A DNA stretch of 64,000 nucleotides. Source: Bacteroidota bacterium. Its GTDB lineage: Bacteria > Bacteroidota > Bacteroidia > NS11-12g > UBA955. Of this stretch, positions 1 through 64,000 are shown piece by piece (position 1 is the first letter of the stretch; each line of letters opens with the position of its first letter). Where the stretch lies: positions 1 through 64,000 of the forward strand of contig JAGXTF010000101.1 of assembly GCA_018333525.1 (NCBI GenBank), given 5' to 3'. The notes beneath the pieces were generated by a model. The model did no database searches. It was given only the letters and a program-made list of their open reading frames with translations, and was not told the origin of the DNA. The position numbers and the translations under genes are program-made.

Positions 1-381
1 CATGTTTTTCTCTGTTTCATCGCGCATAGGCATGTGCCAGCCACGCAGAACTCTCCTACAGCGCACCTTGGCTATGGATAGTACAGGGAATTTGGATACT
101 GTTGCAAATATTCTAACTTTACAGTTTATATTCCTAATGTAAAGTATTTGAAACGCACACTTACATATAAACAATATGAATTAAGTAATCACTTAGGCAA
201 CGTACTTACTACGATTTTAGACAGAAAAACAGCAGTGGTTGACACGAATAGCGCCGGTGATACCGTTATGTATTACATGGCAGATGTTTATACTGCGCAA
301 ACTTATTATGCATTTGGTAGCAGCATGCCGGGGCTTAGTTACACGCACGATTCTAGCGATGGGTATAGATTTGGGTTTAAT
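1..381 (+). repeat. Direct repeat copy A (RHS-core segment)
   Basis: This segment matches 2109-2490 with about 26 differences in 382 positions (counted by eye), most of them at silent third codon positions. It also lacks one base near position 109. Similarity stops abruptly after the codons for YRFGFN, just before each cassette's own last part of the RHS core and its tip. The left end of the repeat may lie outside the window. It looks like the homology along which RHS tips are exchanged or accumulated. Confidence 0.9.
105..112 (+). other. One-base deletion (frameshift) in RHS copy A
   Basis: Copy A reads gcaaatattctaac where copy B (around 2215) reads gcaaatgattctaat, so one base is missing. 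The frame that begins with the ATG at position 2 and matches copy B therefore runs into TAA at 140-142. The rest of the core is open only in the shifted frame, where the first usable start is TTG at 148. Either copy A is broken or its tail is translated separately. A sequencing error cannot be excluded from the sequence alone. Confidence 0.8.
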
Positions 382-1497
382 AACCAGGAGAAAGTTGGAG
401 AATTAGGTGATTATTTTGCATTTGAATACAGAATGCTCAATGCTATGCTAGGTAAATTCTTGAGTGTGGATCCTTTGGCACGAGATTATCCTGGAATTAG
501 TTGTTATGCATTTTCAGAAAATGAGCCAATAAGTTGTGTTGATTTAGAAGGTTTAGAAGCCAGCAAAGCAACAATTGTTAAAGGAAATACATACACATTA
601 AATGTAAATCCAAATAGTACATATATACTTCAAATGTGGAATGGCAGATTAGCTGAAATTACAAACGCGAAAAGTATGGAAATAGTTGGTGAAAGTGGTG
701 TAAAATATAAAACTGATGGAGGTATTGAATATAATGCACTTCCAGGAACCGTACTATCATTTGTGGACAATCAGAATAATACGGTATCCTTTGGTATGAA
801 CAACAATAAATATGAGACTACCGATAATTTAAGAACTCAAACAGGAGAGACTTGGGGAAATCAAAGAGTCTATACAGAGCGATTCAATACTTCTTTAGAT
901 AGAATGGGATTAAGTGCAAATGCAAAATTAGCAAAAGCACGACGAGAAGTATGGTATTCGTTCTGTGATCAAGGCCAGAAATTCGTATTTAACACGGCAA
1001 TAACACTAAGTACATTGGGTGCAGGCGGCGTTATTGGAGGGTCAAGATTTACAATTGGATTAACAAATTCTCTAAGTAATGCTAATGCTCAATTCATGAC
1101 AAATTTGGCGAACTCTGGAGATTTTAAAGAAGCATTTGGACAAATTAACTTGAGTTCAGTTGCAGCTGCCGGAGTTTTTCAGACTCCTTCTTTTTTGAAT
1201 TATAGTGCTGGAACAATAAGTGGCAGTGTTAATATAAATATTAATTCCTTAAGTTCTGGTGAACAATTATATAGAGACGTATCAAATACCAGGGAATTCT
1301 TAACAAACGTTGCAGGAAATGCGGTAGGAAACGGAATTTCGTATAATCTTGCGAGCATAAAGCCACACAAATTTGATTTTAATGTTGTTGAAAGGTCTTT
1401 AGATATGCCAAAATTAAATGCAGTACAAAATACATTCTCTGGTGTTGTCAGTAGCACTGTATCAGGCGTCATTAGATTAAATTCAGATACAAAGTAA
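148..1497 (+). CDS. RHS-core tail with variable tip, frameshifted upstream (copy A)
   Basis: The first ~120 residues are the end of a Bacteroidota RHS-repeat core: YELSNHLGNVL, then YYAFGSSMPG and YRFGFN, then FLSVDPLARDYP and a closing DLEG. The remaining ~310 residues are a variable tip I do not recognise. It contains a glycine-rich hydrophobic stretch around residues 280-300 (LSTLGAGGVIGG) that could act on membranes; this is inference. The natural upstream frame is cut by a one-base deletion near 109, and TTG at 148 is only the first start available after it. A small membrane protein follows 5 bp after the stop, in the usual position of an immunity gene. It is probably a displaced or degraded polymorphic-toxin tip rather than a complete RHS protein. 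Confidence 0.7.
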   Translation: MKRTLTYKQYELSNHLGNVLTTILDRKTAVVDTNSAGDTVMYYMADVYTAQTYYAFGSSMPGLSYTHDSSDGYRFGFNNQEKVGELGDYFAFEYRMLNAMLGKFLSVDPLARDYPGISCYAFSENEPISCVDLEGLEASKATIVKGNTYTLNVNPNSTYILQMWNGRLAEITNAKSMEIVGESGVKYKTDGGIEYNALPGTVLSFVDNQNNTVSFGMNNNKYETTDNLRTQTGETWGNQRVYTERFNTSLDRMGLSANAKLAKARREVWYSFCDQGQKFVFNTAITLSTLGAGGVIGGSRFTIGLTNSLSNANAQFMTNLANSGDFKEAFGQINLSSVAAAGVFQTPSFLNYSAGTISGSVNININSLSSGEQLYRDVSNTREFLTNVAGNAVGNGISYNLASIKPHKFDFNVVERSLDMPKLNAVQNTFSGVVSSTVSGVIRLNSDTK

Positions 1498-1502
1498 TAA
1501 AA

Positions 1503-1925
1503 TTGAGTATTTTTAAATTATATAAAAAAACTATCTTAACTATTTTGGGGTTATTAATATTTTTTGGTATTCTATATTTGATTGTGATCATTGGAGATTG
1601 TAGGAGTGAAGATAAATTTAATATTGAAGCTAAACAGAATGGACTTTATTGTGCACGGGTAAATTACGCAAGAAAGGGAATCGGACTAGGTACTAATATC
1701 TTTTGCGAAATACACAGAAATGGGAGGATCGATTCGGTCCCTTTCATTACATCTTGTGATAATAAACAAAAGTTGAATTTAGATCATGACTATAAAATAT
1801 TATTTGCATTTTATACTCCAAATTTGGAATACATAATGCCAATATTTACTAAAAAACAATATAGGAAACTTCAACTTTTATTTCCAGATAGTGCAGCTAT
1901 AATGGATACTACTTATCTACAATAA
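1503..1925 (+). CDS. Candidate immunity protein, single membrane anchor
   Basis: A 140-residue protein starting with TTG five bases after the RHS tip. Residues ~8-30 form one strong membrane helix (ILTILGLLIFFGILYLIVII). The remaining ~110 residues are soluble and include a Cys-containing stretch. I do not recognise the family. Position, size and spacing directly behind an RHS tip are typical of the cognate immunity gene. A membrane-anchored inhibitor would fit a membrane-acting tip, but that pairing is inference. A 184-bp AT-rich gap follows in which I see no gene. Confidence 0.55.
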   Translation: MSIFKLYKKTILTILGLLIFFGILYLIVIIGDCRSEDKFNIEAKQNGLYCARVNYARKGIGLGTNIFCEIHRNGRIDSVPFITSCDNKQKLNLDHDYKILFAFYTPNLEYIMPIFTKKQYRKLQLLFPDSAAIMDTTYLQ

Positions 1926-2108
1926 TGGTATTTTGTAGATTATGGAATTTTACAAATAACTCATTTCTAAGATAATTTGATAAAACTATACCATTTCCAA
2001 AATCATTGATTATTTACTCGGAATGGCATTCCTTCGAATCTATTGTAGCAATAATTAAGCAATTACTGCATAAAATATCACAAAAAAACACAATAAAATA
2101 CGCTTTTA

Positions 2109-2490
2109 CATGTTTTTCTCTGTTTCATCGCGCATAGGCATGTGCCAGCCACGCAGAACTCTCCTACAGCGCACCTTGGCCATGGATAGCACAGGGAATT
2201 TGGATACTGTTGCAAATGATTCTAATTTTACAGTTTATATTCCGAATGTAAAGTATTTGAAACGCACGCTTACATATAAACAATATGAATTGAGTAATCA
2301 CTTAGGCAACGTACTTACTACGGTTTTAGACAGAAAAACTGCGGTGGTAGACACGAACAGCACCGGAGATACCGTTATGTATTATATGGCAGATGTATAT
2401 ACCGCACAAACCTATTATGCATTTGGTAGCAGCATGCCCGGGCTTAGTTACAAGCACGATTCTGCTGATGGTTATAGGTTTGGGTTTAAT
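2109..2490 (+). repeat. Direct repeat copy B (RHS-core segment)
   Basis: Second copy of the 1-381 segment, here with an intact reading frame. The frame upstream is closed by TAA at 2071-2073 and there are no YD/RHS repeats before it. The cassette is therefore an orphan tail and not the end of a complete RHS gene at this place. Confidence 0.9.
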
Positions 2491-3498
2491 CGAAGCGAAA
2501 ATGTAATTGAATTGAATAATACAAATTCCTATGAATTTAGATTTTATAATCCCGCTTTACTAAGATTTTATGCTGTTGACCTTTATAATAAGAAATATCC
2601 TCAGAATAGTCCATATATAATAAATGAAAATAATCCTCTTCTATTTGTAGAGATTGATGGAAGAGATAACATTATTTATTTAATAATTCTACCTTCAGCC
2701 TTAAAGCAAAACGGTGGAGATTGGACCGTCACTGAGTTAAATGCTCTTGTAAGTTTATCAAATAAAACGTTTAAGGGCTTAGGGTTAAATACAAAAGTTG
2801 GTGTATATAATACGCTAATTAATGAAAGTACATTCAGGACATCCAGAATGGATCCAACTGATGGTGTTGTGGTATTTGGCTCAAGAGATGAAGTAATAAA
2901 ATTTATGCGTTCAAATGTCAACGCTGCATTCTCTAAACAGCTAGAAGGTGGATGGGAAGGAGGAGCAGACAATCCTGAAGAGTCAGAAAACTACACTAAA
3001 TATAATCCCAACTTTGGAATAGCAATAGATGCAAATGCATTAAATGATGTTGCTGAGATTCATTTCGGCGGGGAAATAAAAGGATCAAATAAAATTACTG
3101 CTGGAGCTTTAATAATCGCACATGGTGCTGGTCATAACTCTGGATTAGGGCATCCAGGTGAATTAACTGGAGACCCATCAACAGTAAATTCTTCTAAACT
3201 CATGTTAGATGGTCAAAAGGTTAGTGACTACTTGCAGGAATATCCGGAGTTATATCCGTCCCTATTGTCATTTGCAGATAATGCCAATGGAAGGAATAAT
3301 GATTATATTGAGAGTATGAAACTTAGGTTTGGAGATGCAACTGCAAGTAGAAATTATGAAAAAACTACAGGGGATCAAATAATTTGTGGCCCTTATTCTA
3401 CAAATTTGGTACCTTGGATCAGTTCTCCAGCGGATTATTTGGAAAATAAAAGTTGTAATTGGCAAAATTGGTTCAATGAAAGAAATAAAAACAAATGA
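2110..3498 (+). CDS. Orphan RHS-core tail with metzincin-like tip (copy B)
   Basis: 462 residues starting at ATG 2110. Residues 1-~175 are RHS core (NHLGNVL, YYAFGSSMPG, YRFGFN, closing IDG), and ~175-462 form the tip. The tip carries HGAGHNSGLGH at residues 338-348, followed by a Met at 365 (KLML). This is the zinc-ligand and Met-turn layout HExxHxxGxxH of metzincin peptidases, but the catalytic Glu is Gly339. Bacteroidota RHS tips with an intact HExxHxxGxxH are known, so this tip may be inactive, or may use the fold for zinc binding only. The stop overlaps the next start by 4 bp (ATGA), which implies translational coupling to its partner. There is no secretion signal in the cassette. Confidence 0.75.
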   Translation: MFFSVSSRIGMCQPRRTLLQRTLAMDSTGNLDTVANDSNFTVYIPNVKYLKRTLTYKQYELSNHLGNVLTTVLDRKTAVVDTNSTGDTVMYYMADVYTAQTYYAFGSSMPGLSYKHDSADGYRFGFNRSENVIELNNTNSYEFRFYNPALLRFYAVDLYNKKYPQNSPYIINENNPLLFVEIDGRDNIIYLIILPSALKQNGGDWTVTELNALVSLSNKTFKGLGLNTKVGVYNTLINESTFRTSRMDPTDGVVVFGSRDEVIKFMRSNVNAAFSKQLEGGWEGGADNPEESENYTKYNPNFGIAIDANALNDVAEIHFGGEIKGSNKITAGALIIAHGAGHNSGLGHPGELTGDPSTVNSSKLMLDGQKVSDYLQEYPELYPSLLSFADNANGRNNDYIESMKLRFGDATASRNYEKTTGDQIICGPYSTNLVPWISSPADYLENKSCNWQNWFNERNKNK

Positions 3499-4037
3499 AA
3501 AAAACCAGTTCTATCTTTGTTTTAATATTTTGCTTTATATCTTGTATCTATAAAGTTAGCGAAAAGGAGATATTGCATCCGGCAACTAATTCTAGTAAAT
3601 TAATAATTCAACATGATAGCATCAAGTATAGGTACAATATAATTAATTCAGACACTATACGTGGATATTTTATTCTTAATAAGAGTTTTTCACGTAAATT
3701 AAAGCGTAATTGTGATTCTATCAATAAAAAAGATATTATTGATCTATTTAGGTCTAATTATTATTTAACACAGAGCCAAATGAGTATTGGTATGGAAAAA
3801 TATATTGAATTACAAAGTTTTAGAATTGTCTATGTTGATTCAAATATAACCTTAGGGTTCTTTGTAGATCAAAATTGCAAATTCTATGGCGAATTTCACT
3901 TGCAAGAAAAGACATTTATAACCCCTATTGTTTCTTATATTGATTCAAATTGGGATAGGCTAAGATATCGGTTTAGTGAAATCGATTTCTTTGGTGATTA
4001 TGAATTCAATCACCAAACAACACTTGAAACCCCATGA
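3495..4037 (+). CDS. Candidate immunity lipoprotein
   Basis: 180 residues. The N-terminus (MKKTSSIFVLIFCFISC) is a lipoprotein signal with lipobox FISC, so the mature protein should be membrane-anchored in the periplasm or outer membrane. No family is recognised in the remainder. It overlaps the metzincin-like RHS tip by 4 bp, the expected arrangement for a cognate immunity gene, and overlaps the next small tip by another 4 bp. A periplasmic location would suit a toxin acting on envelope proteins (inference). Confidence 0.6.
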   Translation: MKKTSSIFVLIFCFISCIYKVSEKEILHPATNSSKLIIQHDSIKYRYNIINSDTIRGYFILNKSFSRKLKRNCDSINKKDIIDLFRSNYYLTQSQMSIGMEKYIELQSFRIVYVDSNITLGFFVDQNCKFYGEFHLQEKTFITPIVSYIDSNWDRLRYRFSEIDFFGDYEFNHQTTLETP

Positions 4038-4270
4038 TTGATAAATTTAAGGCAGAAGGTGGAATTATTCAGAAGAATCCATTAGGAGCCACTCAAGAAA
4101 TCAATATTACATTTGAAAATGGGGTAATAAAATTAGATTTTCGGATTGAGACCCACCCTTTGCCAGTTAAATACGGTGGCGACGGAATCACTCCTCAAAG
4201 ACACATGAATGTTGATTTATATCCAAATAAGAAAACTCTCCCCAACGGCGGACATAAAATTTTAGAATAA
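4034..4270 (+). CDS. Core-less RHS toxin tip fragment
   Basis: 78 residues with no RHS core and no signal. The end of the protein (PQRHMNVD, then LPNGGHKILE) looks to me like the conserved end of a polymorphic-toxin tip family, but I cannot name the family. It starts inside the previous gene's stop (ATGA overlap) and is followed 10 bp later by a small acidic protein in the immunity position. It is best read as a third, displaced tip that has lost its carrier. Confidence 0.5.
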   Translation: MIDKFKAEGGIIQKNPLGATQEINITFENGVIKLDFRIETHPLPVKYGGDGITPQRHMNVDLYPNKKTLPNGGHKILE

Positions 4271-4280
4271 ACTATAAGAA

Positions 4281-4637
4281 GTGGAAGATAATCTTTTAAT
4301 AGACATTTTGAATGTAATTCCCGCAAAAATGGAATGTTATATTCAAGCACCAAGTCTTAACAATAAAATTATTCTTGATATGTTTAAAAAAACAGAGTAT
4401 GATTATTATCAATTATTAATTATTGATGAAACAAATAAGAATACAATAGTAAATCAGGAAAGAGAAACTTCTTTTGGTATTTATGTACAACGAATTGAAA
4501 TAAAGAAGAATGGAGCTTTATTGTTTGATGGTTTTGATGGGGTAGAATTTGGAATTGTATCTAAGAACCTCGTTATTCCTGAATGGTTTAAAGAAAAATA
4601 TGTCCCTGAAACATGCATGATATCTCCTAATTGGTAA
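4281..4637 (+). CDS. Candidate immunity protein for the third tip
   Basis: 118 residues starting with GTG, soluble and without a signal peptide or membrane segment, ending in IPEWFKEKYVPETCM. The small size, cytoplasmic character and position 10 bp behind the core-less tip are those of a cytoplasmic immunity protein. I do not recognise a named Imm family with confidence. Confidence 0.5.
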   Translation: MEDNLLIDILNVIPAKMECYIQAPSLNNKIILDMFKKTEYDYYQLLIIDETNKNTIVNQERETSFGIYVQRIEIKKNGALLFDGFDGVEFGIVSKNLVIPEWFKEKYVPETCMISPNW

Positions 4638-4713
4638 GGTGCAGCATCTTATGCAATTCAGGTATTTTGGCATCTAATGCCAGGAATATTTACATTTGAA
4701 TTAGCCCCAATAA

Positions 4714-5229
4714 ATGATAAAATGCTCAAATAAATCTAACTTTTGTAAAATAGATTGTATCAAAAAAGCGTGTGGCAGCTACTCCCAAGTTCATATTCAA
4801 TTAGTATTTGCGGTTCAAGGGAGACAAAATTCAATTCACTCTAAATGGGAAAAAGACTTGCACAAGTATATTACCGGCATTATTCAAAAAAAAGGGCATA
4901 AATCCATAGCAATAAATGGCATGTCAGATCATATACATATATTTTTTGGATATAAATTAACCGATACTATTCCAGATTTGGTAAGGGAAATAAAAAAAGC
5001 TTCAACTGTCTGGATAAAAGAAAACAGATTGGTTATTGGAGATTTTCACTGGCAAGAGGGTTATGGTGCATTTTCTTATAGCAATTGGGACGTTCAAAAA
5101 ATCACGAACTATATATTAAATCAAAAAGAGCACCATAAAAATATTGGTTTCAGAGAAGAATATTTAAACCTTCTTTCTGAATTTAATATCGATTTTGATA
5201 GCAGATTTTTGTTTGATTTTCATGAGTAA
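4714..5229 (+). CDS. Y1/HUH transposase of the IS200-like / RAYT group
   Basis: 171 residues of the Y1_Tnp fold, which cuts and joins single-stranded DNA at hairpins. The HUH motif is His73-Ile-His75 in SDHIHIFFG, and the likely nucleophile is Tyr133 in NYILNQKEHH. The conserved block WQEGYGAFSYS is present. The first ~20 residues are Cys/Lys-rich and unlike the family, which normally begins near SYSQVHIQ, so the start may be altered or misplaced. No accessory TnpB gene is seen. The next feature, 5 bp after the stop, is an array of palindromic repeats, which points to a REP-associated tyrosine transposase rather than an ordinary insertion sequence. Confidence 0.85.
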   Translation: MIKCSNKSNFCKIDCIKKACGSYSQVHIQLVFAVQGRQNSIHSKWEKDLHKYITGIIQKKGHKSIAINGMSDHIHIFFGYKLTDTIPDLVREIKKASTVWIKENRLVIGDFHWQEGYGAFSYSNWDVQKITNYILNQKEHHKNIGFREEYLNLLSEFNIDFDSRFLFDFHE

Positions 5230-5234
5230 TTGTT

Positions 5235-5750
5235 TGTACGACCCCTACAGGGTCGGTTTGTTTATTAACCGGCTCTGCGAGCATTGTACGACCCCTACTG
5301 GGTCGACTACTTACTAACCGGCTCTGCGAGCATTGTACGACCCCTACTGGGTCGACTACTTACTAACCGGCTCTGCGAGCATTGTACGACTCCTACTGGG
5401 TCGGCTACTTACTAACCGGCTCTGCGAGCGCTGTACGACCCGTGCAGTGTTGGCCACTTACTAACCGGCTCTGCGCATATATGACCCCCTAGGTCGGCCA
5501 CTTCATAAGCCGCTCTGTGAGCATTGTACGACCACGATAGGGTCGGCTACTTACTCACCAGCTCTGCGAGCAATGTACGACCACTACTGGATCGGCCACT
5601 TATTAACCAGTTCTTTGAGCATTGAACGACTCCTTCAGGGTCGGGCTACTTATTAACTGGCTCTGCGAACATTGTACGACCCCTACAGTGCGGGCTACTT
5701 ACTAACCGGCTCTGTGAGCATTGTACAGCCGCTACTGGGTCGAGGGAATT
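5235..5750. repeat. Tandem array of ~49-bp palindromic REP-like units (10 full, 1 partial)
   Basis: Units start at 5235, 5285, 5334, 5383, 5432, ~5477, 5525, 5574, 5623, 5673 and 5722; nearly all are 49-50 bp. Each holds two hairpins: CGACCC-ctact-GGGTCG (6-bp stem, 5-nt loop) and GCTC-tgc-GAGC (4-bp stem, 3-nt loop), joined by a conserved acttactaaccg. Units next to the transposase are almost identical and those further away are degraded. One more half-unit (caacccatacggggtcg) lies at 5777-5793. Base composition is clearly more GC-rich than the flanks. This is not a CRISPR, because there are no unique spacers. Confidence 0.9.
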
Positions 5751-5880
5751 AAGAGTGTTTTACTTTTAGCGTTTCACAACCCATACGGGGTCGAACACCC
5801 ATATCACCTCACCGAATTAAACCAACTAAAAACAAAGATCTATCGCCAATTAGCGATGCTGATTTAAGTCAAATTCACAT

Positions 5881-5910
5881 ACAACCACGTAGGTAGGTTG
5901 TTTTGTGTTT
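5881..5910 (+). terminator. Possible terminator after the repeat array
   Basis: ACAACC (5881-5886) pairs with GGTTGT (5896-5901) across a 9-nt loop and is followed by ttttgtgttt. The stem is short and the T-run is interrupted, so strength is doubtful. The stretch 5751-5957 otherwise holds a degenerate repeat unit and a small inverted repeat (atcgc...gcgat near 5840), and no gene. Confidence 0.4.
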
Positions 5911-5957
5911 TATACAGTACAGTAAGGGGTTTTCAGCAATTATTAAATTTGTGGGTG

Positions 5958-6086
5958 ATGGAGGAAATAATAGACAGTTTGGGGTTCAGAATTGTTTGGT
6001 TACCCAACGAAAATGAAAGCGATTTTTATTGCCGATTCAAAAAAGAAAATTCAAAAGCGATGGTCTTTTTTCCCGAATTATTTTAA
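5958..6086 (+). CDS. Small ORF of unknown status
   Basis: 42 residues from ATG (MEEIIDSLGFRIVWLPNENE...). It has no signal peptide and no recognised family. It overlaps the end of the convergent serine hydrolase by 9 bp. It could be a remnant of an inserted gene or a chance frame. Confidence 0.2.
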   Translation: MEEIIDSLGFRIVWLPNENESDFYCRFKKENSKAMVFFPELF

Positions 6087-7199
6087 CAATGCCACCAAGT
6101 CCATAGTTCTTAAAAATGGGCCATAAACATTATTGGTTAGCACAACAATGCATTTATCTTCATCCAGACAACGCCAATAGTATGTGCGAAACCCTTTCCA
6201 CCATCCATTGTGAAATACCCATTTTCTTCCATCGATATATTTCATTCTCCAACCCATACAATAATATTGACCCTCTGCTGTAATTGTCTGCGGACTAAAC
6301 ATCAATTCTTTGGTTGCATCGTGTAACAGGTAAGACGTACGCAAATAGCGATCGAGAAAAAACATTTCAACTCCGTTGGAATAAACACCTTTATCTCCGG
6401 TAGTGCCATTCTGCGGAATATCTCCATAGATACGCCCTTTTTCATAGCCTTGTACCGGATAATTGAATAATGGAATGCTATCGTAATTGCAAATATGGGA
6501 ATATTTCATTCCGGCGGGTCTAAAAATATTCACTTCTGCAAATTCCCTGAAATTCAAACCTGAAATGCGCTCCACAATTAATGCGAGAAGTGCAAAATTT
6601 GTATTGGAATAATCATAATAATATCCCGGAATTCCAAAATTTCTTTCCTGTTGCTGATTTAATTGTTCCACCACATCTTCATTGGTCATGTGCTTGTCTG
6701 CCCAAGGCCAGAGATACGAATTGTAATAAAAATAATCCGGTAATCCGCTTTTATGTGTAATTAAATTTCTAATGGTTAAATTGGTTCTGCTTATTTCAGG
6801 AATATACCAATGCACGCTATCATCCGGCCCCAATAATCCATCCTGAATTAATAATAAAATACTAATTCCGGTGATGGTTTTGGAAACGGATGCCAACTGA
6901 AACATATCATCATTGATGAGTGTATCTCGCTTGGGAAATGTGGCATATCCCAATGCTCCCTGAATCAGGCTGTCATTTTTAAATAATAGAAAAGTTCCAT
7001 TAAAAATTCCGCTGTGATAATTAGCCTGAAAATAATTCCAGATTTTTAATTCGGTACTGTCGCTAAACCTCAGATATCGATCCAGATTATAATTTTTATT
7101 GGGGGGCCAAGCCGAGACACCTCTGCTGAAACACAAAAGAAAAACAAGGAATCCCAGATATTTTAAACGGCCCAACACTGCAAAATAAACCAATTGCAA
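6078..7199 (-). CDS. Secreted serine hydrolase (beta-lactamase/class C family)
   Basis: 373 residues with an N-terminal signal-like segment (LKYLGFLVFLLCFSRGVSA). It has the three class C/penicillin-binding signatures: SVSK at 104-107 (nucleophile Ser and Lys), YSN near 196, and HNG in place of KTG near 332. Members of this family include esterases, peptidases and D-amino-acid peptidases; the substrate cannot be read from the sequence. No ATG fits upstream of the signal segment, and TTG at 7199 (or GTG slightly inside) is the likely start. It lies 39 bp behind queE and probably belongs to the folD-queE transcript. Confidence 0.85.
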   Translation of the reverse strand: MQLVYFAVLGRLKYLGFLVFLLCFSRGVSAWPPNKNYNLDRYLRFSDSTELKIWNYFQANYHSGIFNGTFLLFKNDSLIQGALGYATFPKRDTLINDDMFQLASVSKTITGISILLLIQDGLLGPDDSVHWYIPEISRTNLTIRNLITHKSGLPDYFYYNSYLWPWADKHMTNEDVVEQLNQQQERNFGIPGYYYDYSNTNFALLALIVERISGLNFREFAEVNIFRPAGMKYSHICNYDSIPLFNYPVQGYEKGRIYGDIPQNGTTGDKGVYSNGVEMFFLDRYLRTSYLLHDATKELMFSPQTITAEGQYYCMGWRMKYIDGRKWVFHNGWWKGFRTYYWRCLDEDKCIVVLTNNVYGPFLRTMDLVALLK

Positions 7200-7238
7200 A
7201 AAACAGACCGAATCAGTTAACGAACACTCGTGGATAAA

Positions 7239-7865
7239 TCAGGGAACGCCGATGTACTTATGGGTTTGAATGGAAATATTCCATTTGGGATTTTGTTTAA
7301 CATAATCCACAATCAAAGGCATAATCTGATCGCGCTTGTCCCACTCCGGCTGCAACAGAAGTCGACATCCCGAGCTTGCCTTTTCAGCGTAAGATTCCGC
7401 CCATTGAAAATCGCTTTTATTAAATACAATGAATTTCAATTCATCCGCTTTGGGAATTTCGGTTTCCAAAGGAAATTTAAATTTCTTGGGTGAAATGGTT
7501 ATCCAATCAAATTCGCCAAATATTTCATACGCGGCCGATGTCTCAATATGCACGCGCAGCCCTTGTTGGTGCAGGGCTTTGCAGAGTTCTGTCAAATCAT
7601 ACATCGCTGGTTCACCTCCGGTTATTACTGCTATTGGTGCACCGGAATTTGCCGCATTTCCGGCAAGTGAATCAACAGTTTCTTTGGGAAAATCATCCGC
7701 ATTCCAGCTCTCTTTGACATCACACCATACACATCCGACATCACAACCGGCCAATCGAATAAAATATGCCGCATGTCCCGCAAAAAATCCTTCACCCTGA
7801 ATGGTGTAGAATTGCTCCATTACGGGAAGCAAGATGTTTGATTTTATATCAGGCTGTTTGTGCAT
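7239..7865 (-). CDS. queE: 7-carboxy-7-deazaguanine synthase
   Basis: Radical-SAM enzyme of queuosine/7-deazaguanine synthesis that converts 6-carboxytetrahydropterin to 7-carboxy-7-deazaguanine. From ATG at 7865 it has 208 residues. The motif MEQFYTIQGEGFFAG binds substrate, and Cys41, Cys45 and Cys48 (CDVGCVWC, CX3CX2C) hold the Fe-S cluster. ITGGEP follows. A longer frame upstream would sit inside folD and is unlikely; the chosen start overlaps the end of folD by 17 bp, consistent with coupling. Other queuosine genes are not in this window. Confidence 0.93.
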   Translation of the reverse strand: MHKQPDIKSNILLPVMEQFYTIQGEGFFAGHAAYFIRLAGCDVGCVWCDVKESWNADDFPKETVDSLAGNAANSGAPIAVITGGEPAMYDLTELCKALHQQGLRVHIETSAAYEIFGEFDWITISPKKFKFPLETEIPKADELKFIVFNKSDFQWAESYAEKASSGCRLLLQPEWDKRDQIMPLIVDYVKQNPKWNISIQTHKYIGVP

Positions 7866-8742
7866 GAATCTGGGCCTTTCTCGCCAACATGGTGTTGGCC
7901 AAAAGTCCTGCAATGGTCATTGGTCCAACGCCTCCGGGTACCGGTGTAATGGCGCCAGCTACCGGTTCCACAGATGCAAAATCCACATCACCGGAAAGCC
8001 GCCAGCCTGCTTTTTTTGAATCATCATCTACTCTCGTAGTTCCTACATCAATTACTACTGCTCCCGGTTTTACCATATCTCCGGTAATAAATCCCGGACG
8101 TCCGATTGCAGCAACAATAATATCTGCAGATCTGGTCCACGAAGCCAGGTCTTTGGTTTTACTATGCGTAACGGTAACTGTGGCATTTCCTGTTTCGCCG
8201 GGACCGCTGAGCATAATGCTCATAGGCCTGCCAACAATATTGCTGCGGCCAACAACTACCACATGTTTCCCTTCTGTAGTTATTCCGTAGTGCTTCAGAA
8301 TCAGTGTAATTCCATAAGGTGTAGCCGGCTTAACACCATCGGCACCTTTTGCAAGCCTGCCCATATTTACATCGTGAAACCCATCCACATCCTTATGCGG
8401 TGCAATTGCCAAAGTCACTCTGTTTTCATCAATATGTTTTGGCAACGGCAATTGAACAATCAAACCGTCAATTTGGTCGTTTCGATTTATCTCATCAATT
8501 TTATTTAATAATTCCTGCTCCGTAACTGTATTTTCATAACGAATTACAGAACCTAAAAATCCAATTTCATGGCAAGCTTTTTCTTTGGCGCTCACATAGG
8601 TCATGCTTCCACCATCGTTGCCAACCAAAATAGCAACCAGATGTGGAGGACGAAGGCCCTGATCAACCATTGCAGAAACTTCTCTTTTTAATTGTTCTTT
8701 AATTGCAGCCGATACTTCGCGGCCATCCAGAATTTGTGCCAT
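7849..8742 (-). CDS. folD: Methylene-THF dehydrogenase / methenyl-THF cyclohydrolase
   Basis: 297 residues, the usual length. It interconverts methylene-, methenyl- and 10-formyl-tetrahydrofolate with NADP. Tyr49 and Lys53 in YVSAKEKA are the catalytic pair. DGLIVQLPLP, the Rossmann motif VVVGRSNIVGRPM and the C-terminal PVPGGVGPMT are all intact. It is the first gene of a likely folD-queE-hydrolase operon and has a -7 element only 8 bp before the ATG. Confidence 0.97.
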   Translation of the reverse strand: MAQILDGREVSAAIKEQLKREVSAMVDQGLRPPHLVAILVGNDGGSMTYVSAKEKACHEIGFLGSVIRYENTVTEQELLNKIDEINRNDQIDGLIVQLPLPKHIDENRVTLAIAPHKDVDGFHDVNMGRLAKGADGVKPATPYGITLILKHYGITTEGKHVVVVGRSNIVGRPMSIMLSGPGETGNATVTVTHSKTKDLASWTRSADIIVAAIGRPGFITGDMVKPGAVVIDVGTTRVDDDSKKAGWRLSGDVDFASVEPVAGAITPVPGGVGPMTIAGLLANTMLARKAQIHAQTA

Positions 8743-8750
8743 ATAAGCTG

Positions 8751-8758
8751 CAAAAATA
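8751..8758 (-). promoter_or_regulatory. -7 promoter element of folD
   Basis: TATTTTTG on the minus strand matches the Bacteroidota element TAnnTTTG. Only 8 bases separate it from the folD ATG, so the mRNA would have a leader of a few bases at most. Confidence 0.6.
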
Positions 8759-8836
8759 CGGAATAATTACAGTGCTAAAATCTGCGAAACAGACGCACCA
8801 CCATTTCGCTTGTGAGGAATTTTTAAAATGTCTGCT

Positions 8837-9205
8837 TCAAACTTCTACCGTTGTGCCAAATCTCACTGCCATGGCCCTTCCCCATTCTCCAATTTTTTCC
8901 AGCATAGGCACCATATTTTTACCCATTTCGGTAAGTGAATATTCTACACGTGGAGGAACTTCTGCAAAAACTTTGCGCTCGACTATACCATCTTTTTCCA
9001 ATTGCCGTAATTGCATGGAGAGCATTTTCTCTGTAATTCCCGGAATTTTCTTTCGCAATTCGCCAAAACGCTGCGCATCTTTTCGCAGGTACCACAGAAT
9101 TACTGCTTTCCATTTACCTCCGATAAATCCCATGGCAACATCCACGGCACAATGAAATTCCTTTCCATCGATTACGACCCTGAGTTCTTTTCCTTTAAAT
9201 AACAT
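8837..9205 (-). CDS. HxlR-family winged-helix regulator
   Basis: 122 residues with the HxlR pattern: Cys in the N-terminal HCAVD, then GGKWKAVILWYL, FGELRKKIPGITEKMLSMQLRQLEKDG and ending in YSLTEMG. Such proteins often repress a divergent gene and respond to electrophiles, oxidants or aldehydes, sometimes through a conserved N-terminal Cys; the Cys is present here. It is divergent from a membrane protein and an NAD(P)-binding oxidoreductase, which are its probable targets. The intergenic region holds a candidate operator. Confidence 0.9.
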   Translation of the reverse strand: MLFKGKELRVVIDGKEFHCAVDVAMGFIGGKWKAVILWYLRKDAQRFGELRKKIPGITEKMLSMQLRQLEKDGIVERKVFAEVPPRVEYSLTEMGKNMVPMLEKIGEWGRAMAVRFGTTVEV

Positions 9206-9242
9206 TTTTATTTTCTCCCAATGTTCCTGTTTACCACATTCC

Positions 9243-9262
9243 GGTACTTTAATAGTGCTACC
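9243..9262. promoter_or_regulatory. Candidate HxlR operator
   Basis: TACTTTAATAGTG (9245-9257) fits the TACT-N5-AGTA type of box known for some HxlR proteins with one mismatch, and lies inside a wider GGTA...TACC inverted repeat. It sits between the divergent starts and 18 bp upstream of the operon's -33 element. The assignment is inference. Confidence 0.4.
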
Positions 9263-9279
9263 TGTAAATTTGGTAAGTA

Positions 9280-9310
9280 CTTGACAAAACTACAGCAAAT
9301 GGTAGATTTG
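9280..9310 (+). promoter_or_regulatory. Promoter of the redox operon
   Basis: CTTG (9280-9283), 19-bp spacer, TAGATTTG (9303-9310): close to the Bacteroidota TTTG-N19-TAnnTTTG pattern. The expected mRNA start is near 9317, which supports ATG 9330 over the longer frame beginning at 9312. Confidence 0.65.
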
Positions 9311-9329
9311 TATGTACAAAATTTTAGGG

Positions 9330-9689
9330 ATGAAACAAATAATCGCCTGGTTGCCACAAATAGTGCTGATAGCAGGAATCTGGACCGCAGTGAACGGGCT
9401 TCTGCATACTATTGCGGTATTGGCCGGCGAACATGGCAAGCAATACGATCGCGATCTTTTGCGATTGCTTACAGATGGCTTGCTGCTTGTGCTCATCGGC
9501 ACAGTTTTGATACTCTGTTTTACCGGTATTCGCGGGAATGATGGTAAGACCATTTACATCGCTCTCGCTGCTGTTTCTGCTGCTTTGATTTATTGTGCCA
9601 TGATATGGCCTTTCCTCAAATCTGTAGGTACCATGCTGGTACATTTGATCACTCTGATAGTTATTATACTCTGGATATTAAAAAAATAA
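9330..9689 (+). CDS. Small integral membrane protein, four helices
   Basis: About 119 residues from ATG 9330, chosen because the promoter element ends at 9310. Four hydrophobic helices are visible (IVLIAGIWTAVNGLLHTIAVL, LLLVLIGTVLILCF, IYIALAAVSAALIYC, LVHLITLIVIILWIL). No family is recognised. It is co-transcribed with the next gene (4-bp gap) and divergent from the HxlR regulator, so it is probably induced by the same signal. Confidence 0.75.
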   Translation: MKQIIAWLPQIVLIAGIWTAVNGLLHTIAVLAGEHGKQYDRDLLRLLTDGLLLVLIGTVLILCFTGIRGNDGKTIYIALAAVSAALIYCAMIWPFLKSVGTMLVHLITLIVIILWILKK

Positions 9690-9693
9690 GAAC

Positions 9694-10347
9694 ATGAAAA
9701 TTGCGGTATTGGGCACCGGAATGGTTGGAAGAACTATTGGTGGCAGATTGGTGGGTTTAGGCTATCAGGTTATGATGGGCTCCAGAACTGCAGATAACGA
9801 AAAAGCGACCGCATGGAAGGCAGAACATGGTGCAATGGCTTCGCATGGCACATTCTCCAATGCTGCAGCATTTGGTGAAATTATCTTCAATTGCACAAAA
9901 GGAATGCACACTTTGGAGATTTTAGAACTTGCCGGGAGGCAAAATCTAAGTGGTAAAATTTTGGTAGATGTTACCAATCCATTGGATTTTACGAAAGGAT
10001 TTCCCCCAACTTTAACTGTTTGTAATGACAACAGCCTGGGTGAACAGATTCAAACTGCCTTTCCCGAAATCAGAGTGGTAAAAACCCTCAATACCATGAC
10101 CTGCAGTCTGATGGTGGATCCAAATCTGATACATAAAGGCGAACATCATGTATTCATGTGTGGGAATGACGATTCTGCAAAAAAAGACGTTTCCAAAATA
10201 CTGATGGAGTTTGGCTGGAAAACCGATAATATTTTAGACTTGGGAGATATTACAAATTCCAGAGGAACCGAAATGTTTCTCCCACTTTGGGTGAGATTAA
10301 TGCCGGTAGTTGGATCTACAGTGTTTCAGATTCAATTGGTCAAATAA
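9694..10347 (+). CDS. NAD(P)-binding oxidoreductase, F420-dependent reductase-like
   Basis: 217 residues. N-terminal Rossmann fold MKIAVLGTGMVG, then a GSR loop (MGSRTADNEK) typical of NADP preference, and VDVTNPLDF. This is the F420-dependent NADP reductase-like family, which is widespread in organisms without F420 and whose physiological substrate is generally unknown. Second gene of the operon controlled by the HxlR region. A role in handling a reactive small molecule is inference from context. Confidence 0.85.
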   Translation: MKIAVLGTGMVGRTIGGRLVGLGYQVMMGSRTADNEKATAWKAEHGAMASHGTFSNAAAFGEIIFNCTKGMHTLEILELAGRQNLSGKILVDVTNPLDFTKGFPPTLTVCNDNSLGEQIQTAFPEIRVVKTLNTMTCSLMVDPNLIHKGEHHVFMCGNDDSAKKDVSKILMEFGWKTDNILDLGDITNSRGTEMFLPLWVRLMPVVGSTVFQIQLVK

Positions 10348-10391
10348 ACAGGCACCACACAATTGTGCGGGATTCATGAAAATAAATTCGT

Positions 10392-10688
10392 TTAAAAGAA
10401 TATATCTTCTATGTAGCGCAGGTTGATCAAAACGCCACCTTTGAGTTCTATGTAATTTTCATACAAACCCCAAATAGTGGTGTTCACCTTTTTTAACCCT
10501 TCTACATCCACAAAAAATATCGTGCACTTCACTTTGTGCAAATTGCCCAATGCCATGGCTCTTCGGCATTTTTCAATTAACTCTTTTTTCTTGTCTGCAG
10601 GCTTCTCCGAAACCTGGGATGGATAGGTAAGTCCGAGAATTTGTTCTTTCTCGATAAGTAATGCTTGTTCTTTCATGAATTTAACCAC
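10392..10688 (-). CDS. Conserved hypothetical protein
   Basis: 98 residues, soluble, Lys-rich in the middle (EKPADKKKELIEKCRR), with a C-terminal pattern KCTIFFVDVEGLKKVNTTIW...GGVLINLRYIEDI. The pattern resembles a common Bacteroidota hypothetical family. The function is unknown. It stands alone on its strand between a plus-strand operon and the mutS2 operon. Confidence 0.7.
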   Translation of the reverse strand: MVKFMKEQALLIEKEQILGLTYPSQVSEKPADKKKELIEKCRRAMALGNLHKVKCTIFFVDVEGLKKVNTTIWGLYENYIELKGGVLINLRYIEDIFF

Positions 10689-10710
10689 CTGATTTTTCCT
10701 GACCTGCCAG

Positions 10711-10735
10711 CCATTTCCGTAAAGCTTACGGATGG
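10711..10735. other. Inverted repeat between mutS2 and the 98-residue gene
   Basis: CCGTAA-agc-TTACGG, extended on both sides by CCAT/ATGG with a two-base bulge. No T-run follows on the mutS2 strand, so it is not a standard terminator. It could be an operator for the 98-residue gene or an RNA-processing hairpin. Confidence 0.5.
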
Positions 10736-10819
10736 AAAAATATTAAGGTAGTCTCTCCTCCTAATACGAATGTAAGAAATGATTTTGAAAAATCCAAATC
10801 CGGCAAGGATTATGGAGAT

Positions 10820-13231
10820 TTAAAGCAATTCAATTAATGTGCAGCCATCACCGCCCTGCTGTTCGGTTTCACTGCGCCAGGATTTTACGTGGTTTTGTGT
10901 TTTGAAATATTCCCGAAGGGTTTTTCTCAGAATTCCATCGCCCCTTCCATGTATAATTTTTAAGGAATTTTGCCCCAAAGCGTATGCTTCATCCAACCAA
11001 CTCTGCACCTTCTTTAACGCTTCATCTGCATGTATGCCGCGCAGATCCAGTTCCGTTTTAAAGTGCGCTTGTCTTCCAACCCAATCAAAACCTGAAACTG
11101 ATTTTCGTTTTTTTACATTAGTTTCTATTAAAACCGGTTCAATTTCAGAAATAGGAACCCACATTTTTAACAATCCAAATACCGCGAGTAATTTGTCTTT
11201 TTTTACTTCCAAAACCTCTCCTTTGGTTGCATTTAATAAATTCCGTACCCACATACCAGGCTTATATTCCGGCACTTTTTCAGCTTTTTGCAGAAGTGCG
11301 TTTTCTTCAGGTTCGGAATTTATTTTTGTTTCACTTTTCAGCGGTTTTTCATTTACTTTTTTTAGTTCAAAAGCTTTAAGGTTTTCACGGGATTTTTTTG
11401 TTTTTTCGGGGTTTGCACCATGTTCCCGAATGGTTCGAATCGTAAGTTCGATCTCTTTATTGGCATTGCGCAGCAACTCCGAAGCTTTATTTCTGGCGGC
11501 ATCCAGAATTTCTTTTTTTCGCGAATTTATTTTCTCTTTTAATTGCCCATATTCCATTAAAAGCAAATCCAACTGCGCCTGTTTTGTTTTATTTTCTTCG
11601 AGAATATCGTTGAGTTCCAATTGACGGGAACTCAGGTCCATCAACAGTTCCTCTGTTCTGCCGGATTCTTCTCCACTCAATTCCTTTACCCGTTCTATTA
11701 CTCCATTTTCAAATCCTGTTTTTCGCATTAATTCCAATGCAAAACTGCTTCCCGGTTTTCCGGTAATCAATTGGTATAATGGTTTTAATTCACGCGTATC
11801 ATAGGCCATACTGGCATTCACCACCCCTGGCATATTGGTTGCCCATTCCTTTAATCTGGAATAATGAGTGGTTACAATTCCAAAAGCACCGGATTTCAAT
11901 AAATCTTCCAAAACTGCCTGGGCTATGGGTCCTCCAAATCTTGGGTCAGTGCCATCTCCCAATTCATCCATAGTAAAAAAAGAATTTTTACCTGCAATTG
12001 CCGTAATTTTTTTCAAATGCTGTAAATGCGCACTGAAAGTAGACAGGCCATCCTCAATACTTTGCCCGTCACCGCAATCAATACTGAGATTGCGGAACAA
12101 TCCAATTTGCGATTCTGGCGCTGCCGTAATAAAAAGGCCGCACTGACCCATGTATTGCAACAAAATAGCAGTTTTTAAACTAATACTTTTCCCACCGGCA
12201 TTTGGTCCGCTGATTACCATGATTCTTTTATCTGAATTCAATTCCAGATTCATGGCAACAGTGTTGTTGCCTGTAGTTTTATTTTTCAACCAAAGCAGCG
12301 GATTATATGCGTTTTTTAAATGCAATCCGGGTTGGTTTAAAACCACAGGTCTCTGCGCACCTACTCTGTTTGCAAAAGTAGTTTTTGCCCTGATAAAATC
12401 CAGTTTGGCCAAAACGCGCATGGCATCAGAAATATTGGATTTATGGGGACGCAATTTTGCGGTGGCCAAACGCAATATTTTCTCTCGCTCCCTTCTTCTT
12501 TCTGCGTACAATTCAGTCAGCCTGTTATTCAATTCCAGACTCTCCAAAGGCTCTATATAAATAACTTTTCCGGTGGCAGAAACATCTTTTACAAATCCAT
12601 TTACTTTTCTCTTAAATTCTGCCATTACCGGAATTACCAGGCGTTCCTCCCGCACTGTGATATCCGTTTCCGCTGTATAACCGGCCTCCTTCCAAATGCG
12701 AAAAAGATTGCGTACTACCTGCCGCGTATCTTTTTCCATTTTATCTATTTCAGAATTTAATTTTCCAAAATGTGCGGATGCAAATGGAAGTAATTTTCCT
12801 TTTAAATCAATCACAGATTGAATGTGATTTTTAACAGATGTAATATCTGTAATTCCCGAGATCAAAAGGTACAAAACCGGAAATTGTTCCCTATTCTTCT
12901 GTATGGCTGGAAATATGGTGCTATAAGTATTCAGAACTTCCCAAATTACCAGCAATTCACTTTCATCAAAGTAAAAATTTTCTATGTCCAGAGAGGGAAG
13001 CCAATTGCTGATATCTTTGGATGCGCCTGTTAAAGCAATATTGGGATGCAATTCCTGAAATACATTCCACTCATCGGTTTCGGTAAAAGTATTTTGAATT
13101 TTTTCTTCTGTTTCCAGCAGGTATATTTCAGATGTGAGCTGTGCAGAAGATTCATATCTGCAAAGCGCCGTAATCATTTCCCGGATTTGCGCAAATCCAA
13201 TAATATCTTCAAAATTTTCCGGGTAGGTCAA
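10820..13231 (-). CDS. mutS2: MutS2 family ATPase/nuclease
   Basis: 803 residues, full length. MutS-like core and clamp, Walker A GPNAGGKS at 342-349, Walker B region FFTMDELGDGTDP, a long coiled coil around 520-640 (many Glu/Lys), and a C-terminal Smr domain (LDLRGIHADEA ... HGRGDG). MutS2 limits recombination and, in Firmicutes, helps resolve collided ribosomes; which role applies here is not visible. The start is TTG at 13231, overlapping the upstream stop as TTGA. Confidence 0.95.
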   Translation of the reverse strand: MTYPENFEDIIGFAQIREMITALCRYESSAQLTSEIYLLETEEKIQNTFTETDEWNVFQELHPNIALTGASKDISNWLPSLDIENFYFDESELLVIWEVLNTYSTIFPAIQKNREQFPVLYLLISGITDITSVKNHIQSVIDLKGKLLPFASAHFGKLNSEIDKMEKDTRQVVRNLFRIWKEAGYTAETDITVREERLVIPVMAEFKRKVNGFVKDVSATGKVIYIEPLESLELNNRLTELYAERRREREKILRLATAKLRPHKSNISDAMRVLAKLDFIRAKTTFANRVGAQRPVVLNQPGLHLKNAYNPLLWLKNKTTGNNTVAMNLELNSDKRIMVISGPNAGGKSISLKTAILLQYMGQCGLFITAAPESQIGLFRNLSIDCGDGQSIEDGLSTFSAHLQHLKKITAIAGKNSFFTMDELGDGTDPRFGGPIAQAVLEDLLKSGAFGIVTTHYSRLKEWATNMPGVVNASMAYDTRELKPLYQLITGKPGSSFALELMRKTGFENGVIERVKELSGEESGRTEELLMDLSSRQLELNDILEENKTKQAQLDLLLMEYGQLKEKINSRKKEILDAARNKASELLRNANKEIELTIRTIREHGANPEKTKKSRENLKAFELKKVNEKPLKSETKINSEPEENALLQKAEKVPEYKPGMWVRNLLNATKGEVLEVKKDKLLAVFGLLKMWVPISEIEPVLIETNVKKRKSVSGFDWVGRQAHFKTELDLRGIHADEALKKVQSWLDEAYALGQNSLKIIHGRGDGILRKTLREYFKTQNHVKSWRSETEQQGGDGCTLIELL

Positions 13232-13581
13232 TGTTTGGAATTCTTGAGTTTGGCTTCCAATTGCTGCAAATTGGTAATAGATTCTTCCATGATTTTAGAA
13301 AATTCCTCAGGATGTTTTTCCAAATAATTCATGGTTATTCTGAAATCGGAAGTATCTACACCATGCTTTTTGCACACACCTGCATAATCCCGCTTCCATA
13401 CATAAGCTGGAACATTGGCAAAGTTATATTGGATCTGATTTCCACCTTCCAAAATCATAAAATCCGTCATCAACGCAACCATCGTTTTATGCCCCACGCG
13501 GGGTTTATTTCCGCATGATGCAATAACAAATACCAAAAGGAGTAAGCTAAATTTGTAGCGCAATACTGCAAAATTAACCAT
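13228..13581 (-). CDS. DUF4296 lipoprotein
   Basis: 117 residues from ATG 13581; the longer frame would run into yggS and has no signal at its start. The signal peptide FSLLLLVFVIASC ends in a lipobox. The DUF4296 pattern follows: VALMTDFMILEGG..., CKKHGVDTSDFRITMNYLEKHPEEF. This is a Bacteroidota family of unknown function. It precedes mutS2 with a TTGA overlap. Its start is one base away from the divergent yggS start. Confidence 0.85.
   Translation of the reverse strand: MVNFAVLRYKFSLLLLVFVIASCGNKPRVGHKTMVALMTDFMILEGGNQIQYNFANVPAYVWKRDYAGVCKKHGVDTSDFRITMNYLEKHPEEFSKIMEESITNLQQLEAKLKNSKH
13548..13555 (+). promoter_or_regulatory. -7 promoter element of yggS
   Basis: TAAATTTG fits TAnnTTTG and lies inside the beginning of the divergent DUF4296 gene. 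The expected mRNA start is near 13562, about 20 bases before the yggS ATG. Confidence 0.55.
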
Positions 13582-13582
13582 A

Positions 13583-14245
13583 ATGGATTCAATTGAACGC
13601 AACCGCCAGAGGATAATGCAAAAACTGGGCCCGACACAATTGGTGGTGGTGAGCAAATATCGAAGTTTAAACGAGATACAACAGACGTATGACGCTGGTC
13701 AGAGGGTGTTCGCGGAAAATCGGGTACAAGCCCTGATGGAGCGATATTCCTTATTGCCTCCGGATATTCAATGGCATTTAATTGGCCATTTACAAACCAA
13801 CAAGGTCAAATATATTGCTCCATTTATTGCCATGATTCACTCTGTGGACAGCTTGAAATTGCTGCAGGAGATTGACAGACAAGCGGAGAAAAACAATAGA
13901 ATCATTCCCTGTCTATTACAGATTTATGTGGCAACTGAGGATACCAAATTCGGTTTGGACGAGAATGAACTCCACTTATTATTACAAAATGGGGATTGGA
14001 AAAATCTCAGTCATGTGAGAATTTGCGGTATTATGGCCATGGCCAGTCTTACAGAAGATAAAGTTCAGATTCATCAGGAATTTGAAAATGCCCATCGCAT
14101 ATTTTTAAACTCCAAATCCAGGTATTTTCAGAATGATGAGAACTTTAGGGAACTATCGATTGGAATGAGCAGCGATTACGAAATAGCGCTGGAACATGGA
14201 AGTACAATGGTTCGAATTGGCAGTAAGATATTTGAATCGGACTGA
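13583..14245 (+). CDS. yggS: YggS-family pyridoxal-phosphate homeostasis protein
   Basis: 220 residues. Binds PLP through the Lys of VVVSKYRS and keeps free PLP in balance. Family signatures FAENRVQ, WHLIGHLQTNKVKY, KFGLDENE, GIMAMASL and ELSIGMSSDYEIALEHGSTMVRIGSKIF are all present. It is monocistronic, with its stop directly abutting the stop of the convergent DUF4412 gene. Confidence 0.95.
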   Translation: MDSIERNRQRIMQKLGPTQLVVVSKYRSLNEIQQTYDAGQRVFAENRVQALMERYSLLPPDIQWHLIGHLQTNKVKYIAPFIAMIHSVDSLKLLQEIDRQAEKNNRIIPCLLQIYVATEDTKFGLDENELHLLLQNGDWKNLSHVRICGIMAMASLTEDKVQIHQEFENAHRIFLNSKSRYFQNDENFRELSIGMSSDYEIALEHGSTMVRIGSKIFESD

Positions 14246-14962
14246 TTATTTTTTAAAATAATCTTTGGTGCTCATTTCACTCGGCTTATCGATATTCAAT
14301 TCGGTAACCTCCATATTCATATTTACATTCTGTTTTTTGTCTGTCATCTGCATTGCCAGCAGCATGCCTTCGAAACCCTTAGCAGTTACCAGGCCATTGT
14401 CATTATTCCAAACCTGATTGAATGCTTTCCACCAATCTCCCCCGTCTTTGGTAATCCAAAATATTTGTGTTTTGTTTTTATCCTGATACTTAAATTCCTC
14501 ACAATTGTATCCAAGAATTTTTTTGGTATTTCCTGTCTTTTTGTACTTGGTAAAATCAAAGGATGAATCACCTTTCATTTCTTTCACTTTGGCTTTTACC
14601 ATGGGAGAATTCATATCCATACACATGCCATGCTTTTCACCGGAAATTTCCATAAGCATGTAAGTAATACTGTCTTTTAAATCCAGAACCATGTTCATCC
14701 CGCCTTCACCCATACCAGCCATACCCTGCATGGACATTCCCATATATTTTTCCGTTTTGCTGATAAAGGATTTTGCGGTGATATGGGTGGTGTCGTGATT
14801 CGAACTATATGTGCTCATTTTCATGGTAAGCGAGCCATCAAATTTGTAAACTTCTTTCGGGTTACAATCTGCACTCATACCAGGTATTGCCTGAGCGAAA
14901 AGGGAAGTAACCTGGAAGGTAGTTGCGGCTAATAAGATTGAAAAGGGTTTTAGGTAGTTCAT
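14246..14962 (-). CDS. DUF4412 secreted protein
   Basis: 238 residues with a signal peptide (FSILLAATTFQVTSLFAQ). The mature part is Met-rich (GMSMQGMAGMGEGGMNM) with the DUF4412 layout of an outer-membrane or periplasmic beta-rich protein. No enzyme motif is seen. The Met-rich stretch could bind copper or just be compositional; this is not decidable here. Confidence 0.75.
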   Translation of the reverse strand: MNYLKPFSILLAATTFQVTSLFAQAIPGMSADCNPKEVYKFDGSLTMKMSTYSSNHDTTHITAKSFISKTEKYMGMSMQGMAGMGEGGMNMVLDLKDSITYMLMEISGEKHGMCMDMNSPMVKAKVKEMKGDSSFDFTKYKKTGNTKKILGYNCEEFKYQDKNKTQIFWITKDGGDWWKAFNQVWNNDNGLVTAKGFEGMLLAMQMTDKKQNVNMNMEVTELNIDKPSEMSTKDYFKK

Positions 14963-15008
14963 CAGAATTCAAATATAATTCTGAAAGGAATTGAATTAAA
15001 GTGGATTC

Positions 15009-15039
15009 AAAAAAAAATCACGACCAGAGCCGTGATTTT
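15009..15039 (-). terminator. Rho-independent terminator of dnaN
   Basis: AAAATCACG (15014-15022) pairs perfectly with CGTGATTTT (15031-15039) across an 8-nt loop. On the minus strand it ends in a run of nine T. It lies 22 bp after the dnaN stop. Confidence 0.9.
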
Positions 15040-15060
15040 GTTATTCGTTTTAAAATGAGT

Positions 15061-16182
15061 TTAATAATTATTGAGCATCATTGGCATGATTAACATGGTA
15101 ATGTCCTCATCTTTTTCATTTTCAACAGGAACAAGCAAACCAGCGCGGTTCGGAGCTGAAAGTCTCACCTGAACCTGATCTCCATCAATGGTAGCTAGCA
15201 TGTCCTTAAGAAAACGGGCATTGAACCCGATTTCCATGTCTTCGCCTTCAAATTCGCAGTTCATACGTTCCTGCGCCTCATTTGCCATTTCTATATCCTC
15301 TGCACTAATCTGCAACTCGCTTCCGGTAATTTTCAAACGCACCTGATGGGTGGTTTTGCTGGCGAAGATGCTGATACGGTTAATGGAACTCAGAAAATCA
15401 CCGCGAGAAACGGTAAGTACATTGGGGTTTTCCAATGGTATTACTGCTTTGTAATCGGGATATTTCTCGTCCAACAACCTGCATATCAATTGGGTGTTGC
15501 CAAAAGTAAAAAATACATTGGTTTTATTGTAGTCTACAGAAACCGGGGTATCGTCATTCGGCAGCGCGGTTTTCAGCAAGTTCAAAGGCTTTTTCGGAAT
15601 GATGAAACTGTGCTCCACACCTGGTTTCAGATCTTTGCGCGTAAAACGTACCAATTTGTTTGCATCTGTAGCAACAAAATTCACAGAATCGTTCATCAAC
15701 TCTACATACAAACCTGTGAGATTGAGGCGTAATTCATCATTTCCGGCAGCAAAAAGCGTTTTGGAAATTGCCCGAAGCAGCACATTGGCAGGTACGGCAA
15801 AGCTGCCATCTCCACTTTTCTCAGGCAGATTTGGAAAATCCACTCCATCCAGGCCGGCCATTTTGTAATGACCTTTATTGCTTACTACTTCAATGCCAAA
15901 GTTATTATTGTCTACATTGAAAGTTACAGGTTGATCCGGCAAAGCCCTTAAAGTTTCTATTGCCATTTTGGAAGGAACAGCCACTCTGAGATCCTCTTTG
16001 GATTCCACCGCCATATTGGTGGTCATGCTGGTTTCCAGATCGGTACTATAGATGGTGAGCTGGCCGCCGCGTATGTCAAACAGAAAATTTTCCAGTATGG
16101 GGATGAGAGGCTTGGACATAATAGCCCCGTTTACCGTGAGCAAATGTTGTAGCAGTTCGTTCGATGGTGCTATAAACTTCAT
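15061..16182 (-). CDS. dnaN: DNA polymerase III beta subunit (sliding clamp)
   Basis: 373 residues, the normal length, with three clamp repeats. N-terminus MKFIAPSNELLQHL, internal STDLETSM and C-terminus IMPMMLNNY are typical. It forms the ring that holds the replicase on DNA. It is transcribed alone, and no dnaA or origin boxes were seen nearby. The upstream gap 16183-16314 contains a palindrome ATAGGA-ct-TCCTAT at 16274-16287. Confidence 0.97.
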   Translation of the reverse strand: MKFIAPSNELLQHLLTVNGAIMSKPLIPILENFLFDIRGGQLTIYSTDLETSMTTNMAVESKEDLRVAVPSKMAIETLRALPDQPVTFNVDNNNFGIEVVSNKGHYKMAGLDGVDFPNLPEKSGDGSFAVPANVLLRAISKTLFAAGNDELRLNLTGLYVELMNDSVNFVATDANKLVRFTRKDLKPGVEHSFIIPKKPLNLLKTALPNDDTPVSVDYNKTNVFFTFGNTQLICRLLDEKYPDYKAVIPLENPNVLTVSRGDFLSSINRISIFASKTTHQVRLKITGSELQISAEDIEMANEAQERMNCEFEGEDMEIGFNARFLKDMLATIDGDQVQVRLSAPNRAGLLVPVENEKDEDITMLIMPMMLNNY

Positions 16183-16273
16183 ATTCGTTAGTGTTCCTTA
16201 GTTATCAGTAATTTTCGCAAACCTATTCAGGCATTGAGAATAGAAATACACAACTTTTAGCCTTTTATAAACA

Positions 16274-16287
16274 ATAGGACTTCCTAT
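16274..16287. promoter_or_regulatory. 14-bp palindrome upstream of dnaN
   Basis: ATAGGA-ct-TCCTAT lies 92 bp before the dnaN ATG and 28 bp after the divIC-like stop. It could be an operator; no T-run follows. Confidence 0.3.
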
Positions 16288-16314
16288 ATGGTTAAAGTCG
16301 CATTGGAAAAGGGT

Positions 16315-16611
16315 TTATTTGGTTTCGGCTGAATCCCGCACAATGATAAAAAGGTCCTCGTTGTCGCGTTTCATGTGGTATTTTTCCCGGGCAAATTTTT
16401 CCAGATTGCGTTCATTGCCCGATAATTCACTGCGTTGGCGGTTCAGTCGATCCAATTCTTTCAGGTGAAAAGCTTTCATATCCTGTAGGTCGGAAATCTC
16501 ATTCGCTATCGAAATGCGATAGAACAAATTGTTGTTGTCGAAAAACAACATCCAAAGCAGGAATGCACCGAATAAAAAGTAATAACGCCAGCGAATCAGC
16601 TTTTGAATCAT
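16315..16611 (-). CDS. Septum formation initiator (DivIC/FtsB-like)
   Basis: 98 residues: short cytoplasmic N-terminus, one membrane helix (YYFLFGAFLLWMLFF), then a coiled coil (EISDLQDMKAFHLKELDRLNRQRSEL) and the closing block EKFAREKYHMKRDNEDLF that defines the family. It acts in the divisome with the FtsL/FtsQ partners. Confidence 0.9.
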   Translation of the reverse strand: MIQKLIRWRYYFLFGAFLLWMLFFDNNNLFYRISIANEISDLQDMKAFHLKELDRLNRQRSELSGNERNLEKFAREKYHMKRDNEDLFIIVRDSAETK

Positions 16612-16679
16612 CGCTTCAAATTAAAACAAAAAGCAAGAAGGAGGTTACACATATTCTATTGGTGTAGCGTTTTTTGGTC

Positions 16680-16687
16680 TATTTTTG
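16680..16687 (+). promoter_or_regulatory. -7 promoter element of the importer genes
   Basis: TATTTTTG fits TAnnTTTG. It predicts an mRNA start near 16694 and so supports a TTG start at 16714 for the binding protein rather than the longer frame from 16603. Confidence 0.5.
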
Positions 16688-16713
16688 GAACCCAAATTGT
16701 TGCGCTTTTGCAT

Positions 16714-17832
16714 TTGAAATTCAAATACATATTCCCCGTTGTTTTTTTTATAGCTGCATGCACCTCAACCACAGGTGAACCGGACTTTCCTTTGGATGCA
16801 CATGTGGTTAAACCGAGGTACAGCAAATTGTTTGAATTGGCCTTTACTCAAACGGATACTTTTATTAAACTACGCGATCCGGCTGATTCCACCCGGATTC
16901 TTGGTGCTTTTTTTTGGGGTACGGGAAAAGAAAAGAAACAGGGATTTGTCCGTTTGAAAAACAGGAATAAAGTAGTAGCACTTTCAGCAGTATTTGTGGG
17001 GATGATGGAAGCATTAAAATCAGAAAACCGAATTATTGCGGTGGATAATTCGGGTTATATTACTTCAAAAAGAACAAATACAAGAATTGCAGAAGGAAAG
17101 GTAATTTCTGTTGCGGCTTCCGGGAATTTGCAGTCCGAAAAAATATTCAAACTTCAACCTGATCTTATATTGGGATATTTTATTGATGCAAAGGGAAAAT
17201 CAGAATTGGATCAATTAAATTCAAAAGGAATACCGGTATTGTACATTCAGAATTTCCTGGAAAATCATCCACTTGGGAGAGCAGAATGGATTTGCCTTTT
17301 TGGAGCATTATGCGGCCATTGGGAAATGGCACAGGCGCAATTCCGGGAAATAGAAGAACATTACCTATCCACGGCCATTCGGGCTTCTGAAGTAAAATGG
17401 AAACCTTCCGTACTCTGTAATGCCCCATTTTCCGGTATTTGGGATGTTCCTTCCGGAGAAAGTTTTATGGCGAAACTGATAGAGGATGCAGGGGGTGCAT
17501 ATGTCTTTACCCAATATCGCGGTGCCGGCAGAATTCCGATGGATATTGAAAAAGTCTATAAAACCGGATCCAATGCGATCTTTTGGTTGAATCCGGGTCC
17601 ATGCAGAGATACCACTTGCTTGGAACAAATAGATTCCCGTTTGAAAAATTTCAAGGCATTTAATACCGGAAATATTTACAACAGCACACGCATGCAAAAC
17701 AAAAACGGAGCTAATGCCTGGTGGGAATATGGAGTATTGCGACCGGATCTTGCGCTTCTGGATATTTTCACCATTTTGCATCCGGAAGTAGCCAATGAAC
17801 ATGAACTTGTTTTTTTTGAAAAACTAAATTGA
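16714..17832 (+). CDS. ABC transporter substrate-binding lipoprotein (BtuF/FecB type)
   Basis: 372 residues from TTG 16714. The signal LKFKYIFPVVFFIAAC ends in lipobox IAAC. The rest shows the two-lobe helical-backbone binding fold: VVALSAVFVGMMEAL, ILGYF and a C-terminal WWEYGVLRPDLALLDI. It captures a siderophore, cobalamin or heme for the permease encoded next. The ligand cannot be read. It couples to the permease through a TTGA overlap. Confidence 0.85.
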   Translation: MKFKYIFPVVFFIAACTSTTGEPDFPLDAHVVKPRYSKLFELAFTQTDTFIKLRDPADSTRILGAFFWGTGKEKKQGFVRLKNRNKVVALSAVFVGMMEALKSENRIIAVDNSGYITSKRTNTRIAEGKVISVAASGNLQSEKIFKLQPDLILGYFIDAKGKSELDQLNSKGIPVLYIQNFLENHPLGRAEWICLFGALCGHWEMAQAQFREIEEHYLSTAIRASEVKWKPSVLCNAPFSGIWDVPSGESFMAKLIEDAGGAYVFTQYRGAGRIPMDIEKVYKTGSNAIFWLNPGPCRDTTCLEQIDSRLKNFKAFNTGNIYNSTRMQNKNGANAWWEYGVLRPDLALLDIFTILHPEVANEHELVFFEKLN

Positions 17833-18824
17833 ATTCCAATAATTTTTATAAAGCCTTTTTACCCTGGTTGGTGCTTTTGTTTTTATTGGTAACCGATTTA
17901 TTTTTCAGCAGAGAATCCGGTTGGTATTTTCCAAATTTCTTTAATACTCAATCCATCCCTGAGTGGTTTGGTGAATTTCGCTTTCCACGTGTTCTGTCTG
18001 CTGTTTTCGCAGGAATGGCGTTATCCATTTCAGGCCTGGTATTGCAAACTTTGTTTCGCAATCCGCTGGCAGGGCCATATTTAACCGGAATTACGCCGGG
18101 GGCTTCTTTTGCAATTGCGTTATTGTTATTGGGAGTTCCTGCAGGAATTCAACATCCGGTTTTACAGAATTTAGGAATTACAGGTGCTGGAATGGCCGGT
18201 GGTATATTGGTATTATTGCTACAACTTTATATCCATAAAAAACGGGGTGGTATTTTTACTTTATTGCTTACCGGTGTTATGTTTGGTTATTTATTAAGTG
18301 CAGGTTCTGAAATCCTTCAGACCCTTGCCAGTGCTGGACAGGTAAAGAGTTTTGTGATGTGGGGAATGGGTAATTTTGACAGGGTTAAAATGGAACAATT
18401 GAATTGGTTTTTACCATTAATTTTATTTGGAATTGCGTGGATTTATCTATTGCGATTTCAATTGGATGCCTGGATTCCCGGAGATATGTATGCGCAAAAT
18501 GCGGGTATTTCCGTTCCTAAATTGCGATTTAAAATCATATTAATAGCTGGAATTCTGGCAGGCAGTACCACTGCATTATGCGGTCCTATTGGCTTTGTAG
18601 GCCTTGCCGCTCCTCATTTGGCCCGTATACTTGGCAACACCGGAACTCACCACAAATTGATGCTACCCACCATGCTCTGGGGTGCTATATTGTGTTTGGC
18701 AGCAGATATACTGGCACACCATTTATTCAAAGATATTACGTTGAATGTGAATGCCATTTGCGCCATTATTGGTGCACCTGTTGTACTTTATGTATTGCTG
18801 AGAAATAAATTCGGAAACCAATAA
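17829..18824 (+). CDS. ABC transporter permease (FecCD/BtuC type)
   Basis: 331 residues with about ten membrane helices. Family blocks RFPRVLSAVFAGMALSISG, LFRNPLAGPYLTGI and GPIGFVGLAAPHLAR are intact. Starts with TTG overlapping the binding-protein stop. The ATPase that should drive import is not next to it: the following gene is convergent, so the nucleotide-binding subunit must be elsewhere. Confidence 0.93.
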   Translation: MNSNNFYKAFLPWLVLLFLLVTDLFFSRESGWYFPNFFNTQSIPEWFGEFRFPRVLSAVFAGMALSISGLVLQTLFRNPLAGPYLTGITPGASFAIALLLLGVPAGIQHPVLQNLGITGAGMAGGILVLLLQLYIHKKRGGIFTLLLTGVMFGYLLSAGSEILQTLASAGQVKSFVMWGMGNFDRVKMEQLNWFLPLILFGIAWIYLLRFQLDAWIPGDMYAQNAGISVPKLRFKIILIAGILAGSTTALCGPIGFVGLAAPHLARILGNTGTHHKLMLPTMLWGAILCLAADILAHHLFKDITLNVNAICAIIGAPVVLYVLLRNKFGNQ

Positions 18825-18833
18825 GTTAATTAT

Positions 18834-19400
18834 TTATTCCAGATTTTCTTGTTTGATAATATGTTCTATCTGGTAATCCAATACAGGATCATATTCCGCC
18901 TTCATATCGTGCCCATATACCGAACCAAACGCCTGCCAAAATAGCGTCTCCGCTCCTCCTCTGTAATTTTTCATAATTTCCCAGGTGGTTTTTCCGGTTT
19001 CGCGATGAATGAGTTTCATGAGAACTTTTCCCTCTTCAATGGAAAGATTTTTTAATTGTTCCATATACAAGTTTTTCATGCTCTCCTCACATTGTTTGAT
19101 GTATTTTTTCTTTTCCTTTTTTGTCTTTTTTAATGCAAGATTATCTTCCATAGCCTGCATTTTAGAAGCAGCGAGTTTGGCATAAGGAAGCACTTTGATT
19201 ACCCTTCTTTTCAATTTGCGATATTCTTCTCTTTTTGCTTCATCCATGCTGGCGCTGATGAGCACAGGATCGATATTGATGACGTTAATGGTATCTCCAT
19301 CAATTACCATTACCTGGTGCTTGGGTAAAGTATCCTTGGCCTGTCCGAAAAGACTGCAAATGGGGGAAACTAAAAAGAAGATCCAGGTAAAATGCTTCAT
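18834..19400 (-). CDS. DUF4294 secreted protein
   Basis: 188 residues from ATG 19400, with signal MKHFTWIFFLVSPICSLFGQ. The body matches DUF4294: YRKLKRRVIKVLPYAKLA, Lys-rich helix, then LMKLIHRETGKTTWEIMKNYRGG and WQAFGSVYG. A periplasmic or outer-membrane protein of unknown function, widely conserved in Bacteroidota. It is next to lgt and probably in the same transcript. Confidence 0.85.
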   Translation of the reverse strand: MKHFTWIFFLVSPICSLFGQAKDTLPKHQVMVIDGDTINVINIDPVLISASMDEAKREEYRKLKRRVIKVLPYAKLAASKMQAMEDNLALKKTKKEKKKYIKQCEESMKNLYMEQLKNLSIEEGKVLMKLIHRETGKTTWEIMKNYRGGAETLFWQAFGSVYGHDMKAEYDPVLDYQIEHIIKQENLE

Positions 19401-19446
19401 GCTTTTGAATATAAAAACAAAACGCATGCCATGTGAGAATATTGTA

Positions 19447-20646
19447 TCAACCAGCAGGTTTTACCAACCGGTTTCCCAGTTTTTTCCCGCCTATGGTGAG
19501 CCACAAAACACCCAAAGCCAACAACAGCAGGGAAATCATCTGTGCTTGAGAAAACACAAGGCCTCCCAACCTGTATAAACTAGTTCCATGCTCGCGTATA
19601 GCCTCAATTGTAAATCTTTCGAGTCCTGCAAATACCATATACCAGGCAAACATATTTCCAGGAGTAGAAACTCTTTTCCTCAAAACTCGCCATAAAATGT
19701 AAAACAGAATCAGACCCATCAATGCTTCGTACAATGGTGTTGGATACACCGGAACTATCAATTCGTAACTGAAATCACCTGTATATCCGGGTATTTGTTT
19801 CATACCATCCGGGGCTGAATTTCCCATGCCCAAAACATTGTGCGGATAGGTATATGACCAGGCCCAGTCCGGAAGCCAGGAAAATGGCTTTGCATGCGTA
19901 TTTGCCAGCCCCCAATCGCCGTCTCCGGAAAAATGGCATCCGAACCTGCCAATTCCATAAGCAACCATCATACTCGGTCCACCGGAATCGAGAATATACA
20001 ACAGATTTAATTTTTTACGCCGGCAATAGATCAAAACTCCTGCAGCGCCGCAAATGAGTCCCCCATAAAATGTCCATCCGCCACTGGAAAAAAATTCTCC
20101 AACAAAATTGGATAAAGTTAAACCGGATGGATCTTCTAACAGATGAAATAATTTGGCACCAAAAAATCCGGAAATCAGCGCTATGGTTGTAATATTGCCC
20201 ATATGAAATCCGGAATCGGTATTTTTATGGATCACCTTGGGTTCTGGAAGGCGCTGTTTTTTATCGGTCCGATATCTCCATAGCAAAACGGCAACAGCAA
20301 AGAGGATTCCCCATAACCAACTGCCTTCACCGGTCACAATATGCTCTTGCGGTGAAAATCCTTCGCCCGCATTGGTTATCAGATAAATGATTTTATACCC
20401 AAATAAGAAAGCCAGCCCTCCATTCAGCAAATAATCGCTAACGGGATATGGCTTCCCTACAGTAACCTGATAAGAAACACCGGCAAATTGCCCAAGGCCC
20501 GTCCTTCGTTTCATTTCCGCCTGCATGGTAATAAAAGCTGCGGCAATGGCCAAAGCCACAAACAGGCCGAAAGTATTTACAATTTGTAATCCGTTTGCAT
20601 GGATTCCGAAGGTGTCCAGCAGAAAGTGATAAAGTGTAGGGTACAC
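19447..20646 (-). CDS. lgt: Prolipoprotein diacylglyceryl transferase
   Basis: 399 residues from GTG 20646, chosen because the longer frame overlaps mtaB and the family starts at YPTLYH. It attaches diacylglycerol to the lipobox Cys of lipoproteins in the inner membrane. Multiple helices are present, with GGWTFYGGL and GRFGCHFSGDGDWG (the Bacteroidota form of the GRxGNxxNGE signature). Longer than the E. coli enzyme, as is usual in this phylum. It lies 20 bp after mtaB. Confidence 0.93.
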   Translation of the reverse strand: MYPTLYHFLLDTFGIHANGLQIVNTFGLFVALAIAAAFITMQAEMKRRTGLGQFAGVSYQVTVGKPYPVSDYLLNGGLAFLFGYKIIYLITNAGEGFSPQEHIVTGEGSWLWGILFAVAVLLWRYRTDKKQRLPEPKVIHKNTDSGFHMGNITTIALISGFFGAKLFHLLEDPSGLTLSNFVGEFFSSGGWTFYGGLICGAAGVLIYCRRKKLNLLYILDSGGPSMMVAYGIGRFGCHFSGDGDWGLANTHAKPFSWLPDWAWSYTYPHNVLGMGNSAPDGMKQIPGYTGDFSYELIVPVYPTPLYEALMGLILFYILWRVLRKRVSTPGNMFAWYMVFAGLERFTIEAIREHGTSLYRLGGLVFSQAQMISLLLLALGVLWLTIGGKKLGNRLVKPAG

Positions 20647-20665
20647 GGCACAAAAATAATCGGAA

Positions 20666-21982
20666 TCACGAGAGTTGGAGAACTTCTGAGAAATTCGGTT
20701 CACATGCCATAGTTCCATCGTCCAGAATTCCATTGAGAATTACCCGTTGGACTTCATTGACAGCCAGTGGATCATAAGGTGCGGAAATTTTAATATAATT
20801 ATCGGTAAATCCGTTCATTACATTTCCATGTTCCTCTTTTTCAAACAACACGTTTCTCACTGTTCCAACATGTTGATCATAAAAATGCCTGCGTTTTTTT
20901 TCGCTCAAAATCCGTAGCATTTCACCCCGCCTCATTCGTTCTTTTACAGGAATTCTATCTTTCATTTTCGCCGCAGTGGTATTGGGTCTTTCGCTATATG
21001 GAAATACATGTAAATAGGAAATATCCAATGCATTCAGAAAATCATAAGTCTTTAAAAATTCATCTTCTGTCTCACCCGGAAATCCAACAATAACATCCAC
21101 TCCAATGGCACAATGTGGCATTATTTTTTTTATCTGACTTACACGATCTTCATACAAATTTCGCTCATATCTACGGCGCATTTTCTTCAATATTTCATCG
21201 CTTCCACTTTGCAATGGAATGTGAAAATGAGGAACGAATTTTTTGCTGGAGGCGACAAATGAAATTATTTCTTCGTTGAGTAAATTGGGTTCTATACTGC
21301 TGATACGGAAGCGTTCAATATGATCTAAATTGTCTAATTCCTGAATGAGCTGCAGAAAATTCTGATTGTGGTTAATTCCAAAATCGCCCAAATTTACACC
21401 CGTTAAAACAACCTCTTTTACACCGGTATTTGCAATTTCCTCAGCGCGTTTGATCGTATCTGCGATATTGGCACTGCGGCTTGCACCACGTGCTAAGGGA
21501 ATTGTACAGAAAGTACAGAAATAATCACAACCATCCTGAACTTTCATAAAAGTTCGCGTGCGGTCACCTTCACTAAAACCAGGAATAAAAATATTGGTTT
21601 CTTTGATTGGTGAATTAAAAATATCCGCTTTTTCTTTTTTTGAAAGATCGCTTAAATGGGAAACAAGATTGAATTTTTCTGCAGCACCCAAAACCAGATC
21701 CACACCGGGAATTTGGGAAATTTCTGCAGGTTTTAACTGTGCATAACAACCAATAATAACCACAAATGCATTGCTATTCCAACGCAGGGCTTCTTTTACT
21801 ACTTTCCTGCATTTTTTATCGGCATGGTCAGTTACACTACAGGTATTGATTACGTAAATATCCGCGCCGGATTCAAAAGTTGCCTTTTGCATACCATGTT
21901 CCGCCAATTGCCTTCCAATGGTGCTGGTTTCGGCGTAATTCAATTTACATCCGAGGGTATAAAATGCAACGGTTTTTGCCAC
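20666..21982 (-). CDS. mtaB: tRNA t6A37 methylthiotransferase
   Basis: About 438 residues. Radical-SAM methylthiotransferase that makes ms2t6A at position 37 of tRNAs reading ANN codons. N-terminal domain with LGCKLNYAE and CSVTDHADKKCR, radical-SAM cluster CDYFCTFC, C-terminal TRAM domain. Start placed at GTG 21982, because the -7 element at 21995-22002 overlaps the TTG of the longer frame. Confidence 0.94.
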   Translation of the reverse strand: MAKTVAFYTLGCKLNYAETSTIGRQLAEHGMQKATFESGADIYVINTCSVTDHADKKCRKVVKEALRWNSNAFVVIIGCYAQLKPAEISQIPGVDLVLGAAEKFNLVSHLSDLSKKEKADIFNSPIKETNIFIPGFSEGDRTRTFMKVQDGCDYFCTFCTIPLARGASRSANIADTIKRAEEIANTGVKEVVLTGVNLGDFGINHNQNFLQLIQELDNLDHIERFRISSIEPNLLNEEIISFVASSKKFVPHFHIPLQSGSDEILKKMRRRYERNLYEDRVSQIKKIMPHCAIGVDVIVGFPGETEDEFLKTYDFLNALDISYLHVFPYSERPNTTAAKMKDRIPVKERMRRGEMLRILSEKKRRHFYDQHVGTVRNVLFEKEEHGNVMNGFTDNYIKISAPYDPLAVNEVQRVILNGILDDGTMACEPNFSEVLQLS

Positions 21983-21994
21983 GTGATTCGCTTG

Positions 21995-22002
21995 CAAATT
22001 TA
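21995..22002 (-). promoter_or_regulatory. -7 promoter element of mtaB-lgt
   Basis: TAAATTTG on the minus strand, 12 bases before the GTG start proposed for mtaB. Confidence 0.55.
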
Positions 22003-22021
22003 GCGAGTTTTGATGGAAAGT

Positions 22022-22714
22022 TCAGAATAAGAGCGCAAACTCCACGCCTGCAGTACCAATTCTTTTACCAGTGCCGGTTGCCGGCAGCAATCCGGGAAGC
22101 TGAAAATTCTGATTAAGATCCAGCAGACTTGCCTTTACTCTTACTATATACCCCACTACACCCCCGCGATATTGATATGCAATGGAAGCCTGTAAATTAA
22201 AAGGATTTAACGGAAGGTTTTTCCAATTTTTCAAATTGGTTTGTTGGGCAGGAACCTTATCTTCTCCGGTGTAAATAACAGAATTTACAATTGCAGCAGG
22301 TATTAAACCTGCTTGAAAACTTTCATATCTGTTATCGAGATTTTTTCGCAAACGTATATTGCACATCAAGGGAATTTCAATTTGAATGATTCCCAATTGC
22401 GAATACGTAGAACTGCTCATTAAGCCAAAGGAATCTTTATTATTGAAATTGCTTCCCAAAAGACAAATCTCCAATCCTGTCTGCCAGTTCAGGCGCTTGT
22501 CTATTTTCTCACCATGCCAAAAAAATCCTGCCTGAAAGCCTGTTTTTAATCGTGGATTTTGTAATTCACCACCAAACATGGTGTATTCACCAATTCCCAA
22601 TTTTAATCCAATTTGACGGTTTTTTAATTCATCATCCGCAGTCCAATCGGTACCTTGTGAAAACAGAATACCGCATTGGATAAAAAGAAATATGTATAAA
22701 AATATGCGCCTCAT
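22022..22714 (-). CDS. Outer-membrane beta-barrel protein, PorT-like
   Basis: 230 residues with signal [17 protein letters not shown]. The remainder has alternating hydrophobic strands ([37 protein letters not shown]) and ends in an aromatic (FALLF), as in porin-like small barrels. The function is unknown. Its ATG overlaps the hscA stop by 4 bp, so the two are coupled. Confidence 0.75.
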
Positions 22715-24576
22715 TTTATTTCTAATCCCTTTAACGCTTTTCCTACTGCCATATCCATCATTTTTTCGGCAAATGGTCTGGTGAAATCATTCAGGGCATC
22801 AATGCCCGCAAGAATACTTTCGCGATCGCCCGTCTCTATTTGCATCTTCAAATTCTCTGATAATTCCAATGTTTTATGAATTTCTTCCTCTGTCAAAAGC
22901 GATTTGTTTTTTTCAATAAAACGTTCTGCTGTATAAATTAATTGTGATCCTTCGGTTTTGGCTTCTATCCACATTCTGGTTGTCATATCCGATTTTGCAT
23001 GCTGAAGGCTTTCCACAAGCATTTCTTCAACCATATTATCTGAAAGCCCATATTGTGGTTTTACTTCTATTTGCTGAGAAACTCCACTGCGCAATTCTTT
23101 GGCATTCACCTTTAAAATACCATCTGCATCGAGTAAAAAACCTATTTCAATTTTAGGCAAACCCGCGGGCATTGCCGGAATTCCGCGCAAATCAAATTCA
23201 GCAAGCTTTCTGTTCTCCTGCACCAATTCTCTTTCACCCTGAAAAACTCCAATTCGCAGATTCACCTGCCCATCCACAGAGGTAGTGTATTGTCGCGCAA
23301 CCCGTACCGGAATTTTGTTATTCCTGGGGATAATAACATCCATGAGTCCACCTGCCGTTTCAATGCCTAAAGAAAGCGGTGTAACGTCCAGAAGTAATAC
23401 ATCCCTGCGGTTACCTGCCAAAATATCGGCTTCAACAGCAGCACCTAGAGCTACTACTTCATCCGGGTTCAGGTTGTCGTCCAAATACGAATTCGGAAAG
23501 GTCTTTTTCAACGTGCGTTTTACCAGGTCCAATCTGGTACTTCCTCCCACCAAAACAATATCCTCAATGTCATCGGCTTTTAATCCGGCATCCTTAAGCG
23601 CTGCCTGAACACAGGTCATGGTTCTGTCCAATAAAGGTTCGGCCAATTGTTCCATTTCATGCATTTCCAATTTGAGCATTATATGATGGTCATCAGGAAA
23701 TGGAGAGCTGTAAATTCTTTGGCCTTTACTCACAGATATTTTTGCCGCTTCAGCCATCAATCGCAATTCCTGGAGCATGTTTTCACCGATGCTTTTAGAT
23801 GCGAAATCATATTTCTGAGCCCAATATTTTACAATTGCACGATCCAGATCATCACCACCCAAGTAAGTATCACCATTGGTGCTCAGGACTTCAAAAATCC
23901 CGGATTCAATCCGCATGATGGAAACATCAAAAGTTCCGCCTCCTAAATCATAAACCAATATTGTTTTTTTCTGGTCTTTATTTAATCCTAAACCATATGC
24001 AAGACTTGCTGCTGTTGGTTCATTCACAATACGAAGGACTTCCAGGCCGGCGAGTTTTCCCGCATCTCTGGTTGCCTGCCGTTGGCTGTCGTTAAAATAT
24101 GCAGGTACTGTTATAACTGCTTTTGTAACTGGTACTCCTAAAAGTTTTTCTGCCCTGTATTTTAATTCAGCAAGAATAAAAGAACTCAACTGAATGGGAT
24201 CATAATATTTTCCATTTGCCTCTACCCTCACCAACTGATTGGAATTATCATCCACTATGCGATAGGAAAATAGTTCTGCATGATCCTTTAAATCGCTGTA
24301 GCTTCTGCCGAGCAATCGCTTTACACTAAAAATGGTGTTTTGCGGTGTTTCGATAAGTGCTTCTTTGGCGCGATTACCAACAATGGGTATTCCAGACTCA
24401 TTTAAGTATACAATACTGGGAACGATAACTTCTTCTCCGGTTCCCAGGCATTCTGCTTGTCCTGTATCGGGATTAACCCTTGCAATGAGACTATTGGTTG
24501 TTCCCAAATCAATACCCACAACCACATCCTGCTGCAGCAGTTCTCCTTTTATTATATCGATACTGATTCTGGCCAT
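22711..24576 (-). CDS. hscA: Hsp70-type chaperone HscA (Fe-S assembly)
   Basis: 621 residues from ATG 24576 ([13 protein letters not shown]); the TTG 18 bases earlier lies beside a palindrome and is unlikely. ATPase motifs [22 protein letters not shown] and [12 protein letters not shown] are present. The block [14 protein letters not shown] and the ~620 length separate it from DnaK and match HscA, which helps IscU release Fe-S clusters. No hscB, iscU or fdx gene is next to it. It is coupled to a small barrel protein. The promoter carries a palindrome at the mRNA start. Confidence 0.88.
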
Positions 24577-24595
24577 GTTGTTTAAACGCTTCAAT

Positions 24596-24612
24596 CATGG
24601 AATTGTTCCATG
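24596..24612 (-). promoter_or_regulatory. Perfect palindrome at the hscA transcription start
   Basis: CATGGAA-ttg-TTCCATG, a perfect 7-3-7 inverted repeat, 19 bases upstream of the hscA ATG. Judged from the -7 element at 24619-24626, its first base is at about +1. It could be a repressor site or a 5' hairpin of the mRNA. Confidence 0.6.
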
Positions 24613-24618
24613 AGCATG

Positions 24619-24626
24619 CAAAGTTA
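24619..24626 (-). promoter_or_regulatory. -7 promoter element of hscA
   Basis: TAACTTTG on the minus strand fits TAnnTTTG; the expected start is at about 24612. Confidence 0.6.
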
Positions 24627-24746
24627 TGGTGACCTATGTTAATTGAAATGGACAATACTGTGACAATGCGCATTTTATTAGTCAAACCTTACCTAAATTT
24701 GACAAGATAGCAGGTCTGAATTGAGATGTAAACCTGAATGACATCG

Positions 24747-24754
24747 TAATTTTG
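24747..24754 (+). promoter_or_regulatory. -7 promoter element of the heme-uptake operon
   Basis: TAATTTTG fits TAnnTTTG. With an mRNA start near 24761 it supports ATG 24779 as the start of the first gene. Confidence 0.6.
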
Positions 24755-24778
24755 CAGGCGATAAAAACCAAAAAACCA

Positions 24779-26077
24779 ATGATCAAAAAATACTTAGTAC
24801 CGATTTTCTCTGCAGTTCTTGCTGTGGGAAATGTTAAAGCGCAATCCGTGACCTATGATTCTATTCAAATGGGAACCAGTTATACCAATCAGATTTTTTA
24901 TGATATGGCAACAGGCCAAAAGGGATCTGCATCAGTAAAAGGATGGGATATTGCCCATACTACCGAAGTGATGGACAATTGTATCAGAGCAAACCATATG
25001 ACGGGAATGCAAGTGATTCATTATAAAGGCAGCGGAAACTGGTCCACATTTGACACTGCCGGATGGAAAAGCTGGGGGCTGAATTACAATGATATTCATG
25101 TCCATCAGAAAGGTGCTTTCAACCTTTACATGAATCCACCTTGGGGATTTGGCTGGGGAACTTATAACACTTCTTCCCATGAGGTTGTAGGTGATTCTAT
25201 GTATTTGCTTGCCTGGTTTAACGGGGCGGCCTATACAAAATTCCTGAAGTTTGAGCCAATGAAACAAACCGTTTCCGGTGATTTCGTATTTCGTTTTGCA
25301 GATGTAGATGGAAGCAATGAAGTTACGGATACTCTTTTTCAGAGTGAAGCTGCTCAACAGAATTACAAGTATTATAATTTTAATTCAAAAAACAATTTGG
25401 TTCGTGAGCCTGACAAATCCAGCTGGGATATTGCATTCAACAGATATTATGAGCCAATTCCGGCAGGACCGACAGTGATGTGGTACCCTGTAATGGGTGT
25501 GGAAAGCAATCGCGGCACCAAAGCGGCCAAAATCATATCTCCATGGTCTACTGTATTATCAACAGACTCTACTACATTAAGAGATCAGGGTGTTGCAAAT
25601 GTGAAGAATGATCTCACAGCAATAGGCAGCGGATGGAAATATTTCGACAACGGTTCTTTTAAGTGGTATTTGGCGGATACACAGAGTTTTATTGTGCGCA
25701 GTGTAGAGGCAGCAGACTCTGTATTTTACCTGATTCATTTTACCGGATTCGGTGGAAGTGCAGATGGCAAAGTTGTATTTGCTAAAACCAGACTGGGAAA
25801 AACCAATGCCGTATCCCATCCTAAAATCGGCACCATGCGTGTTTTCCCAAACCCGGCTTCCAATCAAATTTACGTAAATCTGGAAGGTAGCCATGTAAAT
25901 CAAATTACTTTGAAATTACATGATTTAAATGGAAGAGAATTGCGCAGTGCATCCGTAGAGAATTCAGGAAGTTTTAGCAACTGGATGATGCCGGTACATG
26001 GAATTAAAGCAGGAATTTATCTGCTTTCCATTGAATCCGGCAATGATAAAATTACACAACAAATAATTATTCAATAA
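24779..26077 (+). CDS. HmuY-like protein fused to a T9SS sorting domain
   Basis: 432 residues from ATG 24779. Signal peptide (YLVPIFSAVLAVGNVKAQ). The body has two HmuY-style blocks around WDIA (GWDIAHTTEV and SWDIAFNRYYEP). The last ~80 residues form a T9SS type A domain (MRVFPNPASNQIYV ... GIYLLSIESG). HmuY proteins bind heme outside the outer membrane. Here the carrier would be exported by T9SS and attached to or released from the cell surface, not held by a lipid. First gene of an operon with a TonB receptor and a second HmuY-like lipoprotein. Ligand inferred from family only. Confidence 0.8.
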   Translation: MIKKYLVPIFSAVLAVGNVKAQSVTYDSIQMGTSYTNQIFYDMATGQKGSASVKGWDIAHTTEVMDNCIRANHMTGMQVIHYKGSGNWSTFDTAGWKSWGLNYNDIHVHQKGAFNLYMNPPWGFGWGTYNTSSHEVVGDSMYLLAWFNGAAYTKFLKFEPMKQTVSGDFVFRFADVDGSNEVTDTLFQSEAAQQNYKYYNFNSKNNLVREPDKSSWDIAFNRYYEPIPAGPTVMWYPVMGVESNRGTKAAKIISPWSTVLSTDSTTLRDQGVANVKNDLTAIGSGWKYFDNGSFKWYLADTQSFIVRSVEAADSVFYLIHFTGFGGSADGKVVFAKTRLGKTNAVSHPKIGTMRVFPNPASNQIYVNLEGSHVNQITLKLHDLNGRELRSASVENSGSFSNWMMPVHGIKAGIYLLSIESGNDKITQQIIIQ

Positions 26078-26097
26078 AACCCAAAGGAGGGAGGTTT

Positions 26098-28383
26098 TTG
26101 AGAACCCTACAAAAACATATCGCTTTATTTCTAATAGCCATTACATGGATTGCGGCGCTGCAGGCACAGGACCAGCAGCGCGCAATCCACGTATTGAGCA
26201 AGGAACATGCAAGGCCATTAAAACAGGTAGAACTCACCATAGATTTCCGTCCGAATGGCCCTTATTTTTCAGGCAAAACGGATAGCACAGGTACATTTTA
26301 TTTTAACCAGCAAGGCGCATTTAAACTTATAGTTTTTGAAGCCGGAGACACCACCAATGCAGTTATAGCAACCTTTACAGGAAAGGACATGGATATGCAG
26401 GTGTTTGTGGATATGAATGACGAGAATTTCAATCCGGTGATTATTACCGTACCCGGTGCGCGCAGTTTGGATGAAAACATTTACCACGTGCGTATAATTG
26501 GTAAGGAGAAAATTGCAAGAATGGCTGCACAAAGTCTTGCTGATGTATTGCAAAATGAAACCAATATTCAGTTAGGACAGGACCAGGTACTCGGCACCAG
26601 CGCCATTATGCAGGGTATTGGTGGTCAGGATATAAAAATTCTGGTAAACAGTATTCCATTAATAGGAAGATTAAATGGAAATATAGATGTATCGCAGGTA
26701 CCCGTTTCATCTATCGAAAGAATAGAAATTATTGAAGGTCCGATGAGCGTGGTTTATGGCACAGATGCACTGGGCGGAGTTATAAATATTATCACCAAAC
26801 ACCCGAATGGCGCCGCGTTCAGCTCCAGAGCCAATTGTTTTATTGACAATCTTTCGAATTATAATTTCGATGCATCCGTAAATTCCAGAATTACCAAAAA
26901 AATTCCGGTAATGTTGAATTTTGGAAGGTATTTTTTTACGGGAAAAGATTTTGATCCTACCACCAGAATTTACGATTGGAAACCTAAAACCAAATATTTT
27001 GGAGATGCCAGTATTTATGTAAATGGAAAAAATTCCACCCACAGATATACCAGTTCCGGATATTATGAAAAGCTTACAGACAAAAGCAATGCAGAGAATA
27101 ATTTAACTACCATTACCGGTTTTAACAGTTATTATTATACTACAAGATTTGACAATTCTGTACATAGCATTTTTAAACTGGATAAGCACGCAAGATTTGA
27201 CTGGCAAAATGCATTTAATTACTACAACCGTTCTAAAAATACCATAAAAAGGAACCTGGTAACCGGGGATGAGCAGCCTTACAGGCCTGAAGATCAGGAT
27301 ACCACACAATTTACATTATTTAATTCCCGTGGAATCTACAGCCATTATATTCCGGGAAATAAAACCAATTTTACTGCGGGTTATGATTTTAGCCAGGAAC
27401 GGGGATACGGAAAACGAATTCCGGTAGATCGCCCCGGGATTACAGACGCTGCCTTGTTTGGAGCCGTTGACTTTCAACCTAAAAAGGATATTGAAATTCG
27501 TCCGAGCATGCGCATATTATATAACAGCAGATTTGGGAAACCGGCATTTGTTGGATTGTTTGGCGATAAATTTAAAATTGCCCCATTAATTCCAAGCATT
27601 CAGTTTAAATACAAAATGTCGGAACACTTATCTTTCCGCGGCTCCTATGCCAAAGGATTTCGTGCACCCTCGTTAAAGGAACTGAACTTTTACTTTGTGG
27701 ATGTAAACCACAATGTACATGGAAACGATAGTTTAAAAGCAGAGACATCCGATAATTTTATTCTGACATTTGATTATCGCCACAAACTCGCAGGAAATAA
27801 AGGAACCGTTTTTGGATTTTCCTTATTTAACAACATTATTAAAAACAAAATAAACCTCGCTTTGGTAGATGCGCGAACCAACTATTATACCTATATCAAT
27901 ATAGGAAGATTCCGTTCACAGGGTCTCAATATCAATTTCGAATATTTTACACCCAGAATTTCCTGGGGAATAAGCAGTTCTTTGTTAAACGTTGCAGATT
28001 TATTGCTAACTGATGACAGTGTAAATCAGAAATATTATCTCAACGGGCAAATTAGTGCGAATTTCAGTTATAAAATTCCGCAGTACAGAACATCCATTAG
28101 CCTTTTCAGCAGATACACCAGTCCAACTAACGGATATACAGAAAACAGTCAGAGATATAAGGTAGATGGATATTATCTGATGGATTTGACTATTCAAAAA
28201 TCATTTAAAAAACTACCTGTAAATATGAACGTGGGTTGTAAAAATATATTGGGTGTAACTTCTGTAAATTCAACCAGAATTGCCAATTCCAATCCTCACT
28301 CACAGGAAGGATTTAACGTAAATATTACACCGGGAAGAACATTTTTTATTCAATTAAGCGTTAATTTTAATACCATCAAATGA
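26098..28383 (+). CDS. TonB-dependent outer-membrane receptor (HmuR-like)
   Basis: 761 residues. TTG start preceded by a rare strong Shine-Dalgarno-like stretch (aaaggagggagg). Signal peptide (HIALFLIAITWIAALQAQ), a short carboxypeptidase-like domain, then the plug (LADVLQNETNIQLGQ, SIERIEIIEGPMSVVYGTDALGGVINIITK region) and a 22-strand-type barrel. It should take up heme or another iron source, with HmuY-like partners on both sides. The stop overlaps the next gene by ATGA. Confidence 0.9.
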   Translation: MRTLQKHIALFLIAITWIAALQAQDQQRAIHVLSKEHARPLKQVELTIDFRPNGPYFSGKTDSTGTFYFNQQGAFKLIVFEAGDTTNAVIATFTGKDMDMQVFVDMNDENFNPVIITVPGARSLDENIYHVRIIGKEKIARMAAQSLADVLQNETNIQLGQDQVLGTSAIMQGIGGQDIKILVNSIPLIGRLNGNIDVSQVPVSSIERIEIIEGPMSVVYGTDALGGVINIITKHPNGAAFSSRANCFIDNLSNYNFDASVNSRITKKIPVMLNFGRYFFTGKDFDPTTRIYDWKPKTKYFGDASIYVNGKNSTHRYTSSGYYEKLTDKSNAENNLTTITGFNSYYYTTRFDNSVHSIFKLDKHARFDWQNAFNYYNRSKNTIKRNLVTGDEQPYRPEDQDTTQFTLFNSRGIYSHYIPGNKTNFTAGYDFSQERGYGKRIPVDRPGITDAALFGAVDFQPKKDIEIRPSMRILYNSRFGKPAFVGLFGDKFKIAPLIPSIQFKYKMSEHLSFRGSYAKGFRAPSLKELNFYFVDVNHNVHGNDSLKAETSDNFILTFDYRHKLAGNKGTVFGFSLFNNIIKNKINLALVDARTNYYTYINIGRFRSQGLNINFEYFTPRISWGISSSLLNVADLLLTDDSVNQKYYLNGQISANFSYKIPQYRTSISLFSRYTSPTNGYTENSQRYKVDGYYLMDLTIQKSFKKLPVNMNVGCKNILGVTSVNSTRIANSNPHSQEGFNVNITPGRTFFIQLSVNFNTIK

Positions 28384-29405
28384 GAAATCTTTTTATCCTT
28401 ATAAGTGCATCCCTATTTCTTTTAAGCAGTTGTGAAAGACCAGAACCGCTTGTGCCGCCACTACAGTTCCCCGCAGGCCTGCAAACTAAAGTTTTTGGAC
28501 TGGGTGAAAACTATGAAAATCAGATTTGGTTTGAATTTAGTTCCCAGCAAATGATAATGAACCGCCATGACAATTGGGATATTGCATTTTCCTGCGATGA
28601 AAGTCATCGCATATTGGTAAATGGCGGTAAAAACGCAAATTTCGGAGTAAAAAGATTTATTGGAAGAGATTTTAATTACGTATTCACACCTGCAGAATTA
28701 AAAAACACTACCTGGGATTTCGATAATCCCTCCGGAGAAGAAGATTCCCTGGTGTTCAGCAAATGGTGTTCCTATAGCGGAAATCAAATGTATGGAAAAG
28801 ATTATCTGTATCTTTTTGATTTAGGGGATGACACCCTTGGTGCAAAACGATATGTGAAGTTAAAAATCCTGGAAAGAACCGGGGGTGTATATACTTTCAA
28901 ATGGTGCTTTGTGGATGACACGGTAGCAATCTATGAAGAATTCAAACGCATCGACGAAACCCGCAATTATATTTATTATAATTTCGGCAGCCAGAGCGAA
29001 GTGTATAACGAACCACTGGAAAAAACGAAATGGGATATTGTATTTACCACTTACAAAAAGTGGATTCCCAATGAATCTAATGGCAACCTTCCTTACCCAT
29101 ATGTACTGCGCGGTGTACTTTCGAATGCAAATGGGGTAATGGCAAGTGAAGTCACGGGAAAAGTGAACTTCGATGATATTACGCTATCCTACGCAAAAAC
29201 GCTTACTCTAAATCCGGATTTTGATGAAATTGGATACGACTGGAAGGTTTGGAGTATGACGGCAAATAAATATACAGTGGATCAGAATAAAATTTATGTA
29301 ATACGCGATACCAAAGGAGATTATTACAAATTAAAATTCGTGGATTTCTATGATGATTTGGGAAGAAAAGGTTATCCCAAAATGGCTTGGGAAGCGTTAA
29401 AATAA
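28380..29405 (+). CDS. HmuY-like lipoprotein
   Basis: 341 residues. Lipoprotein signal FILISASLFLLSSC. Two HmuY-style repeats with NWDIAFSCDES and KWDIVFTTYKKW. It is the classical lipid-anchored form of the heme-binding partner, translationally coupled to the receptor. Similar in layout to the first gene of the operon, which carries a T9SS domain instead, so the operon holds two diverged HmuY-like proteins with different anchors. Confidence 0.82.
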   Translation: MRNLFILISASLFLLSSCERPEPLVPPLQFPAGLQTKVFGLGENYENQIWFEFSSQQMIMNRHDNWDIAFSCDESHRILVNGGKNANFGVKRFIGRDFNYVFTPAELKNTTWDFDNPSGEEDSLVFSKWCSYSGNQMYGKDYLYLFDLGDDTLGAKRYVKLKILERTGGVYTFKWCFVDDTVAIYEEFKRIDETRNYIYYNFGSQSEVYNEPLEKTKWDIVFTTYKKWIPNESNGNLPYPYVLRGVLSNANGVMASEVTGKVNFDDITLSYAKTLTLNPDFDEIGYDWKVWSMTANKYTVDQNKIYVIRDTKGDYYKLKFVDFYDDLGRKGYPKMAWEALK

Positions 29406-29465
29406 TCCCTGCAAAAAAGCACTTATTTTACTGTTTTTATTGACACTCGAATTATGAATATCGCA

Positions 29466-29473
29466 TACCTTTG
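29466..29473 (+). promoter_or_regulatory. -7 promoter element six bases before a GTG start
   Basis: TACCTTTG fits TAnnTTTG; the expected mRNA start coincides with the GTG at 29480. Confidence 0.55.
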
Positions 29474-29479
29474 CACCCC

Positions 29480-30577
29480 GTGAATTATAAGTTTTCTTTC
29501 TTTTCATGGCCATGGATCGCTTGTCTTGCCCTAATGATCGCCGGCTGTAGCAATAAACCTGAACAAGAAACCAAATGGCATACTGTAGCACCCGGTGCCG
29601 GTGAAAAACACTTTAAGAATATTCGCCAGCTTACCTGGGGTGGAGATAATGCCGAAGCATACTGGAGTTTTGACGGAAAAAGTCTCACCTTCCAAAGCAA
29701 CAATCCCGGCTGGGGATTGGAATGCGACCAAATATTTTCTGCACCACTGGAGGCATTTGCAGATAGTGGTTTTAAGCCGCAAATTATAAGTACCGGTGCC
29801 GGCAGAACAACCTGTTCTTATTTTATGCCTGATGGAAAACATATATTGTTTGCAAGTACTCACAACGCCAACAAATCCTGTCCTCCGGTTCCGGATCACA
29901 ATAAATCTTATGTATGGCCTGTCTATTCCACTTATGATATATATGTGAGTGATTTAAAAGGCAATATCACAAAACAACTCACCAAAGAAGACGGATATGA
30001 TGCTGAAGCTACCATTTCACCTGATGGAAAAATGATTGTGTTTACCAGCACCCGTAGTGGAGATTTAGAATTGTGGACCATGAATATCGATGGTACGGAT
30101 GTAAAACAGGTAACGAATGGTCTTGGATATGATGGAGGCGCATTCTTTTCCCCGGACAGTAAAAAACTGGTATTTCGCGCTTCGCGTCCAAAAACAGACG
30201 AAGAAATCAAACACTATAAGGCACTGTTGGCTGAAGGTATGGTGGAACCAACCAATTTGGAAATCTATACAGTGAATTTAGATGGAACAGATTTGAAACA
30301 GGTAACCAATCTTGGAAAAGCAAACTGGGCGCCTTTCTTTCACCCATCAGGTAAAAAAATCATATTTAGCAGCAATCACGCCGCAGATAAAGGTTATAAT
30401 TTTCAACTTTACATGGTAAATACGGATGGCAGCAATTTGGAAAAAGTAACCGATGAAAGTATTTTCAATGCATTTCCAATGTTTTCTCCGGATGGCAAAT
30501 TACTGGTTTTTAGCAGCAACCGAAATAATGGTGGCACCCGAAGTACCAATTTATTTGTTGCCGAATGGCAAGATTAA
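29480..30577 (+). CDS. TolB-like beta-propeller lipoprotein (PD40 repeats)
   Basis: 365 residues from GTG 29480. Lipoprotein signal WIACLALMIAGC. At least five PD40 blades with the pattern SPDGK...VF.S.R (for example ISPDGKMIVFTSTRSGD, FSPDSKKLVFRASR, FSPDGKLLVFSSNR). No catalytic domain. TolB-like propellers act as protein-interaction platforms in the periplasm or on the surface. recO begins on the next base, so the two are probably co-transcribed. Confidence 0.85.
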   Translation: MNYKFSFFSWPWIACLALMIAGCSNKPEQETKWHTVAPGAGEKHFKNIRQLTWGGDNAEAYWSFDGKSLTFQSNNPGWGLECDQIFSAPLEAFADSGFKPQIISTGAGRTTCSYFMPDGKHILFASTHNANKSCPPVPDHNKSYVWPVYSTYDIYVSDLKGNITKQLTKEDGYDAEATISPDGKMIVFTSTRSGDLELWTMNIDGTDVKQVTNGLGYDGGAFFSPDSKKLVFRASRPKTDEEIKHYKALLAEGMVEPTNLEIYTVNLDGTDLKQVTNLGKANWAPFFHPSGKKIIFSSNHAADKGYNFQLYMVNTDGSNLEKVTDESIFNAFPMFSPDGKLLVFSSNRNNGGTRSTNLFVAEWQD

Positions 30578-31285
30578 ATGCTGGTAAAAAGTGAAGCACT
30601 GGTTCTAAAAAAAACGCCCTATTCGGACAATTCAGCTGTTATTCAAATTTATACCAGAAACTACGGATCACTGGCATTCATAGTTTCAGGCATGCACGGT
30701 AAAACGGGTAAATCTGCGCTACTGCAACCCGGGAATATCATTGACCTGGTATTTTATTATCAGGAAAATAAAAATCTGAAACGCATACGCGAAATAAAAA
30801 TTTCAGATGGTTTTTTAGGATATCATGATAATCCTGTAAAACAACAGATCATGATTTTTTGTATAGAATTGCTGCAGCGTTCTATACCTGAAGAACAGGA
30901 AGACAGGAGAATATTTGACTACGCTGTGGCGCAATTAAATGTGTTGGGAAAATTAAAAGAATTTACGTGGTTCCCATTACAATTCTTATTGGGATTTACC
31001 GAAGTTTCCGGACTGGGATTTGAATTACCCAATGAAAAAAAGGAAACCTATTTTTTATTGGAAAGTGCTGACCACAGTTATGCCCGCCACACACTGAATC
31101 CATTACAATATCTGGATAAAGAAGAAATAGACGCCGTTCAAAAGATTAACAACAAACAAATTCCAAATCTGGATAAAAACGGAAGAAGGTTGTTAACGGA
31201 AAAACTCCTTTACTATTTTCGATTGCATTTATTTCCCGAAAAGGAACTCAAAAGTTTCCCAATTTTAATGGAAGTTTTAGAGTGA
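30578..31285 (+). CDS. recO: DNA repair protein RecO
   Basis: 235 residues. N-terminal OB fold (SEALVLKKTPYSDNSAVIQIYT, GSLAFIVSGMHG) and a helical C-terminal domain. It loads RecA with RecR onto SSB-coated DNA. The zinc-binding Cys residues of some RecO proteins are absent. The last 9 bp overlap the convergent fbp. Confidence 0.88.
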   Translation: MLVKSEALVLKKTPYSDNSAVIQIYTRNYGSLAFIVSGMHGKTGKSALLQPGNIIDLVFYYQENKNLKRIREIKISDGFLGYHDNPVKQQIMIFCIELLQRSIPEEQEDRRIFDYAVAQLNVLGKLKEFTWFPLQFLLGFTEVSGLGFELPNEKKETYFLLESADHSYARHTLNPLQYLDKEEIDAVQKINNKQIPNLDKNGRRLLTEKLLYYFRLHLFPEKELKSFPILMEVLE

Positions 31286-32296
31286 GGTTTTCTCACCCAG
31301 ATTTCCCATCAAATCCATTGCCTTTTCCACCATATTTTTAGAGCCGATAAACAGTGGAACGCGTTGGTGTAATTCAGTAGGCTGTACTTCCAAAACCCGC
31401 ATTTTTCCTGTAGAAGAACGGCCTCCGGCCTGTTCCACGATAAATGACATGGGATTGCATTCGTACAACAATCTCAATTTCCCATTTGGAGTTTTTTCCG
31501 TGGGTGGATAAATAAAAATTCCACCTTTCAGTAAATTGCGATGGAAATCTGCAATCAGACTTCCAATATACCTGGCACCATAAGGGCGTCCCGATTCCTT
31601 ATCTTTGGTTTTACAATATTCTACAAATGTTTTTACACCGGTAGGGAAATCTGCATAATTACCCTCATTGATGCTGAATATTTTTCCATCTTCAGGTATT
31701 TTAATTTCCGGATGAGAAAGGCAGAATTCCTGAATTCCATCGTCCAGGGTAAACCCATTTACTCCATCACCGGTGGTATAAACCAGCATGGTGCTGCTTC
31801 CATAAATAAAATATCCGGCAGCCACTTGTTCCGTACCTTTTCTAAAACAATCATTTAGCGTTGGCGCAGAATTGGTGTTATCTCTTTTAAAAACGGAAAA
31901 AATGGTACCTATACTGGCATTTACATCAATATTGGAACTGCCATCCAAAGGATCAATACAAATAATATATGCCGCATTTTCACTGCCTTCAACAAATACA
32001 GGTGCGTCTTTTTCTTCGCTAACCACCATGCATACTTCACCACTTTTACTCAGGTTATGAATAAAAATTTCATCTGCAATTACATCCAGTTTTTTCTGTT
32101 CCTCTCCCTGTACATTGGTACTTCCCTGATTCCCTAATATATCAATAAGTCCGGCCTTACGCACATCGCGATTTACCATTTTTGCTCCCAGTTCCAGAGA
32201 TCTGAAAATCCGGCTAAATGCACCTGTGGCTTCTTTATGAATAGCCTGCTGGTCTGATATAAATTGTTCCAGTGTTAATGCTCTGCTGTTGCCCAT
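31277..32296 (-). CDS. fbp: Class 1 fructose-1,6-bisphosphatase
   Basis: 339 residues. Gluconeogenic enzyme that hydrolyses fructose-1,6-bisphosphate. The metal-binding motif DPLDGSSNIDVN, the SEE block (VVSEEKD) and the C-terminal GGRSSTG are intact. Monocistronic and divergent from aspartate kinase. Confidence 0.96.
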   Translation of the reverse strand: MGNSRALTLEQFISDQQAIHKEATGAFSRIFRSLELGAKMVNRDVRKAGLIDILGNQGSTNVQGEEQKKLDVIADEIFIHNLSKSGEVCMVVSEEKDAPVFVEGSENAAYIICIDPLDGSSNIDVNASIGTIFSVFKRDNTNSAPTLNDCFRKGTEQVAAGYFIYGSSTMLVYTTGDGVNGFTLDDGIQEFCLSHPEIKIPEDGKIFSINEGNYADFPTGVKTFVEYCKTKDKESGRPYGARYIGSLIADFHRNLLKGGIFIYPPTEKTPNGKLRLLYECNPMSFIVEQAGGRSSTGKMRVLEVQPTELHQRVPLFIGSKNMVEKAMDLMGNLGEKTSL

Positions 32297-32367
32297 ATTC
32301 TTCTATCTTCGTTGAATTAGTCTTTAATTTGCAAAAATAAGCGTGGAAGCGCTTTAAGACCCAATTC

Positions 32368-33633
32368 ATGAAGATATTTAAATTTGGTGGTGCCTCTGTG
32401 AAGGATGCAGAAGGTGTAAGAAATGTTGCCGGAATTCTCTCCCGTTATTCCGGTGAACAGGTTTTGGTGGTGATTAGCGCCATGGGTAAAATGACCAATA
32501 TGCTTGAAGATTTGGTTCATGCTTATTTTCATCATACAGGTAGTGCCATTGCCATTATGAAACAAATTCGGGAATTTCATTACCAGATTTTGAGTGATTT
32601 GGGTGAAGATTCTATTCAGTCCATTAACGATGTAGACAATTTACTATTAGAACTTGAATGCCTGGTGGAGAATCCAAACAATCTGGAAGATTTTGATTTT
32701 GTGTATGATCAGATTGTGTGCTTTGGTGAATTAATCAGCACCCGAATCGTAAGCAATTATTTGCTTGCCAAACAAACGCGCAACCAGTGGATTGATGCAA
32801 GAAATTTTATTTTAACCGATAACCGTTATCGCGACAGTAAAATAGATTGGGCCAAAACGGAACATCTGATTAGCAGCAGATTGAAACCACTGGCAGAAAA
32901 AAATCTGGTAATTACCCAGGGCTTTATTGGAAGAGATAGTGTAAATGCCACAACTACTTTAGGCAGGGAAGGGAGTGATTACAGCGCTGCAATATTTGCA
33001 TATTGTCTTCACGCCGAATCCGTAACTATTTGGAAAGATGTTTCCGGTGTAATGAATGCAGATCCCAGAAAATTTGCCTTTGCACAGTTAATTCCGGAAT
33101 TGAGTTATAACGATTGCATCGAACTGGCATATTATGGTGCTTCTGTTATACATCCAAAAACTATTCAACCATTAAAAGCGAGAAATATACCATTATACGT
33201 TCGTTCCTTTATTCATCCGGATGAAATGGGAACTACGGTATCCAACCAGGCAAAACCCTTGAATATGCCATGCTATATTCACAAATCCCCGCAAATGATG
33301 GTGGAACTCAGCACCAGAGATTTTACATTTATTGTGGAAGATACCCTGCGCGAAATTTTTGCCATGCTTGCTGAAAATAAAGTGCGATGCGGAATTATGC
33401 AAAATTCTGCAATCAGTTTCAAATTTGTGAGTGACCAGAATGAAAGCAGATGGAGCAAATTGAAAGTTTTATTCGATAACGCCGGATTGGTTTATGAGAT
33501 CAAAGAACATTTGGAATTGCTCACGGTTTATAATGGGGTTCAAACCAAAACCGATGAACTTACTGCGGGTAAAAAAATATTGATGCAGCAAAATTCAGCT
33601 ACCACTTTACATCTGGTGCTTTCACATCAATAA
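32368..33633 (+). CDS. Aspartate kinase
   Basis: 421 residues. First step of the Lys/Thr/Met pathway. Kinase motif KFGGASVKDAEGV, TTTLGREGSDYSA, and WKDVSGVMNADPRK. The C-terminal regulatory part is of the short type found in many monofunctional Bacteroidota enzymes, with TRDFTFIVEDTL and a second ACT-like stretch. No other pathway gene is adjacent. Confidence 0.93.
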   Translation: MKIFKFGGASVKDAEGVRNVAGILSRYSGEQVLVVISAMGKMTNMLEDLVHAYFHHTGSAIAIMKQIREFHYQILSDLGEDSIQSINDVDNLLLELECLVENPNNLEDFDFVYDQIVCFGELISTRIVSNYLLAKQTRNQWIDARNFILTDNRYRDSKIDWAKTEHLISSRLKPLAEKNLVITQGFIGRDSVNATTTLGREGSDYSAAIFAYCLHAESVTIWKDVSGVMNADPRKFAFAQLIPELSYNDCIELAYYGASVIHPKTIQPLKARNIPLYVRSFIHPDEMGTTVSNQAKPLNMPCYIHKSPQMMVELSTRDFTFIVEDTLREIFAMLAENKVRCGIMQNSAISFKFVSDQNESRWSKLKVLFDNAGLVYEIKEHLELLTVYNGVQTKTDELTAGKKILMQQNSATTLHLVLSHQ

Positions 33634-33637
33634 ATTA

Positions 33638-34477
33638 TTAATTGATCTGTAGATTGCGGTAATAAATGGCATTTCCCGCATGTATTTTTACTATGTAAAA
33701 TCCTACCTGAAGCACAGCCAGATGAAGGTCTAACAAACCTTGACCGGAAATATTTTCCGTTTGTTTGTAACAACATTTACCCGAAAAATCCGAAATGGAA
33801 ATTTCAGCTTTCTCTGTACCTGAAATATTGTATTGCAACTTTGCAAGACCGTCACAAGGATTAGGGAAAATGGAGAAGTTTGACTTTCCGCTTCCTATTG
33901 TTTGTACACGATTGGTACCCTGGTATAAAGTAACTTCAAAATCAATCTGATTGCCATAAACCGACAGCGTTCCACAACCATCGGATGCAGTAAGCGTTTG
34001 ATTATTTGCGGCACCGCGAATTCGGATTCTGGAATTACCTGTATTAAATGGTCCGGGTATTCGAATCGCCATGGAAGTAGCGGAATCTTTTCTCAGATGT
34101 TTAAATGGCCCGCTTTCCGGATCTGCAATGCATTCTGAAGCAGAAAAATCTCCGTCCCGATTCATGTCAATCCAAATTCCGGCTTTGGTGAACATGGTGT
34201 TTCCGGTACTATCTGAAATACCGGTCATCGAAAAAATAAAAGTATCCCAACTTACCATTTTATAAGGTGAGCCGGAGTTAATAACCAAATTGGTTGAATT
34301 GTTGGTGAAACCATAATAGGAATACATTATTCCGGTGTCATCCTGAATCATCAATGATAGAACATTACCACCATAAACATTACCGGCACCATTACTGTTA
34401 GCTGAGCAATAGGTCTGAGCATGAAGAAAATTAACGGAAGAGCATAACAATGCACAAATACTGACAAGTAGTTTCAT
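33638..34477 (-). CDS. T9SS-exported protein with GEVED-like domain
   Basis: 279 residues. Signal MKLLVSICALLCSSVNFLHA, then a GEVED-type beta domain (AGIWIDMNRDGDFSASECIA, then IRIPGPFNTGNSRIRIRG), and a C-terminal T9SS domain (FSIFPNPCDGLAKLQYN ... VGFYIVKIHAG). GEVED domains are common in secreted adhesins and peptidases, but no enzyme domain is present here. Gap 34478-34557 holds a small inverted repeat (gcaatat...atattgc). Confidence 0.8.
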   Translation of the reverse strand: MKLLVSICALLCSSVNFLHAQTYCSANSNGAGNVYGGNVLSLMIQDDTGIMYSYYGFTNNSTNLVINSGSPYKMVSWDTFIFSMTGISDSTGNTMFTKAGIWIDMNRDGDFSASECIADPESGPFKHLRKDSATSMAIRIPGPFNTGNSRIRIRGAANNQTLTASDGCGTLSVYGNQIDFEVTLYQGTNRVQTIGSGKSNFSIFPNPCDGLAKLQYNISGTEKAEISISDFSGKCCYKQTENISGQGLLDLHLAVLQVGFYIVKIHAGNAIYYRNLQIN

Positions 34478-34557
34478 CGCGATAGTTAATACAATTTTAC
34501 AGGTATTCCGGGAGGAACGCGCAATATTTCGTCAGCATATTGCAATAATGAAAAACA

Positions 34558-36063
34558 TTATTGCAGCAGTAACACCTGACCTATTTTGATTTTATCTGCC
34601 TCTAATTTGTTTTTGCTTCGAATAACATCTACTGAAACGCCGTATTTGCGGGCAATTCCGTATAGCGTATCCCCGGGTTGTACGGTATAAGAAACCGGAA
34701 TTCCATTTCCCTCTAATTGGTGTCCGTTTTTCATTACCACCAGTTCCTTTCCGGGAATAATTACTCCATTAATGATACGATTCCAGGCGACAATGCTGTC
34801 CGGACTTTGGTTGTATAATTTGGCAATGGAATAAACAGTTTCTCCTTTTAATACCAAATGATACTTTAGGGTTTTGTGTACTTCAGCCGCACTAGTTCTG
34901 GCAGTATCTTTTAAGCCCTCTTTTAAACCCGGACGCAACAGCAGTAATTGTCCAACTTTTAAAGTCGTGGATTCCAAATGGTTCCAACGCACCAGATCAT
35001 CTACAGGAATGCCATGTGCGAGAGCAATGGAATAAAGTGTTTCTCCACCTTTTACTTCATGAAAATCTGCTTCGTATTTTCCTTCAGAATGATGCTGAAC
35101 CAAAGTATCAGGTTTCACCGAAATTACTGGTTGTTCTTTTTCCTCCTGCAAAAGTGGTGTTCCCGGATTTTTATGTTGCAGGCTCAATATTTCTCCTGGT
35201 TTCACCTGTTGGCAGGGTTTCAGATTATTCTTCTTGTACAGTTGTTTTAAGCGTATTCCATATTCCTGTGAAACATCGCGCATATCCTGACCGGGCTTTA
35301 CAGTTGCCACTGCAACAAGACCTTTTCTCCGCTTGGGTTTCAGATAAACAATTTCACCCGGATCCAGACTTTCCCCTCGTTTTAGATCGTTATACTTATA
35401 AACCTGCCAGTCCCCGAGTTCATGGGCTTTGGCAATAGACTCGGGAGAATCTCCTGCCCTGGCGTAGACTGCGGGAAGTCCGTTAATTTGTATGGCTTTT
35501 TGCGCAGCTGAATCCGGTGATACATAATCATCTCCAAATACGACCATGGAATCGTACATACTAAGTCTGTATTTTTGGATAATCCCTATCAAAATATTGG
35601 CATACGCCGGATTTGTAGCATAACCGGCCTGACGAAGACCATTGGCCCATCCATCATAATCGGTAACAGAAAGCGTGAAAAGACCGTTGTATCGACTGCT
35701 CCCCTTTAAGAACAAACTGTGATCTCGATAGCTCTCCATCGCAGAACTATAACCACGAAAACACTCATTTGGAGCATCATCATCTATTAGACAGAATGAA
35801 CCTGTCCATTCCTTTCTACATTTAATTCCAAAATGGTTGTTGCAATCTCTGGATAGCTTGCTATTGCCGCTGGCACTTTCCAAAATTCCCTGTCCAAGGG
35901 TAATGCTCGCAGGAATATTATAAATTTTCATTTCCTGCATGGCAGCATATTTGTAGGTATTGATATACTCCTGTGTACTCAACACCTGAGCAGTTAATGC
36001 TTGGGCCCAACAGGCAACCTGAACCATGCAAAAAACAGTCTTCCAAATACCAATTTTGGCCAT
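34558..36063 (-). CDS. LysM peptidoglycan hydrolase (glucosaminidase family)
   Basis: 501 residues from ATG 36063, which leaves a usable signal (GIWKTVFCMVQVACWAQALTAQ). The GH73-type domain includes QGILESASGNSKLS and NHFGIKCR with the catalytic Glu in ESASG, and GYSSAMESYRDHSLFL. It is followed by at least four LysM modules (GGETLYSIALAHG, KGETVYSIAKLYN, PGDTLYGIARKYG and a weaker one near 270). It should cut glycan strands in the periplasm. Divergent from the DsbD-alpha-like gene. Confidence 0.9.
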   Translation of the reverse strand: MAKIGIWKTVFCMVQVACWAQALTAQVLSTQEYINTYKYAAMQEMKIYNIPASITLGQGILESASGNSKLSRDCNNHFGIKCRKEWTGSFCLIDDDAPNECFRGYSSAMESYRDHSLFLKGSSRYNGLFTLSVTDYDGWANGLRQAGYATNPAYANILIGIIQKYRLSMYDSMVVFGDDYVSPDSAAQKAIQINGLPAVYARAGDSPESIAKAHELGDWQVYKYNDLKRGESLDPGEIVYLKPKRRKGLVAVATVKPGQDMRDVSQEYGIRLKQLYKKNNLKPCQQVKPGEILSLQHKNPGTPLLQEEKEQPVISVKPDTLVQHHSEGKYEADFHEVKGGETLYSIALAHGIPVDDLVRWNHLESTTLKVGQLLLLRPGLKEGLKDTARTSAAEVHKTLKYHLVLKGETVYSIAKLYNQSPDSIVAWNRIINGVIIPGKELVVMKNGHQLEGNGIPVSYTVQPGDTLYGIARKYGVSVDVIRSKNKLEADKIKIGQVLLLQ

Positions 36064-36169
36064 AAGAATTACAAACCTAAAATTCATGCGACTTACTTCC
36101 CATTTCCATTTCTGCACAACATGTGGCTTAACTACCCGGAGGCGTTCTGGTTACATAACGATTTTGTAC

Positions 36170-36646
36170 ATGATTTTCTCTTGTTCTTTCTTTTCCGTTT
36201 CTTCCTTATCTGCACAGCAGAAACCCAAACCCACATTGGATTTCAAAGTACTTCTAAGCCAAAATGAACCCCAAATTGGCGATACCATAGAAATAACATT
36301 CAAGGCCAATTTGGAACCGAATTACCATTTGTATGGGATACGCAGCGATTGTCCGCCGGATGACGGCCCAATTCGGGCCGATTTCCATTTTGACCAAAAT
36401 GATGGCATACAACTTATCGGTGCCTGCGAAGGAATTGGAGACAGTCTTATGTTAGATGAAGTTTTTAAGTGCAGTACATCGGAATTTTCCAAGTCATGCG
36501 AATTCAGGCAAAAAGTAAAAATACTTGGTGTTGTGAAAGACTTTACCGTCCATTTTCAGGGCCAACAGTGCTCTGCTGTAAGTGGTGAATGCTTTTTGGT
36601 ACAAAATGACCTGGTCATTCCTGTTTCAGTGAAATCCGGTAAGTAA
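36170..36646 (+). CDS. Stand-alone DsbD alpha-like domain protein
   Basis: 158 residues from ATG 36170; the longer frame would overlap the divergent hydrolase. Short signal (MIFSCSFFSVSSLSAQ). The rest resembles the N-terminal domain of DsbD (LEPNYHLYGIRSDCPPDDGP) and has a Cys pair in QCSAVSGEC (C-x6-C), where DsbD-alpha has its active pair. Full-length DsbD, with its own alpha domain, follows 96 bp later. It may pass electrons from DsbD to another periplasmic target (inference). Confidence 0.7.
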   Translation: MIFSCSFFSVSSLSAQQKPKPTLDFKVLLSQNEPQIGDTIEITFKANLEPNYHLYGIRSDCPPDDGPIRADFHFDQNDGIQLIGACEGIGDSLMLDEVFKCSTSEFSKSCEFRQKVKILGVVKDFTVHFQGQQCSAVSGECFLVQNDLVIPVSVKSGK

Positions 36647-36742
36647 TTCTGACAAACCAAAGGGATTTATTTTATGGCAACGCATAATAATTGTTGGGGA
36701 AAATATAATATTACATTTTAAATGCGATTTTTGCGGATTCCA

Positions 36743-38884
36743 ATGAAGAGATTGCTGATTGTAGCGATGTCGATGATGATCGCTTGTACTGGCTTTGGAC
36801 AAATTAAAAAACCAAAGTCGCTAACGCTTGTTGCAAGTAAAACCGACGCCAAACCGGGTGACATCATCGAACTGGTTTTAACCATTGTACCCTTAGACCA
36901 TTATCATGTTTATTCCGAAAAATGGACTTGTCCGGAAGAAGCAACCGACAGGCGCGCCCAAATGACATTTACCGGAAAGGGATTTGAACTTATCGGCAAG
37001 CCATTTGGCGTTGGATATAAAATGGAAAAAGACGATCTGGCGGCATTTGATAAAATTGATTGTGAAATTGGAATTTTCCCCGGAAATGGCGTTTTCAAAC
37101 AAAAAATAAAAATCACCGGACCTGTATCAGATGTAAAGTGTGTTTTTGACGGTCAGATGTGCAGCGATGAAAGTTGCCTTCCTATCAGGGAAACTATTTT
37201 GCTCAAACAAGGTATCAAGATCAATGCAAGTGCAGAGACTGGTAGTGAAGTTAATGGTACTGAACATGGTGAGGAAAAAGACACTGCAGGTACTAATTTA
37301 CCCACAAGCACAAATCCTGCTGCACCTGTTACACATAGCTATAAAGCTAAATTTAACAATGAAGTTGGCAAATGTGAACCATTGAAATACACTGGCAATT
37401 TGGGGCTAAAAGACAAAACCACAGATACCGGTAATTTATGGATGGTGTTTTGGATTGCTTTGAGCTCCGGACTGGTGGCTCTGCTTACCCCTTGCGTATT
37501 CCCCATGATCCCTATGACCGTGAGTTTTTTCATCAAAAACAAGGATCGCAAAAAGGGCTTGCGCGACGGGTTGATATTCGCATTTTCCATCATTCTGATT
37601 TATGTTGTAATCGGTACCATAGTAGCTGCCGTATTTGGTGCAAGTGCCGCTAATTGGGTAAGTACCCATTGGGCTCCCAATGTTTTCTTCTTTTTCATAT
37701 TTCTGGTATTCGCAGCCAGCTTTTTCGGAGCTTTCGAAATTGTATTGCCCAGCAGCTGGGTAAACGCCATGGACCGCAGGGCTGACAAAGGAGGTATAGC
37801 AGGACCGGTTTTTATGGCCTTAACCATTGCGCTGGTTTCTTTTTCCTGTACGGGTCCAATTGTAGGAACTGTGCTGGTAGAAGCAACAAAAGGGGGTATT
37901 CTTACTCCAATTGTTGCCATGTTCGGATTCTCATTGGCATTTGCACTGCCTTTTGGCTTGCTTGTGATATTTCCAAGCTATTTGCAAAGTCTTCCCAAAA
38001 GTGGCGGTTGGCTGAATTCCGTTAAAGTTATACTCGGATTTGTGGAGGTGGCGTTTGCCCTCAAATTCCTGAGCACTGCAGACCAAACCTACCATTGGCA
38101 TATTTTAGACAGGGAGGTTTATCTGGCACTTTGGATCGCCATTTTTACATTAATGGGCATTTACTTATTGGGTAAGCTGAAATTTTCACATGATAGTGAA
38201 ACCGGCCACCTGTCAGTGCCCAGACTATTTTTGGCCATAGGTACATTGTCGTTTGTTGCCTATTTAATTCCCGGATTATGGGGTGCCCCGCTTAAAGCGT
38301 TGGCTGGATACCTGCCTCCAATGAGCACCCAGGATTTTGATATTCGAAGAATTGCCATGGAGGCCAATGGCAAAGCTGGAGAAACTTGTTCAGAGCCATT
38401 GTATGAGGATGATTTCCATCTTCCCCACGGGCTCACAGGTTATTTTGATTATGAACAGGCACTTGCGTGTGCAGCAGAACAGAAAAAGCCACTATTTATT
38501 GACTTTACAGGCTGGGGTTGTGTGAATTGCAGAAAAATGGAAGAAAAGGTTTGGAGCGATAAAGCAGTTCTCAAAATTCTTAAAAACGACTATGTGGTTT
38601 TATCATTATATGTCGACGACAAAAAGGTGCAATTACCTGAAAGCGAGTATTTTACGGGTAGAAGCAGTGGTAAAAAGATTACCATGCTGAGTGATAAAAA
38701 TGCTGAAATACAAGCCTGTTATTTTAATAGCAACAGCCAGCCCCAATATATCTTAATGAGTCCGGATCAAATTATGCTTCAAAACCCGGGAAGTGCTGAA
38801 ACCTTCGAATATGATTCCAAAAAATTTGCGGAATTTTTGCGCAACGGACTAACTGAGTTTCGAGCCATCCCAGTCAAAAATTAA
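36743..38884 (+). CDS. dsbD: Thiol:disulfide interchange protein DsbD
   Basis: About 713 residues from ATG 36743 (signal [20 protein letters not shown]). Alpha domain with CSDESC, an eight-helix membrane domain with the Cys-Pro ([11 protein letters not shown]) and SFSCTGP, and a C-terminal thioredoxin domain with GWGCVNCRK. It carries reducing power from cytoplasmic thioredoxin to the periplasm. All six expected redox cysteines are visible. It couples to gmhA through a one-base overlap (TAATG). Confidence 0.93.
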
Positions 38885-39456
38885 TGGAAGAAAATAGAAT
38901 TTTATCCCATCTGGAAGAAGCCGCCAAAGTTCTGGGGCTTTTTATTTCCGATTCGGAAAATATTCAAAAAATTGCAGGTGCCGGGAACCTCATGGTCACA
39001 GCTATACAAGCCGGGGGAAAAATATTTAGCTGTGGTAATGGCGGCAGTCATTGCGATGCCATGCATTTTGCTGAAGAACTAACCGGTAGGTACCGGGAGA
39101 ACAGACCGGCAATTGCCGCAATTGCAATCAGCGACAGCAGTCATATAACCTGCGTGGGCAACGACTATGGTTTCGATAAGGTGTACAGCAGGTATCTGGA
39201 AGCACTTGGAAAATCCGGAGATGTGTTACTTGCCATCTCTACAAGCGGAAACAGCAACAATATAATAGAAGCAGCAAAAGCTGCGCACGCATTGGGCATG
39301 AAGGTAGTTGGACTTGCCGGAAACTCCGGAGGGACCCTGGCTGGCCTCTGCGACATCGAAATACGAGTGCCATTTACCGGTTATGCGGATAGAATTCAGG
39401 AAGTGCATATTAAAGTGATACACAGCCTGATAGACTATATCGAATCCCGCGTTTAA
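38884..39456 (+). CDS. gmhA: Phosphoheptose isomerase
   Basis: 190 residues with a SIS fold. Converts sedoheptulose-7-phosphate to D-glycero-D-manno-heptose-7-phosphate for LPS core or other heptose glycans. [21 protein letters not shown] and STSGNSNNI are characteristic. Co-translated with dsbD. The last 4 bp overlap the convergent rhomboid gene. Other heptose genes are absent here. Confidence 0.93.
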
Positions 39457-40097
39457 GCCTCCGAATCAAATTTCTTGTATTCATCGCCCTCTTCGGGCTC
39501 ATGCATCCAATCGGGAAGTTCATCCGGTGGAAACATCGCTTTTAATTTTTTACGGAATAAAAATGCAATTGTCATTCCTGCAATAGCACCGGAAACGTGT
39601 CCGTCCCAACTAACGCCCTGTTCCAGGGGAAAAAGCCCCCAGAAAGACCCTCCATAATAAATTCCTACTACAAACGCTACGGCCAAGGGACCTTTTTTGC
39701 GAATCATGAAACCCGCTGTTACCAAAAAGAAGATGAGTGAATAAACTACTCCACTGGCCCCAATATGAAAAAATTCAGGTCTGGTAATCAGAAACATTAA
39801 AATGCCTGTGCATACCCATAATAAAACCATAACCCTGTTTGCAACCGCATAATAATTTAGATAAAGCAGAGATGCCAGACCAAACAAAGCAACCAGATTA
39901 TTCCAGAGATGTTCGCTGCTTCCATGAACCAGCGGAACAGCAAAAATCCCAAGCCAGTGAGCGGGATCAAGAGCATGAATTCCCAATTTTTCGCGCCATT
40001 CCGGGTGCTCCAGTCCTACCCAATAAAACCAGGCTATTACAAATGCAATAACAAAAGGGATTCTCAGTTTTTTGAATACGTCATTCCAAAGGCTCAT
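39453..40097 (-). CDS. Rhomboid-family intramembrane protease
   Basis: 214 residues with six or more helices. Catalytic Ser in [10 protein letters not shown] and catalytic His in [11 protein letters not shown]. The acidic C-terminal tail ([14 protein letters not shown]) is cytoplasmic. Substrates are unknown. It overlaps the upstream GNAT gene by 17 bp, so they are co-transcribed. Confidence 0.9.
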
Positions 40098-40554
40098 GAA
40101 TCATGTCTATGCTACAGTTCACCCATTCGGGGTCAAAATCTGCGCCGTAGTTTTTATAGAAGTCAATGGCTTCCTGATTCCAGTCTAATACTTGCCAGCT
40201 CATGCGGCTAAATTCATTATTCCTGGCATATTCCAAACAGGTTTCAAAGAGCATTTTCCCAGCCCCACGGCCCCTATACGCTTCTTTTACAATCAGATCT
40301 TCGAGGTAAAGAACAGGGCCCTTCCATGTGGAATACCGAAAATAACAAAGCGCCATTCCGACTGGTTTTCCTGCCAATTCGGCAATCCAGGCTACAAATA
40401 GTGGGTTAGCTCCCCAGCCATGTCGGGCAATTGCCTGAGGAGTATTTATGACGGCATTTGGCGCCTTTTCAAAAATCGCCAATTCAACAATAAGTTCATG
40501 CAATAAAGAGGCATCGGCTGCAATAGCCGAACGTATGTGAATGTCCTGAGACAC
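40081..40554 (-). CDS. GNAT N-acetyltransferase
   Basis: 157 residues starting at GTG. Acetyl-CoA loop in LIVKEAYRGRGAGKMLFE, then the C-terminal NQEAIDFYKNYGAD. The layout is close to diamine (spermidine/spermine-type) acetyltransferases, with FEKAPNAV near the N-terminus. The substrate is inferred only. It sits between a T9SS mini-protein and rhomboid. Confidence 0.88.
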   Translation of the reverse strand: MSQDIHIRSAIAADASLLHELIVELAIFEKAPNAVINTPQAIARHGWGANPLFVAWIAELAGKPVGMALCYFRYSTWKGPVLYLEDLIVKEAYRGRGAGKMLFETCLEYARNNEFSRMSWQVLDWNQEAIDFYKNYGADFDPEWVNCSIDMIHEPLE

Positions 40555-40555
40555 T

Positions 40556-40948
40556 TTAGCGAACCGCTAATTTCTGGGTTTTAGTTAGATCACCGCTTTT
40601 GATTTGAACAAAGTAAATTCCTTTGTCAATTTTAGCGTCGGCGGTTTCAATACGCACCTGACCGTTTACGAAATCGGTATGTTTCAACTCGTAGGTATAC
40701 ACCACTTGTCCCAGCACATTGGTGATGTGAATAAAGGAATTGGGGTATTCGGTTTCTGTAAAGTTTAGTTGGATGTAAAAAAACGATCCAGTCACCGGGT
40801 TAGGGCTCATGGTAAAGTTTGGGCCAACGCTTTCCGGCGCAGCGACGCTGGATGGGTCGTTAGTGGGCACGGCTGCCACCGGCACGGTTGCCTGAACATA
40901 GCTAAAAACAGGCACCAGCACTAACAATATGAGTACAAGTTTCTTCAT
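40556..40948 (-). CDS. Minimal T9SS cargo: signal peptide plus sorting domain
   Basis: 130 residues. Signal MKKLVLILLVLVPVFSYVQA, about 25 residues of Ala/Pro/Val linker, then directly a T9SS type A domain (FTMSPNPVTGSFFYIQL ... GIYFVQIKSGDLTKTQK). There is no passenger domain. It could be a small surface protein or a remnant whose passenger was lost. Same strand and only 1 bp from the GNAT gene. Confidence 0.8.
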   Translation of the reverse strand: MKKLVLILLVLVPVFSYVQATVPVAAVPTNDPSSVAAPESVGPNFTMSPNPVTGSFFYIQLNFTETEYPNSFIHITNVLGQVVYTYELKHTDFVNGQVRIETADAKIDKGIYFVQIKSGDLTKTQKLAVR

Positions 40949-40978
40949 TCGGTTTATCCCTCAATGCAAATATAAAAT

Positions 40979-41005
40979 AAAAAAGGGCACTTTTACAAGC
41001 GCCCT
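40979..41005 (-). terminator. Terminator after the small lipoprotein gene
   Basis: On the minus strand AGGGC-g-CTT pairs with AAG-t-GCCCT (one G-U pair) around a GTAA tetraloop, followed by six T. Lies 24 bp after the stop at 41029. Confidence 0.85.
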
Positions 41006-41028
41006 ACAATTTTTTTCAAATCGCTAAA

Positions 41029-41244
41029 TTACTTCTTTTCTGCAGCTGGAGCAGCTTCAGTCTTAGCAGAGTCTTTCATCATTGCTGATGAGTCATTTGC
41101 TGGCATAGTGTTGGTGCTCTCTTCTGGCATTGCAGCTGTAGAGTCAGTTTTAGTTGAGTCTGTACCTTCGGTTGCAGTGCTGTTGTTGCAAGCTGCGAAA
41201 GCGAAAATAGCGCATGCAGCGATAGCGAAATAGATCTTTTTCAT
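41029..41244 (-). CDS. Small abundant-type lipoprotein, Ser/Thr/Ala-rich
   Basis: 71 residues. Signal MKKIYFAIAACAIFAFAAC with lipobox, then a low-complexity tail of Asn, Ser, Thr, Asp, Ala, Met and Lys without a fold. It has a full consensus promoter and a strong terminator, so it is probably a strongly expressed single gene. The function is unknown. Repeated-looking, unstructured tails of this kind are common among Bacteroidota small lipoproteins. Confidence 0.8.
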   Translation of the reverse strand: MKKIYFAIAACAIFAFAACNNSTATEGTDSTKTDSTAAMPEESTNTMPANDSSAMMKDSAKTEAAPAAEKK

Positions 41245-41271
41245 TTTTTTACTTCCTGATTAAATGTGGCG

Positions 41272-41302
41272 CAAAAATATGTCCGCAAAATAATTTTACA
41301 AA
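41272..41302 (-). promoter_or_regulatory. Consensus promoter of the small lipoprotein
   Basis: On the minus strand TTTG, exactly 19 bp, then TATTTTTG: a full match to the Bacteroidota consensus. The expected start is ~22 bases before the ATG. The rest of the 340-bp gap up to 41584 holds only the carotenoid gene's promoter; a 73-codon frame in it overlaps this promoter and is not accepted. Confidence 0.8.
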
Positions 41303-41564
41303 ACAAATTTCATTTTTTTTTGATTTTAATCCTTCAAAGACCTGTCTACCTTCATGTCCCGATTGAACAATTGTTCGTTTATGAGAAATTCGCATTCGCT
41401 TCTCCTAATTGCGCAAAACCTTACCTGAAGCGAATTTCGGGATTAACTCCATTTTTGATAGACATTTGCAAAATCCATTTTTCTTAAATTTTTCTTGTTG
41501 ATTATTCTGTGAATAAAAGATTCAATGCCCCTATGATTTGAAACAATTTGAGACTCTCATCTGC

Positions 41565-41572
41565 TATTTTTG
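41565..41572 (+). promoter_or_regulatory. -7 promoter element of the carotenoid gene
   Basis: TATTTTTG fits TAnnTTTG, 12 bases before ATG 41585. Confidence 0.6.
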
Positions 41573-41584
41573 AGCCGATTGACG

Positions 41585-42232
41585 ATGAAAATTTCAAAAT
41601 CCACTGAAAAAAAATGGCTCATTTTTCTGATTTTGTTCCATATCATAGGAATCCTGGGTATGAATTGGAATAAAACAGCTCCTTATGTGCTGCCCTTAAC
41701 TCCATGGATTATTTTGGCGAGTTTCATTCTCTCCTTGTTTTTTCAGCAACCACTCAAGGGCTCGCTCATTGTTTTGCTTATCGCAATAACCGTTTGCGGA
41801 TTTCTGGCTGAATATGCTGGTGTAAGTACCGGTTGGATATTTGGGAGCTACTTTTATACCGATGTTCTGGGATCAAAATTTTGGGGAATTCCATGGATTA
41901 TGGGAATTACCTGGGCTTCTCTCACATATTATACGGCACAAATCCAGTGGTTTGGTATTCGCAACATTTGGATCACCTCTATAATCTCTGCATTGCTCAT
42001 GACCGCTTATGATGTTGTTTTGGAACCAGTTGCCATGAAATTTCATTTCTGGATTTGGAAGAATGAGACTATTCCCATGAGAAATTATATTGCATGGCTC
42101 CTTATATCTTTTATTTTTCAATATGCATTACAACGCTCTGGTATTCCCTATAAGAATAAATTTGCAGGTAAAATTTTCTGGATACAGTTGGCTTTTTTCG
42201 GCGGTATAGCTGCACTAATCCGCTGGTATTGA
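41585..42232 (+). CDS. Carotenoid biosynthesis protein (CruF-like hydratase family)
   Basis: 215 residues, all membrane helices. The block EYAGVSTGWIFGSYFY and AYDVVLEPVAMK define the family of carotenoid 1',2'-hydratases related to CruF and bisanhydrobacterioruberin hydratase. It would add water to the psi end of a carotenoid. The crtZ-crtI-crtB operon lies 6 kb further on. Start chosen at ATG 41585 because the promoter element overlaps the upstream TTG frame. Confidence 0.8.
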   Translation: MKISKSTEKKWLIFLILFHIIGILGMNWNKTAPYVLPLTPWIILASFILSLFFQQPLKGSLIVLLIAITVCGFLAEYAGVSTGWIFGSYFYTDVLGSKFWGIPWIMGITWASLTYYTAQIQWFGIRNIWITSIISALLMTAYDVVLEPVAMKFHFWIWKNETIPMRNYIAWLLISFIFQYALQRSGIPYKNKFAGKIFWIQLAFFGGIAALIRWY

Positions 42233-42234
42233 AT

Positions 42235-43239
42235 TTAAGCGCGCCTTTTGGCAGTGGTGGTTTGTACATAAATGTACAAAGCAATCAAAGAAATAGCCGT
42301 CATAAATAATACCGATAATTGTGTACTGAGTTTCGGTGCTTTGGGCATAGAAAAGATAACTATCAAATTAATTATCATTTGCACAGAGAAATACATTACA
42401 CTAACAATCAAATGCGGTATTTTCTTTAAATGCACCAGTTTTTTAAACAAAAAATCGCGATGCGGAACAAATATATTTTCTCGTAGAATTAATTTATAAA
42501 TTACTGTAAGTCCCGCATCTGCACCAAATACACTGAACAAAAGGAGATAAGTATAATTTCCGGTAGTTATCAGCAAATTATACATGAGAAATAAAATAAT
42601 AAATGCAATTCCTATACTTCCAACGTCGCCAATAAAAGCCAGTGCCCTGTTGCGTATATTAAAAAAACCAAATATGGCCATTGGCACCATAATACCCAGC
42701 AGAAAATGAGAATCAGTAAAACTAATGCGATGTCCTTCCAAATCCACCAATGTTTCATTCAGATATAACATAGATGCTAAAACCAGCAGGCAATGCAAGG
42801 TTAACATGCCATTGATACCATCCATAAAATTATAAGCATTTAACACACCCACGCCAAAAACAATTGCTGCAATTCCCAGGGCAATTGCTTCAAATCCATC
42901 CGATTGAAAATTCAACTGCCATACCATCATTGCCACGGATATTATCTGAAAAGCCAGCCGTAATGAGTGTTTCAGAAAGAATAAGTCATCCAGAAAACTC
43001 ACCATAGTCAACATAAAAAATCCAAGTATAAACAATGATGGCATTTGAAATGGGTGCCAAAACAAATAAACAATAAATGCAAGTACCAGAATTATTCCCA
43101 TTCCGGTTACCGTGGGTTGGCGATGAGAACTCCTTCCATTGGGGTGATCATGGAGTCCGTATTTGTGGGCAAGTTTCATGAACACAAAGGCTCCAACTCC
43201 ACAAAATGACGCTGTGCTAATTACAAGAGGTAGGGTCAA
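42235..43239 (-). CDS. WecA/MraY-family glycosyl-phosphate transferase
   Basis: 334 residues, about ten helices. Motifs HDHPNGRSSHRQPTVTGMG, FLDDLFFLKHSLRL, NAYNFMDGINGM and GDVGSIGIAF (Mg-binding Asp) identify the family that links a sugar phosphate to undecaprenyl phosphate. It should start a surface polysaccharide or O-antigen unit. The sugar is unknown. Starts with TTG. Confidence 0.9.
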   Translation of the reverse strand: MTLPLVISTASFCGVGAFVFMKLAHKYGLHDHPNGRSSHRQPTVTGMGIILVLAFIVYLFWHPFQMPSLFILGFFMLTMVSFLDDLFFLKHSLRLAFQIISVAMMVWQLNFQSDGFEAIALGIAAIVFGVGVLNAYNFMDGINGMLTLHCLLVLASMLYLNETLVDLEGHRISFTDSHFLLGIMVPMAIFGFFNIRNRALAFIGDVGSIGIAFIILFLMYNLLITTGNYTYLLLFSVFGADAGLTVIYKLILRENIFVPHRDFLFKKLVHLKKIPHLIVSVMYFSVQMIINLIVIFSMPKAPKLSTQLSVLFMTAISLIALYIYVQTTTAKRRA

Positions 43240-43342
43240 AATATCCTATTTTCAAGCGAATTCGGGCTCAAATTTAAAATACTTTGCTTGAAGTTCCTGT
43301 ATTAAGTATTCACAGAATCCGGCAATTCCCGGAATCGTTCAA

Positions 43343-45298
43343 TTAAACATACAGGTTTTCTATCTCTTCTGCGAATTTTTCCATCACTACTTTTCTGCGA
43401 ATTTTGAGAGTTATGGTCATGTCTCCATCCTCCATGGAAAAGGGTTTTCGCTTTACCAAAATTTCCTTCACACGCTCAAATTTTGCCAGATTTTCCGATA
43501 GTATTTTGATATCTGAAAAAACCCAGTTCACTATATTTTTTTCTCTGATAAATGGGTCTTCCATGTTGAAAAACGCTTCATCAACACCAAATACGCGCTC
43601 CAATTCTTCACGTGTTGGAACAACAATAGCAGTAACAAATTCTCTCTTATCTCCGATGATGAAAATTTGTTCTATTTTTTCACTTTTTAAATAATTATTT
43701 TCCAGTTGTGTGGGATAAATGTTTTTACCCAAACTGGTTACCAGCATGTTTTTAAGGCGATCGGTTATTTTGAGATATCCGCGGTCAAAACGTCCAATAT
43801 CTCCTGTGTGAAACCACCCTTCTGCATCAAATACCAATGCGGTTTCTTTTGGATTGTTCCAATATCCTTTCATAATATTTGGACCTTTCGCCAGAATTTC
43901 TCCTTCGCCACTTGCAAAATCTACTTTAAAACTATAATAATCCTGCAAGGCTATAATTTCTTTGGTCTCTACATCCTGAATAGCTACCTGTTGTCTTGGC
44001 GCAACTCTGCCAACAGTTCCATATATCTGCCTGTGAAATTCATTTACAGTTATAAAAGGAGATGTTTCTGTTAAGCCATAACCTTCCTGTACTTTCAAAC
44101 CCAGATTCGCAAAGAATTTTCCAACGTGTGGCGGAAGAGCTCCACCTCCACTAACAAATAACCTCATCCTTCCACCCATCTTTTCCTTTATCTTGGAATA
44201 CACCAGTTTTTCAGCAATTCCCAATTTCCATTTCAAAAATGCTCCGGGAGTTTTTCCAGCTTCTTTTAATTCCCTCTCTTTATCACCCACCCGAATGCAC
44301 CATTTAAATATGGCATATTTTAACTTACCGGCTTCTTTTGCGTTCTTCACCACCTTATCATGAATGCGCTCGAGCAATCTGGGGACACAGGCCATAATAG
44401 TTGGCTTTATCTCAGTAATGTTCTGAGCAACCTTTTCTATGGACTCGGCAAAAGCTACCTGAGCTCCAATATAATGGCTCAAATAATTGGTCGCCATCCT
44501 TTCATAAACGTGGCAAAGTGGCAAAAAACTCAAATACCTGTCATTCTTATCAATATTGGGTACCAATTCCAAAGCATCGTAACAATTACTTAAAAAATTA
44601 TATTGGGTAAGCATAGCGCCTTTAGGCACACCCGTTGTTCCACTGGTATATATTAAGGTGGCCATATCCTCTTTCTCCACATTTGCAAACCGGGATTCAA
44701 TTGTTTCCTTCCATTTTGAATACATGGTGCCACCAGTGGATAGTAAATTGGAGTAGTGGATACATTTATCTGATTCTGCAATATCTTCCGGAAACACAAC
44801 CAGCATTTTAATCTCCGGACAGTGGTCCTCCACTTTTTTGAATTTTTTGTATAAAAATGAATTCCCAATAAAGAGAATTTTCGCTCCGCTGTCATTGAGG
44901 ATAAATGCTGTTTCTTCCGGGGTAATCGTTGGATAAATAGAAACATTTACCAATCCGAGTTTTTGAAGACTTTGATCAATACAATAATACTCCGGACAAT
45001 TCTCCAGAATTAACGCTACTCTATCTCCTTTTTCCAGATTGTGCTCCATGAGCCAGGAAGTAATCTGGTCTATAAAATCTAAGATTTCAGTATAACTGTA
45101 TTCTCTCCAAGCTCCCTTTTCCTTTCTTATGAGATAAGTATCTGAAGGATCGTGAATTACGAATGCAGCATGTCTGAACATCTCATGCAGAGATTTGAAA
45201 TTCGGTTCTTTTTTACTTTGCACTCCGGTTTTATCTTCCAAGTATACCTGTGAATTCGCTATCATTTTGTCGGCAAATTCAAAAAAATAAGGTAACAT
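43343..45298 (-). CDS. Long-chain fatty-acid-CoA ligase (AMP-forming)
   Basis: 651 residues. AMP-binding loop YTSGTTGVPKG, GYGLTETSP, GWFHTGDIG and a C-terminal Lys motif (ITDRLKNMLVTSLGKNIYP). Cytoplasmic or peripheral membrane enzyme that activates long-chain fatty acids. Length and the PWR-type N-terminus fit the FadD15/AMP-dependent group. It stands alone on its strand. Confidence 0.92.
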   Translation of the reverse strand: MLPYFFEFADKMIANSQVYLEDKTGVQSKKEPNFKSLHEMFRHAAFVIHDPSDTYLIRKEKGAWREYSYTEILDFIDQITSWLMEHNLEKGDRVALILENCPEYYCIDQSLQKLGLVNVSIYPTITPEETAFILNDSGAKILFIGNSFLYKKFKKVEDHCPEIKMLVVFPEDIAESDKCIHYSNLLSTGGTMYSKWKETIESRFANVEKEDMATLIYTSGTTGVPKGAMLTQYNFLSNCYDALELVPNIDKNDRYLSFLPLCHVYERMATNYLSHYIGAQVAFAESIEKVAQNITEIKPTIMACVPRLLERIHDKVVKNAKEAGKLKYAIFKWCIRVGDKERELKEAGKTPGAFLKWKLGIAEKLVYSKIKEKMGGRMRLFVSGGGALPPHVGKFFANLGLKVQEGYGLTETSPFITVNEFHRQIYGTVGRVAPRQQVAIQDVETKEIIALQDYYSFKVDFASGEGEILAKGPNIMKGYWNNPKETALVFDAEGWFHTGDIGRFDRGYLKITDRLKNMLVTSLGKNIYPTQLENNYLKSEKIEQIFIIGDKREFVTAIVVPTREELERVFGVDEAFFNMEDPFIREKNIVNWVFSDIKILSENLAKFERVKEILVKRKPFSMEDGDMTITLKIRRKVVMEKFAEEIENLYV

Positions 45299-45441
45299 TC
45301 AAAATCAAAGGCTGCAATTGCCCCTGCTATATTTTGCATAAAATCCTAAAAATTGGATGGGATACCCCAAATTCTACGAAACTGAAGGCAGATTCAAAAT
45401 AAAAATGCAAATAATGGTTAAATCCTGAATAGAACGGTCTT

Positions 45442-46011
45442 TTATACCGCTTCTGCTTCTACAGCCTTTACTTCAGGTACCATGCGCTTCAACAGGTTTT
45501 CAATTCCCGCTTTCAAAGTCATGGTAGAAGAAGGGCACCCGCTGCATGAACCCTTCATTTGCACGGTAACCACACCATCATGGAAGCTTTTGAAATCAAT
45601 GGCTCCACCGTCCATTTCTACTGCCGGTTTAACATGGTCGTCAAGCAATTGTCTGATTTTGCGTTCAATTTCCGTCTCCTCTTCTGCGCTTAATGCCTTT
45701 TCAGGATTCACAATATCTTTTCCCTGCTCTATCCATTCCTGAAAAAAGCTTCGCAGGTCAGGTATCAAATCAAACCACTCGTAATCATCGTTTTTGGTTA
45801 TGGATACAAAATTATTCATAATGAAAACCCCCGTAACAAAAGGCATATCGAACAATGCCTTAGCCAAAGGGCTTCTTTCCAAATCTGCGGAATTGCGAAA
45901 ATCGGCACTATCATTCGGCAGCAACATTTTATTGGCCACAAACTTCATGCTCGCGGGATTAGGCGTTGCTTCCGCGTATATGGTTACCATGTTTTCCAGA
46001 CTTTTTTCCAT
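45442..46011 (-). CDS. Nfu-type Fe-S scaffold protein
   Basis: 189 residues from ATG 46011; the 76 codons upstream overlap radA and are unlike the family. N-terminal Nfu domain (TPNPASMKFVANK), C-terminal NifU domain with CSGCPSS holding the bridging cluster. It delivers Fe-S clusters to target proteins. It is the second Fe-S assembly gene in the window beside hscA, but far from it. Confidence 0.92.
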   Translation of the reverse strand: MEKSLENMVTIYAEATPNPASMKFVANKMLLPNDSADFRNSADLERSPLAKALFDMPFVTGVFIMNNFVSITKNDDYEWFDLIPDLRSFFQEWIEQGKDIVNPEKALSAEEETEIERKIRQLLDDHVKPAVEMDGGAIDFKSFHDGVVTVQMKGSCSGCPSSTMTLKAGIENLLKRMVPEVKAVEAEAV

Positions 46012-46022
46012 GTTTTGAATTG

Positions 46023-46030
46023 CAAAAATA
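46023..46030 (-). promoter_or_regulatory. -7 promoter element of the Nfu gene
   Basis: TATTTTTG on the minus strand, 11 bases before ATG 46011; supports the short start. Confidence 0.6.
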
Positions 46031-46119
46031 CGTAGTTCGTTTCTATTTGAAATCAATCTAAATAACAAGCAGGGATAAGTTTTGGTTTTTGATTTTAAAA
46101 AACAATGAATTTTGCGCCA

Positions 46120-47475
46120 ATGGCCAAGACCAAAACCACATTTTTTTGCAGAAGCTGCGGCTACGAAAGTGCAAAATGGATAGGGCGCTGCCCCAGCTGT
46201 AATTCCTGGAATTCCTTTGTGGAAGAAGTAGTAGTGCAAAATAAAAACACTTCCTGGTCCAAGGGAAATCGAAAAGAAAAGGCCATGGTAGTAAATCTAA
46301 AAGAAATTACTTCCGAATCTGCACCCCGCTTACAATTGAGCGATGAGGAACTGAATCTGGTTCTTGGCGGTGGTGTGGTACCAGGTTCGGTGATACTCCT
46401 AGGCGGTGAACCGGGAATCGGTAAAAGTACTTTGTTGCTTCAAATTGCCGCTCAAAGCAATTATAAAGTAATGTACGCCAGCGGAGAGGAAAGTGCCGAA
46501 CAAATTAAACTCAGGGCAGACCGCATCGGGCATCTCCAAAGCCAGTGTTTGGTAGTTGCAGAAACCTTACTTGAAAATATTATGGAGGCAATGGATGAAC
46601 ATAAACCTGAAATTGTAATCATCGATTCCATTCAAACCATGCATAGTGACACTATTGACAATGCACCAGGCAGCATTGTTCAAATCAGGGAATGCACAGC
46701 CAAAATGTTGCAATATGCCAAGGAAAATAATGTACCGGTTTTTTTAATCGGCCACATCACCAAAGATGGCAGTATCGCAGGTCCAAAACTTCTGGAACAT
46801 ATGGTAGATACGGTTTTACAATTTGAAGGAGACAGACAATATACATACCGGGTATTGCGCAATTTAAAAAACCGCTTTGGCAGCACCAATGAAATGGGTA
46901 TTTACAGCATGAACAATACAGGGCTGGAGCCGGTTAAAAATCCCTCTGAGATATTGCTGGCGCAGCGTGAAGAACATTTGAGTGGTATTGCTGTGGGTTG
47001 TGCTATGGAAGGTTTGCGGCCTTTGTTACTCGAAATCCAATCGTTGGTGAGTACTGCAGTATATGGCACTCCTCAACGGTCCTCCACAGCTTTTGACTTG
47101 CGCAGATTAAACATGTTGCTCGCAGTTTTGGAAAAACGCTGTGGATTCAGGCTGGGCCAACAAGATGTTTTTGTAAATATTGCCGGTGGAATTCGTTTGG
47201 AAGATCCTGCCCTGGATTTGGCGGTGATGGCTGCAGTGATGAGCAGTTATCAAAACATTTCATTACCCCAAAAAACAGTTTTTGCCGCAGAAGTAGGATT
47301 AAGCGGAGAAATTCGGGCAGTTCAACGAGTAGATCAGCGAATTTCAGAAGCTCAAAAATTGGGCTTTGAAGAAATTGTAATCAGCAGATATAATAAAATT
47401 CCGGATAAAAAGTACAGCATTAAAATAAAGACATTTAGCAGAGTAGATGAAGTATTTAGCTGGATTTTCGGGTGA
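46120..47475 (+). CDS. radA: DNA repair protein RadA
   Basis: 451 residues from ATG 46120 (MAKTKTTFFC), the usual start; ATG 46105 is also possible. N-terminal zinc finger CRSCG...CPSC, RecA-like ATPase with GEPGIGKST, the KNRFGS motif and a Lon-like C-terminal domain. It helps branch migration during recombination. Confidence 0.95.
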   Translation: MAKTKTTFFCRSCGYESAKWIGRCPSCNSWNSFVEEVVVQNKNTSWSKGNRKEKAMVVNLKEITSESAPRLQLSDEELNLVLGGGVVPGSVILLGGEPGIGKSTLLLQIAAQSNYKVMYASGEESAEQIKLRADRIGHLQSQCLVVAETLLENIMEAMDEHKPEIVIIDSIQTMHSDTIDNAPGSIVQIRECTAKMLQYAKENNVPVFLIGHITKDGSIAGPKLLEHMVDTVLQFEGDRQYTYRVLRNLKNRFGSTNEMGIYSMNNTGLEPVKNPSEILLAQREEHLSGIAVGCAMEGLRPLLLEIQSLVSTAVYGTPQRSSTAFDLRRLNMLLAVLEKRCGFRLGQQDVFVNIAGGIRLEDPALDLAVMAAVMSSYQNISLPQKTVFAAEVGLSGEIRAVQRVDQRISEAQKLGFEEIVISRYNKIPDKKYSIKIKTFSRVDEVFSWIFG

Positions 47476-47506
47476 TATATTCTACTCTAATCAGTATATT
47501 TGATTT

Positions 47507-48049
47507 ATGAATAAATCATTTTGGATACTCGCAATTTTGCCGGGATTGTTTTCTTGTTCCAATAAAAAACAGATTACTACAACTCCCAAAATGGATTTTT
47601 TCTGTACACAATTTTCCCAAAACGATACTATTCCGGATTCTTTAAGTTGCAAGGCTGGCTTAGCAATGAAGACACCGGATTTAAAATGGAAAAATGCACC
47701 AAAAGATATTCAATCCTGGGCAGTAATTATGGATGATATAGATGCAATACCAGTTGCGGGACATATTTGGACACATTGGGTAGTTTATAATATTCCCGCA
47801 GATAAAATGGAAATCGGACAGAACAATTATCCCGTTGGAAGTTTATTGGGTCAGAATAGTTCAGGTAAAAACGAATATCAGGGACCTTGCCCGCCTTCCG
47901 GGCAATTGCACCATTACACTTTTAGATTATATGCATTAAATGCAACCTCAGGTTTGAGTACATCCGGTGCTACAGCTGCGCAATTGCGGGAATCCATGAA
48001 GGGTAAAGTTATAGACAGTCTGGTGTTGACCGGGGTGTTCCAACAGTAA
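47507..48049 (+). CDS. PEBP-like (YbhB/YbcL) lipoprotein
   Basis: 180 residues. Lipoprotein signal LAILPGLFSC. Phosphatidylethanolamine-binding fold with VIMDDIDAIPVAGHIWTHWV and GPCPPSGQLHHYTFRLYALN. Bacterial members have no agreed function. Its last 41 bp overlap the convergent crtB. Confidence 0.88.
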   Translation: MNKSFWILAILPGLFSCSNKKQITTTPKMDFFCTQFSQNDTIPDSLSCKAGLAMKTPDLKWKNAPKDIQSWAVIMDDIDAIPVAGHIWTHWVVYNIPADKMEIGQNNYPVGSLLGQNSSGKNEYQGPCPPSGQLHHYTFRLYALNATSGLSTSGATAAQLRESMKGKVIDSLVLTGVFQQ

Positions 48050-48899
48050 TTTTCCTTAATTGAAGTTGTTTTAACTTCTCCCCAATCATACTTTTAAAAA
48101 CAAGAAATATTTTTTGACCGTTGGATATTCTGATTCTGGATTGAAGAATTTCTTTCACAGTAGTTTTTTCAATTTTCTCCAGCAATTTTAAATAATAAAT
48201 GTAGGCCGTGTAAACGCCAAGCCTGCACCCCTCTGGCAATTGCACAATTCCTTCATATGCATGTGCAAAATCTTTTTTGATATCTTTAATAATTTCCAGT
48301 TTATGAGTTTCCGTAAAATTTTCGAAACGAATTGAAGGAAAATATACCCTGCCCCTTTCCGTAAAATCGCTTTTCATATCTCTTAAAAAATTCACTTTTT
48401 GAAATGCAGCTCCCAGGCTTCTGGCATGCGGTTTCAAATCGGCATATAACTTTTCATTTCCCTTGCAAAATACTTTCAAACACATTAGCCCGACTACCTC
48501 TGCACTACCATAAATATATTGTTTGTAGCTGTTCTCATTGTGGGTATTTACATCCAGATCTTCAGACATACTTTCAAAGAATGGGTCAATTTCCCTTGGT
48601 CCTATGCCAAATTGGTTCGCAGCCAGTTGAAATGCATGTAAAACCGGATTTGTACTTAATTTATTTTGAAGGGCCTGATAAGTATGATTGCGAAATTCCT
48701 GTAACATTTTAACCTGGTCTGCCTGAAAAAATGTGTCTACAATTTCATCTGCCACACGTACAAATCCATAAATTGCGAAAACGGCATCCCCGCATTCGGT
48801 GCTAAGTAGGCGAATTCCTGCTGAAAAACTGGTGCTATAATTTAATGCCAGTTTTTTACTCATTTGTATGGCAGTTTTATCAAACAATTGCATGCTCAT
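48009..48899 (-). CDS. crtB: Phytoene synthase
   Basis: 296 residues. Joins two geranylgeranyl diphosphates to phytoene. The two Asp motifs are DEIVD (51-55) and DMKSD in NFLRDMKSDF; VYFPS follows. Overlaps crtI by 20 bp and the convergent PEBP gene by 41 bp. Last gene of crtZ-crtI-crtB. Confidence 0.93.
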   Translation of the reverse strand: MSMQLFDKTAIQMSKKLALNYSTSFSAGIRLLSTECGDAVFAIYGFVRVADEIVDTFFQADQVKMLQEFRNHTYQALQNKLSTNPVLHAFQLAANQFGIGPREIDPFFESMSEDLDVNTHNENSYKQYIYGSAEVVGLMCLKVFCKGNEKLYADLKPHARSLGAAFQKVNFLRDMKSDFTERGRVYFPSIRFENFTETHKLEIIKDIKKDFAHAYEGIVQLPEGCRLGVYTAYIYYLKLLEKIEKTTVKEILQSRIRISNGQKIFLVFKSMIGEKLKQLQLRKITVGTPRSTPDCL

Positions 48900-50367
48900 G
48901 TTTTATCCTTTCAGTAATTAATCCAGACCCAATAACCACAATAGGCAAACCTGTTCCGGGGTGCGTGCTGGCTCCCACATAATATAAATTTGCGAATTGC
49001 TCGTCTTTATTTGCAGGTCTTAATCCCCCAACCTGCTTAATCCCATGGGCCAACCCCAGACCACTGCCTCTGTACAGATTGAACATGCCTTCCCAATCCT
49101 TTGGCGTATATAAAGTTTCTGAAACAATATTGCTTTGAATATCATATCCAACCCGTCTTCCTAAATCCCTGATAATTTCTGTTTTTAAATTTTCCGCATC
49201 TGACCAATCTGGTTTGGTACGCAAATCAGGAACAGGACAAAGAATAAAAAGATTCTCATGACCTTCCGGGGCGCAATTGCTATTGCTTTTACTCGCTACA
49301 TTTACATAATAATAAGGGCGCTCCGGTGCTGTATTGCTCTTAAAAATGGTATCCGCATATTTTCTAAAATTGCTTCCCAAAAAATAATTGTGATGTCCCA
49401 GATTTTCAATTTTACCCTTTACACCCAGATATATGGTGAATGGTGCCAGGGTCCATTCCATTGCATCCAATTTGGCTGCAGAGAATTTTTTTCTACCAAG
49501 TATCCTTCCGCGGAATGAGGCAGCATCCGAATTGGAAACGTAAATATCCGCGGTCCATTGTTTTCCATTGCTGTCCTGAAAATATTTAATTTCATTTCCA
49601 TCAAAACCACAGGAAACTATCTCTGTGTTATAATGTATTTTCACCCCCCTTTTTCCCAAAAGTGGAAGCATGGTTTCGACAATTTTATACATTCCACCCT
49701 TTACGTTCCAGTACCCGTCATGCTTCAGTTCTGTATAATTAAGCAAGCTGTAAACCGCCGGAGTATTGAAAGGCGTTGCGCCTAAGAAAAATGCAACCAG
49801 TGAAAAAATAATTTTCACTTCTTCGCTTTCAAAGTGCCGCCCCAATTCTTTCCAAAATGATCGAAATACCAAAGGAAGGTGCTTTTTAGGCACTTTGGTC
49901 ATCTGCAAAAAATAATTTAAAATACTATTAAAATTCTTCTTTACAATTCGGTATTCCGTATCGTAAAAAACTTGTGCGGCGCGGGTTAAATATGTATTTA
50001 ATTTTTCCTCAAAATTGTGTTCCAGACCTTCAAATTCCTTTGCAAGAAGTTTGCTGTCTTTATAAATTTTAAAGGGCTTGTCCCTGCCTTCTATATGCAC
50101 ATAATACAAGGGATCCAATTCCTGAATTTCAAAAGGCACTTCCTCTCCAACAGATTGAAACAACTCCCTGAATTCATAGCTCATGCTAAAAAAAGATGGG
50201 CCTGTATCAAAAGAAAAACCATCCTTTTCCAACAGATTTAATCTGCCTCCGGCACGGTGATGTTTTTCTATTATTTCCACTTCATAACCCAAAGATGAAA
50301 GTCTAAGTGCTGAACTCAATGCGCCCAGTCCGGAACCTATGACCAATACCTTTTTACCCACGACCAA
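48880..50367 (-). CDS. crtI: Phytoene desaturase
   Basis: 495 residues. FAD-dependent conversion of phytoene toward lycopene. N-terminal FAD loop VIGSGLGALSSALRL, AGGRL, DTGPS, and a C-terminal HPGTGLPIVV. Overlaps crtZ by 14 bp and crtB by 20 bp. Confidence 0.94.
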   Translation of the reverse strand: MVVGKKVLVIGSGLGALSSALRLSSLGYEVEIIEKHHRAGGRLNLLEKDGFSFDTGPSFFSMSYEFRELFQSVGEEVPFEIQELDPLYYVHIEGRDKPFKIYKDSKLLAKEFEGLEHNFEEKLNTYLTRAAQVFYDTEYRIVKKNFNSILNYFLQMTKVPKKHLPLVFRSFWKELGRHFESEEVKIIFSLVAFFLGATPFNTPAVYSLLNYTELKHDGYWNVKGGMYKIVETMLPLLGKRGVKIHYNTEIVSCGFDGNEIKYFQDSNGKQWTADIYVSNSDAASFRGRILGRKKFSAAKLDAMEWTLAPFTIYLGVKGKIENLGHHNYFLGSNFRKYADTIFKSNTAPERPYYYVNVASKSNSNCAPEGHENLFILCPVPDLRTKPDWSDAENLKTEIIRDLGRRVGYDIQSNIVSETLYTPKDWEGMFNLYRGSGLGLAHGIKQVGGLRPANKDEQFANLYYVGASTHPGTGLPIVVIGSGLITERIKHEHAIV

Positions 50368-50827
50368 ATTGCTTTCTGAATTTTTTGCTCACAAATAAAA
50401 ACCCGAATGCCTCAGCTCCTTTTTTCTGATGGTAGGAATGGTGCAAATAATGGGTTCTGCGCATGGCCCGGAAATAAGAAAACTCTGTTTTTTTAAACCA
50501 GGAAATTCTCTGATGTACAAAAACATCATGTACCAAAAAATACGCAATTCCATAAAATGCAATTCCCAAACCGGCAAAAAACATCCAATTGAAACCGGAA
50601 TGGTAACCTGCAGAAATCAGTAAAAATGAAGGAATTGCAAAAACAAATACAAAGAGATCGTTCTTTTCAAACACCCCATTTCGTGCGGTATGGTGGCTTT
50701 TATGCCAAATCCACATAAATCCGTGCATGATATATTTATGCGTAAACCAGGCTACCCCTTCCATGAAAAAGAAGAAGAAAGCTAGAACCAATACATGTAT
50801 CAAAATCAGCATACAGGCAACTAACAT
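50354..50827 (-). CDS. crtZ: Beta-carotene hydroxylase
   Basis: 157 residues. Membrane di-iron hydroxylase with four His boxes: HKYIMH, HKSHH, HDVFVHQR and HYLHHSYH. Adds 3-hydroxyl groups to beta-ionone rings, as in zeaxanthin. No lycopene cyclase (crtY) or crtE is in the window, so the ring and precursor genes must lie elsewhere. First gene of the operon. Confidence 0.93.
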   Translation of the reverse strand: MLVACMLILIHVLVLAFFFFFMEGVAWFTHKYIMHGFMWIWHKSHHTARNGVFEKNDLFVFVFAIPSFLLISAGYHSGFNWMFFAGLGIAFYGIAYFLVHDVFVHQRISWFKKTEFSYFRAMRRTHYLHHSYHQKKGAEAFGFLFVSKKFRKQFGRG

Positions 50828-51000
50828 GAAAGCTTTTCAAATGTTAGGGCATTTGCAAGTTGTTTAACTTTTATTCACACAAAACCCAACAATTGCATCT
50901 GCCAGAAATAGGGTTATCCACGTCAGATTTGCCATCCATTTTCTATGGAATACCTGAACGTACGATGCCAATGGCAAATTGGATTTAACTTGCGAACGAA

Positions 51001-52014
51001 ATGATTGAAAAGAACATTTCGTTAAAATCATCAAACACCTTTGGTTTTGATATACAGGCAGATTTATATGCGGAAATCCGGGATATAAACACCCTGCTGT
51101 CTATCTGGAAAACGAACCTTCTAGTGCAGAGCAGCCCCCTGATTTTGGGCGGAGGCAGCAATATTCTTTTCACAGACAATTACCATGGCCTGGTTTTGCG
51201 AAATTCTTTATTGGGAAAATCAGTGATTCAAGATGCCGGCGATGCGGTTATTGTGGAACTGGCAGGTGGAGAGAATTGGCATCAAAGTGTTTTATGGGCT
51301 ATTGAACAGGGATTTGGCGGAATTGAGAATTTAAGTCTGATACCCGGAAGTGTGGGGGCTGCGCCCATACAAAATATTGGTGCCTATGGGGTAGAGTTGG
51401 AACAGGTATTTCATCAATTGCATGCATTTGATTTTTGGGAAGGAAAAATGGTTGTACTCCATCATTCAGAATGCCGGTTTGGATATCGCGACAGCCTTTT
51501 CAAAAGAGAGGGCAAAGGCAGGTATTTTATTACCTCAGTGGAATTAAAACTTCACAGAAACCATGTACCCAATTTATCCTATGGAGATATTCCAAAAACC
51601 CTGGAAACCATGGGGATTCAAAATCCGGGAATTTCAGATGTAAGTCGTGCGGTAATTCAAATCCGGCAAAGCAAATTACCGGATCCTGCAGTGATTGGAA
51701 ATTGCGGTAGTTTTTTTAAAAATCCTGTAGTTCCAGTTTCCAAATATGAGGAGTTAAAAGTTTCATACCCGGAGATTCGTTCTTTTCCTGTAAATACAGA
51801 AGTGGTTAAAATTCCTGCAGCCTGGCTGATTGAAAGTTGCAATTGGAAAGGTTTCCGGCGCGGCGACGCGGGTGTGCATGAAAAACAGGCGCTGGTACTG
51901 GTAAATTATGGAAATGCAAAGGGGAACGAAATTCGATCGCTAGCATTTGAAATTCAGGAAAGCGTAAACCAACGTTTTGGTATAGAATTGGAAATGGAAG
52001 TAAACATCCGATGA
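51001..52014 (+). CDS. murB: UDP-N-acetylenolpyruvoylglucosamine reductase
   Basis: 337 residues, the E. coli-type (type I) enzyme. Second step of peptidoglycan precursor synthesis. FAD-binding LILGGGSNILF and IPGSVGAAPIQNIGAYG; the catalytic Ser is in GNCGSFFKNPV. ATG start; nothing clear in the upstream 173-bp gap shared with crtZ. Confidence 0.95.
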   Translation: MIEKNISLKSSNTFGFDIQADLYAEIRDINTLLSIWKTNLLVQSSPLILGGGSNILFTDNYHGLVLRNSLLGKSVIQDAGDAVIVELAGGENWHQSVLWAIEQGFGGIENLSLIPGSVGAAPIQNIGAYGVELEQVFHQLHAFDFWEGKMVVLHHSECRFGYRDSLFKREGKGRYFITSVELKLHRNHVPNLSYGDIPKTLETMGIQNPGISDVSRAVIQIRQSKLPDPAVIGNCGSFFKNPVVPVSKYEELKVSYPEIRSFPVNTEVVKIPAAWLIESCNWKGFRRGDAGVHEKQALVLVNYGNAKGNEIRSLAFEIQESVNQRFGIELEMEVNIR

Positions 52015-52027
52015 TGGAATGAAATAA

Positions 52028-52169
52028 GTTGATTTTGTGTGCCTTTCTGTTTTCTTTACATGTGTTAGCAAGCCGGGCGAAACAAGAACAGGAATCTGAA
52101 GGAATAATTTTGACGAATAAATTGGCCCATTTCCTAGGAATAAAACCCACATTCTCCACGAAGTATTAA
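52028..52169 (+). CDS. Possible small secreted peptide
   Basis: 46 codons plus stop from TTG. It starts with a short signal-like stretch (ILCAFLFSLHVLASRA), followed by about 30 polar residues ending in TFSTKY. It lies between murB and the T9SS gene, and its stop overlaps the promoter element of the latter. Support is weak: there is no ATG and no known family. Confidence 0.25.
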
Positions 52170-52174
52170 ATTTG
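52167..52174 (+). promoter_or_regulatory. -7 promoter element six bases before ATG 52181
   Basis: TAAATTTG fits TAnnTTTG; the expected mRNA start is at or beside the ATG. Confidence 0.55.
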
Positions 52175-52180
52175 TAGCAC

Positions 52181-54061
52181 ATGCGACAAAAGCTCACTAT
52201 CTGTTTTTGGAGTTTCCTATTTGCCATTCCCGCATTTGCACAGATTACACCTGTAGAATATGAAAAACAAGATCATGCATCTCCCTTGTGGTTTGTATTT
52301 GATCCGGCATCCGTTGCAAAAGAGTGGGTGATGACCGTGCCGGGTGAAATGCCAGAACCGGGTGCGATGAGCGAGAAAAACCGCAGGCTGGTGGACGCAG
52401 AACGCGCCAAAAGAATGCGCCCTCAGGTGAATACCAGAGGCAACTATTCCGGAAAACCAACAGATAAAGACTTCCTGAAACCGGAAGTATTAAATGAATA
52501 CAATGGCGGTGGTGGTGATGGTACCCCCAATGACAATCACATTGCTGTAGGCAATGATGGAAAATTTATTAATGTAATGAACACAGTAATTCGTGTGCAT
52601 GATGAAACTGGTGTTATTAAAAGAGTTTGGTCTTTGGAGAATTTCGTAAATCCACCAAATCAGAAAATTGACCCTATGCCAACCCTGACCAGAATCTACG
52701 ACCCGCGTGTAATTTATGATCCAAATCGGGACAGGTATGTGATTTTGTTCATGCATGGCACTACGGATAAAACCAGTTTTATAGTAGCCGGTTTTAGCAG
52801 CACTTCCAATCCTTTGGATCCCTGGTTTGTATATAAAATACCCGGCAAGCCAACCAAGGACAGCATTTGGAGCGATTATCCAATTATTGCACATAACAGT
52901 GAAGACATATTTTTTACTGTAAATCTTATTGGCAATGGCGCTACATGGGAAGAAGGTTTTACCGAGGCCGTTATTTGGCAATTGCGCAAAAACGACGGAT
53001 TTAAAGGGGATACGCTGCACAAAACAGTTTATACCGGAATTAAATATGAGGGTGTTGCACTTCGCAGTATTTGTTCTGTACAAAACGGACCCAGACCGGA
53101 AGGCACAGACAATTATTTTGTAAATGTGAAACCTATTGACCTCGTCAATGATACTGTATTTTTATTGCGGGTAACCAATACTCAGGAAAGTGGCATTGCC
53201 ACACTGGAAATGCAACATATGCGCAGCAATCTGAAATACGGATTTCCTCCAAGCGCCTTACAACCGGATACTGCATTTAAATTACGCACCAATGATTGCC
53301 GGGCATTGTCGGCTATACGCACCGGGAATACGGTACAATTCATGCAAAATTCCGTGAATTTTAAAACCTATCAGGCACATCTCACGCACCAAACTATTTT
53401 TAATATAGACAGCGATCCGTTTATACGCGGCAATATGATTGAAGACGATTCCCTGGACATGGGATATCCGGCAATAGCATCGGCAGGTGGTGATGCAAAA
53501 GACAACAGCAGTATAATTACTTTTGTATATAGCAGTCCATGGCATTTTCCAGGTACCGCAGTGATTTACCGAAATCGTTATGGTGAATATTCTTCCATTA
53601 AAAAAATAAAAAAAGGTACTTCATTAATTTATTATAATTATATCGATACCGGTGAACAGCGTTGGGGAGATTATGAAGGTATCCAGCAGAAATACAATGA
53701 GCCCGGAGTCTTTTTTCTGGTAGGCTCTTATGGCAGCAATAAATTCATGAATGCATGGGTAGCCAGAGTAAAGATTACCGATAGTATTTACGACGATCAG
53801 ATTCCGGAAATTCGCGTATTTCCTATACCTGCACAAAAAGATTTATTTACAGAAATAAATACAACCAGAGAAGGAATTTATACATTGGAATTATGGAATT
53901 ACAATGGACAAAAAGTAAAGGATAAACCATCTATTTTTTTAAATGCAGGAAGCAATTTATTGCGCATAGATCCCAATTCCCTTGCGGCCGGAACTTATGT
54001 TTTACATGTTAAGGATGCAGAAGGAAAAATACTACTTAAAAAACCGGTAATTTTACTTTGA
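52181..54061 (+). CDS. Large T9SS-exported protein of unknown function
   Basis: 626 residues. Signal LTICFWSFLFAIPAFAQ, a ~500-residue beta-rich body that I do not recognise (GGGGDGTPNDNHIAVGNDGKF; YDPRVIYDPNRDRYVILFMHG), and a C-terminal T9SS domain (IRVFPIPAQKDLFTEI ... AGTYVLHVKDAEGK). The NDNHIAVG...YDPRVIYD pattern resembles secreted propeller-like proteins. Stop overlaps truB as TTGA. Confidence 0.78.
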   Translation: MRQKLTICFWSFLFAIPAFAQITPVEYEKQDHASPLWFVFDPASVAKEWVMTVPGEMPEPGAMSEKNRRLVDAERAKRMRPQVNTRGNYSGKPTDKDFLKPEVLNEYNGGGGDGTPNDNHIAVGNDGKFINVMNTVIRVHDETGVIKRVWSLENFVNPPNQKIDPMPTLTRIYDPRVIYDPNRDRYVILFMHGTTDKTSFIVAGFSSTSNPLDPWFVYKIPGKPTKDSIWSDYPIIAHNSEDIFFTVNLIGNGATWEEGFTEAVIWQLRKNDGFKGDTLHKTVYTGIKYEGVALRSICSVQNGPRPEGTDNYFVNVKPIDLVNDTVFLLRVTNTQESGIATLEMQHMRSNLKYGFPPSALQPDTAFKLRTNDCRALSAIRTGNTVQFMQNSVNFKTYQAHLTHQTIFNIDSDPFIRGNMIEDDSLDMGYPAIASAGGDAKDNSSIITFVYSSPWHFPGTAVIYRNRYGEYSSIKKIKKGTSLIYYNYIDTGEQRWGDYEGIQQKYNEPGVFFLVGSYGSNKFMNAWVARVKITDSIYDDQIPEIRVFPIPAQKDLFTEINTTREGIYTLELWNYNGQKVKDKPSIFLNAGSNLLRIDPNSLAAGTYVLHVKDAEGKILLKKPVILL

Positions 54062-54735
54062 ATCAGGAGTCTGCGCCGGGAGAAATAATTTTAATTGATA
54101 AACCACTTGGATGGACCTCTTTTCAGGCGGTAAAAAAAGTAAAATGGATTTTAGGAGCCAAAAAATGTGGACATGCCGGAACTTTGGATCCCTTGGCTAC
54201 TGGTTTGTTGATTTTGTGTACTGAAAAATGCACCAAAAAAATCAATGAAATACAGGATGCCGAAAAAGAGTACACCGGAACCATCGTTTTAGGTGCAATT
54301 ACACCGAGTTATGACTTGGAAACGGAACCTGAGGAAAAACGCGCAACAACTGAAATTACACTCGATAAAATAGAAGCGCTATTACCAGAATTTCGCGGAG
54401 AAATCATGCAGGCACCTCCCCTTTTTTCAGCCATAAAAGTGGAGGGGAAAAGGGCATATAAACTTGCCAGGCAAGGCGTAGATCACAAACTGGAAAAGCG
54501 GATGGTAACCATTCGCGAATTGGAAATTATTTCTTTTGAAAATCCGGTTTTAAAATTTCGGGTTACTTGCAGCAAAGGCACTTATATACGCAGCCTGGCT
54601 CATGACATCGGCCAAAGACTCGGCTGTGGCGGATATCTGAGTGAATTGCGCAGAACCAGAATCGGAGATTATATGGTTGAAAATGCTGTTTTACCAACTG
54701 AAGTTAAAAAACCACTTCTGTCAGGCAACGAATAA
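54058..54735 (+). CDS. truB: tRNA pseudouridine-55 synthase
   Basis: 225 residues. Makes pseudouridine 55 in tRNA. IDKPLGWTSFQAV, GHAGTLDPLATGLL (catalytic Asp), and the CSKGTYIRSLAHD block. Shorter than the E. coli enzyme because the C-terminal PUA part is reduced, as in other Bacteroidota. Starts at TTG inside the upstream stop. Confidence 0.94.
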   Translation: MNQESAPGEIILIDKPLGWTSFQAVKKVKWILGAKKCGHAGTLDPLATGLLILCTEKCTKKINEIQDAEKEYTGTIVLGAITPSYDLETEPEEKRATTEITLDKIEALLPEFRGEIMQAPPLFSAIKVEGKRAYKLARQGVDHKLEKRMVTIRELEIISFENPVLKFRVTCSKGTYIRSLAHDIGQRLGCGGYLSELRRTRIGDYMVENAVLPTEVKKPLLSGNE

Positions 54736-54797
54736 CCTTTGAAAATCGTTTTTATATCATAATTGGTTCCAAAAAACGATTTTGGGCCGGTTTTTGT

Positions 54798-54805
54798 TAT
54801 TTTTG
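54798..54805 (+). promoter_or_regulatory. -7 promoter element six bases before ATG 54812
   Basis: TATTTTTG fits TAnnTTTG. It predicts an mRNA that begins at or next to the start codon of the TlpA-like gene. Confidence 0.6.
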
Positions 54806-54811
54806 AAACAC

Positions 54812-56023
54812 ATGTCACTTTTTAAAACCGGATACGTTATTCTTGGCCTGCTGGCCGTGGCAATCGTAATGCCGTCATGCACCAACGCGAATGCCGGTAA
54901 CGTAAAACAGGATTTGCGAAATTGGGTGAATAACCTGCTCACCCCAAGTAAAACCACCTTGGAAAAGGCGGTTACAGGTTATTCCATAAAAGGATCCATA
55001 AAGAACAAACCAAAAAATCTGGTGGTGCTGTTTGAAATGCAACAACAGCAATTGGTAGTGATTGACAGTGTTCATACCGATGAAAATGGAAACTTTGAAC
55101 TTAAAGGTAATGTAAAAGAACCACTGATTTGTCAACTGCAATGGGATCAGAGTTCCGTGCTGTACATGATTCTGGATAACAAAACCAATGCTAAACTTGA
55201 AATATCAGGAACTGATGGCAATTACAGCGTGGAAGGAAAAGGAATAGAAGGTATTACAGATATCAAAGAGCTACTCGACCTGATAGTGCGTTATGACAAT
55301 CAGTTTCGGAATATGCAAAATGAGGCCGGTACCCTTCCAAATACCCAGGAAGGATATGCGCGTGGTGTGCAGTTGCAGTCGGATTACAACAGTCTGATGG
55401 CGGAGAGAAATAAAACCCTTCGTTCATTTGCTATGTCAAAAACAAAGTCTTTGGTACCTTATTTTATAGTCACTTTTGGAGTAATTCAGGACCCTGATAT
55501 TGAATTAATTAAATTCGCTATGGAAGCCGGCAAATCATACAGCAGCAATAGCAAATATGTAAAAGATATTACCAAGCGATATGAATTCGAGAAAATTCTC
55601 GCAATTGGCGCTGTTGCTCCGGATTTCAAGCTGCCTCAGCCTAATGGAGATTCCCTTTCCTTAAGTTCTTTAAGGGGGAAAGTAGTGCTCATTGATTTCT
55701 GGGCATCCTGGTGTGGCCCATGCCGCAGGGAAAATCCCTTTAACACCAAAATGTATAAAAAGTTCAACCCTATGGGATTTGAAATTATAGGTGTTTCGCT
55801 GGATGAGGATCCCGGTCGGTGGAAGGCAGCAATTAAGAGCGACAGCCTGGTTTGGCGCCATGTTAGCGATTTGAAAAAGTGGAATAGTGCACCCGCACAG
55901 TTGTATAAAGTTTCATCCATTCCCGCTACCTATCTGTTAGATAAGGAAGGCCGCATTGTGGCTAAAGGGCTGCGTGGTGAAGCATTGCAGGCAAAAGTGG
56001 AAGAATTATTAATTCAACCCTGA
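54812..56023 (+). CDS. TlpA-like thioredoxin lipoprotein with DUF4369-type domain
   Basis: 403 residues from ATG 54812. Lipoprotein signal YVILGLLAVAIVMPSC. N-terminal beta domain of DUF4369 type, a helical linker, then an AhpC/TSA-thioredoxin domain with FWASWCGPCRREN (CxxC) and the cis-Pro IPATYLLDKEG. A membrane-tethered thiol reductase, a likely DsbD client. Confidence 0.9.
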   Translation: MSLFKTGYVILGLLAVAIVMPSCTNANAGNVKQDLRNWVNNLLTPSKTTLEKAVTGYSIKGSIKNKPKNLVVLFEMQQQQLVVIDSVHTDENGNFELKGNVKEPLICQLQWDQSSVLYMILDNKTNAKLEISGTDGNYSVEGKGIEGITDIKELLDLIVRYDNQFRNMQNEAGTLPNTQEGYARGVQLQSDYNSLMAERNKTLRSFAMSKTKSLVPYFIVTFGVIQDPDIELIKFAMEAGKSYSSNSKYVKDITKRYEFEKILAIGAVAPDFKLPQPNGDSLSLSSLRGKVVLIDFWASWCGPCRRENPFNTKMYKKFNPMGFEIIGVSLDEDPGRWKAAIKSDSLVWRHVSDLKKWNSAPAQLYKVSSIPATYLLDKEGRIVAKGLRGEALQAKVEELLIQP

Positions 56024-56115
56024 GCAGTATAACTTTATTCCCGCTTGCCATAATATTAAATTAATATTGCATTCATAGCGCAGTAACAGAGTATTGATTA
56101 TTTTGTAACTGTAAA

Positions 56116-56802
56116 ATGAAGAAAATGCCGAAAATACTGGTAGTTGATGACGAACAGGATATTCTGGAACTTATCAGGCATGCACTGAATAAAGAGGGAT
56201 TTGAGGTGCATGTTGCTGCCAACGGATTACAGGCAATTGAACAGGCAAAAAAAATCAAACCGGAATTAATTCTGATGGACGTAATGATGCCGGTGATGGA
56301 CGGCATGGAAGCCTGCAGACAACTAAAAGAAAATGACGAAACCTCAGGTATCGCCATCGTATTTCTCACAGCCAGAAGCGAAGAATTCGCGGAGCTCGCA
56401 GGATTTGAAGCCGGTGCTGATGATTATATCGCAAAGCCCATCAGACCCCGTGTTTTATTGAGCAGATTGAAAGCCATTTTAAGAAGAAGAAATGCCATTC
56501 AGAGCGCACCTCATGAAACCATGAGTTTTAGCAATTTGAAAATTGACCGCGAAAGATTTGTAGTGGAATACAATGGTAAAACCTTACAATTTCCGCGTAA
56601 GGAATTTGAATTGCTTTCATTTCTTGCAAGCCGCCCGGGAAGGGTTTTTAGCAGAGATGAAATTTTGGAAAATGTTTGGGGAAATGAGGTATTGGTTGTG
56701 GATAGAACCATTGACGTACACGTTCGAAAAATTCGCGAAAAACTCGATGAAAAATTTATTCATACCGTAAAAGGTGTTGGATATAAGTTTGAATTGGATT
56801 AA
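56116..56802 (+). CDS. OmpR/PhoB-type response regulator, no adjacent kinase
   Basis: 228 residues. Receiver domain with acidic pair VDDE and phospho-Asp in LMDVMMP, the conserved Thr in FLTAR and Lys in AKPIRPR; then a winged-helix DNA-binding domain (RKEFELLSFLASRPGRVFSRDEIL, RTIDVHVRKIREK). No histidine kinase is adjacent: the convergent pabB overlaps its last 4 bp. Confidence 0.93.
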   Translation: MKKMPKILVVDDEQDILELIRHALNKEGFEVHVAANGLQAIEQAKKIKPELILMDVMMPVMDGMEACRQLKENDETSGIAIVFLTARSEEFAELAGFEAGADDYIAKPIRPRVLLSRLKAILRRRNAIQSAPHETMSFSNLKIDRERFVVEYNGKTLQFPRKEFELLSFLASRPGRVFSRDEILENVWGNEVLVVDRTIDVHVRKIREKLDEKFIHTVKGVGYKFELD

Positions 56803-58001
56803 GATTCAAAAATCGCCATCATTCCCGAGGCTTTATCCAGACATTCCTGAAACTCCAATTCTCCAATGCTGTCGTATGTAATAGCGCCGCCAGTGTGATA
56901 AGCAATGCGTTTGTTCCTATTGTTAAATTGTAAACTTCGGATGACCACATTCAAATCCATTCTTCCATCTTCCAAATATCCCACGCTTCCACTGTATAAT
57001 CCCCGTTTAAAATCCTCATATTTCTCAATGTATTCCATCACTTTTACCTTTGGCGCTCCGGTCATACTTCCCATTGGAAACATGCTGGAAATAATATCCT
57101 GAACGGACGTTTCCGGACGCATTTTTCCGGTTATCGTGGAAATCATCTGATGCACATGACTGAAACTATGAACCCCGCAGAGTTCTTCCACTTCCACGGT
57201 TCCGGGAATACAAAAATGTGAAATATCGTTGCGAACCAAATCGGTAATCATCACATTTTCTGCGCGGTCTTTTTCACTTGTCATCAATTCCGTTTTCGCT
57301 TCAGCATCCATATGGGGATTGGATTGCCGTCTTCGTGTACCTTTAATTGGTTGCGAAATTATTTGATCATTATTTGCCAATAAAAAACGCTCTGGACTAC
57401 TGCATAACAAATAATTATCATCCCATTTAATAAATGCAGAAAACGGGGCAGGCGCAAGTGTATTTAAATAATAGAATGCCATATACGGGTCAAATTCCGA
57501 GGCATTCCCCGCCTTCCATTCCGTACAAAAATTGAGTTCGTAATAAGTGCCATTTTCAATGTCATTTCTAATATCGGAAATGGAATTCAGGTAATCCTGC
57601 CTGTCAGAAAATATCCATTCCGGTGATTTTGGTTTTCTCAAATTATCGAAATAATCATGGGGCAATTCGGGTAGTACAAAATTTGTAAAAACCTCGCCGG
57701 ATCTGGCTTTATAACAATGCAATTCAGGTTCAAAAAACATCACTTCCGGCACTTCAATCCACGAATTATTTTCGCTTTTTAAATTTTCAAAATGATTCTT
57801 TAAATCATAAGATAAAAATCCAAACATAGAATGATCCCATGTTAATTCCTCTAGTGAATTAGTAATTGTTTTGGCACCAAATCCTGCGGCAATTTCATAT
57901 TTTCCATATTTGTCTTCAAAGCCATTGCTCAGCAAAATACATGCGTGGGATTGGCTTTTAGCAAATTCCAATAAGGCATTCCATTCAAATCCGGAATCCA
58001 T
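56799..58001 (-). CDS. pabB: Aminodeoxychorismate synthase component I
   Basis: 400 residues. Chorismate-binding enzyme of folate synthesis. PIKGTRRR contains the Lys typical of PabB over TrpE; SEKDRAENVMITDLVRND and PMGSMTGAPK are intact. The matching amidotransferase (pabA) is not nearby. Third gene of the murI-uvrC-pabB run, 2 bp after uvrC. Confidence 0.9.
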   Translation of the reverse strand: MDSGFEWNALLEFAKSQSHACILLSNGFEDKYGKYEIAAGFGAKTITNSLEELTWDHSMFGFLSYDLKNHFENLKSENNSWIEVPEVMFFEPELHCYKARSGEVFTNFVLPELPHDYFDNLRKPKSPEWIFSDRQDYLNSISDIRNDIENGTYYELNFCTEWKAGNASEFDPYMAFYYLNTLAPAPFSAFIKWDDNYLLCSSPERFLLANNDQIISQPIKGTRRRQSNPHMDAEAKTELMTSEKDRAENVMITDLVRNDISHFCIPGTVEVEELCGVHSFSHVHQMISTITGKMRPETSVQDIISSMFPMGSMTGAPKVKVMEYIEKYEDFKRGLYSGSVGYLEDGRMDLNVVIRSLQFNNRNKRIAYHTGGAITYDSIGELEFQECLDKASGMMAIFES

Positions 58002-58003
58002 TT

Positions 58004-59824
58004 TTAAGATTCTTTAATTTTAGTTTCAAAAAAATGACGCACTTTTTCTGCTTTTGATTTGCCGATAATAGTTGAAAGTTCTTCTTCGGTTGCAATCTCT
58101 ACTTTTTTCATGCTTTTAAAGTGCGACAACAATTGGTTTGCTGTATTTTCACCTATGCCATCAATTTCAGTTAGCACAGTTTTTAAAGTGCCTTTATCTC
58201 TGCGTTTTCTATGATGGGTAATTCCAAACCTGTGCGCTTCATCGCGCATTTGCTGAATGATTTTTAGTGTTTCGGATTTTTTGTCTATATACAATGGCAA
58301 CGGATCATCCGGATAAAATAATTCCTCCAGGCGTTTCGCAATTCCAATAACTGCAACTTTTCCATAAATATGCATTTCTTTAAATGCCTCCACAGCAGCT
58401 GATAATTGCCCTTTTCCGCCATCTACTACCACCAGTTGGGGCAATTCCCTGTTTTCTTCCAAAAAGCGGCTATATCTTCTCGTAAGCACTTCCTTCATCG
58501 TTGCAAAATCATCAGGACCCTCCACTGTTTTAACATTAAAATGGCGGTATTCACTTTTTGCAGCTTTGCCATCTTTAAATACCACACAGGCGGAAACAGG
58601 ATATGTTCCCTGAAAATTGGAGTTATCAAAGCACTCTATATGTCTGGGTTGTGCTGTAAGGCGTAAATCGTTTTTCATTTGTTCCATCACCCTGTCTATG
58701 CGAACATCCGGATTGAGTTTTTCATACTGATCCATTTTTTCGCGTTTATAAAGCATGGCATTTTTCAGACTCAATTCAAGTAATTTTTTCTTTTCTCCTG
58801 CAGCGGGAATGGTGTAATGAAAATCGGGATCATCCAATTCAATTTCAAAAGGTAAAATAACTTCAGACTTTGTATCAAACCCATACAACGTGCGAGTTTC
58901 GCCAATTGCCAATTCCAAAATATCCGCATCGGTTTCATCCAGTTTTTTGCGGTATTCCAGATTTCTGCTCACCACCACCAGACCCTGGCTCACCCGCATA
59001 AAATTCACAAAAGCCGCTTTTTCATTTCCGCTTATACAATAAACATCCACGTTTCCAACATGGTGGCTGACTACTGTACTTTTATGCTGGAAACGCTCGA
59101 GCATATCCAGTTTTTCTTTGAGTTGTTGTGCCTGTTCAAATTGCAATTCTGCTGCGGATTTTTGCATCAATTCCTTCAAATGCCTGCGTACTTCAGCCAA
59201 ATTTCCGCGCAATAAATGTTTGATTTGCTGAATACTCTGGTTATAATCCTCTTCACTCTGCAATCCTTCACAGGGACCCTTGCAATTTCCTATCTGATAT
59301 TCCAAACAAATTTTGAATTTCTTTTGAAGTATATTTTCTTCGGATAAGTTTAAATTACAATTGCGTGTAGGATATAATTTTTTTATCAGGTCCAAAACTA
59401 CATGCATCACCTTGGGAGAGGCGTAAGGACCAAAATAATCACTGCCATCTTTCACCGGATTTCGCATTGCAAATACCTTGGGAAATCGTTCATTGGTGAT
59501 TCGAATAAAAGGATAGGATTTATCATCCTTTAAGTTGACATTGTAACGCGGTTGAAATTCCTTTATCAGGCTATTTTCCAGCAATAACGCATCCATTTCC
59601 GTGTCCACTACGGTAAAATCTATATGCGCAATTTTAGAAACCAGTACGGAAGTTTTTCTGTTTTCGTGTCTGATTTTGTTAAAATAACTGCTTACTCTTT
59701 TTTTCAGAGATTTTGCTTTTCCTACATATATAATATTTTTTTCGCTATCAAAATACTTATATACTCCGGGCTGATCCGGTAGCAATTCCAAGGTTTCCCG
59801 TATGTTATCCGATGAAGCTGCCAT
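58004..59824 (-). CDS. uvrC: Excinuclease ABC subunit C
   Basis: 606 residues. N-terminal GIY-YIG nuclease (PGVYKYFDSEKNIIYVGKA), Cys-rich patch and UVR motif (AAELQFEQAQQLKEKLD), RNase H-like C-terminal nuclease (ECFDNSNFQGT; VVDGGKGQL) and terminal HhH. Makes both incisions in nucleotide excision repair. Confidence 0.96.
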   Translation of the reverse strand: MAASSDNIRETLELLPDQPGVYKYFDSEKNIIYVGKAKSLKKRVSSYFNKIRHENRKTSVLVSKIAHIDFTVVDTEMDALLLENSLIKEFQPRYNVNLKDDKSYPFIRITNERFPKVFAMRNPVKDGSDYFGPYASPKVMHVVLDLIKKLYPTRNCNLNLSEENILQKKFKICLEYQIGNCKGPCEGLQSEEDYNQSIQQIKHLLRGNLAEVRRHLKELMQKSAAELQFEQAQQLKEKLDMLERFQHKSTVVSHHVGNVDVYCISGNEKAAFVNFMRVSQGLVVVSRNLEYRKKLDETDADILELAIGETRTLYGFDTKSEVILPFEIELDDPDFHYTIPAAGEKKKLLELSLKNAMLYKREKMDQYEKLNPDVRIDRVMEQMKNDLRLTAQPRHIECFDNSNFQGTYPVSACVVFKDGKAAKSEYRHFNVKTVEGPDDFATMKEVLTRRYSRFLEENRELPQLVVVDGGKGQLSAAVEAFKEMHIYGKVAVIGIAKRLEELFYPDDPLPLYIDKKSETLKIIQQMRDEAHRFGITHHRKRRDKGTLKTVLTEIDGIGENTANQLLSHFKSMKKVEIATEEELSTIIGKSKAEKVRHFFETKIKES

Positions 59825-59827
59825 GTT

Positions 59828-60658
59828 TCATGACACCAGATTTACATGTTCACTATTTACCTTTTCTCCCAAAAAAATATCTGCGTGTGCATCAAAATCT
59901 TCGGGTGAATCCGTTGTAAAAAATTTACAGGTTCCGCGGGTGGAAATTCTGCTTTCTATTTCTTCATGCCGTTTCAGGTAATCTTCAAGTTTATCCGCTA
60001 CCACCGGCCCCTGGGATATGATTTTGATTCCCTTTGGCAAATATGATTCAATCTTTTTAAGCAACAACGGATAATGGGTACAACCCAACAATAAGGTATC
60101 TATTGCCGGATCTTTTTTCAGCAATATTTCTATATCTTTTTGAATAAAATAATCGGCACCCGGATTGGAATATTCACGGTTCTCCACCAATGGAACCCAC
60201 ATGGGACATGCATGTTGGCTAACCTGAATTCCCGGAAAGAATTTTTGCATTTCCACCACATAGGAATTGGAGTTTACAGTTCCCGGAGTAGCCAATATTC
60301 CAATATGTCCATTTTTGGTATGCAGACCAATAGTTTCAGTGGTTGGACGCAACACCCCCAATACTCTTTTTCCTTTTCCCATCCCCGGCAAATCATGCTG
60401 TTGAATATTGCGCAGTGCTTTTGCCGATGCAGTATTGCAAGCCAGAATAACCAGTTCACAACCCTGTACAAAAAACCATTGAACACATTGCAGAGTATAT
60501 CTGTAAACTGTTTCAAAAGATCTGGTGCCATACGGTGCACGCGCATTATCGCCAAGATATACGTAATCATATTCCGGCATTTGCTCGCGGAATTCCTTCA
60601 ATATGGTGAGCCCACCAACTCCGGAATCAAATACACCTATTGGAAACTTCTTTTTCAA
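59828..60658 (-). CDS. murI: Glutamate racemase
   Basis: 276 residues, TTG start. Supplies D-glutamate for peptidoglycan. IGVFDSGVGGLTIL, the catalytic Cys in LACNTASAKAL and the second in LLGCTHYPL. It begins only 16 bp after the strong terminator of the ompH genes, so its own promoter must overlap that terminator or it depends on read-through. Confidence 0.95.
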   Translation of the reverse strand: MKKKFPIGVFDSGVGGLTILKEFREQMPEYDYVYLGDNARAPYGTRSFETVYRYTLQCVQWFFVQGCELVILACNTASAKALRNIQQHDLPGMGKGKRVLGVLRPTTETIGLHTKNGHIGILATPGTVNSNSYVVEMQKFFPGIQVSQHACPMWVPLVENREYSNPGADYFIQKDIEILLKKDPAIDTLLLGCTHYPLLLKKIESYLPKGIKIISQGPVVADKLEDYLKRHEEIESRISTRGTCKFFTTDSPEDFDAHADIFLGEKVNSEHVNLVS

Positions 60659-60674
60659 GGTAACACAAAGGAAA

Positions 60675-60707
60675 CAAAAAAGCCCCGTTTTTGGCGGGGC
60701 TTTTTTT
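60675..60707 (-). terminator. Strong terminator after the ompH pair
   Basis: GCCCCG (60682-60687) and CGGGGC (60695-60700) form a perfect stem with a 7-nt loop, flanked by A6-7 and T7, so it can work in both directions. It separates the OmpH genes from murI. Confidence 0.92.
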
Positions 60708-60719
60708 GGATTCAGTCAT

Positions 60720-61262
60720 TTATTTTTTTGGCGCCGGAGCTACTGGCTTCGGGCTGGTCATATATTTAATTACTGCATCGGTAATGTCGTCTGTCGCATT
60801 TCCCATGAACAACACCAATCCGGTACTGTTGTCAATTGCACTGGTGAAACCTTTTTGTTTTGCAACTACTGCCACTGCAGCTTTTACTTCTTCAATAATA
60901 GGATTTAACAAAGTCGTGCGCTGCATCTGCAAATCGTTTTGCATGGCCTGTTCAGTTTCTGTAAGTGTTTTATACATATTCTGAAGATTTTTCTGCAATA
61001 GTTCTTTGCGTATTGGAGATACATCCGGTTTTGCTACTTCTGCATCAAATTCCGCTTTTTTGGTATTGAATTCCTGCTCCATTTCTGCAAGTTGATTTTC
61101 GTATAGCATAGAGTACTGTTGCAGTTTCAACTCTGCACTGTCTTTTTGAGGCAATGTATCAATAACCTTTTGGGTATTTACAAAAGCAATTTTTTGAGTT
61201 TGTGCATTTGCACCGCTAATCATGGCGAACAATGCCGCCGCAGCTATCATGATTTTTTTCAT
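60720..61262 (-). CDS. OmpH/Skp-family periplasmic chaperone (second copy)
   Basis: 180 residues. Signal IMIAAAALFAMISGANAQ, then IAFVNTQKVIDTLPQ, a long coiled coil, and a Pro/Ala-rich tail ending in PAPKK that the neighbour lacks. It should hold unfolded outer-membrane proteins. It lies 16 bp behind its paralogue. Confidence 0.88.
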   Translation of the reverse strand: MKKIMIAAAALFAMISGANAQTQKIAFVNTQKVIDTLPQKDSAELKLQQYSMLYENQLAEMEQEFNTKKAEFDAEVAKPDVSPIRKELLQKNLQNMYKTLTETEQAMQNDLQMQRTTLLNPIIEEVKAAVAVVAKQKGFTSAIDNSTGLVLFMGNATDDITDAVIKYMTSPKPVAPAPKK

Positions 61263-61278
61263 TATTTATGGTCTGTTT

Positions 61279-61818
61279 TTATCGTTGGTTTTGGTTCTGG
61301 TTCTGGTCGTTGGGTATTCCCAATTCTTCCATTACCTCAAAGGTTTTGTCATATTTCGGATCGGCATACAGCATGAGCACCCCACCCGCTTTGTCGAAAA
61401 TGAAAGAAAGGCCCTCCGTTTTTGCAACCTTTTGCACCGCTTCAAAAACTTTATCCTGTATAGGTTTGATCAATTCTTCTCTTTTTTTGAAAAGCTCACC
61501 GGTTTGGCCAAATTTGTCTTCACGGAATTTGAAAAGTTCATTTTCCTTATTCACAATTGCTTCTTCTTTCGCTGTTTTTTGCTCCTTGGTTAAAAGTACT
61601 TCTTCTGCGCGATAATCTTTATACAACTGATCCACTTCTGCCTGCATCTGATCGGCTTTTGACTGCCATTCTGCGGCTTGATCATCGAGTTGTTTTTGAG
61701 CAGATTTATATTCCGGCATTTTATTTAAAATGAGGTCACTATCTACATAACCGAGTTTCTGAGCGCTTAATGGCGCAGCCAAAGCGGCAAAAATGATGAT
61801 ACCAATATTCTTGATCAT
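61279..61818 (-). CDS. OmpH/Skp-family periplasmic chaperone (first copy)
   Basis: 179 residues. Signal IGIIIFAALAAPLSAQ, then LGYVDSDLILNKMPEYK and a coiled coil. The C-terminus is unusually rich in Asn and Gln (NDQNQNQNQR). First of two tandem paralogues; no bamA is in the window. Confidence 0.88.
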   Translation of the reverse strand: MIKNIGIIIFAALAAPLSAQKLGYVDSDLILNKMPEYKSAQKQLDDQAAEWQSKADQMQAEVDQLYKDYRAEEVLLTKEQKTAKEEAIVNKENELFKFREDKFGQTGELFKKREELIKPIQDKVFEAVQKVAKTEGLSFIFDKAGGVLMLYADPKYDKTFEVMEELGIPNDQNQNQNQR

Positions 61819-61847
61819 ATTTTAATTGTTAATTCCAAATCGTATGC

Positions 61848-61855
61848 CAAAGGTA
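61848..61855 (-). promoter_or_regulatory. -7 promoter element of the ompH pair
   Basis: TACCTTTG on the minus strand, 29 bases before the ATG at 61818. Confidence 0.55.
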
Positions 61856-61995
61856 AACTACAGTTTCCGAATAATATTGTATGAGGCATGTTGAAAGCAC
61901 ATCAGGCACCGCTTTCGTAACCATAAACATTTTTTTTCGGTTTCCTTTTTGCCGACGGGCTGCGAAAATAATACGCACAAAGCGCGATTTGGTTA

Positions 61996-62568
61996 CTAAT
62001 GCTTTAAAAATATCTCCTCGCTGCGCAATCTGTCACTTTTCTTCAGGCTTCGGTCCACCAACTGCAATTCAAAACGAATCGTATCTGGCTTAAGGGAATA
62101 TGGCTCTGCCGGAACTCTTAAATCCAGATCCCCTTCTATCCATTTGTTGCGTCCTGTTGGGGTAATATTTTGAAGGCGTTCATGAAAATTCATAGTATCC
62201 AGCGTTGGAGACAGTGGATTTATGGGTTTGTACCAAACTCCGTTTTTCTTAAAGTAAATCCAAATGAAAAGGTTGTTGAAATACGCATCCTTGAACCCAA
62301 AAGGACTCATGGTATCTCCATCTCCCAATCCCAAATCTCCGTCTCCATCCCGATAGTGCATAGACAACAATACAAAACTGTCCTTGCCTTCGCCATTATT
62401 AAACACGTATGCCCCTTTTAATTCCAGAAAAGGTGTATCAGAAAACTTATTTTTGTCGGGTTTGCAACCGGCAAAACACAAACACGCCCCAATAAGCATG
62501 CAAAACCAAGCGTTGGAAAAGGAAATTCTGGAATGCACCGATGACAAATTTAACGATTTGGCCCTCAA
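61996..62568 (-). CDS. Bacteroidota lipoprotein with DGDGDLGL motif
   Basis: 190 residues. Signal WFCMLIGACLCFAGC with lipobox FAGC; the basic residues needed ahead of it (MRAKSLNL...SR) favour the start at 62568 over ATG 62499. HYRDGDGDLGLGDGD is a common motif of a lipoprotein family of unknown function in this phylum. With this start its first 71 bp overlap the start of the divergent luxE-like gene. Confidence 0.75.
   Translation of the reverse strand: MRAKSLNLSSVHSRISFSNAWFCMLIGACLCFAGCKPDKNKFSDTPFLELKGAYVFNNGEGKDSFVLLSMHYRDGDGDLGLGDGDTMSPFGFKDAYFNNLFIWIYFKKNGVWYKPINPLSPTLDTMNFHERLQNITPTGRNKWIEGDLDLRVPAEPYSLKPDTIRFELQLVDRSLKKSDRLRSEEIFLKH
62448..62455 (+). promoter_or_regulatory. -7 promoter element of the luxE-like gene
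   Basis: TATTTTTG fits TAnnTTTG and lies within the divergent lipoprotein's coding region; the expected leader is ~36 bases to ATG 62498. Confidence 0.5.
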
Positions 62569-63490
62569 AATATTTCATTTTCAATGCGCCCATTGTGCAG
62601 TTTACCGGGAATGGTTACAAAACTGCAACATAGATCCTTCCAAAATTCTATCCGCAGCCCAAATTCCTTTCCTACCCATTTCCTTTTTTAAAACCAAAAA
62701 AATGGGCTTTTCTGAGGAACATACCGGTAGGTATAACATATTTGAGAGCAGTAGTACAAGCGGTTCCGGAGTATCTCTGCATTTTGTCCCCTTTATCGAT
62801 TGGTACGAAAAAATATTCCGGAAAACATTTGAATTGTTCTATGGAAAAATAGAAGATTACATGCTTTTGGCTTTGCTTCCTTCTTATCTCGACAGACCAA
62901 ACAGCTCTCTGGTTTATATGGCGGAAAAACTAATGGAAAAGGCTGCAGATGGAAGCGGATTTTTTAATCAGGATTTTTCTGCGCTGCATGATGCTTTGCA
63001 AACCGCATTACAATCCGGGCAAAAAGTCATTTTACTGGGTGTAACTTTTGCTTTATTGGATTTCGCTGAATTCTATGAGGGACCGGCATTGAAAAATACC
63101 ATAATTATGGAAACCGGTGGCATGAAAGGACGACGGACAGAACTTACCCGCAGTGAAGTGCATTTAATGCTGCAAAAGTCATTTGGTAGTGAAGCCATTC
63201 ACAGTGAGTATGGAATGACAGAATTGATGTCACAGGCTTATTCCAGCGGCAATGGTATTTTTAAAACTCCTCCGTGGATGCGCATTTCTGCAGCAGAAAT
63301 TAATGACCCTTTTGGTATGGTAGCCGAAAATAAAACCGGAAGACTATGTATGACAGACCTGGGAAATTTATATTCCTGTTCTTTTATTGCCACAGATGAT
63401 TTGGCGCGAATTCGTCCGGATGGTTCTTTTGAAGTAATGGGGCGCTTCGATTTTTCCGACACCCGCGGTTGCAATTTGATGTGGGAATAA
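62498..63490 (+). CDS. LuxE-type acyl-protein synthetase / acyl-activating enzyme
   Basis: 330 residues from ATG 62498; the longer frame lies in the divergent gene. Phosphate loop ESSSTSGSG, EYGMTELMSQAY and the C-terminal GRFDFSDTRGCNLM are those of the LuxE family, which activates an acid as its adenylate. There is no luciferase context. In Bacteroidota such genes often sit with polysaccharide or lipid genes; the substrate is unknown. Confidence 0.85.
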   Translation: MQNQALEKEILECTDDKFNDLALKIFHFQCAHCAVYREWLQNCNIDPSKILSAAQIPFLPISFFKTKKMGFSEEHTGRYNIFESSSTSGSGVSLHFVPFIDWYEKIFRKTFELFYGKIEDYMLLALLPSYLDRPNSSLVYMAEKLMEKAADGSGFFNQDFSALHDALQTALQSGQKVILLGVTFALLDFAEFYEGPALKNTIIMETGGMKGRRTELTRSEVHLMLQKSFGSEAIHSEYGMTELMSQAYSSGNGIFKTPPWMRISAAEINDPFGMVAENKTGRLCMTDLGNLYSCSFIATDDLARIRPDGSFEVMGRFDFSDTRGCNLMWE

Positions 63491-63494
63491 AATC

Positions 63495-64000
63495 CTAATC
63501 CTCTTCCGGAATTTCCAATACCTGCTCCTTCAACTCTTCTCTCGGGTTCAGACTCTTTTCAAAAGAAAGCAACAAAGCCGGTAACAAAAACAAATTGGCC
63601 GCGAGACCCGTAATCAGGGTTACACCGGTTAGCCATCCCAGAGATTGTGTGCCTTCAAATCTGCTGAAAACAAAAATCATAAAGCCTGCAAAAAGTGCCA
63701 CCATGGTATAAATCATACTCAGACCTACTTCCATAATAGTCAGGCTTAAAGCCTCACGCATGCTAATATTTCCATGAAATAAATGCCTTCGGAAAACAGA
63801 GATAAAATGGATGGTAGCATCAATGGTAATTCCAAATGCAATGCTGAATACAAGAATAGTTGATGGTTTTAAAGGTATGTGAAAATACCCCATCAATCCG
63901 CCGGTTACTACCAATGGCAAAACATTGGGGATTACCGAAATAATAATCATTTTGATAGAAGGAAATAACAATCCCATCGTAAGGCAAATAATGAGCAAAG
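63495..64000 (-). CDS. RND/MMPL-family exporter, C-terminal part
   Basis: At least 168 residues, cut by the window edge; the frame stays open to 64000. Five or so helices with FGITIDATIHFISVFRR, the conserved Asp-containing helix of MMPL/HAE3-type transporters, and an acidic tail (EQVLEIPEED). Its stop is 4 bp from the convergent luxE-like stop. Confidence 0.85.
   Translation of the reverse strand, partial: LLIICLTMGLLFPSIKMIIISVIPNVLPLVVTGGLMGYFHIPLKPSTILVFSIAFGITIDATIHFISVFRRHLFHGNISMREALSLTIMEVGLSMIYTMVALFAGFMIFVFSRFEGTQSLGWLTGVTLITGLAANLFLLPALLLSFEKSLNPREELKEQVLEIPEED

Follow-up and report, generated by a model that had tools for sequence, protein, structure and literature searches.

The first 4637 nt of the window, by which we mean the whole 64,000-nt stretch analysed of contig JAGXTF010000101.1 (C101) from a Bacteroidota bacterium, hold two RHS-core tails with unrelated tips and a third tip without a core, with one partner gene for each tip. 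Read from its sequence, this locus probably consists of a few orphan RHS tip/immunity cassettes in a row, polymorphic toxin cassettes of the kind that bacteria direct against their rivals. The arrangement is already known from other bacteria; here no complete toxin gene stands beside it, and it is a minor example of the very long arrays of related genomes. Each cassette would represent an rhs 3' end, made up of a conserved core segment (which the third does not have), a variable toxin tip and an immunity gene. As they stand, the tips would have neither an export signal nor the greater part of the RHS shell. The immunity genes could be expressed and guard against neighbours with the same tips, and recombination in the common core could join a tip to a complete rhs gene and make it usable. 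In this proposal it is the toxicity, the immunity, the site of action and the recombination of the cassettes that we infer.

All features lie on the plus strand. Tail 1 begins with an RHS-core leader, recognised by repeat comparison as copy 1 of a direct repeat (1–381), followed by the remaining core (FGFNNQEKVGELGDYFAFEYRML...SVDPL...DLEG, 382–558) and by tip 1 (559–1497), a 312-aa sequence which family searches place in no named family and which carries a single moderately hydrophobic, glycine-rich stretch. Partner 1 (1503–1925), a candidate immunity gene defined by its reading frame and family searches, encodes 140 aa with an N-terminal membrane helix as anchor. Repeat copy 2 (2022–2490, from contig overlap comparison) consists of about 87 bp of non-coding DNA and an RHS-core leader in frame from the ATG at 2110; the open frame of tail 2 runs from this ATG through the divergent remaining core (2491–2661) and tip 2 (2662–3498) to the stop at 3498. 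In the search with TIGR03696 (Rhs_assc_core, cut-off 32.5 bits) the remaining core of tail 1 scores 35.2 bits, above the cut-off, and that of tail 2 23.6 bits, below it. The reading frame of partner 2 (3495–4037) gives a 180-aa lipoprotein with a lipobox, again a candidate immunity gene. Core fragments thus lie directly 5' of tips 1 and 2, whereas tip 3 (4034–4270, 78 aa) has none; its start codon overlaps the lipoprotein stop (ATGA), and it is followed by partner 3 (imm3, 4281–4637), a soluble 118-aa protein and third candidate immunity gene. When recomputed from the sequence, these features reproduced the anatomy given by the first-pass annotation, namely two tails with a common direct repeat and unrelated tips, a small gene directly 3' of each (for a membrane-anchored protein and a lipoprotein), and a coreless third tip whose partner is soluble. 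No frame is interrupted in any of the three tips or the three partners.

In Pfam and NCBIfam no family covers the three partners, tip 1 or tip 3, and tip 2 gave a single match far below the cut-off; no known toxin family was matched by any window tip above the cut-off in either collection. This agrees with the earlier remark that the three immunity candidates belong to no family that can be named, and the three tip and three partner families added here are covered by none of the public models.

Although each of the three tips has an adjacent downstream partner gene, sequence-conserved pairing was seen for tip 3 and imm3 only. In a genome of another Bacteroidota family of the same class (G249), the last 78 residues of a complete 1178-aa RHS protein are homologous to tip 3 (54% identity), and the next gene, which overlaps the RHS gene by 4 bases, matches imm3 (42% identity), so that tip and partner stand in the same order as in the window. 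Among the sequence comparisons, this pair is the strongest evidence that the coreless tip 3 represents a real RHS tip and its neighbour the putative partner. It is the one pair of the three conserved on a complete RHS protein elsewhere; neither tip 1 nor tip 2 was found on such a protein in the genomes searched. When 395 genomes of the class were searched with an alignment of imm3, the matches were its source genome, a decayed fragment (G794) and one that is short and weak (G198). The expectation that tips and partners always occur together was therefore borne out by the joint recurrence in G249, but not by the short imm3-like fragment in G794, which has no tip. Matches of tip 3 in G198, G353 and G467 were weak, looked unrelated and were set aside. 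The structure model of tip 3 (pLDDT 66.3) had no match in the PDB at E ≤ 0.001, and a search of plasmids and viral contigs with tips 2 and 3 found nothing.

The two repeat copies (1–381 and 2109–2490) show 98% identity in their first 109 bp and 92% in the 272 bp after that, with a longest exact match of 72 bases between the core copies, and the tips downstream of them are unrelated to each other. On the contig to the left (C75) the repeat runs about 87 bp beyond the window, which gives a total of about 470 bp with 93% identity to 2022–2490. Of 24 differences between the core copies, 18 fall on third codon positions (binomial p = 3.6e-5), and the differing codons comprise 17 synonymous and 5 non-synonymous ones; the copies therefore diverged while coding. 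A single base is missing from copy 1 near position 96, and because of this loss the ATG at position 2 is out of frame with tip 1. Tail 2 does start with an in-frame ATG, as do many tails of relatives, which would suit tails that work as short toxins in their own right, with no need of a full RHS protein. We regard this as improbable, since the window tails showed no signal peptide at their start and most of the leader falls within sequence homologous to the RHS core.

Window position 1 is base 1 of C101. The end of C75 is identical to window positions 1–1612 and then extends leftward; the overlap measures exactly 1612 identical bases, and C101 starts where the 72-bp exact repeat starts. Most simply, so exact an overlap would mean that C75 and C101 adjoin; two true copies of the 1612 bp are possible. 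Left of the repeat C75 carries IS3-like remnants and unrelated genes (translated text read by eye, no family search), and its RHS-core matches with TIGR03696 are confined to the overlapping tail. A complete RHS gene directly left of the array, as the first-pass annotation had predicted, was rejected on this content. The assembly is 97.8% complete with 3.8% contamination, and the sole complete RHS gene found there lies on contig C78, encodes 3528 aa and is followed by a gene for 147 aa. As a recombination partner of the window cassettes it was rejected, because the longest exact match between its core and the cassettes is 15 bases, which makes such recombination look unlikely. Contig C118 of the same genome carries two more orphan RHS tails in face-to-face orientation, and a small partner gene goes with each of them (L012:6026-9697).

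The IS3-like remnants, the frameshift in copy 1, an IS200-like transposase gene at 4714–5229 and the failure to find a full rhs gene with a matching core would all suit a decaying remnant, in which displaced 3' ends of former rhs genes survive by chance and have no present function. We consider this rather unlikely: the frames of all tips and partners are intact, the divergence of the core copies is mostly synonymous, though this constraint may date from the time of the full gene, and the similar arrays of relatives are long and intact. As to a store of alternative tip/immunity modules, which the first-pass annotation had proposed, the absence of the main gene at the left counts against it, whereas the tip 3 pair on a full RHS protein in G249 and the homologous alternating arrays of relatives count for it; the proposal is plausible and, apart from the main gene, largely supported.

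Searching 69 genomes of the family with TIGR03696 gave matches in at least 21, with at least 55 RHS-core matches in G040 and at least 24 in G011; among the matches listed, these were mostly open frames of about 300–400 aa. In the regions of G011, G025, G017 and G040 that we read, orphan tails and small partner genes alternate in long and intact arrays, whose leader repeats commonly measure 150–270 bp at 80–95% identity. The core DNA of orphan and complete RHS genes in relatives is 82–91% identical, and a layout with a complete RHS gene followed by orphans exists there (regions of G025 and G017). In G025 (L031:2310-13433) the complete RHS protein of 3707 aa ends in an OmpA-family domain (PF00691, E 3.4e-18), with orphan tails after it. 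We collected 51 tips by hand from the loci of relatives, the window, L012, L017 and L020, and partner frames were found by script. An adjacent partner frame on the same strand was present for 47 of the 51 tips, compared to a partner-like frame downstream of 26 of 47 other window genes in the control. A strongly hydrophobic N terminus, exported or membrane-like, was found in 38/47 partners and in 21/49 control genes, similar in size and taken from the window and C75 (Fisher p = 1.5e-4), and a lipobox by a simple rule in 23/47 and 5/49, respectively (Fisher p = 3.6e-5); both rules are crude and differ from a signal-peptide predictor. Among 30 array tails scanned, the known effector families TseH and Peptidase_M91, together with LysM, DUF4329 and Abhydrolase_8, were matched above the cut-off and Glucosaminidase below it, while most tails match nothing. 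Our literature search found nothing on orphan rhs cassettes with immunity in Flavobacterium.

Homologues of tip 2 were found in UBA6161 (G040) and Flavobacterium orientale, both within orphan-tail arrays, and a search against 395 genomes of the phylum returned its own genome only. Each of the three tips is followed by a lipoprotein of about 180–198 aa; no alignment of these three partners with one another was possible. The tips have a motif in common, which reads HGAGHNSGLGH in the window, HGAGHTAGINH in UBA6161 and HATGHNAGMG in F. orientale. In the window tip the three histidines are spaced as in the metzincin zinc site HExxHxxGxxH, but where the catalytic glutamate would stand, the window and UBA6161 tips have Gly and the F. 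orientale tip has Ala. The structure model of tip 2 is poor (pLDDT 39.7), and its weak matches to snake-venom metalloproteinases (E 0.5–1.1) and ADAM-8 (E 0.11) are probably driven by the motif. With the glutamate missing in 3/3 homologues and a poor model, we rejected an assignment to the metzincins. Tip 1 has no clear relative, and gave weak partial matches only (E 3e-4 to 1e-3) against 395 genomes of the class.

Another possibility is that selection keeps the partner genes against the toxins of neighbours, with the tips as passengers. We give this a real, if less than even, chance; it overlaps our preferred reading, and the sole difference is whether the tips are ever used. A precedent is found in E. 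coli EC93, where an orphan cdiI is expressed and the orphan toxin is apparently not made (PMC3150448), and the leader of tail 1 is without an in-frame ATG. Against passenger tips stand frames that are open over hundreds of codons and a tip 2 motif kept across divergent relatives; the tip sequence has therefore been under selection somewhere.

Under our preferred reading, an array of cassettes with usable tips, a membrane protein and a lipoprotein as partners make the cell envelope or the periplasm the probable site of action of tips 1 and 2, and a soluble partner makes the cytoplasm the probable site for tip 3. That exported partners prevail in the lineage likewise suggests envelope or periplasmic targets there. 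A profile search of the genome itself (G000) for TssC/VipB (PF05943) gave no match, with a positive E. coli control, and SprA of the T9SS is present. We put forward only tentatively, and with some doubt, that the family keeps its RHS tips as large libraries of dozens per genome, with toxins that act mostly in the periplasm or envelope, lipoprotein immunity and delivery without a T6SS, and that tip 2 represents a new family of toxins, whose HxxGHxxGxxH motif resembles a zinc site but is without the usual catalytic glutamate. The lineage, whose tip arrays are of unusual length and whose partners are for the most part exported, offers a place to study tip switching, and delivery where no T6SS was detected.

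The orphan rhs-CT/rhsI modules of Enterobacteriaceae (PMC3967940) likewise consist of a core fragment, a variable tip and an adjacent immunity gene. A main rhs gene at the locus is usual there and not strictly required; here none adjoins the array, the partners in the lineage are mostly lipoproteins or membrane proteins, and the genome has no TssC match. In Salmonella an orphan rhs-CT is activated when it recombines with the main gene over a 522-bp stretch of 95% identity, the proposed recombination site (PMC3967940); the 470-bp, 93% repeat, here located between two cassettes, is of similar length. Similarly, the orphan cdiA-CT/cdiI arrays, with eleven pairs in E. coli EC869 (PMC3150448), are ordered unrelated toxin/immunity pairs with a common upstream segment; in our case this segment is RHS core instead of VENN-delimited CdiA, and the host belongs to the Bacteroidota. 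Polymorphic toxin cassettes are widespread, with a median of one active toxin per three cassettes, and are likewise built of tip and immunity gene and exchanged at the 3' end (Zhang et al. 2012, PMC3482391); the tip and partner families of the window differ in having no Pfam or NCBIfam match above the cut-off. With the TANFOR polymorphic toxins of Bacteroidetes (PMC7073777) the array has in common the Bacteroidota host, the adjacent immunity gene, the diversity of immunity proteins and a proposed T9SS link, whereas Pfam searches of the complete C78 RHS protein gave only a sub-threshold DUF6443.

Downstream of the array, the IS200-like transposase gene (4714–5229; PF01797, E 1.6e-22) is directly followed on its 3' side, at about 5228–5790, by imperfect 49-bp repeats with a CGACCC...GGGTCG hairpin. 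Gene and repeats together look like a REP-associated transposase with its repeats.

Follow-up and report, generated by a model that had tools for sequence, protein, structure and literature searches.

A subclass 1.2 Y1 transposase gene beside a tandem hairpin array in Bacteroidota: a candidate REPtron-like locus with its own palindrome family

The Y1 enzymes of IS608 and ISDra2, as well as Escherichia coli TnpA-REP, act on single-stranded DNA, in which they bind hairpins and cut close to them. How transposases became domesticated REP-handling enzymes is an open question, and one that the case of TnpA-Y1 subclass 1.2 addresses. In the classification of this enzyme family, the entry for REPs under subclass 1.2 is "no" (Quentin et al., 2018, Table 1; PMC6006769), and the automatic REP search in that study required the hairpin to have a GT[AG]G foot on its 5' side. 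Tandem REP and BIME clusters as such are already known (PMC8266576). The literature that we searched, which took in few subscription journals, holds no description of REPs for subclass 1.2, and we regard novelty as provisional; the repeat strings themselves returned one unrelated paper, on transcription start sites of Clostridioides difficile. An IS200-near group that is listed without REPs, seemingly with specific, structured and countable repeats phylum-wide, makes a direct test case, with the likely substrate readable from the gene flanks.

The locus described here lies in a 64,000-nucleotide stretch of a Bacteroidota contig, analyzed as a whole and referred to as the window; the coordinates of its features are collected in Table 1. 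The encoded protein matches Pfam Y1_Tnp (E 1.6e-22) and carries the motifs DHIH (HUH), WQ, and YILNQKEHH, which form the subclass 1.2 signature and by which we assign it to that subclass. It passed the NCBIfam IS200 model NF033573 (57.1 bits, cut-off 55) and had no match at E 0.001 to the NCBIfam RAYT model NF047646 (cut-off 80 bits), against which its paralogues and relatives score 29–38 bits. The class-2 tyrosine motif YxxxNP is absent, its place being taken by YILNQ, a class-1 YxxxQ motif. By both sequence profile and predicted fold (mean pLDDT 82.8), the nearest solved structures are TnpA of ISDra2 and IS608, with the E. coli RAYT structure also matched at a lower rank; the fold resembles the ISDra2 and IS608 structures bound to DNA hairpins. 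An IS200-type HUH/Y1 enzyme is thus supported, and the label "RAYT-like" given in a preliminary description of this DNA holds in that wider sense, not in the strict one. The window genome contains five genes of the subclass 1.2 type. Near-identical copies of the window gene and its ends were found at no other site in the genome, the other four proteins being only 37–49% identical to the window protein, which indicates no ongoing amplification of the gene itself.

Table 1. Features of the transposase gene and the adjoining array, in window coordinates.
Feature	Position	Strand	Remarks
tnpA, HUH/Y1 single-strand transposase, class 1, subclass 1.2 signature	4714–5229	+	171 aa, intact
Tandem array, 49-bp unit, 10 full copies and a partial 11th	5234–5742	+	TRF and unit-by-unit reading
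Hairpin 1 of unit 1 (CGACCC-CTACA-GGGTCG)	5239–5255		Identical to dispersed genome copies at C43
Hairpin 1 of units 2 and 3	5289–5305 and 5338–5354 (span 5289–5354)		Two identical units
Hairpin 2 of unit 1 (GCTC-TGC-GAGC)	5272–5282		4-bp stem; weak, recurs in most units
Degenerate palindrome CAACCCATACGGGGTCG just past array	5777–5793		Sequence reading; repeat-model score just 2.4 bits
Short inverted repeat ACAACC-9-GGTTGT, 3' of array	5881–5901		Sequence reading; membership uncertain

The preliminary description had the gene followed after 5 bp by 11 units of about 49 bp, each with two hairpins. Pfam and TRF confirm the gene and the tandem hairpin array behind it, with a gap of 4 bp. TRF found one long array in the window (period 49, 10.4 copies, 78% matches), so that the eleventh unit is a partial one. 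The array greatly exceeds chance: within the window, 8 matches to a 24-base core of the unit stand against 0 expected, and 3 matches to the pattern CGACCCN2-8GGGTCG against 0.02. Both hairpins are present, but they are not equal. Hairpin 1 (CGACCC/GGGTCG) pairs completely, with G-T allowed, in five of 11 units (1–4 and 9) and is broken or shortened elsewhere, units 5 and 6 being strongly decayed. Hairpin 2 (GCTC/GAGC) has a stem of the kind that also occurs in 9% of shuffled spacers. It gains support from 49-bp doublets at three further loci of the genome (contigs C43, C88, and C90), because each has in the same place a perfect palindrome of 7-3-7 form, AATGCTGTTCCAGCATT or its complement; judged from these sequences, hairpin 2 in the window may be what is left of a stronger structure. 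A CRISPR array was ruled out, as there are no unique spacers and the entire 49-bp unit repeats.

The window genome contains 23 exact CGACCC palindromes, compared to 1 when the pattern is reversed. R1, the covariance model described below, matches at 24 other places, several of them around a paralogue on contig C60. When the complete array served as a DNA similarity query against 57 genomes, the window genome alone matched, since both stems and spacers change rapidly; relatives had to be searched with patterns and covariance models. On two contigs of one genome (G000; C31:97451–97835 and C117:2743–3127), the same palindrome cluster occurs with identical spacing, representing either a repeated segment or an assembly duplicate.

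We surveyed 112 loci, 32 from the window genome and the genomes of 18 relatives and 80 from named genomes, mostly Bacteroidota; 105 have the HUH and Y...Q..HH motifs. For perfect stems of at least 7 bp, palindrome density within 150 bp of the gene is about ten times that beyond 2 kb. A 7-3-7 or 7-4-7 palindrome lies within 300 bp of 35 of 71 subclass 1.2 genes vs. 28 of 204 control ORFs (p 6e-9), which leaves 36 of the 71 control-comparable genes with no perfect palindrome in that range. A tail motif, ATGTTTRTAGAAA, follows the hairpin on its 3' side at offset +1 in 108 of 316 palindromes near the gene, in contrast to 17 of 350 far from it and 1.7% in shuffles; the 80 loci behind the 108 of 316 are also those in which the motif was first read, and only the held-out and class-2 comparisons are independent of it. 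Neighboring palindromes near the gene are mostly spaced 46–58 bp apart, with a peak at 52, and REPIN-like inverted pairs also occur. A phylum-wide search with one fixed palindrome gave sparse results because the stem varies by lineage; it still placed palindromes beside tnpA in several genomes (G067, G072, G179, and G193). A plasmid search returned two records. At two loci (L089 and L118), two adjacent copies of the Y1 gene share one contig.

TRF returned 63 rows in 210 kb near the genes vs. 17 in 531 kb far from them, with overlapping rows counted apart. At 16 of 112 loci, the window among them, the gene has an array with a period of 44–60 bp no more than 300 bp away (mean period 50.8, SD 2.4). 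Other examples are a 51-bp unit repeated 5.8 times in a Bacteroidales genome (L116) and a 49-bp unit repeated 11.9 times in Desulfonema magnum (L077). In the latter, a non-Bacteroidota genome, several large arrays of approximately 50-bp units surround one Y1 gene (1638–4980), which suggests transfer between phyla.

Two window ORFs upstream of the transposase gene (148–1497 and 2110–3498) have no Pfam match; they have in common an Rhs-core-like stretch (YELSNHLGNVLTT...DGYRFGFN), after which their C-terminal parts diverge, and each is followed by small ORFs, like tandem polymorphic C-terminal cassettes. A YD-repeat (Rhs-like) coding sequence also lies about 300 bp 3' of a subclass 1.2-like Y1 gene on a Persicobacter plasmid (L138). 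Among the other loci, YD-repeat or Rhs-like motifs occur in L076 only, and the presence of Rhs-like sequence beside Y1 genes is probably coincidence.

The R1 model describes the hairpin together with its ATGTTTRTAGAAA tail. For its construction, 26 sequences, with 3-nt loops only, were taken from the 80-locus set; its pair covariation is partly by construction, because palindromes were selected. In 35 held-out subclass 1.2 sources R1 gave 122 matches at E up to 1, none of them from the window under default filters. Around class-2 RAYT genes of the same genome set (30 loci with RAYT-model matches), it gave one weak match. Many palindromic repeats of Bacteroidota that are unnamed in the libraries searched are accounted for by this model. 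Eight of the RAYT-model genes (L143, L144, L146, L148, L152, L153, L166, and L167) are flanked by perfect palindromes of their own sequence (TGTAGTC/GACTACA, GTTGGTG/CACCAAC, and GTTCGTG/CACGAAC), a second set of REPtron-like loci.

The palindromes also track with the enzyme, being more numerous in genomes that have it. Across 57 genomes, R1 matches occur in 14 of 18 with the enzyme compared to eight of 39 without it (Fisher 7e-5, shared ancestry uncorrected); the remaining 31 enzyme-free genomes have no match, but neither do four of those with the enzyme. The exact CGACCC palindrome tracks in the same way, and in three genera (g8, g13, and g16) its count is zero in enzyme-free members and non-zero in members with the enzyme. 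One of the eight exceptions (G040), scored as enzyme-free, has the enzyme at a looser threshold; another genome (G036) has a weak, fragment-like match, and two other exceptions are less than 80% complete. Protein similarity correlates with stem similarity (Mantel rho 0.58), which common descent alone could cause. In a genome that is 84% complete and in which the subclass 1.2 gene was not detected (G014), another palindrome family, CGACCCGG-nnnn-CCGGGTCG, is found on contigs C51, C64, C83, and C205, often as pairs 52–54 bp apart. The preliminary description had asked whether the unit has copies elsewhere in the genome and whether copy number follows the enzyme across relatives, and its case would have failed had there been neither further copies nor any near related transposases; palindromes of the unit's type were found in both settings, and they track with the enzyme in the counts above.

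Taken together, the Bacteroidota survey contradicts the listing of subclass 1.2 as having no REPs, and it suggests an overlooked partnership between these enzymes and mobile hairpin repeats across the phylum. With palindromes beside the gene and further copies in the genome, the window genome and its relatives have the REPtron arrangement. Our preferred reading, to which we give a probability of roughly 0.65, is that the gene and the array form a REPtron-like locus, in which a class-1 (IS200-type, subclass 1.2) HUH/Y1 enzyme is paired with its own family of REP-like palindromes. It draws on what is directly observed: the type of enzyme, the association, specificity and dispersal of the palindromes, the size of the unit, and differences in copy number at orthologous loci. 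Counting against it are the missing tail in the window array, the genes with no perfect palindrome nearby, the enzyme-bearing genomes with no R1 match, and the gene copies interrupted by stop codons. The window array shares with the repeat family the gene type, the position, the period or spacing, and the hairpin stem. Its units have neither a GTAG/GTGG foot 5' of the hairpin nor the ATGTTTRTAGAAA tail, and R1 matches the hairpin part alone (12–14.5 bits), for which reason we call the array, on sequence grounds, a divergent and partly decayed member of the family rather than a proven current substrate. It may nonetheless be, or have been, a substrate.

Alternatively, the palindromes could be terminal sequences, left and right, of a conventional autonomous IS200-type insertion sequence, with the arrays and dispersed copies as relics of such ends. 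Besides the score of the window protein with the IS200 model, the orientation of the motif-bearing palindromes agrees with this, as 14 of 22 upstream and 23 of 34 downstream point in toward the gene (p 0.03), and at a Bernardetia plasmid locus inverted motif-bearing hairpins stand on either side of tnpA. However, the low identity among the five genes of the window genome indicates that the gene is not being copied, and the palindromes outnumber the genes. The gene also stays put at syntenic loci while the number of repeats varies: at three such loci of one genus, L033 has a single flanking composite unit, L031 and L049 approximately three each. The gene has a dN/dS of about 0.1 there, with a stop codon in two of the three copies (stop codons interrupt 17 of the 112 genes, these two included). 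Tandem arrays of approximately 51 bp are, moreover, not a known feature of IS200 ends, and we consider this explanation unlikely.

The array could also be a passive minisatellite, in which hairpins stall replication and slippage adds units, with the enzyme irrelevant. In L077 (clearly) and L116 (weakly), adjacent units resemble each other more closely than distant ones do. This is not clear in the window array, where units 2 and 3 are nevertheless identical and many hairpins have decayed; these observations are as expected for a minisatellite, and slippage may be the route by which units are added. The denial of any role for the enzyme is harder to reconcile with arrays of such a period recurring beside subclass 1.2 genes and hardly elsewhere in the same loci, or with a hairpin and tail specific to subclass 1.2 vs. 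class-2 genes, and it appears improbable to us. A purely RNA-level role for the array, as a terminator or stabilizer structure in the 3' end of the tnpA mRNA and unrelated to DNA movement, is very improbable: the array does start directly past the stop codon, and a T-rich stretch after hairpin 1 of unit 1 scores as terminator-like, but terminator-like sites are at chance level (2 found, 1.3 expected), folding is just moderately above shuffles (single-stranded DNA z -2.6), the approximately 51-bp arrays of relatives are about as frequent upstream of the gene as downstream, or more so, and no Rfam family matched in the window or in six other loci.

For the REPtron-like locus, we infer from these comparisons that subclass 1.2 enzymes bind, cleave, and move the repeats, by a route that might run as follows. 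In single-stranded DNA, such as the lagging strand in replication, the short hairpin of about 7 bp would fold; the enzyme would bind it, cut nearby via its tyrosine, and join or move a short segment. Palindromes could thereby spread to intergenic sites as non-autonomous repeats, while the enzyme gene would remain at low copy under purifying selection. Beside the gene, arrays of approximately 51-bp units would expand by local duplication, either through slippage at hairpins or through the enzyme's own cut-and-join activity. No empty repeat sites were observed. A further-reaching proposal, which we put at somewhat under even odds, is that subclass 1.2 has its own REP system apart from class-2 RAYTs, marked by a 3' ATGTTTRTAGAAA and not by a 5' GTAG, and that its enzyme builds the arrays with their fixed unit of approximately 51 bp. 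If true, this would make the system an extant stage between IS200 transposons and domesticated REPtrons.

Among described repeats, the CGTC repeats and the TIRs of TIRYT genes (Di Nocera et al., 2013; PMC3733652) are likewise short palindromic families, and CGTC repeats have been reported in Bacteroidetes. The stems of CGTC repeats are 8–9 bp long, the repeats are marked by a CGTC tag, and no transposase is associated with them; with stems and tag both different we rejected them as the identity of the array; the TIRs flank other Y1 groups. IS608 and ISDra2 of the IS200/IS605 family share the enzyme fold and catalytic motifs, whereas here there are no amplified gene copies with fixed ends, and palindromes occur in arrays and dispersed without the gene. 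The closest match for the enzyme is TnpA-Y1 subclass 1.2 as described (PMC6006769), with which it agrees in signature (DHIH, WQ, and Y...Q..HH), length, low copy number, and occurrence in Bacteroidetes; the difference is that a repeat family is associated with it here, whose repeats have no GT[AG]G foot. Class-2 REPtrons (PMC3116915, PMC8266576) are the closest match for the arrangement, in that a low-copy Y1 gene is flanked by dispersed short palindromes, inverted pairs, and tandem clusters. Their REPs, BIMEs, and REPINs are GTAG-tagged, while the enzyme here is of class 1 (YxxxQ) and was missed by the RAYT model; and where they have a GTAG foot 5' of the hairpin, subclass 1.2 repeats have a conserved single-stranded tail, ATGTTTRTAGAAA, 3' of it. 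The array unit here is also distinctive at approximately 51 bp, and the class-2 RAYTs of the same genomes have different palindromes.
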